DNA from: Pyrobaculum sp.
GTDB lineage: Archaea; Thermoproteota; Thermoprotei; Thermoproteales; Thermoproteaceae
Assembly: GCA_020833205.1 (NCBI GenBank)
Contig: JAJHQT010000004.1
Span: 1 to 22,385, forward strand
DNA: 22,385 bases
Reading direction: 5' to 3'
Each line of letters starts with the position of its first letter. Positions within the stretch are counted from its first letter, which is position 1. Below the pieces are notes generated by a model. That model searched no databases, had not been told where the DNA came from, and worked only from the letters and a program-made list of their open reading frames with translations. This document shows positions 1-22,385 of this stretch, one piece after another. Both the position numbers and the translations under genes were made by a program.

Positions 1-302
1 TCGTCGCTCTCCCGCAACTCTCCCGTGTACCCCCGCGCCGCGAAGACGTGGACGTAGTGTATAGACTCAACGGCGCCGCCTTCGAAGTTCCAAAACTCGA
101 GGAGACCTCTCCACTCCATCTCCAGAGGCTCTGCCCCCACCTCCTTAGCCATCTCTCTGACGGCTGCTTGTTCCGGCGTCTCGCCCGGCTTAGCCTTGCC
201 CCCCACGCCGTTGAAAAAACCGGCGCCGAGACCCCGCTTCTTTCGTATAAGAAGCACTTTGCCGTCTTTCACTACGTATAATAACGTCTCTATGTATATC
301 AC
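1..302 (-). CDS. MTH1-like Nudix hydrolase (3' end beyond window)
   Basis: The minus-strand frame starts at a GTG (300-302) that overlaps the TGA stop of the aminotransferase as GTGA, so translation is probably coupled. About 100 residues are visible and the C-terminus lies outside the window. The Nudix box reads GGKAKPGETPEQAAVREMAK followed by EVG, fitting Gx5Ex7REUxEExGU except that the first Glu of the EE pair is Lys. The preceding RKKRGLGAGFFNGVGGK and the later HYVHVFAA and RESDE stretches resemble the MTH1 (8-oxo-dGTP diphosphatase) layout, including a SDE-like substrate-side motif. The likely role is hydrolysis of oxidised or other nucleoside triphosphates in the cytoplasm. The exact substrate cannot be read from the sequence; other Nudix activities are possible. 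Confidence 0.85.
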   Translation of the reverse strand, partial: MIYIETLLYVVKDGKVLLIRKKRGLGAGFFNGVGGKAKPGETPEQAAVREMAKEVGAEPLEMEWRGLLEFWNFEGGAVESIHYVHVFAARGYTGELRESD

Positions 303-1480
303 CTAGCTCCCACAGCCTCCCCTATTCGTCTGATTCCTTCCTCGATTCTCTGCGGAGTTTCGGTGACGAAGGATACGCGGACTGCGGCCTTGTAGACGTC
401 GCTGAAGTAGGAGCCGGGCACCACGGCCACGTTGTGTCTCTCGAGGAGCTCTCTTGCGAAGCTCTCGCCGTCTTGGACGTATCTCGCCAAGTCTACAAAT
501 ACGAACATAGAGCCTGAGGGCGTTACGAATCTCGCCTCGGGAATATATCTCCTCAGCGCAGATATGGCCACGTCTCTTTTCTGGCGGTATACCTCGATTA
601 CTTCCTTGATGTATCTCATCCGCGCCTCAGACCTTAGGTAAATCGCCGCAAGTCTCTGCGCAAAAGACGGCGGGCAGTACACCATTTCCTCATTCATTAG
701 CTTTATCTTTGGAATAACCTCCGGCGGCCCGTAGACGTAGCCGAGACGCCACCCCGGAATCGCGGGGTCTTTCGAGAACGTGTTAATCGAGATTGTGCGC
801 TCCGGCGCCAGTTTGTAAAAGTATATATGTTCACCTTCGTATATCAACGTCTTATAGGCCTCATCTGTGATGATCCAGAAGTCGTACTCCGTCGCCAAAT
901 CGACCACGGCCTTTGCAACCTCAGCGCTTAACGTCCTGCCTGTGGGATTATCAGGCGACACCAAAATAATAGCTTTTGTTTTTCTGCTCACCACAGTCTT
1001 CAACGTCTCTGGGTCCGGCTGGAAGCCGTCTTCTAGCCTGGTCACAACGCGCTTTATGACTGCGCCGAAGTACTCAAGAAGCGGGCGGTAGCCGAAGTAC
1101 GTGGGGTCCGTGATCACCACCTCGTCACCCGGCTCGATCAAGGTGGCGAGAGTTGAGAACATAGCCGCCTGGCCGCCTGCCGTTAGCACTATCTGCTCTG
1201 GGGGCACGTCGAGGCCGCCTAGCCTTTTCAAGTCTTCAGAAATGGCTTGTCTAGCCTCAAGGATGCCTTGTGACGGCGTGTAGCCGTAGAGCTCCATAGA
1301 GTCTATCTTTAGGAGCTCGGCTAAGGTCTCTCTTACCTCCCTGGGAGGAGGTATACTTGGCTGGCCTGTGGAGAGCAGTATCACGTCTTTGTTCTCTTTC
1401 TTTAATCTCTCCCTAAGTTCGTCGATTTTTCGCGTCGGCGATTCCCGTAGCGCAGAGATACGCAGTGAAAAACCTCTCAT
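299..1480 (-). CDS. PLP-dependent class I/II aminotransferase (aspartate aminotransferase-like)
   Basis: This 393-residue protein has the normal length for a fold-type I aminotransferase. Visible motifs are STGQPSIPPP near the N-terminus, TAGGQAAM (cofactor phosphate region), SPDNPTGRTL with the conserved Asn, ITDEAYKTL with the Asp that pairs with the PLP pyridine, and INTFSKDPAIPGWRLGY with the Schiff-base Lys. A C-terminal Arg (AAVRVSF) would bind the substrate carboxylate. It should transfer amino groups between an amino acid and 2-oxoglutarate; whether it prefers Asp, aromatic residues or another substrate cannot be decided. The ATG at 1480 is chosen because a TATA-like tract is centred about 25 nt upstream, fitting a leaderless transcript. 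It is the first gene of a unit that continues into the Nudix gene. Confidence 0.9.
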   Translation of the reverse strand: MRGFSLRISALRESPTRKIDELRERLKKENKDVILLSTGQPSIPPPREVRETLAELLKIDSMELYGYTPSQGILEARQAISEDLKRLGGLDVPPEQIVLTAGGQAAMFSTLATLIEPGDEVVITDPTYFGYRPLLEYFGAVIKRVVTRLEDGFQPDPETLKTVVSRKTKAIILVSPDNPTGRTLSAEVAKAVVDLATEYDFWIITDEAYKTLIYEGEHIYFYKLAPERTISINTFSKDPAIPGWRLGYVYGPPEVIPKIKLMNEEMVYCPPSFAQRLAAIYLRSEARMRYIKEVIEVYRQKRDVAISALRRYIPEARFVTPSGSMFVFVDLARYVQDGESFARELLERHNVAVVPGSYFSDVYKAAVRVSFVTETPQRIEEGIRRIGEAVGAR

Positions 1481-1500
1481 TGATGGGGACTGGTGGGGTT

Positions 1501-1513
1501 TGTATATATATGT
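1501..1513 (-). promoter_or_regulatory. TATA-like element for the aminotransferase
   Basis: An alternating TA tract (minus strand ACATATATATACA) is centred about 26 nt upstream of the ATG at 1480, the spacing expected when transcription starts at the start codon. It lies back-to-back with the TATA box of the small plus-strand gene at 1568. Confidence 0.55.
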
Positions 1514-1540
1514 TTACGTGTACGTTTTTTGTAAAGGGGC

Positions 1541-1547
1541 TATAAAT
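1541..1547 (+). promoter_or_regulatory. TATA box for the 47-aa ORF
   Basis: TATAAAT lies 24 nt (centre to A of ATG) upstream of the start at 1568. This spacing suits a leaderless mRNA and is the main argument that the short ORF is transcribed. Confidence 0.5.
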
Positions 1548-1567
1548 CTCCGGCTGTATCTCAAAAC

Positions 1568-1711
1568 ATGGAACAAGTTGTTATATCTGTTTCTGAGGAG
1601 GAACTGGAGCATTTACGTAGAATCTGCAGAAAATATAACCTAGATTCTCTTGATGACTGTATAAACATGGCGCTTACGCAACTTCTATATGTTTACAAAG
1701 GGCTAGAGTAA
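1568..1711 (+). CDS. Small 47-aa protein, possibly ribbon-helix-helix-like
   Basis: ATG at 1568 opens a 47-codon frame ending in TAA at 1709-1711. The product starts MEQVVISVSEEELEHLRRIC and continues through RKYNLDSLDDCINMALTQLL. A short hydrophobic beta-strand followed by two amphipathic helices, with a turn rich in Asn/Asp/Ser, resembles the ribbon-helix-helix (CopG/VapB) pattern, but this is inference from composition only. A TATAAAT box at the right distance and the lack of any other gene in 1481-1702 support it. Its 3' end overlaps the convergent NurA gene by 9 nt. If it is a DNA-binding protein it could be an autoregulator or an antitoxin-like protein; no toxin partner is adjacent. Confidence 0.5.
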   Translation: MEQVVISVSEEELEHLRRICRKYNLDSLDDCINMALTQLLYVYKGLE

Positions 1712-2446
1712 CTCCCTGGGCTGAGGAGGCGTGTGTAATATACTTGAGATTATGGTCCCAATACTTTTCAAGTATTCTTTACTTATTTTTGCTAAGTGAT
1801 GTGCAAGTCTTAGTCTTATGGGATATCTTCTAAATAATGTACATAAACGTCTTACGTCGATGTGTTTTGGAAACTCGACATAGACTACCCAGTCAGATTT
1901 GAAAAACGTGCCATAAAAACCGCCTAGATCTACTGGAGTAAGGTAGGAGCCTGGCGTCGCTACCGACAATAACCAACTTGCCAGCTCCCTTTCGCCTACC
2001 GCCTTTGCAAACTTCATGAAAACCTCTCTTTTATCCTTCTCTGGGATTCTTGGCCCATATCTGACCAGCCGTGGGTCTTTAGACACACCGACGACCTTCG
2101 CCGTGTTTACATACGGCGTCAACGGCCCGTCGACTAGCACCACGTCGGCGTTTAAAGATTCGGCGAACCAAAGTTCGTTTCTCCGCGCCTCTTGATGTAG
2201 GTCTTCTACTTTTTGTATTATGAACTTACGCCGCACGTCCCTCCCCACAGCCACTATTGACTGAATCAACACGTCGACGGCGCCTATACGCCTCCTGACG
2301 TAGCCTGAATCTACGGCGTAGTAATCCAGATCATCTCTCCCGTCGCAGGGAGTAACCAAGTCTCTTAACTGTTGCGGTATCTCAGCTACGGCTTGGACGT
2401 AGTCTAGTTCTGCAAATTTTAAGATCTCCGACAGTAACTGACGCAT
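1703..2446 (-). CDS. nurA: NurA-domain 5'-3' nuclease
   Basis: This 247-residue protein carries the NurA nuclease signature: Asp46 in YAVDSG, acidic residues in the EDLHQEARRNE helix (residues 81-91), Asp106 in VVLVDGPL, and a C-terminal AHHLA motif (His216/217). In the family these acidic residues bind Mn2+ or Mg2+ and degrade DNA ends 5' to 3', usually with the HerA translocase in resection next to Mre11-Rad50. At 247 residues it is short for NurA. The ATG directly follows the TAG of the upstream gene (TAGATG), so it is the last gene of a three-gene operon with a large P-loop ATPase and an unknown protein, and no HerA, Mre11 or Rad50 gene is in the window. It may work with this ATPase instead of HerA. 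The family assignment rests on motifs read by eye. Confidence 0.75.
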   Translation of the reverse strand: MRQLLSEILKFAELDYVQAVAEIPQQLRDLVTPCDGRDDLDYYAVDSGYVRRRIGAVDVLIQSIVAVGRDVRRKFIIQKVEDLHQEARRNELWFAESLNADVVLVDGPLTPYVNTAKVVGVSKDPRLVRYGPRIPEKDKREVFMKFAKAVGERELASWLLSVATPGSYLTPVDLGGFYGTFFKSDWVVYVEFPKHIDVRRLCTLFRRYPIRLRLAHHLAKISKEYLKSIGTIISSILHTPPQPRELL

Positions 2447-2962
2447 CTAATATACTTCCTCTACTAGTCTTTCGAATATTTTCTTTAATGCCTCGCGGTC
2501 GACATCTCCTATTAAATCCATAAGATGGAGGGGTAGCGAGTCCGACTCTCCGGCGACGTACTGGCTTATTGCGGCAAGAGTCGGGGACCTTCGGTATTTC
2601 CGCCGTTCCGTAATTACTATCTCCTTTAATTTTCTAAATAGGCCGTCTGTGTCGACTCCTCTTCTGTTGAGTATTTCGGACAGCTCTTTCTCAAGAATGC
2701 CCGTCTCCTCGTAGAGAGTCAGAGGTCTCCCTCTTATGTATATCTTGCCTCCTACAATTGCCGCAACTGTCCGTTTTGTGTATTTCCCAATGCCTATAGG
2801 GACGCCGCCGGGTACAGCCCCCGTGGCTATGACAGACCTAAGCTCTTTTCCGCTTAATATAATCGCGTCGAAGAATTGGGGGGCGCCTCTGGCATCTATA
2901 ATTACGTCAAATCCTTCTCTTTCCTCTTCGCCGTTTCTAAGCACGAGGATCTTAAGCGACAT
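2447..2962 (-). CDS. Uncharacterised 171-aa protein between ATPase and NurA
   Basis: I do not recognise this protein. The ATG at 2962 (MSLKILVLRNGEE) is preferred over an upstream frame extension to 3001 because it overlaps the ATPase stop by only 11 nt. Residues 1-85 are strand-rich with many glycines, including ATGAVPGGVPIGIGKYTKRT and a following hydrophobic hairpin (AAIVGGKIYIRG). Residues 95-171 are mostly charged helix ending in REALKKIFERLVEEVY. There is no signal peptide or membrane segment, so it is cytoplasmic. Its position, overlapping the ATPase upstream and abutting NurA downstream, suggests an adaptor or third subunit of one complex. That role is inferred from context only. Confidence 0.8.
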   Translation of the reverse strand: MSLKILVLRNGEEEREGFDVIIDARGAPQFFDAIILSGKELRSVIATGAVPGGVPIGIGKYTKRTVAAIVGGKIYIRGRPLTLYEETGILEKELSEILNRRGVDTDGLFRKLKEIVITERRKYRRSPTLAAISQYVAGESDSLPLHLMDLIGDVDREALKKIFERLVEEVY

Positions 2963-5813
2963 ATCTCTTCTCCACCGCGCCAGCTTTGTACAGCTTCTCA
3001 AGTTCTTCTTCGACTCTGGATCTGTCTAGCCCTGTTTCTTTCGCCAACTCGTCTACGTCAAGGACTGCGCCCCTTCCGCGACGGGCCACCGTCTCTAGCA
3101 ATTTTCTATCTACGTTTAGCCTCGACGCGACTTCGGAGAGCGCTTTGTCTAAGTCTCCAGCTACTCCGAATTTCGTCTCCAGCCACTCGGCCATCACCTT
3201 CTTTATTCTCTCTTGTTCTAGGTGCTTCTCATATCTCTTGGCGATCTCGGCGGCGTGGAGTTTTAAATTTGTCAAGTAGTCCTCCAGCCAAGGCTCTGGG
3301 AGCTCTAGCAGCGTTGCTAGATCGCTCTCTACGTCAAGCCTCATGTTAAGGGCCTTCGCCATGTGTTTAATCTCGGCCCAAATCTTCAACGCCTCGTCAG
3401 CCTTTTGGGCTATCGCCTCTTCTCTCCTTACGTCGCGTTCATCTAGTTTTTCAAGTTGTATAAACTTAGACCTCTGTGGGTATCTTTCTAACACAGTCGA
3501 TATCCTCTTCAGAAGTTTTGCCTTCTCCTCAGCCTCTTTCTCCAACTCTTTTCGTACATCTTCAGATATCTCCTTGATCTCAAACAACCGTAGCAACGCC
3601 TTTCTCAATGCCTTGGCGTATGTCTTTTGGTCTCTAAATGAGGCGTCTAACGAGGCGGTTTCTATCTTTTTTGAGAGCTTTATCAAGCCGAAGGGCGTCT
3701 GCTTCTCCACAGAGACCTCGCTGAGGGCCTCTATCTGTTTAAGAACTTCGGCTAGGTACCGCTTGGCCAAGTCTTCTCGGTATTTGTACAGTCTGTCGCC
3801 CAGGGGAACCACGACGCCTCTAAGCTTCATCAACTCCACCACATCGTCTTCTCTTATCTCCCGCCAGAGGTTAGTGGGGAACAACACGTTGATTAAAGAC
3901 TTAAGCTCCTTTTCATGTATAGCCTCTTCAAAGGCGTTGAGTAAGATCTCCTCAATCTGGCGGTAGGCGCCTAGCCCCTCCACTTCCGACCCCTCGTCTA
4001 AAGCCTCTGCGGCTCTTATCAATGCCGTCTGTTTCTTATCCCTGCCCCTCCTCAGAGCGAGAGTGTAACGTAGTAAGTTCTCTCTAACTTTCTCTCTTCC
4101 TAAGCGAATTGCGTCTACGAACTCCGGCGGCTTCGTCTCTTTCTTTAATATTTTGTCTACTGCGTGGCGGATCAACTCGTGCTTCAACCTCTCGAATTTG
4201 TCTGCGCCGTATATCTGTAAGGTGATGTATCTTGAGGCTGGTTCTCGGTATAATCTCTTCCAGTAGGCAGACATAAGCGGTGCCAGGGCCGATTGTAGAG
4301 TCTCTGTTAATAAGACTTTGCTGGCTACGAATATGTTTACATAATCAACGACGTAGCCGTTTATGGCTCCTCGCGAGATTAAATCCTCGACGTCTTTCAC
4401 CGCTCTTTTCAACTCCTCCTCTCTATCGACGTGAACAAAGACGTAGGCCTCCCGCACCCCCATGTTGTTTTGCCAAATTACATAGCCGCAGCAGAAGCGT
4501 AGACGTATGCCGTCTACGCCAATTACGTGTTCTACCTCCTCTAGAAGGGCCATGGGGTTTTCGAGCCTCTGGCTTATCTCCCTCGCCACGGCCGCCACAG
4601 CCTGGACCTCGTCCCACCCCACCAGCTTGGCCACGTCGTCTGACACCAAATACCTCTTGCCCACTAGGTACTGGTCTAGTTGTAAATCCTCCTCTGTGGC
4701 CATGTAGATGTAAAGCCTTCCCTGCTCTAGCAATGTGAAGTAGAGGTATGGCTCATATGAGAGGTTTTTTGCGTCTTTTAAATCTAGGTCTTTCCCCCTG
4801 ACGACTGCGTATTCTCTGAGGACGCTAAGCGCCTCTTTGTCTTCGTAGGGGACTTTGTAGAGGTACACCTCCTTAGAGTAGGGAGTCTTGTCGACGTACG
4901 GCATCCCTGCAAACGCCCGTTCAAGAACCTCGTCGTCTAGATCTGGGTTTACGCCTTCTTCTCTGAGGAGGTGTGCGAGGCGTTTCCCTTCTTTCTTTAG
5001 CTGGAAAAGCCTCGCGACGAGCTTCATCAAGAGGCGGGGCGCGACTTCGCCTTTTCTCTTGGCGAGGTGGTAAAGCGCGGCGAGTTCATGCAACGTAAAG
5101 GGGCTTAGAGGGTCTATGTCGCCGGATTCTATTTTCGCTATCCTTTCGTGAGAGGAGTAGGCAAGGAGTCTCTGTCTTACGGTTTCTACAAACTGCCAGA
5201 AGGGGAACCGCACGTCTAGGACGATCTCCCGGTAGACTCTGCCGCTGGTTATGTCAAAGACGTCTGGCACCACGTTCTTTAGTATGGTGTAGTACAGGTG
5301 CGGGGTCAATGCTACAATTATCGCTATCTTGTTGAACCTCTCCGCTTCGCCTAATATGTGTCTATAGGAGCGAGGCTCCAGCAGGGCTCTTATGTATGTC
5401 GCAACTCTTTGTATAAGTTTTACAAATCTCTCGTCGCTGAGCGCCCCTAGTCTATGTGCGGCCGCAATACGCGAAATCTCGTCGGCCTCGTCTATCAAAA
5501 CAAGCATCGGCTTATCCCGCTTCTTGGAGGCTATCTCAATGGTGAAGTCGCCTTCTAGAGAGAGGGCGGCTCTGACCACGTCGAAGCCTTCCTCCGCTGC
5601 GTAGACTTCGACCTCGTCGAGCAGTTCGCTTTTCCCCCAGCCGTAGGGCGCCACCACAACGGCCAACACGTTGTTGTTGCCCTCCTTGGCCACCCTTAGG
5701 ACCTCTGCAATTTCCTGTAGCTCTCGCTCAAAGCCCACTGACCTGTGCCGCCTAACTAGATGGGTGACGCCGCTGGGGCTGAAGGGTAAGTCGACAAAGG
5801 CGTACACATACAT
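2952..5813 (-). CDS. Large P-loop (AAA+/STAND-like) ATPase with C-terminal winged helix, NurA-linked
   Basis: From the ATG at 5813 the protein has 953 residues. The Walker A motif APYGWGKS is at residues 55-62 and Walker B MLVLIDEAD at about 103-111; a sensor-like Thr follows in VALTPH near residue 170. The N-terminal segment before the P-loop (GFERELQEIAEVL) resembles Cdc6/STAND-type ATPases. After the ATPase core there are about 500 residues with no recognised domain, then a long charged helical, perhaps coiled-coil, region (roughly 670-860). The last 40 residues (DVDELAKETGLDRSRVEEEL and on) look like a winged helix. A TTG at 5846 would add 11 residues. It heads an operon with the 171-aa protein and NurA, so it probably acts on DNA ends. 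BrxC/DUF499-type ATPases are an alternative family; no close assignment is possible by eye. Confidence 0.85.
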   Translation of the reverse strand: MYVYAFVDLPFSPSGVTHLVRRHRSVGFERELQEIAEVLRVAKEGNNNVLAVVVAPYGWGKSELLDEVEVYAAEEGFDVVRAALSLEGDFTIEIASKKRDKPMLVLIDEADEISRIAAAHRLGALSDERFVKLIQRVATYIRALLEPRSYRHILGEAERFNKIAIIVALTPHLYYTILKNVVPDVFDITSGRVYREIVLDVRFPFWQFVETVRQRLLAYSSHERIAKIESGDIDPLSPFTLHELAALYHLAKRKGEVAPRLLMKLVARLFQLKKEGKRLAHLLREEGVNPDLDDEVLERAFAGMPYVDKTPYSKEVYLYKVPYEDKEALSVLREYAVVRGKDLDLKDAKNLSYEPYLYFTLLEQGRLYIYMATEEDLQLDQYLVGKRYLVSDDVAKLVGWDEVQAVAAVAREISQRLENPMALLEEVEHVIGVDGIRLRFCCGYVIWQNNMGVREAYVFVHVDREEELKRAVKDVEDLISRGAINGYVVDYVNIFVASKVLLTETLQSALAPLMSAYWKRLYREPASRYITLQIYGADKFERLKHELIRHAVDKILKKETKPPEFVDAIRLGREKVRENLLRYTLALRRGRDKKQTALIRAAEALDEGSEVEGLGAYRQIEEILLNAFEEAIHEKELKSLINVLFPTNLWREIREDDVVELMKLRGVVVPLGDRLYKYREDLAKRYLAEVLKQIEALSEVSVEKQTPFGLIKLSKKIETASLDASFRDQKTYAKALRKALLRLFEIKEISEDVRKELEKEAEEKAKLLKRISTVLERYPQRSKFIQLEKLDERDVRREEAIAQKADEALKIWAEIKHMAKALNMRLDVESDLATLLELPEPWLEDYLTNLKLHAAEIAKRYEKHLEQERIKKVMAEWLETKFGVAGDLDKALSEVASRLNVDRKLLETVARRGRGAVLDVDELAKETGLDRSRVEEELEKLYKAGAVEKRYVA

Positions 5814-5826
5814 CTCTGCGGCGCTG

Positions 5827-5836
5827 TATATATTTT
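5827..5836 (-). promoter_or_regulatory. Candidate TATA box of the ATPase-NurA operon
   Basis: The minus strand reads AAAATATATA here, centred about 18 nt from the ATG at 5813, slightly closer than for the other genes. A weaker T-rich element near 5847-5853 could serve other starts, so the operon start site is uncertain. Confidence 0.4.
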
Positions 5837-5870
5837 CTGTAGTCAAAATAAAAGCCTGGGCGACAACGCT

Positions 5871-5878
5871 TTTAATAA
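5871..5878 (+). promoter_or_regulatory. TATA box of the acetyltransferase gene
   Basis: TTTAATAA is centred about 24 nt upstream of the GTG at 5898, giving a leaderless transcript. It is divergent from the ATPase operon promoter about 40 nt away. Confidence 0.5.
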
Positions 5879-5897
5879 CGGCATCGTGCCGTAGTTC

Positions 5898-6365
5898 GTG
5901 CTTAGAAGATGTCAGGCGTTAGATGTGGAGGAGATTTACGAAGTTGAGACGAAGTCTTTTAAGCCTGATGATGTCTACAGCATAGAGTTGTTGAAGTTCC
6001 TCTGCGCGTATTGTAATGATCATTCTTATGTCTATGTAGCTGATGGCAAAATTATAGGCTACATCATTACATGTATAGAGGGGGGCGCCGCACATGTTAT
6101 ATCTATCGCCACAGATCCGCAATACAGGAGGCGGGGCGTAGGTAAATCTTTGTTGTGCACAGCACTTAACCTACTAGCCAAGGGAGAGGTCCAAGAGGTC
6201 TTCTTAGAGGTACGGGTGACGAACGAGGCGGCGTTAAGTCTCTATAGAGCCGCTGGGTTTGAACTAGTCGAAATTTTGAGAAACTACTACAGCGACGGCG
6301 AAGACGGATACAGACTAAGACTAAGGGATAGGAAAAGGGCGAAGGAATTTTGCTACAGTAAATAG
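5898..6365 (+). CDS. RimI/Ard1-type N-terminal protein acetyltransferase (GNAT)
   Basis: This 155-residue protein has the GNAT layout. IRR-type strand 1 is seen as LRRCQALDVEEIYEVE, followed by SFKPDDVYS, then the central strands IIGYIITCIEGGAAHVISIA. The acetyl-CoA pyrophosphate loop is QYRRRGVGKSLL (about residues 75-86). The C-terminal NEAALSLYRAAGFELVEILR followed by NYYSDGEDGYRL is typical of RimI and the archaeal Ard1/NatA catalytic subunits, where the Tyr-rich loop shapes the peptide site. It should acetylate the alpha-amino group of nascent or mature proteins. The GTG at 5898 fits the family N-terminus and the TATA spacing. It is divergent from the ATPase-NurA operon. Confidence 0.88.
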   Translation: MLRRCQALDVEEIYEVETKSFKPDDVYSIELLKFLCAYCNDHSYVYVADGKIIGYIITCIEGGAAHVISIATDPQYRRRGVGKSLLCTALNLLAKGEVQEVFLEVRVTNEAALSLYRAAGFELVEILRNYYSDGEDGYRLRLRDRKRAKEFCYSK

Positions 6366-6469
6366 CGGAGCCTAAGGACGAGATAGAGGAGAGGATTTCT
6401 CTGCTTTAGGTAGTACATTTTCGCGTATTCTTCAAGCGCGATTTCCCCGCGGAGATACGCCTTTTCCAC
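6353..6469 (-). CDS. Possible small 38-aa protein
   Basis: A minus-strand frame from GTG (6467-6469) to TAG (6353-6355) encodes 38 residues, including EKAYLRGEIALEEYAKMYYL and NPLLYLVLRLRYLL. The first half looks like a short helical motif (YLRGEIxLEEYA) of the kind seen at the ends of small archaeal proteins; the second half is hydrophobic. An in-frame TAA just upstream rules out a longer protein without a frameshift. It is convergent with the acetyltransferase gene and overlaps its last 13 nt. No good TATA box is visible upstream. It may be a small real gene, a remnant or chance. Confidence 0.3.
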   Translation of the reverse strand: MEKAYLRGEIALEEYAKMYYLKQRNPLLYLVLRLRYLL

Positions 6470-6476
6470 GTCTTAA

Positions 6477-6503
6477 CTCCTGCCTTAAGAGGTACTACAG
6501 GAG
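6477..6503. repeat. Short inverted repeat upstream of the MinD-like gene
   Basis: CTCCTG at 6477-6482 is mirrored by CAGGAG at 6498-6503 with a 15-nt spacer. It lies 23 nt before the GTG at 6526 and could be an operator or a weak hairpin. Six-base arms can occur by chance. Confidence 0.25.
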
Positions 6504-6525
6504 GGTAAAACTCAGGGGTAAAGAT

Positions 6526-7050
6526 GTGGATCTGTGCATAACCAGCGCGGCCAAGGGCGGCACTGGTAAGACCACCTTTGCAGAGATCTTAGCGTACGTC
6601 TGGCGAAAGGCCTTTGGCATATCTGCAGGTGTGGCGAAGCCCTTTAGCAGAGGCGACTTTGAGGCGCGAATTGTGGACTTCCCCGCGTTTCAGCTAACCG
6701 ACAAACTTTATATTAAGAGATTGATCGAGTGCGATGGAGTGGTTTACGTCGTCGACGAGGATCCTGAGACCCTAAACGCCGTAGAGACTCTACACGTAGC
6801 CCTTAGAGATAAGGTTTTTGGAGTTGTACTTAATAAAGTGGTTAAGAAGCCTGGGAAAGAGTTCCTGAGGGCGTATGGCAGATTAGGAAAAGTGTATGTG
6901 GTCCATTTCGACGAACAGATGGCAGTTCACCGAAGCATCGGCGTGCCGCCGTACCGCGTCCGTTCGATTGCTACGCTTGAAATGGCGAAGGCTGCGGTGG
7001 GCTTGAAAAGATTCGTCTCAAGCGGCCCTGCGGGCTTAAGAGGTCTATAA
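6526..7050 (+). CDS. Compact MinD/CooC-like P-loop ATPase
   Basis: The 174-residue protein starts with a beta-strand and a deviant Walker A motif, AAKGGTGKTT (residues 8-17), the hallmark of the MinD/ParA/CooC/Mrp group; the signature Lys is Lys10. RIVDFPAF (48-54) corresponds to the Walker B DxPA element and GVVLNKV to the base-recognition strand. It is much shorter than typical family members (about 230-260). After helix 1 the usual VDxDP strand is missing, so the fold seems reduced to the core. CooC-type metal-centre insertion, partitioning or cargo positioning are all possible. GTG at 6526 is chosen because it leaves a complete strand 1; the ATG two bases earlier is out of frame and closes quickly. 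Confidence 0.75.
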   Translation: MDLCITSAAKGGTGKTTFAEILAYVWRKAFGISAGVAKPFSRGDFEARIVDFPAFQLTDKLYIKRLIECDGVVYVVDEDPETLNAVETLHVALRDKVFGVVLNKVVKKPGKEFLRAYGRLGKVYVVHFDEQMAVHRSIGVPPYRVRSIATLEMAKAAVGLKRFVSSGPAGLRGL

Positions 7051-7052
7051 AA

Positions 7053-7060
7053 TTTATTTT
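7053..7060 (+). promoter_or_regulatory. TATA-like element for the phosphoesterase gene
   Basis: An AT-rich tract (AAAATTTATTTT, TATA-like core TTTATTTT) is centred about 22-26 nt upstream of the GTG at 7079, again fitting a leaderless start. It lies just after the stop of the MinD-like gene. Confidence 0.45.
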
Positions 7061-7078
7061 ACAGATGGTAAGTGTGGT

Positions 7079-7852
7079 GTGCACGGTCTTGTGTTGAGCC
7101 TACGCCGGGAGAGACTTCTGCTCCTAGCGGATACGCACGTGGGGTATGAAGTAGAGTTGCGGAGGGTCAAGGGGGTTAACGCCATGAGCCAGACAAGGAA
7201 ACTTGTGGAGAGGGTGTTGGAGCTGGCTGACCTGCATAACGTCACTGCAGTGGTGATTCTGGGCGACGTTAAACATGAGTTGCCCGTGCCTCGGGAGAGC
7301 GTCGATGAGGTGAGGACTTTTCTAACCACTGTGGCGAAAAAGGTGCCCCTACTCCTCATCCCGGGCAACCACGACTCACTTCTCCAGGAGATCGCCAGTG
7401 GGATAGACGGCGTCGAGGTGGCGCCGACCCGCGGCATCCTTATTGACAAGTTTCTACTTGTGCATGGACATGTAAAACCCGCGAAACAAGACTTGGAAAA
7501 GGCAGACACGTTAATTATGGGGCATACTCACCCCGCTGTCCTCATAAGAGACGATATAGGCTACGCCGTGAAGGAGCCGGCAGTGCTTAAGATAAAGACC
7601 TCAAGGACTAAGCTCTGCAAGGCCCTATACGGCGAGCCGTGTAAAAGACGGACACGGCTCAAAATCGTAGTGCTACCGGCCTCTCACCCTCTCATAACCG
7701 GCGTCGACGTCCGCGAAATTCCTCAAATGGCCTCGGAGGGACGCACCTTGCTTAGGTATATAGAGTGGAAACCTGAAGACGTAGAGGTGTATCTCGTGGA
7801 CATGACGTTTCTCGGGACGTTGGCAGATCTACAGTTCGCATTTCTTCCATAG
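7079..7852 (+). CDS. Calcineurin-like metallophosphoesterase
   Basis: This 257-residue protein has all five metallophosphoesterase motifs in order: ADTHVG (Asp18, His20), LGDVKH (Asp63), PGNHD (Asn97, His98), VHGH (His129) and MGHTHP (His149, His151). It therefore should bind two metal ions and cleave phosphodiester or phosphomonoester bonds. The arrangement, with VILGDVKHE and a C-terminal region after GHTHP, is like the archaeal ICC/PdeM-type phosphoesterases, some of which sit beside DNA-repair helicases or ligases in other genomes. No such partner is next to it here. The GTG at 7079 is selected by the TATA spacing and a good family N-terminus; nearby ATG/GTG codons are out of frame. Its substrate is unknown. 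Confidence 0.87.
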   Translation: MHGLVLSLRRERLLLLADTHVGYEVELRRVKGVNAMSQTRKLVERVLELADLHNVTAVVILGDVKHELPVPRESVDEVRTFLTTVAKKVPLLLIPGNHDSLLQEIASGIDGVEVAPTRGILIDKFLLVHGHVKPAKQDLEKADTLIMGHTHPAVLIRDDIGYAVKEPAVLKIKTSRTKLCKALYGEPCKRRTRLKIVVLPASHPLITGVDVREIPQMASEGRTLLRYIEWKPEDVEVYLVDMTFLGTLADLQFAFLP

Positions 7853-7854
7853 AT

Positions 7855-8761
7855 TTACCGGCTCGTCTCCTCCAGCCACCTCTCTATGTCGTCTGCGAGC
7901 TCGGCGTAGTGGGCGAAGCCTTCTAGGTGTCCCTCGTAACATTCTATAATTATCTAGCCGTCGCTTCTGCGGTACACCCTCCTCTCCCCGTGAGGGCCTT
8001 TACAAGCGCTGAGAACTTTTCGGCGTCTGTCTCCCTGCTCCCAGGCGCCTTGGCGCTGGCGTATGCGTAGCCCTTAGCCTCATTGCCGGCTCTATACCTG
8101 CCGTAGGTAATCGTGTATTCGCTCCTTACGCCGTCTACCTCCGCCGTAATCTTAATCCTCAGCAACTTCTTGCCGCTTCTGCCTACATTGAACTCAGCCC
8201 CTCCGCCTATGACCTTCACCAAGTGCTCCCCGCCCCCACCTCAACCCTCCCCTCAAAGCCCTCCAGCTTTTGAGAGCCCCTTGCCTTGCCCTCCTCCACG
8301 ATCTTTCTGGCTTTTTCGTAGACGTCTTCGCCCTCCTCCTTCGCCCTCCGGAGTATGTACTCCACGAACTCCGCCGCCAGCTCCCGTTGTCTCCCAGAGC
8401 CGTATACGGATAGCCAGGCGGCGTGCGCCAAGCCCTTCCTAAGGATCCTCACGTAGCCGTCGCGGCCTTCCTCCGGCATCTTCGCGGTGAAGTGTCTGCC
8501 CTCCTCAAGCCCCATGTTCTCAAGCCGTTGCTTTTCACGCTCTATGCTGTCGGGGTTGGTGGAGCCGAATCTGACCCTAAGTGCACTTTCGATCAGTTGT
8601 ATTTTGTACTTGAGTCAGCTCTCCCTCAGCGTAAGGCCGCCCTCCAGCTTCTCCAGCCAGCGCCTAGCCCTCTTCTCACGAGGTATATGAGGGGGGTAAG
8701 AGAGGTTTATCGCCCTCAGAGCTTGTTGGCATTTGCCGCGGCTACGAGAGAATACGTGAGC
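7855..8761 (-). pseudogene. Decayed paREP2b-family gene (Pyrobaculum repeat protein)
   Basis: A single ancestral protein can be followed on the minus strand through three frames. It reads RARRWLEKLEGGLTLRES, a TGA at 8615-8617, then LKYKIQLIESALRVRFGSTN, GLEEGRHFTAKMPEEGRDGY and AAEFVEYILRRAKEEGEDVY. A frame change at the G tract 8228-8237 follows, giving VKVIGGGAEFNVGRSGKKLL and AEVDGVRSEYTITYGRYRA. A second change at the G run 7986-7989 leads to RVYRRSDG, a TAG at 7954-7956 where Trp is expected, then IIIECYEGHLEGFAHYAELA and the TAA at 7855. The motif set resembles the paREP2b families that are multicopy in Pyrobaculum; this comes from memory of the family. An in-frame TAG at 8762-8764 marks the upstream limit. 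The protein's function is unknown and this copy is almost certainly dead. Confidence 0.7.
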
Positions 8762-8764
8762 CTA

Positions 8765-8980
8765 CTCTAACCGCTTTTTCCTCCCCCTTTATATTTTCAC
8801 ATCGAAAATTGGCGTCTTAAGCGTATTAGGTGGCATCCACTTGTGGAGGGCATGCCGCCGAAATCTAGATCACCTTGAGATGAGTTCGTCACCTATCTGA
8901 CGCTGCCCGCTCTGCTCATCGCATGTTGGATTAGTCTGTAGCTTATAACGTTAACTGTCCTCTCCCCCTAATGGCTTAAA
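8765..8980. other. Intergenic region with inverted repeats
   Basis: No convincing gene is seen here. ATTTTC/GAAAAT arms (8793-8798 and 8804-8809) flank a 5-nt spacer beside an AT-rich stretch. A second element pairs GGCAT (8832-8836) with ATGCC (8852-8856), enclosing CCAC-TT-GTGG. On the minus strand AAATATAAAGG near 8790 could be the relict promoter of the paREP2b pseudogene. Confidence 0.35.
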
Positions 8981-10255
8981 CTAGGTCTCCGCCCGTAGCA
9001 AACCGATCACCTTCTCAACCTCGTTGAAGCCGTCGTCTAGCCTGACGAAGCCCAACCTTATACAAGTCACCTCCCCCAGCTTCTTCTCGGTGTCGCGGGA
9101 TGTGTAGATCACGGCCCTCCTTTTGTCGTAGTAGATCTTTTTCAACACTCCGAGGCCGATTAAGAAGCCTTCTCTGTCCTCAAGCCCCACCAACAAGCCT
9201 TTTTCAAAATCTTGGGGAAAACAAAACACTTGGAAGCCGCCCACCTTCTTCGTGGCCCAGACGTCTCCGCTCACTATGGCATAGACGCGGCTACCCGTTT
9301 GATAAGCCCTCAACACAGGCATGCCTATCGCCTTGGTGAGCATTTTTCTCAACTCCTCATCTATCTCGACGCCTCTGAATAGGGGCAGGTTGCAGAGCGG
9401 GATCTTGTCGAGCGGCAACGCTAGTTCTACAGGCGGAAATATATATCTGCCGTAGCCCATCTCTCTATGTATTTTCCGGTCTTCTCTTGTGCGTTTCTTT
9501 GCATATGGAGGCGGCGGTAGAACGACCACATTGCCATAGCCGTTGAGTATGGGCGCGAGTTCGTTCTCCACTTGTATAGCCACTATAACCGTAGGCTTTA
9601 TTCTCTCTATTAGCTGACGTTTAAAAACCACGGCCTCCTCGTCTAACACCCAGCCGTCTGTGTTCACAACTACTGTGTCCACCTTCCACCTATTCTTCGC
9701 ATATTCCGTAGCCATGGCTATCTTCTCCACGGCCCTCGGCCAGATCCTCTCTAGACTAGTGGCTTGGAGGAATATGCTCTTCTCGGCAACGAGCTGTCTG
9801 AGATGTGTCACATACCGCGTGAGCCTGGCCATCGACACCGTGGTCGGCGGCCCTAAGTCGTTCTGCCCCACATCGGCGTCGATAATAACCACCTTGTAGC
9901 CCTTCGCCAACGCCTTGTTTCCCAACATAGCCGCCACGGTGGACTTCCCCACGTCCATCATGCCGAGTATCAACACCACACCTCGGGGATCTAGGGCGGA
10001 AAGGTGGCGCTCCCATTCATCTATTATCTCTTCGCCAGGCGCCGCCTTTTCCAAAAGGGCGCCGGGGCCCAAGACGAGCTCCACCTCCGCGTCCGACACA
10101 GCCCTTATGGCCAGCCGCCGTGCCCTCAATACGGTAAAGACTTGACCCTCTGTGTACGTCACGCCGGTGGCGTAGATCTGACCCCTCCTCACCACAACCT
10201 TAGCGGGCCCCTCGATTCTGTAGATGTCGCCTGCCTTAAGCACGCGAATAGTCAC
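8981..10255 (-). CDS. Clp1/Grc3-type polynucleotide 5'-hydroxyl kinase
   Basis: From the GTG at 10255 this is a 424-residue protein; a TTG at 10267 would add four residues. After an N-terminal beta-rich domain comes Walker A ILGMMDVGKST (about residues 96-106). VIIDADVGQNDLGPP (about 123-137) is the DxDxGQ signature shared by Clp1 and Grc3, and VVVNTDGWV matches the TxGW lid. In the family this domain phosphorylates RNA 5'-OH ends with ATP and takes part in tRNA splicing or rRNA processing. A C-terminal beta domain (LVGLEDREGFLIGLGVLKK) matches the Clp1 architecture. The start is chosen because a TTAAAAAA element lies 24 nt upstream. It is divergent from the MoxR-VWA unit, with about 75 nt shared. 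Confidence 0.85.
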   Translation of the reverse strand: MTIRVLKAGDIYRIEGPAKVVVRRGQIYATGVTYTEGQVFTVLRARRLAIRAVSDAEVELVLGPGALLEKAAPGEEIIDEWERHLSALDPRGVVLILGMMDVGKSTVAAMLGNKALAKGYKVVIIDADVGQNDLGPPTTVSMARLTRYVTHLRQLVAEKSIFLQATSLERIWPRAVEKIAMATEYAKNRWKVDTVVVNTDGWVLDEEAVVFKRQLIERIKPTVIVAIQVENELAPILNGYGNVVVLPPPPYAKKRTREDRKIHREMGYGRYIFPPVELALPLDKIPLCNLPLFRGVEIDEELRKMLTKAIGMPVLRAYQTGSRVYAIVSGDVWATKKVGGFQVFCFPQDFEKGLLVGLEDREGFLIGLGVLKKIYYDKRRAVIYTSRDTEKKLGEVTCIRLGFVRLDDGFNEVEKVIGLLRAET

Positions 10256-10275
10256 GTCAAGGGGCAACAGACCCG

Positions 10276-10283
10276 TTTTTTAA
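10276..10283 (-). promoter_or_regulatory. TATA-like element of the RNA kinase gene
   Basis: The minus strand reads TTAAAAAA, centred about 24 nt upstream of the GTG at 10255 but only about 12 nt from the TTG at 10267. This spacing favours the GTG as the real start. Confidence 0.5.
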
Positions 10284-10300
10284 CTGTCCCGTCTCTTTAG

Positions 10301-10310
10301 TTATTTAAAA
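10301..10310 (+). promoter_or_regulatory. TATA box of the moxR-VWA unit
   Basis: TTATTTAAAA is centred 24-25 nt upstream of the GTG at 10330. A GGAGG also lies 2-7 nt before that start, so this gene carries both a leaderless-type promoter and a Shine-Dalgarno-like string; only one can be used from a given start site. Confidence 0.5.
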
Positions 10311-10329
10311 CAGTGAGACGTAGGAGGTT

Positions 10330-11244
10330 GTGAAGCTATCTGAGCTTCTACATAGACAGCCGATCGACGTGCCCAAACTTGTGAGAAGTAGAATCAGACA
10401 AATGGGGATTAGTGAGGTCAAAGCCAGGATAAACCGCGTGTTGAGAGGTCTTGACGATGTGGTGTTAGACGTCTTAAGCGGTTTGATGATTGGGCGTCCC
10501 GTAGTTCTCGTAGGCACGGTGGGGCTTGGGAAGACCACTTTGGCTGAGGCAGTGGCCGAGCTACTCGCCTTGGGGGATCCTCCCTACATAGAGGTCGCTT
10601 GTCATTCCCACATGACAGCCGTCGATTTAACTGGCGACATAGACGTCGCCGTTGCTCTACAGGCGGGGTTAGACCACCCCCTCTCATACATACCAGGGCC
10701 GCTGGTAATGGCACATGGCACTGTGCTTGTAATGGACGAACTCAATAGGCTAAACCCCTACGCACAGGCGGCGTTGCTACAGGCGATACAAGAGCACTAC
10801 GTCTACATCAGAGGCTACAGGATTAGGACAGATTTCGCCCTAATAGGCACCGCAAACCCCAGCGAATACGAGGGCGTATATGAGCTTTCTGAGGCGTTGG
10901 CAGATAGATTTAAGTTCGTTGAAGTTAAAATGCCCGATAAGGAGGTGTTGAAGTCGATTCTGCTGTGGAAGGCCAGAGAGGCGTTGGGAGAGCTGGAGGT
11001 GGAGATTCCGCCCAAGCTTGCCGAAATCTTGGCGACCTTCGCCGTCGAGGCGCAGAAAGCGGGATACCAGCCGTCAATACGGTCATTGAGCTATGCCTTG
11101 GCTGACGCCGTTGTCTCAGCGTGGACGCAACGGAGAGAGCCGGAGCTGAGAGATTTGAGAAAAGCGGTGGCGGCAAACCTTTCCCACATCTCCGAGACTG
11201 AGGAGACATTGCTTAATATCCTCAACCGGACTATCTATGGATGA
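10330..11244 (+). CDS. MoxR-family AAA+ ATPase
   Basis: The 304-residue product has Walker A GTVGLGKTT (residues 62-70), the MoxR-typical VDLTGDID segment (98-105) and a GPLVMAHGTVLVMDELNR block with Walker B at 132-137. The lid helix follows as NPYAQAALLQAIQE; sensor 1 is GTANPSEY and the arginine finger region EALADRF (Arg193). Length and order are normal for MoxR, a AAA+ chaperone subfamily that works with von Willebrand factor A proteins to remodel or insert cofactors into other complexes. The VWA gene overlaps its 3' end by 8 nt, so the two are translationally coupled. The client is not evident from the neighbours. Confidence 0.92.
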   Translation: MKLSELLHRQPIDVPKLVRSRIRQMGISEVKARINRVLRGLDDVVLDVLSGLMIGRPVVLVGTVGLGKTTLAEAVAELLALGDPPYIEVACHSHMTAVDLTGDIDVAVALQAGLDHPLSYIPGPLVMAHGTVLVMDELNRLNPYAQAALLQAIQEHYVYIRGYRIRTDFALIGTANPSEYEGVYELSEALADRFKFVEVKMPDKEVLKSILLWKAREALGELEVEIPPKLAEILATFAVEAQKAGYQPSIRSLSYALADAVVSAWTQRREPELRDLRKAVAANLSHISETEETLLNILNRTIYG

Positions 11245-12313
11245 CTTAATAGATTTAGTTGTCTCAATATACGAGTGCTTAGGTGGCGTTTCTGTCCGTA
11301 GTCTTATCTACGCCGTCGCCGACGTCTATGCAAGAGCACAACTTGGCGACGTAGACAGAGAGAAACTTCTTCAAATTCTTGCACAGAACTTAGCTGGCGC
11401 TCTTCGCGTAGATCCACACACCGCGGAAAAGATCATAGAAGACTCCATTAAGTGTGTCAAAGACGTAGAGAAGCCAGCTACGGCGCTGGCCGTGGGATCT
11501 GTAGGGAGTGAAAAAGCCCCCACCCTCGCGCATATAGTCAATAGGCATGTGCCTGTAGATGCCTCTCCACGCGTCAAACTGGAAGTAATAAAACGGCTTA
11601 ACCTCCCAAAGGAGGCTTTAGAGGAGGCGCGGAGCTGGATAACGGCGCGGAGCGAGGGGGCTCTACACATGAAATCTGCCGTGAAGATAATAAAACACTA
11701 CCATCCCTACGTCTCTGCTACGGACGTGGACATGATTAAGACCGCGATGGCCGTTATGAGAAAAACTGTGCAAAACAAGCCGCTCTCCGACAGCGACATC
11801 TACATACGTGAATACGTCCATATAGTGGATAAGCCTATCTACGTAGCCCTTGACGTTTCTGGCAGTATGAAAGAGTACATGGGCAACAAGACTAAGCTTA
11901 AAGTTGCGAAAGGCGCATTGATCAAATACCTCCGCCAGATGGCGTATCTGAGAGGCGCCGTCTCTCTAGTGCTCTTCAACGTAGACGCCGAATTTATGTG
12001 GACGCCGTACCCCGTCCACCTCTACCTCAGAGAGATGATAGAAATCGTCAAATACATATACGCCATAGGCGGCACTGAGCTGGCGTCTGCGTTGGAGCTT
12101 CTGCACAGCCACGGCGTCCGCCGCGAGGTGGTGGTGATCTCCGACGGAAGGACCGCAGACGCCGAGAGAGTCCTAAACCTCGCCAGAAGATTCAAAAGGC
12201 TTCACGTAGTAGCGACAGAGAGAAGCCAATTTTTAAAACAAATAGCTAAAATAACCGGGGGGCGCTACAGAGAGCTCACGCCTACTCTAGACATATTCAG
12301 CTTACATAGCTAG
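11237..12313 (+). CDS. VWA-domain protein, partner of MoxR
   Basis: The 358-residue protein has an all-helical N-terminal half (about residues 1-190) and a C-terminal VWA domain. The metal-ion-dependent adhesion site is complete: DVSGSM (Asp206, Ser208, Ser210), the Thr of GGTEL (Thr280) and ISDGRT (Asp303). There is no signal peptide or membrane anchor, so it should act in the cytoplasm. The start ATG lies inside the end of the moxR gene (8-nt overlap). The pair resembles RavA-ViaA in arrangement: the MoxR ATPase supplies mechanical force and the VWA protein recognises clients. The N-terminal helical region is unrecognised. Confidence 0.9.
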   Translation: MDDLIDLVVSIYECLGGVSVRSLIYAVADVYARAQLGDVDREKLLQILAQNLAGALRVDPHTAEKIIEDSIKCVKDVEKPATALAVGSVGSEKAPTLAHIVNRHVPVDASPRVKLEVIKRLNLPKEALEEARSWITARSEGALHMKSAVKIIKHYHPYVSATDVDMIKTAMAVMRKTVQNKPLSDSDIYIREYVHIVDKPIYVALDVSGSMKEYMGNKTKLKVAKGALIKYLRQMAYLRGAVSLVLFNVDAEFMWTPYPVHLYLREMIEIVKYIYAIGGTELASALELLHSHGVRREVVVISDGRTADAERVLNLARRFKRLHVVATERSQFLKQIAKITGGRYRELTPTLDIFSLHS

Positions 12314-12322
12314 CTTTTAAAG
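12314..12322 (+). promoter_or_regulatory. TATA-like element of priL
   Basis: CTTTTAAAG begins one base after the VWA stop codon and is centred 23 nt upstream of the GTG at 12341, so priL probably has its own leaderless promoter rather than depending on the moxR unit. Confidence 0.45.
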
Positions 12323-12340
12323 AGATAAAGCATTAAATCT

Positions 12341-13384
12341 GTGAGTTGCAACATCGCTCTTAGCGAGTTGGCGTGTTATTTCCCTTTCCTAAACAAATCG
12401 GCGGCTTATCTCTCCCGGAGAGGCTTCCTTCTAGACACCGTGTTGAGCGACGAAGCCGCCGTGGGAGGGGCTGTGGAGAGGCTTAAGAGGTCTCTAGCAA
12501 GAGAGCCGTTCAACCCGCGGCGGTGCATAGACAAGCCCGAGGAGTCCGCCGTCGCGGCTAGGCTGGCTCTCTACATCGCGGCCGCTACAAAAAACTCATA
12601 TATCTTGAAGAGGTTTGCAGACGCCGAGAGTAAACTCTTCACAGATCTTCTAAGAAATATCGCAGGCATACAAGACCCCAGGTGCAAGATTGAAATAGCG
12701 AAAGACCTCGGCGTAGAGACCCGTCTTGCTCAAGAGGTTATTTCAGGTATTGTGGCGGCGTTGTTTCCCATAGCCGTAAGGTGGACGTCTTACCTGCGAT
12801 ACGCGCCGCAAGACCCCTACTGGGCTATGATAAACAGGCCGGTAATCAAGGGATGGGTAGCTCTCCCCGTCCACGACTTCGAACGTCTTCTAGAAGAGGC
12901 GTATGAAGAACGCATCCTCCAAATAGTCCGAGACAACGAGCTGGCGGTTGGCAGAGTAGCCGCATCTGTGGATTTGTCTCAACTCGAGGACGTGCTCAAG
13001 AAATTTGCACAACCTCCTCTTCAGACGACCCAAAGGCCTGCAGGGGGAAACGACCCACCGTGTATGAGGGCCATATTAGAAGCCCTTAAAAACGGTGAGA
13101 ACCTCCCACATACGGCCAGGTTTGCCATAACGGCCTATTTGCTGTGGCGCGGGTGGGACGTGGAGCAAATAGTAGATCTCTTCCGCACCGCGCCTGACTT
13201 CAACGAAAAGATCACCAGGTATCAAGTACAACACATTGCAGGACGCGCCGGCGGCAGAAAACAATACGCAGTGCCCAGTTGCGATACCATGAACTCCTGG
13301 GGGCTGTGTCCCACAAATCTAGGATGCGGCATAAAGAATCCGGTGCAGTATGGCCGCAGAGTGGCAGTTAAGAAGAGTAATTGA
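12341..13384 (+). CDS. priL: DNA primase large subunit PriL (iron-sulfur)
   Basis: The 347-residue protein shows the signature of the archaeal/eukaryotic primase large subunit. Four cysteines at 241 (DPPCMRAIL), 314 (VPSCDTM), 323 (GLCPTN) and 329 (LGCGI) would bind a 4Fe-4S cluster. Between them lie LPHTARFAITAYLLWRGWDV, TAPDFNEKITRYQVQHIAG and KQYAVPSC, all standard PriL blocks. The N-terminal helical domain is shorter and less conserved. PriL joins the catalytic PriS subunit and controls primer initiation and length at replication forks; priS is not in this window. The GTG at 12341 is supported by the TATA spacing. The last 35 nt overlap the AGOG gene, which implies joint transcription. 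Confidence 0.92.
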   Translation: MSCNIALSELACYFPFLNKSAAYLSRRGFLLDTVLSDEAAVGGAVERLKRSLAREPFNPRRCIDKPEESAVAARLALYIAAATKNSYILKRFADAESKLFTDLLRNIAGIQDPRCKIEIAKDLGVETRLAQEVISGIVAALFPIAVRWTSYLRYAPQDPYWAMINRPVIKGWVALPVHDFERLLEEAYEERILQIVRDNELAVGRVAASVDLSQLEDVLKKFAQPPLQTTQRPAGGNDPPCMRAILEALKNGENLPHTARFAITAYLLWRGWDVEQIVDLFRTAPDFNEKITRYQVQHIAGRAGGRKQYAVPSCDTMNSWGLCPTNLGCGIKNPVQYGRRVAVKKSN

Positions 13385-14144
13385 TGTCTTTAGACGTCTC
13401 GGCGTAGAGACCATACTGAACCTAGAAAAGAAAGACCCGCAGTACGTCGCAGTGTGCAACGTAGCTAAGAGACATGGCGAGGAGGTTGGGGCCACCTTGG
13501 CCATGTTGAATGCGTTAATTAGTTACAGACTCGCAGGCAGGGGAGAAGAGCATTGGCAATATTTCGGGCGTTACTTCTCCCGGAGGAAAATCGTAGACAT
13601 ATGCAAAGACTTTCTGACCTATCTAGAGACGAGCCCCTATTTAAGGATCGGCGTAGAGACGCGGAAGAAGCGTATTTTAAAAATCTGCAGATACCGCCCA
13701 AACCTAGAAAACCTAGTCAACACCTTAAAGGAGATCTCAGAACTGCTAAATGTGGACCCCAGCCAGAAGACTGTCGTCTTTTCTGTCAAGATACTAAACT
13801 ACGCGTATATGTGTAGCAGAGGCGTAGAGAGACCTATGCCTTTTGAAATCCCAATACCTGTGGATTTCCGGGTGGCGCATTTGACTTGGTGCGCAGGTCT
13901 CGTGGACATGCCGCCTACAGAGGCCATGAGGCGGCAGAGAGAGGTACAGGCCGTGTGGAGCCGCGTGGCTCAAGAAAGCGGAGTGCCTCCGCTTCATATA
14001 GACACAGTTCTGTGGCTGGCGGGAAGAGCCGTCCTCTACGGGGAGAACGTACACAACATACCAAATTACGTCATCGAGACGCTCCAGTGGCGAGGAGACT
14101 GTAGGCGTCTCTCAACACGGCGCGGAGAGATTTCTGAGGAGTAA
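13350..14144 (+). CDS. AGOG-type 8-oxoguanine DNA glycosylase
   Basis: The 264-residue protein matches the Pyrobaculum aerophilum Pa-AGOG layout that I recall, from the MAAE start to QWRG near the C-terminus. Diagnostic blocks are AVCNVAKRHGEEVG, AMLNALISYRLAGRGEEHW, VFSVKILNYAYMCSRGVERP, IPIPVDFRVAHLTWCAGL and HIDTVLWLAGRAVLYGENVH. The catalytic lysine and aspartate recalled for Pa-AGOG (Lys140 and Asp172) fall on SQKT (Lys140) and VDFRVA (Asp172) here. It removes 8-oxoguanine from DNA by the helix-hairpin-helix glycosylase/lyase route. The ATG lies 35 nt inside priL. The C-terminus extends about eight residues past the Pa-AGOG end and overlaps the convergent 97-aa gene by 74 nt. Confidence 0.92.
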   Translation: MAAEWQLRRVIDVFRRLGVETILNLEKKDPQYVAVCNVAKRHGEEVGATLAMLNALISYRLAGRGEEHWQYFGRYFSRRKIVDICKDFLTYLETSPYLRIGVETRKKRILKICRYRPNLENLVNTLKEISELLNVDPSQKTVVFSVKILNYAYMCSRGVERPMPFEIPIPVDFRVAHLTWCAGLVDMPPTEAMRRQREVQAVWSRVAQESGVPPLHIDTVLWLAGRAVLYGENVHNIPNYVIETLQWRGDCRRLSTRRGEISEE

Positions 14145-14364
14145 AACGCCTAGCCAAAACCACATACGCCTCGTCGATCTTCACATAGCCGCCCTCGGCC
14201 AGCCTCTCCAACACCCTCCGTGCAGTTTCTCTGCCAAGCCAAAACTCCGCCATTCGATACGTCTTCCAGTACTTGGGCTTAACTCTGCCGCCGCGCCTAA
14301 GGGCCAGCTCCTCCAGCATCAAAAACGCAAGCTTCGCCAAAAGCTCTCTATCGGCACCGCTCAT
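14071..14364 (-). CDS. Small 97-aa protein, possible winged helix, end of the mevalonate operon
   Basis: This protein is not recognised by name. It has helix-helix-helix followed by a strand pair: ELLAKLAFLMLEELALRRGG, ETARRVLERLAEGGYVKID, EAYVVLARRF. The order, with a basic recognition-like helix before a two-stranded wing, suggests a winged-helix fold; this is inference. The ATG at 14364 overlaps the dehydratase small-subunit stop by 17 nt, so it is probably co-transcribed with the lipid-precursor genes. Its last 24 codons lie antisense to the conserved C-terminal codons of the AGOG gene (74-nt convergent overlap). It could regulate the operon or be an unrelated passenger. Confidence 0.7.
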   Translation of the reverse strand: MSGADRELLAKLAFLMLEELALRRGGRVKPKYWKTYRMAEFWLGRETARRVLERLAEGGYVKIDEAYVVLARRFTPQKSLRAVLRDAYSLLATGASR

Positions 14365-14701
14365 ATTCCCCCGTCTCGAGGTCGATATTTATGCAGTCCG
14401 CCTCTACGCGCCCCTGGAAAAGCGGCACGCCGGCGAGGACGCAAGCCGTGACCAACATGAGGTCGGGCCTCTCCGCCACTATGGCCAGCGGGGCCTTCCC
14501 CTTTTTAGCCGCGCTCCATAAAACGTATGGGCCGACGGTAGAACCCTTGACAAACGGCAAGACGACTATCTTCCCAGCCACGTCCAGACCAGCAAGCCTC
14601 CCCGTCTCGGGGTCGAGGTCGCCTAGAAACGAGACAGGCGTTGACAACTTGACGACAGACGCCGACATGCGTCCCCTGCCGCTTACGACAGGCTTAAGCA
14701 T
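14348..14701 (-). CDS. Phosphomevalonate dehydratase small subunit (aconitase X small, DUF126)
   Basis: The 117-residue protein has the small-subunit aconitase X pattern: TPVSFLGDLDPETGRL, VAGKIVVLPFVKGSTVGPYV with the hallmark KGSTVG loop, KKGKAPLAIVAERPD and VTACVLAGVPLFQG. The usual HP-containing segment after the ETGR motif is shortened. With the large subunit it dehydrates 5-phosphomevalonate to trans-anhydromevalonate 5-phosphate in the archaeal mevalonate pathway. The ATG overlaps the large-subunit stop by 8 nt (ATGCTTAA), so synthesis of the two subunits is coupled. The UbiD-family gene in the same operon supports this role over other aconitase X activities such as hydroxyproline metabolism. 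Confidence 0.85.
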   Translation of the reverse strand: MLKPVVSGRGRMSASVVKLSTPVSFLGDLDPETGRLAGLDVAGKIVVLPFVKGSTVGPYVLWSAAKKGKAPLAIVAERPDLMLVTACVLAGVPLFQGRVEADCINIDLETGEYERCR

Positions 14702-15815
14702 ACGCCAACTCGACGCATCTCTCTCTCCTACAGGGAAACACCTCCACGCCCTGAAGCCGCGGGATGTAGAAAAGAGCCTTAAGCGAATCTGTGGCTATGC
14801 GCCTAAATCTTCTTGTATATGGAGAAACGACTAGACACGTCCCTGCGAATATATGCACGTTCAACTCCGCGGCGGCCTTCACCACGTCTCCCAGCTGGCT
14901 GTACACCCCAGGCGATGTCGATACATACACCGGCTTCCTGGCCCTGCCCCTCTTTTTGACCTCGCCTAAGATCCACAATACGGTGTCCACATCTGCAAAA
15001 GGACAGCCGAAGTATATAACGTCCGGGTCTTCTGCGTCTTTTAGATAACGCGCCACGTCCTCTTTAGAGATTTCTATCTTGTCCCGGAACTCCGCCAAGT
15101 TTTGATACTCTTTCCAATTAGGCGTCACCCCCTCGACCGCTGCAAAAACCATGGAGGAGTACGTCGAGAGCGCCGCGGCGAATTCACGTCTACTTTCCTC
15201 ATCTACAAAAGAGACGCCTCTTAAATAAGGCACGCCGGTCCCCAGCCGCTCGCCAATAAGCGCGCCGACCACTCCAGCCTCCAGCGAGTCTAGAGACCCC
15301 CCTTCGACCTTAACCAAAGCGGTGGGGCGCCTGCCCTCGAGAGTGTAGAGACTCGTCTTTGGCACAAAACCCGCAACTGCGCCCAACAACGCCAGTGGGC
15401 CGGGGTTTTTGTCAGACCAAGCGTCTCTGAAGGTGTTGATGTAAGTTATGGCGTTGGACTCGGCCCATGCATGGAAGGTGCGCGGCCTAGTCAACACGAA
15501 GTCGTAAGGCGTGCAGGAAAACATCAAGCTGACGCCTAAGGCTCGCAACGCCCTCGAAATCCGCTCCTGCCCCCTCAAAACCATCTCCTCCACGTCCAGC
15601 ACGCCGCGGAGATCCGCCGCGGCGGGGTTAGACGTCGTAAATACAGAGACCCTTGCGCCGGAAGATGCCAAAAACTCTAGAAACTCGACGCCGTACTCCC
15701 CAATGGTGAGGTAAGAAACGCCAGAGATGTGGGCAGTCTCCACAGGCACTACCTCACCCTCAGCTACGGCGTCTGCTATCTTGAGAACAACCTCCTTGGC
15801 GTATTCACGCGACAC
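14694..15815 (-). CDS. Phosphomevalonate dehydratase large subunit (aconitase X, DUF521)
   Basis: The 373-residue protein shows aconitase X large-subunit blocks: VETAHISGVSYLTIGEYGVE, VFTTSNPAAADLRG, MFSCTPYDF, HAWAESNAITYINT, FGCPFADVDT and FAGTCLVVSP. Cysteines in CTPY, GCPF and AGTC are the expected iron-sulfur ligands. The segment after the NAITYIN motif is unusual: many family members have NSVxGARTNR, whereas this reads NTFRDAWSDKNPGP. It should catalyse loss of water from 5-phosphomevalonate together with the small subunit. The GTG at 15815 has a strong TATATAAT-type element 24 nt upstream, overlapping the decarboxylase stop, so it may also be expressed from its own promoter. Confidence 0.87.
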   Translation of the reverse strand: MSREYAKEVVLKIADAVAEGEVVPVETAHISGVSYLTIGEYGVEFLEFLASSGARVSVFTTSNPAAADLRGVLDVEEMVLRGQERISRALRALGVSLMFSCTPYDFVLTRPRTFHAWAESNAITYINTFRDAWSDKNPGPLALLGAVAGFVPKTSLYTLEGRRPTALVKVEGGSLDSLEAGVVGALIGERLGTGVPYLRGVSFVDEESRREFAAALSTYSSMVFAAVEGVTPNWKEYQNLAEFRDKIEISKEDVARYLKDAEDPDVIYFGCPFADVDTVLWILGEVKKRGRARKPVYVSTSPGVYSQLGDVVKAAAELNVHIFAGTCLVVSPYTRRFRRIATDSLKALFYIPRLQGVEVFPCRRERCVELAYA

Positions 15816-15832
15816 GGACTATAGATCTATCT

Positions 15833-15844
15833 CCTATATAATTA
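15833..15844 (-). promoter_or_regulatory. Internal TATA box before the dehydratase subunits
   Basis: The minus strand reads TAATTATATAGG. Its TA-rich core is centred about 24 nt upstream of the GTG at 15815 and overlaps the TAA of the decarboxylase gene. This allows leaderless transcription of the dehydratase subunits apart from the upstream gene. Confidence 0.5.
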
Positions 15845-17119
15845 CGACTTCGGTATCCTCGCCCGTTCGAAAAGCGCAGGGTCGGCGTCGAGGGGGCGCG
15901 TGGCATCTATACCAATCTTATGCGTCAACCCCTCCTCGTTGAGGGCAACGGGGTCTAGGGTGGAGCCTCTTACGTACGGCACCACGAAGATCCCCCGGTC
16001 GGCTCTAAGTCTCGTCGCTATAGCCCACTCCACAGAGACGGGGTCGTCCGGATCCACGTCTTCGTCTACTGCTATCGCAATTTTTAGACTTGGATGCGCC
16101 GCGAAGGCCGCTAAGAGGGCGTTTTTAGCGTCGCCCTCCACCGACTTTGCTAATGAAATAACCGCCACAAGCCAGCCGAATCCGCCTCTCGTCAACCTAA
16201 CCTTCTTGACCCGCGGCACCACAGACCTCACGGCGCGCCAGATCTTAGCCTCCCTCTCAAACCCCATCAACAACATGTGTTCCAAACCTGCAGGCAGTAG
16301 GTAGTGGACCACCGCGTCGTCTCTAAGCACGTATATCTTCTCCACCCGGACCACCGGCTGTCTCCTTACGCGGTCGTAAACCCCCACTATGTCCACAAAA
16401 GGCCCCTCGTCGGCGTATTCCCCAGTCAAATGCCCCTCTATAACCACAGAAGCCATAAAAGGCGCCACAGCGCCGTTGTCCAACTCCATAACCTTCAACT
16501 CCTTCATCAAACTGGAGGCAACTTCCAACTCAAATACGCCAAATGGAGGAGAAGACGCGGCCGCCAACAAGACTAGCGGATGCACCCCCCACGCCACTGC
16601 GACCGGCACCTCTCTCCCAGCCTCTATACTGGATTTGAAGATGTGATACAAGTGACGTGGAACCAGTCTAACAACTGCCTTTCTTGCATCGATAGGTGAA
16701 AACCGGTGGATAGAGGCGTTCATAACCCCATCAACGCCGACGCCTACCACAACGCCTGAGGTTATATAAGGCCGCGCCTCTTTTTCGTAGTATCGAACCA
16801 TAGGCAAATCGTAAAGCGAGTCAACCTCCCTATAGAGATCTCTCCACGTAGAAACTCTTTCAAATCTACTGGGCTTCTCCAAGGCATCTAGAAGCTTCAC
16901 GTAGGCATCCTCGTCGCTTGTGACGCCTAGATACTTATACAACTTGGCCCGACTGTCCAATATATTGCCAACGCCTGTAAAGCCTTCGCGGACCTTCTCA
17001 AAGAGCGGAGTCCACCGGCCCTCCGACTCCCTCAGGAGACGGGCAATGGTAAACTCCCCATAGGGAGGGCCGTAGACGCGTAAATCAGAAAGATTTCGCA
17101 CCACATCGGCGAGGGACAT
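15842..17119 (-). CDS. UbiD-family decarboxylase, probable anhydromevalonate phosphate decarboxylase
   Basis: From the ATG at 17119 (one codon after a TTG) the product has 425 residues. Typical UbiD blocks are NASIHRFSPIDARKAVVRLV, VPVAVAWGVHPLVLLAAAS, YADEGPFVDIVGVYDRV, AVDEDVDPDDPVSVEWAIAT and KIGIDATRPLD. The usual GEFTGY Glu is replaced by Asp in VDIVG. UbiD enzymes use prenylated FMN made by UbiX; no ubiX is present here. Next to both aconitase X subunits the best-supported reaction is decarboxylation of trans-anhydromevalonate 5-phosphate to isopentenyl phosphate, the archaeal route first shown in Aeropyrum. UbiD paralogues for aromatic acids are the alternative. Alba lies 31 nt upstream on the same strand, and only a weak T-rich TATA-like tract is seen before this gene. 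Confidence 0.85.
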   Translation of the reverse strand: MSLADVVRNLSDLRVYGPPYGEFTIARLLRESEGRWTPLFEKVREGFTGVGNILDSRAKLYKYLGVTSDEDAYVKLLDALEKPSRFERVSTWRDLYREVDSLYDLPMVRYYEKEARPYITSGVVVGVGVDGVMNASIHRFSPIDARKAVVRLVPRHLYHIFKSSIEAGREVPVAVAWGVHPLVLLAAASSPPFGVFELEVASSLMKELKVMELDNGAVAPFMASVVIEGHLTGEYADEGPFVDIVGVYDRVRRQPVVRVEKIYVLRDDAVVHYLLPAGLEHMLLMGFEREAKIWRAVRSVVPRVKKVRLTRGGFGWLVAVISLAKSVEGDAKNALLAAFAAHPSLKIAIAVDEDVDPDDPVSVEWAIATRLRADRGIFVVPYVRGSTLDPVALNEEGLTHKIGIDATRPLDADPALFERARIPKS

Positions 17120-17150
17120 CAAAAAGAGGCGCCAAGGCGGAAAAAATCTT

Positions 17151-17429
17151 TTAGGCCATTTCGATGGCGATCTCTATCGCTGCTACCGTGCGCTCTCTGC
17201 CGCCCTGGCCTTGGACCTTGTCGCTGAGCAGTTTGACGTCTTTGATCTGCACCTTGCCAGGCAGGAATCTGTCTCTCACCATCACCGCCGTGGACACGGC
17301 CTTGGAGATGGCTGCGCCTCTTGCCTTCAACACAACTTTTTTGACGCCGGAGTTGAACGCCATCACTGTGGCAATTACGTAGTTTGTAGTTGGTTTTTTG
17401 CCTACCAGTATTGTCTGTTCGGTTGCCAT
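17151..17429 (-). CDS. albA: Alba chromatin protein
   Basis: The 92-residue protein has the complete Alba domain. TILVGKKPTTNYVIATVMAF includes the Lys-rich KKP loop that contacts DNA (equivalent to the acetylated Lys of Sulfolobus Alba). It continues as SGVKKVVLKARGAAISKAVS and VMVRDRFLPGKVQIKDVKLL. Alba dimers coat DNA and also bind RNA in Crenarchaeota. The ATG at 17429 has TGTTAAAAAC centred 26 nt upstream, so the mRNA is probably leaderless. The mevalonate operon follows 31 nt downstream, so read-through into the UbiD-type gene is possible. Confidence 0.96.
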   Translation of the reverse strand: MATEQTILVGKKPTTNYVIATVMAFNSGVKKVVLKARGAAISKAVSTAVMVRDRFLPGKVQIKDVKLLSDKVQGQGGRERTVAAIEIAIEMA

Positions 17430-17451
17430 GGGAGGGGTTTGACTGAACGGG

Positions 17452-17459
17452 TTTTTAAC
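17452..17459 (-). promoter_or_regulatory. TATA-like element of the Alba gene
   Basis: The minus strand reads GTTAAAAA, centred about 26 nt upstream of the ATG at 17429. Confidence 0.55.
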
Positions 17460-17880
17460 AATTTCGCCTGCTCCTTACTAGTGCGCTGGCTTTCCAGTCT
17501 TTGACGACGAACGGCGTGTCTCCCAGCTTTACCACACAAACCTCATCTACAGCCGACGACGACCCCTGGCAGTGAAAGCCGACGTAAACGGCGTAGAGAG
17601 GGGTACGTGTCGACTTCCTACCGAGATAAAGCCATGGAACGCGCCTGCAAGCGCAAAGGCGCTGGCGGCAGAGAGGAGGACTTAGAGAGACTTCCGGCGT
17701 TAGGTGTTGACGGGCGAAGAGCCGTTAATCACCTTTAGAAGAGTACAGAATTAGACGCACTAGGAGACGCCTAGACAGCTCCGTGAAATACGCAGAGGTG
17801 CATGAAGTGGCCAGGGAGTGGTTGAAACAAAGCGGCTAGGTCGACATGTCGTCTACACCTATGAGTCAACGCCTTGAAAA
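17460..17880. other. Intergenic region with decayed coding remnants on both strands
   Basis: No intact gene is found. On the minus strand, 17455-17724 is open for 89 codons but has no ATG, GTG or TTG before a late GTG. It reads protein-like, for example PLYAVYVGFHCQGSSSAVDE and VVKLGDTPFVVKDWKASALV. On the plus strand, GTG 17607 to TAG 17738 gives 43 residues (SYRDKAMERACKRKGAGG), and a different frame then reads RRRLDSSVKYAEVHEVAREW up to TAG 17839. These look like fragments of frameshifted or truncated genes that I cannot name. The region separates Alba from topoisomerase VI and may be a site of past insertion or deletion. Confidence 0.35.
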
Positions 17881-17888
17881 CTTATAAC
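17881..17888 (+). promoter_or_regulatory. TATA box of topoisomerase VI subunit B
   Basis: CTTATAAC is centred 24 nt upstream of the GTG at 17908, but only 6-12 nt from the earlier GTG (17890) and ATG (17896). The spacing favours 17908. Confidence 0.5.
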
Positions 17889-17907
17889 TGTGACTATGTG
17901 TGGCGAC

Positions 17908-19497
17908 GTGTCGTCTATGTACGCCTACGAGGCCTTGCCGGTGGCTGAGTGGTTTCGGAGGAATAGGGAGCTCGCAGGTTTTCACAACCCCACCAGGGCG
18001 TTGTACCAGACCGTCAGAGAGCTGGTGGAGAACTCTCTCGACGCCACAGAGACCTATGGGATACTTCCCACGGTGTATCTGAGAATAAACGTAGAAGACG
18101 AGCAGAAGAGTTGGGTGTCGGTGTATGCCGAGGATAATGGAATCGGCATACCCGGAGCCGAGATACCAAACGTCTTTGGCCGCGTCTTCTACAGCAGTAA
18201 ATACAAGATAAAGCAACACAGAGGCGTCTTTGGGCTTGGCCTCAAGATGGTGGTCTTATACGCCCAAAGCACCACCAACAAGCCGGTATACGTCAGGTCG
18301 GCCGCTTTAAAGTCCGACAAGATATACGAGTACCAGATAATGATCGACACCAACAGCAACAGCCCCATCATACTCGACAAGAGAGAGTACCCAAACAAGT
18401 ATAGGTGGCATGGCACGGCTGTGAAGGTGTATCTAGAGGGGAATTGGCTGGGGGCAAAGAAGAGGATTGAAGATTATTTGAAGAGGACGGCGATCATCGC
18501 CCCCTATGCCGAGATCGTGTTTAAGGGACCCGACATGGAGCTTTGGCTAAAGAGACGAACCACCAAGCTTCCTCCGGCGCCTAAGGAAGGTCTGCCGCAT
18601 CCGAAAAGCGTCGACGTTGACACGTTAAAACAGATGAAGGCAGAAAGCAGAGGCATGACTCTCCTCGAGTTCTTAACCGAAAACTTCGACGCCGTAGGCG
18701 AAGGCACAGCCAAAGGCTTCTTAGAGTGGGCTGGCTTCGACCCGAATATGAAAGTCACGGCGCTGACGCCTGAGGAGATGGTGAGACTAGTGGAAAAGAT
18801 GAAACAGTACGAGGGCTGGAGGAGACCACGTTCCGATTGGCTCTCCCCCGTGGGGCCGGAGCTCCTGGAGATAGGAGCAAAGGCCATCCTGGGCGCCGAG
18901 GCCGTCTTCGCCGTGACACGGAAGCCGGAGTCCTACGGCGGGCACCCCTTCATCGTCGAGACGGCAGTAGCCTGGGGTGGCCAAATACCGCCTGTTGAGA
19001 AACCAATTCTGCTCCGATACGCTAACAAGATACCCCTACTCTACGACGAAGGCGCCGATGTGGCGAGAAAGGTAGTCGACGAGTTCCACTGGGACAGCTA
19101 CAAGGTGAAGTTCCCGGCGCCTCTTGCCGTCATAGTCCACGTCTGCTCTACCAAAATACCATACGCCTCCGCCGGTAAAGAGGCCATAGCAGAAGTCCCG
19201 GAGATCGAGAAGGAGATACGTCTAGCGCTTAGAGACGCCGCCAAGAAGCTAAGGCTCTACCTCTCTAGAAAGGAGAAAGAAATGGAGATGTTGAATAAGT
19301 ACGTGTCTCTAGCCAAGTATGTAGAGGAGGTCGCATACAACCTAGCGATTATCGCCAGACTCGACAAAGACAACATAGCCAAACATCTCCATAAACTAAT
19401 TGAGACGAAGATCGGCTTAACAGTCGAGGAGCTTGTTAAACACGCAGCCTCTCTCTCAACGACATCGCAGACCGTTGAGGAGGTCGCCGCGCAATAG
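17908..19497 (+). CDS. top6B: Type II DNA topoisomerase VI subunit B (GHKL ATPase)
   Basis: From the GTG at 17908 the product has 529 residues, close to Sulfolobus Top6B (about 530). The GHKL motifs are present: N box ELVENSLDAT (about 38-47), G1 EDNGIGIP (about 75-82), G2 RGVFGLGLKM (about 105-114) and the transducer switch Lys in RYANKIPLLYDEGADV. A long HPFIVETAVAWGGQIP transducer block and CSTKIPYASAGKEAIAEVPE are also conserved. ATP binding closes the B-subunit gate so that the A subunit can cut and pass a second duplex, relaxing supercoils and decatenating. Earlier starts at 17890 and 17896 and an ATG at 17917 are possible. The A-subunit gene follows 118 nt downstream with its own TATA box. 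Confidence 0.95.
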   Translation: MSSMYAYEALPVAEWFRRNRELAGFHNPTRALYQTVRELVENSLDATETYGILPTVYLRINVEDEQKSWVSVYAEDNGIGIPGAEIPNVFGRVFYSSKYKIKQHRGVFGLGLKMVVLYAQSTTNKPVYVRSAALKSDKIYEYQIMIDTNSNSPIILDKREYPNKYRWHGTAVKVYLEGNWLGAKKRIEDYLKRTAIIAPYAEIVFKGPDMELWLKRRTTKLPPAPKEGLPHPKSVDVDTLKQMKAESRGMTLLEFLTENFDAVGEGTAKGFLEWAGFDPNMKVTALTPEEMVRLVEKMKQYEGWRRPRSDWLSPVGPELLEIGAKAILGAEAVFAVTRKPESYGGHPFIVETAVAWGGQIPPVEKPILLRYANKIPLLYDEGADVARKVVDEFHWDSYKVKFPAPLAVIVHVCSTKIPYASAGKEAIAEVPEIEKEIRLALRDAAKKLRLYLSRKEKEMEMLNKYVSLAKYVEEVAYNLAIIARLDKDNIAKHLHKLIETKIGLTVEELVKHAASLSTTSQTVEEVAAQ

Positions 19498-19588
19498 CCC
19501 ACCGCCCTAACAGGGCTAGAGATTCGTCAAGGCAGAGAGATACAAGACGTCGCCCTCTCGCCCAGCTCAAGCTCGGCTACTTGAAAAC

Positions 19589-19598
19589 TTTATATTTT
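19589..19598 (+). promoter_or_regulatory. TATA box of topoisomerase VI subunit A
   Basis: TTTATATTTT is centred about 22 nt upstream of the GTG at 19616. The A subunit can thus be transcribed alone, unlike the overlapping B-A genes of many archaea. Confidence 0.55.
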
Positions 19599-19615
19599 AA
19601 TAGCTCCCACCCGCC

Positions 19616-20719
19616 GTGAACAGCAGAGCCGAGTTTCTTAGACGTCTGGAGGGTTGGGGCGCTGAACTTGCCAAGGCCATTCTCGAGCTTAAGGAGCCCG
19701 TGATGCGAATCCCCGCCAGGACCCTCAGCAACACTATTTGGGATGAGAGGGCGAGGATGTTGAAGTTAGGCCCCGAGAAGATGCATAGAAGGTTCCTCGA
19801 CATGAAGGAGGCGCGCCGCTTCATGCAGACGGTTCTTATGCTCCGCCTCATCGTGGAGGCCATTAGGGAAGACGTGTACCCCACGATACGTGACCTGTAC
19901 TACAACGGCAAACACACAATAAGCTTCAAAGACCCGCTGGGCAGGGTCCATAGAGAGAACACCTGGGATGAGCAGTCCGAGTCTAACGCCGTGATAGAGG
20001 ACATAGAGGTGGCGACAAACGTGCTCCGCGAGGAAATGGGGGTTTCGGCCGATGTCAAGGGCAAGATCGTCGGTCCTATAGTGGTTAGGTCGCAGGGCTA
20101 TGAGCTGGACGCGTCTAAATTCGGCGAGACGGCGCTCAGCCTGCCTGTAAACGTCGACGGACTTGAGATCGTGAAGGTCGAGGCGGCGTATGTCCTCGTG
20201 GTGGAGAAAGACGCCATCTTCCAGAGGCTGGTTAGGGAGAAGTACTGGAGCCAGGAAAACGCCATTCTCGTGACGGCTAAGGGCATGCCTGACAGAGCCA
20301 CTAGACGTTTTGTGAGGAGACTAAACGAGGAGTATAAACTGCCGGTGTACGTCCTCACAGACGGCGACCCCTACGGGTGGTATATCTACTCTGTGTATAA
20401 AAGCGGCTCTATAAAGCTTAGCTACGAAAGCGAGCGTCTTGCGACGCCCGACGCCAAATTCCTCGGCTTGACAGCCACAGACATCGACGCCTACAAGATA
20501 TCCGACAACTACGTCATAGCGGCTAATGACCGAGACTTAAAGAGAGCGCAGGAACTACTGCGGTACCCCTGGTTTCAAAAATCTGAGTGGGCTCGTGAAA
20601 TAAACCTCTTTTTAAAAAAGAAGAAGAAGGTGGAGATAGAGGCTTTGTCAACTCACGGCCTTAAGTTCCTCCATGATTACTTAAGAGATAAGATAAGAGG
20701 TAAGAAGTTCATCGACTAG
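19616..20719 (+). CDS. top6A: DNA topoisomerase VI subunit A (Spo11-like)
   Basis: The 367-residue product has the Spo11/Top6A architecture. A winged-helix (CAP-like) domain carries the catalytic tyrosine in TIRDLYYNGKH (Tyr95/Tyr96). A Toprim domain follows with the acidic metal-binding residues Glu197 in LVVEKDA and Asp249/Asp251 in VLTDGDPYGW. LGLTATDIDAYKI near residue 280 is also typical. It cuts both DNA strands through a 5'-phosphotyrosyl link, giving short 5' overhangs, and needs subunit B for ATP-driven strand passage. The GTG at 19616 is supported by the TATA box and is the natural N-terminus of the helix preceding the catalytic domain. Confidence 0.95.
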   Translation: MNSRAEFLRRLEGWGAELAKAILELKEPVMRIPARTLSNTIWDERARMLKLGPEKMHRRFLDMKEARRFMQTVLMLRLIVEAIREDVYPTIRDLYYNGKHTISFKDPLGRVHRENTWDEQSESNAVIEDIEVATNVLREEMGVSADVKGKIVGPIVVRSQGYELDASKFGETALSLPVNVDGLEIVKVEAAYVLVVEKDAIFQRLVREKYWSQENAILVTAKGMPDRATRRFVRRLNEEYKLPVYVLTDGDPYGWYIYSVYKSGSIKLSYESERLATPDAKFLGLTATDIDAYKISDNYVIAANDRDLKRAQELLRYPWFQKSEWAREINLFLKKKKKVEIEALSTHGLKFLHDYLRDKIRGKKFID

Positions 20720-20760
20720 TATATAGAGCCGCCGAGGCCTCCTTAAGTCCTATCTATAAT

Positions 20761-20771
20761 ATATTTATATA
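20761..20771 (+). promoter_or_regulatory. TATA box of the AbrB-PhoU gene
   Basis: ATATTTATATA is centred 24 nt upstream of the ATG at 20790, within a strongly AT-rich 40-nt stretch. It implies a leaderless transcript. Confidence 0.6.
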
Positions 20772-20789
20772 TGTTGTCTATTTAGACTT

Positions 20790-21794
20790 ATGCGAGGCGA
20801 GACTAGAAAAGTTCAGTTGACAGGCGGAGCTACTCTCATCGTCAGTTTACCTAAAGAATGGGCTAAGCGGATTGCTCTTTCTCCAGGCGATGAGGTCATA
20901 GTGGTGACTCAACCTGACGACACCTTGGTAGTTATTCCCAAGAAGTTAGGCAAGAGGGCTGGCGTCGTGGCAGAGCTTGTGATAAACCAACCAGTTCCCG
21001 TGGGGGAAGTTGAGAAGCTCTTCATGACGCTCTACATCGGCGGCGCCGAGACGATAATAGTTAAATTCTCGCCGCAGGCCTTCGGCTTAAGGAGACAGAT
21101 CAAAGACTTCATCAGACGGAGAGTCGTCGATATGGAGATCGTCGAGGAGGCCAGCGATAGGCTGATTGTGCAGTCGATGGTGTCCGCCACAGAGCTCGCA
21201 GTAGTTGACGTAGCTGGGAAGATGATGCGGCTTGTTGGGAACATGTTAACCGACTTAATTGTGGGGCTCGATAGGGACGACGTAACGCTTCTTAAGGATG
21301 TGATCGAGCGAGACGACGAAGTTGATAGACTGTATTGGCTTATGGAACGGCAACTCAAGAGGGCGGCCATGTCGAGGTATGTAATGTTAGAACTAAAGAT
21401 CGACGACCCTAGAGACATTGTGGAGTTCGTGATAATAGCTAAGTCTATTGAACGTATGGCAGATCACATATGTAGAATAGCCTATGTAAACCAAGAGGAG
21501 AAAGTAGATATGCGCGTCTTGTCGCCTATATTGACTAAAGTTGCAGAGTTCTTGAGACAGGCAGAGACGCTTCTAGCAGAGGAGTCAACTCCGCAGAAAA
21601 TAGCTGAGCTTCAAAGCGAAATCGCCACATGGAGTCAAAAGGTTAGACGAGAGGAGGTTTTGTCGGATCCCGCGACCTCCATAGCCAAGGAGAGTGCGGT
21701 CAGAATAGGCGAATATATCGGCGACATCGTAGAATCTCTAGGCCGGATCAAACTAAAGGATAAGACAATAGTCATCAGCGAGGGCAAGACTTAG
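20790..21794 (+). CDS. AbrB-PhoU fusion regulator
   Basis: The 334-residue protein joins an N-terminal SpoVT/AbrB-like swapped-hairpin DNA-binding domain (residues 1-50; TGGATLIVSLPKEWAKRI and LSPGDEVIVV) to a PhoU-like helical domain. The latter has repeated E/D motifs such as VIERDDEVDRLYWLMERQLK and FVIIAKSIERMADHICRIAY. PhoU domains bind metal clusters and report phosphate state; fusion to AbrB is a recurrent archaeal design for phosphate-responsive regulation. No pst transporter gene is nearby in the window. The start and length are typical. Confidence 0.9.
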   Translation: MRGETRKVQLTGGATLIVSLPKEWAKRIALSPGDEVIVVTQPDDTLVVIPKKLGKRAGVVAELVINQPVPVGEVEKLFMTLYIGGAETIIVKFSPQAFGLRRQIKDFIRRRVVDMEIVEEASDRLIVQSMVSATELAVVDVAGKMMRLVGNMLTDLIVGLDRDDVTLLKDVIERDDEVDRLYWLMERQLKRAAMSRYVMLELKIDDPRDIVEFVIIAKSIERMADHICRIAYVNQEEKVDMRVLSPILTKVAEFLRQAETLLAEESTPQKIAELQSEIATWSQKVRREEVLSDPATSIAKESAVRIGEYIGDIVESLGRIKLKDKTIVISEGKT

Positions 21795-22096
21795 CGACGT
21801 AGAGGCGTCGTGTTTGAGTTAAAGGTAGACGACCCCGGAGACTTCCTGACCTCCTCCCCGAGGGCGGTTGCCACGTGGGGAGGCGTCCTCGTTTCGTCTT
21901 CATCGGCGCCTTGGGTGGGGAGATGGAGGTACAGCTCTCTGAAACGGCGGTACAGATCGTTGTACTTCTCCTTCTCCAGCTTCCCCCTCTCGGCGACGTA
22001 GCCGGCTACCTCCTCCACGACGCTCCAGTACGGCTCCTCCACGGCGTAGAGCTCGGGCGGCGGGCTCTCTATCTCTACTGCAACGGCCCTCCTCAC
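21791..22096 (-). pseudogene. Probable N-terminal remnant of a TnpB-like (IS605 OrfB) transposase
   Basis: A GTG at 22096, with a T-rich TATA-like element centred 25 nt upstream, opens a 101-codon frame. The first about 58 residues (RRAVAVEIESPPPELYAVEE, VVEEVAGYVAERGKLEKEKY, NDLYRRFRELYLHLPTQ) resemble the N-terminal helical part of archaeal TnpB proteins as I remember them. After LPTQ the sequence (GADEDETRTPPH and on) does not look like TnpB, so the gene is probably cut off there and continues into unrelated DNA. TnpB is normally about 400 residues. A GC-rich hairpin of the kind seen at IS200/IS605 ends lies 43 nt upstream. The assignment is tentative. Confidence 0.4.
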
Positions 22097-22116
22097 GCCA
22101 TATGCCCACCTCTCCC

Positions 22117-22126
22117 TAAAAACTTT
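22117..22126 (-). promoter_or_regulatory. TATA-like element before the TnpB-like remnant
   Basis: The minus strand reads AAGTTTTTAG, centred about 25 nt upstream of the GTG at 22096. Confidence 0.35.
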
Positions 22127-22138
22127 GATGTGCCGGCA

Positions 22139-22158
22139 CCCCGCCCTAAAGGGCGGGG
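22139..22158. repeat. Perfect GC-rich hairpin, possible IS200/IS605 end
   Basis: CCCCGCCC is followed by TAAA and GGGCGGGG, giving an 8-bp perfect stem with a 4-nt loop. Such CCCCGCCC hairpins flanked by an AAAG run are common at ends of archaeal IS200/IS605-type elements. It lies between the TnpB-like frame and the fragment at 22199. It could alternatively act as an RNA structure at a transcript end. Confidence 0.55.
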
Positions 22159-22198
22159 CTTTCCGTTTTGTAATGATGGGGAAGTGTACTGAGCATAA

Positions 22199-22385
22199 GT
22201 GCGGCTTTTTAAACTGCTCGGCGTAGAGGCCGAGGCGAGGGGCACGCAGAGTATCGAGGCGCACACAGACCAGGCGGTTGCCGGACGCGAAGAGCTGAGA
22301 AAAACGTTAATGATGGTTTTAGAGGCCGGCGGCGTTTATAGGGGCGTTAACGAGCGGAAAGCCGGCGGCAGTAGGAGGCGTAAAC
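22199..22385 (+). pseudogene. Open frame resembling the N-terminal part of a paREP2 protein (runs off the window)
   Basis: From GTG 22199 the plus strand is open to the window end (62 codons). It reads RLFKLLGVEAEARGTQSIEA, HTDQAVAGREELRKTLMMVL and GVYRGVNERKAGG. The AVAGREELRK and ERKAGG patterns recall the part of paREP2 proteins that precedes the RWLEKLE motif seen in the pseudogene at 7855-8761. The frame begins 40 nt from the hairpin, so the true N-terminus may have been replaced by the insertion element. Whether the gene is intact beyond the window is unknown, and no clear promoter is seen. Confidence 0.35.

Follow-up and report, generated by a model that had tools for sequence, protein, structure and literature searches.

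A short NurA-family nuclease, a small protein and a large ATPase of the predicted AAA+ class are encoded side by side in Pyrobaculum and its relatives, and this pairing of NurA with an AAA+ ATPase is real, conserved and apparently undescribed. Our preferred reading, which we hold with even confidence, is that the three genes encode one host DNA-processing machine, active alongside the cells' own herA-nurA pairs and most probably directed at chromosomal ends or stalled forks.

The locus lies in the window, the whole stretch of 22,385 nucleotides that was analysed, which, judged by the matches of its ATPase, appears to be chromosomal and to come from a Pyrobaculum-like archaeon. The original prediction described three minus-strand genes that overlap or abut, and the coordinates and both junctions were recovered on re-reading the DNA (Table 1): the ATPase stop codon TAA (2952-2954) runs beyond the ATG of the middle gene at 2962, and the middle gene abuts NurA. 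An alternative ATPase start, TTG at 5846, would give a protein of 964 aa. Fixed stoichiometry had been read from these junctions, a step we do not follow, since gene overlap does not imply stoichiometry. The neighbours in the window are housekeeping genes, including those for the primase large subunit, AGOG glycosylase and topoisomerase VI; the window also holds an archaeal SbcD-related phosphoesterase at 7079-7852.

Table 1. Features of the three-gene locus and its convergent neighbour, with positions in the window.
Feature	Position	Strand	Basis
47-aa conserved protein gene, convergent to trio	1568-1711	+	ORF of 47 codons; overlaps NurA 3' end by 9 nt
Short NurA-family nuclease gene	1703-2446	-	247 aa
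NurA conserved columns D46, E91, D106, K123, H216	2309-2311, 2174-2176, 2129-2131, 2078-2080, 1799-1801	-	Alignment
TAGATG junction, middle TAG abutting NurA ATG	2444-2449	-	Read in DNA
Middle protein gene	2447-2962	-	171 aa, ORF
11-nt overlap, ATPase and middle genes	2952-2962	-	Read in DNA
ATPase gene	2952-5813	-	953 aa from ATG 5813; ORF list, DNA reading, homologs
C-terminal winged helix, residues ~888-950	2964-3152	-	Weak Pfam matches below cut-off; helix pattern in model
Coiled coil, residues ~729-882	3168-3629	-	Predicted long helices
Winged-helix-like segment, residues ~594-716	3666-4034	-	Predicted helix-strand pattern, interpretive
Alpha+beta domain, residues ~310-555	4149-4886	-	Predicted model; boundaries interpretive
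AAA+ domain, ORC/Cdc6-like, residues ~29-300	4914-5729	-	Predicted model
Walker B LVLIDE, residues 104-109	5487-5504	-	Alignment; conserved in 22 aligned rows
Walker A APYGWGKS, residues 55-62	5628-5651	-	Alignment

Conservation of the three genes

The original prediction raised the question of whether the trio is conserved together, and it is. The ATPase profile finds matches in 41 of the 81 genomes of the class, and at the loci read in these genomes the order ATPase, middle gene, NurA and the shared strand are kept in 38, which confirms that the three-gene arrangement is real and beyond chance. The profiles for locus reading were iterated on the ORFs of the ATPase loci themselves. Frames are open in 33 of the kept trios (counting G002, whose ATPase is cut by a contig end) and in pieces in the other five (G052, G056, G057, G060 and G061). 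We considered these broken ATPase frames as pseudogenes and set that explanation aside; the control gene, topoisomerase VI-B, is fragmented in all five as well, which makes poor assembly the likelier cause.

The clade was delimited by the order of genomes in the table and by topoisomerase identity; within it the ATPase occurs in nearly all genomes and in a single copy where unbroken. It is absent from G047, G062, G076 and G080, which fall in the surrounding stretch of the table; topoisomerase VI-B is likewise missing from two of the four and fragmented in a third. The order departs from the rule in three genomes: in G072 the ATPase lies ~3.8 kb from the middle-NurA pair on the opposite strand, and in G048 and G049 it stands without a middle gene or NurA alongside, the middle gene being found nowhere in either genome. 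The most divergent ATPases aligned (G050 and G051, 23-24% identity) still have the trio. The Pyrobaculum and Thermoproteus trio loci have the same flanking genes, and the flanks differ between the more distant loci listed.

The ATPase has matches in Pyrobaculum sp. WP30 (81%), a Pyrobaculum MAG (94%, residues 227-953), P. oguniense (67%) and Thermoproteus sp. AZ2 (46%). A further protein search, in which 7995 candidates were scored, gave the P. oguniense ATPase as Pogu_0218. A search of the phylum, with at most two candidates scored per genome, matched 46 of 398 genomes and leaves room for distant relatives elsewhere; seven of the 46 matches are short and weak and confined to the coiled-coil or C-terminal region. 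Near-duplicates and fragments were dropped from the alignments, leaving 27 of 36 ATPase hits (A1), 26 of 28 NurA hits (A2) and 14 of 18 middle-protein hits (A3), and the Cdc6 control set used 8 of 14 loci.

A small gene converges on the trio. Relatives of its 47-aa product are encoded close to the ATPase or to NurA in 20 of the 41 ATPase-bearing genomes, among them G048 and G049, whose loci are without NurA; the loci fetched from G070 and from the Vulcanisaeta-like and Caldivirga-like genomes gave none. Among nine copies (36 pairs) changes fall mostly at third codon positions, with dN of 0.07-0.39 and dS of at least 0.96 or not computable, and all 19 aligned rows share two cysteines. The sequence suggests a ribbon-helix-helix protein, an assignment that Pfam fails to confirm (one of six copies matches RHH_9, at 13.3 bits against a cut-off of 23.4), and a regulator is possible.

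The ATPase

The GWGKS Walker A motif of the original prediction is borne out by alignment as part of APYGWGKS and is accompanied by a Walker B motif, LVLIDE. Both are conserved: every one of the 22 aligned rows shows the Walker A pattern, allowing for A/G, P/E/Q and W/Y/F variation, and D108 and E109 of Walker B are invariant among the aligned ATPases. The proposed C-terminal winged helix is likewise consistent with sub-threshold Pfam matches and with the helices of the predicted model. The AAA+ fold of that model also agrees with the earlier view of a motor of a class other than HerA, and we regard the ATPase as a predicted AAA+ protein and not a member of HerA/FtsK. A Pfam scan gave no DUF87 match in the ATPase, and comparison of its profile with six HerA-like proteins, a set without the 600-aa HerA, reached 12% and covered the P-loop only.

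Profile comparison matches the protein to DUF499 ATPases. Neither the ATPase nor the middle protein exceeds any Pfam or NCBIfam cut-off; PF10923 comes to 18.9 bits against a cut-off of 22.2, and PF04465 and PF19557 are not listed for the ATPase at E up to 1. The same holds for PF09079 (Cdc6_C), a model that matches 11 of 11 archaeal genomes. A search with DUF6079 (BrxC) matched nothing, and its positive controls were likewise silent, making it uninformative.

The nuclease and the middle protein

That the 247-aa protein is a NurA is supported by its match to PF09376, at 39.3 bits against a cut-off of 21. Among relatives, the copy at L061 scores just below the cut-off (20.5) and the copy at L051 above it (60.7). 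A plain Pfam genome search picked up the trio NurA of 14 of the 17 genomes that have one, missing G050, G055 and G079, so some copies are, judged by sequence, far from the PF09376 family. The D46, E91, D106 and K123 columns are common to the trio NurAs and the remaining NurAs of relatives. At the last conserved position the aligned Pyrobaculum and Thermoproteus copies have H, and the remaining six trio copies have D, as do the two other NurA types; H or D occupies it in trio and other NurAs alike. We take these five columns to be the catalytic residues of NurA. The trio NurA is shorter than the other aligned NurAs, whose long internal stretch it lacks. Neither its profile nor the HerA-linked NurA of L006 matched a PDB sequence, so the residues were mapped by alignment among relatives and not by structure. 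By motif, D46 corresponds to the first Asp, which the accessible text of PMC12977600 gives as active-site residue D49 in the T. kodakarensis enzyme.

The middle protein has a beta-rich N-terminal half and a helical C-terminal half. It was detected in 39 of the 81 genomes of the class, every one of them ATPase-bearing; one of the profile alignments behind this count (A7) included rows from the ATPase loci themselves.

HerA-NurA pairs in the same genomes

As predicted, none of the 17 window proteins scanned matches HerA, Mre11 or Rad50 above its Pfam cut-off. Separate herA-nurA pairs, the presence of which had been raised as a question, were found in several of the relatives examined. Each of 18 genomes searched has at least two NurA matches, and HerA-like genes adjoin 13 of 20 other NurA loci fetched (8 of 11 of the long type, 5 of 9 of the short type); the seven loci without a HerA match do not amount to absence, because the HerA sets were built from shorter HerA-like paralogues. 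Where HerA-like genes do stand beside the other NurAs, the trio motor is an addition to HerA and not a substitute for it. The P. oguniense genome has four NurA matches, the fourth being the trio copy; Table A2 of PMC3396285, a source available in part, lists three NurA genes for this species, and the same portion describes Pyrobaculum nurA-herA pairs.

Host DNA processing or defence

The ATPase appears to have kept the company of housekeeping genes through descent. Its tree distances track those of topoisomerase VI-B with r 0.93, a value reached by none of 999 permutations (24 genomes), though the two trees have only 13 of 21 splits in common. Of 26 genomes with both sequences, 24 were used, with G001 (NurA not entered) and G049 (no partners) dropped; the comparison was made without G041-G046, for which no topoisomerase locus was fetched, and broken or partial copies were excluded. 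From these sequences, the trio looks vertically inherited.

The original prediction allowed for an antiviral nuclease system, and a defence function is the strongest rival, if a rather unlikely one. A BrxC-like ATPase would scan DNA, and the middle protein and NurA would destroy what is foreign, in the way proposed for BREX-related ATPases and their effectors. The layout of the ATPase resembles that of BrxC/DUF499 proteins and its profile links it to DUF499 ATPases, PADLOC gives it weak matches (for example SngB, E 0.0014), and HerA-NurA itself has recently been proposed as something that may act against viruses (PMC12977600, accessible part). The trio also evolves fast, at 3.4 to 5.5 times the rate of topoisomerase VI-B, beside 2.0 to 3.0 times for HerA and the other NurAs, and this could fit conflict too. 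Against defence stand the presence of the trio in nearly all genomes of the clade, in one copy where unbroken, the inheritance like that of topoisomerase VI-B, the housekeeping neighbours, and the flanking genes shared by the Pyrobaculum and Thermoproteus loci. No methylase, PglZ or helicase partner was found by Pfam among the 17 window proteins. PADLOC is silent for NurA and the middle protein, PHROGs gave no match for any of the three, and relatives were found neither in viral contigs (ATPase and NurA queries) nor in a plasmid collection (ATPase query). The antiviral reading finds no support here; we favour host DNA processing over defence, and a putative resection role for the trio is possible.

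A proposed machine

We infer that the three proteins act as a complex on host DNA, in which the ATPase drives DNA movement or NurA loading and the middle protein serves as adaptor. The BrxC/ORC-like AAA+ ATPase would bind DNA and remodel it or travel along it, the middle protein would link it to NurA, and NurA, of an RNase H-fold, metal-dependent nuclease family, would cleave strands offered to it by the ATPase, most likely at chromosomal ends or stalled forks. Such a machine would act alongside the herA-nurA pairs of the same cells and not in their place.

The ATPase may instead be a factor for the chromosome or for replication that behaves like ORC or SMC, with NurA and the middle protein as optional accessories. 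We consider this unlikely, although its predicted ORC/Cdc6-like AAA+ domain, winged helices and coiled coil would suit such a factor, and the G048 and G049 ATPases, found without their partners alongside, suggest that it may also act independently. The trio is nevertheless kept with the most divergent ATPases aligned, those of G050 and G051; a loss in G048 and G049 and a late addition elsewhere are therefore equally likely. Overlapping genes are in themselves common in compact archaeal genomes, but ordinary co-transcription of three unrelated genes, brought under one promoter by chance, is highly improbable given the same order in 38 of 41 genomes while the flanks differ between the more distant loci listed.

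A tentative and rather doubtful extension of the host-machine reading concerns single-stranded DNA. An OB-fold SSB (PF21473) was found in 29 of the 81 genomes, in none of the 41 with the ATPase and in 29 of the 40 without it, and 11 genomes match neither. This exclusion is a correlation only; a single branch or one evolutionary event may lie behind it, so the counts across genomes are not independent evidence. Most Thermoproteales appear to be without an OB-fold SSB and to use ThermoDBP (PMC8998557, available portion), and in Saccharolobus SSB inhibits NurA, according to the accessible part of PMC8910471. The trio might thus be a third class of NurA machine, an ORC/BrxC-type AAA+ ATPase working through a dedicated adaptor, fixed in a lineage that lost the canonical OB-fold SSB and taking over the DNA-end or gap processing, and its control, that elsewhere needs HerA and SSB. 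The trio is a concrete candidate for DNA-end handling in an archaeal order without a canonical SSB.

Comparison with known systems

The operon had been put forward as undescribed, and the literature searched, in which coverage of subscription papers was slight, yielded no account of it; nor was it met in the accessible parts of PMC9905601, PMC12977600, PMC9960219 and PMC9258230. A Pyrobaculum nurA-csm6-herA cluster, described in the available part of PMC3396285, contains a NurA paralogue in the same genus, but that cluster includes herA and csm6 and lies close to a CRISPR array. The trio ATPase shares with Orc1/Cdc6 its predicted AAA+ domain fold and winged-helix modules, but is more than twice as long, has a predicted coiled coil and gives no Cdc6_C match.

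As in HerA-NurA, a NurA-family nuclease stands beside an ATPase, the acidic columns are kept in the trio NurA, and ATP-driven presentation of DNA to NurA is likely; in contrast, the trio ATPase is a predicted AAA+ protein (ORC/Cdc6-like) and not HerA/FtsK, the trio NurA is shorter, and there is an extra middle protein. NurA is treated as HerA's partner in the literature found, and a conserved operon with another class of motor would show it to be a module that different motors can drive. The predicted model, set against the published description of the BrxC/DUF499 ATPases of BREX and BREX-related systems, appears to share the N-terminal ORC/Cdc6-like AAA+ domain, alpha+beta domain and winged helix, with a coiled coil as in BrxC; the BrxC order of AAA+, wHTH, alpha+beta, wHTH and coiled coil is similar, the first wHTH not being seen in the trio ATPase. 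Unlike those proteins it reaches no curated family cut-off, and unlike BREX the trio has no methylase, PglZ or helicase genes among the window proteins scanned. Its partner is NurA. The operon may also connect nucleases of DNA repair with defence ATPases of the BrxC kind.

Genomic context of the ATPase

Matches to PF21473, an OB-fold single-stranded DNA-binding protein (SSB), occurred in none of the 41 genomes of the class that carry the ATPase versus 29 of the 40 that lack it, a pattern that is correlative and may reflect one evolutionary event. No genome among the 81 matches both PF21473 and the ATPase.

The 47-aa gene convergent with the trio is found in 20 of the 41 ATPase-bearing genomes, and its product has two cysteines that are invariant among the aligned relatives. 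Both this gene and the ATPase are present at loci L055 and L189 (genomes G048 and G049), where neither the middle gene nor NurA adjoins the ATPase. In the genomes of L058, L062, L063, L065 and L066, the ATPase frame is broken together with that of the housekeeping gene for topoisomerase VI-B, and assembly errors are probably responsible for both.

A block resembling the neighboring plus-strand row also occurs in loci L003, L004 and L078. The SbcD-related phosphoesterase in this row scores 108 bits against TIGR00024, under the cut-off of 115.

Features of the window and of the solo ATPase loci
Feature	Location	Strand	Remark
Unlisted gene, 47-aa conserved protein	window 1568-1711	+	convergent with trio
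RimI-like acetyltransferase, ParA-like ATPase, archaeal SbcD-related phosphoesterase	window 5898-7852	+	consecutive
81-aa protein, paired cysteine motifs	L189 600-845	-	adjoins solo ATPase
81-aa protein, paired cysteine motifs	L055 3612-3854	+	adjoins solo ATPase
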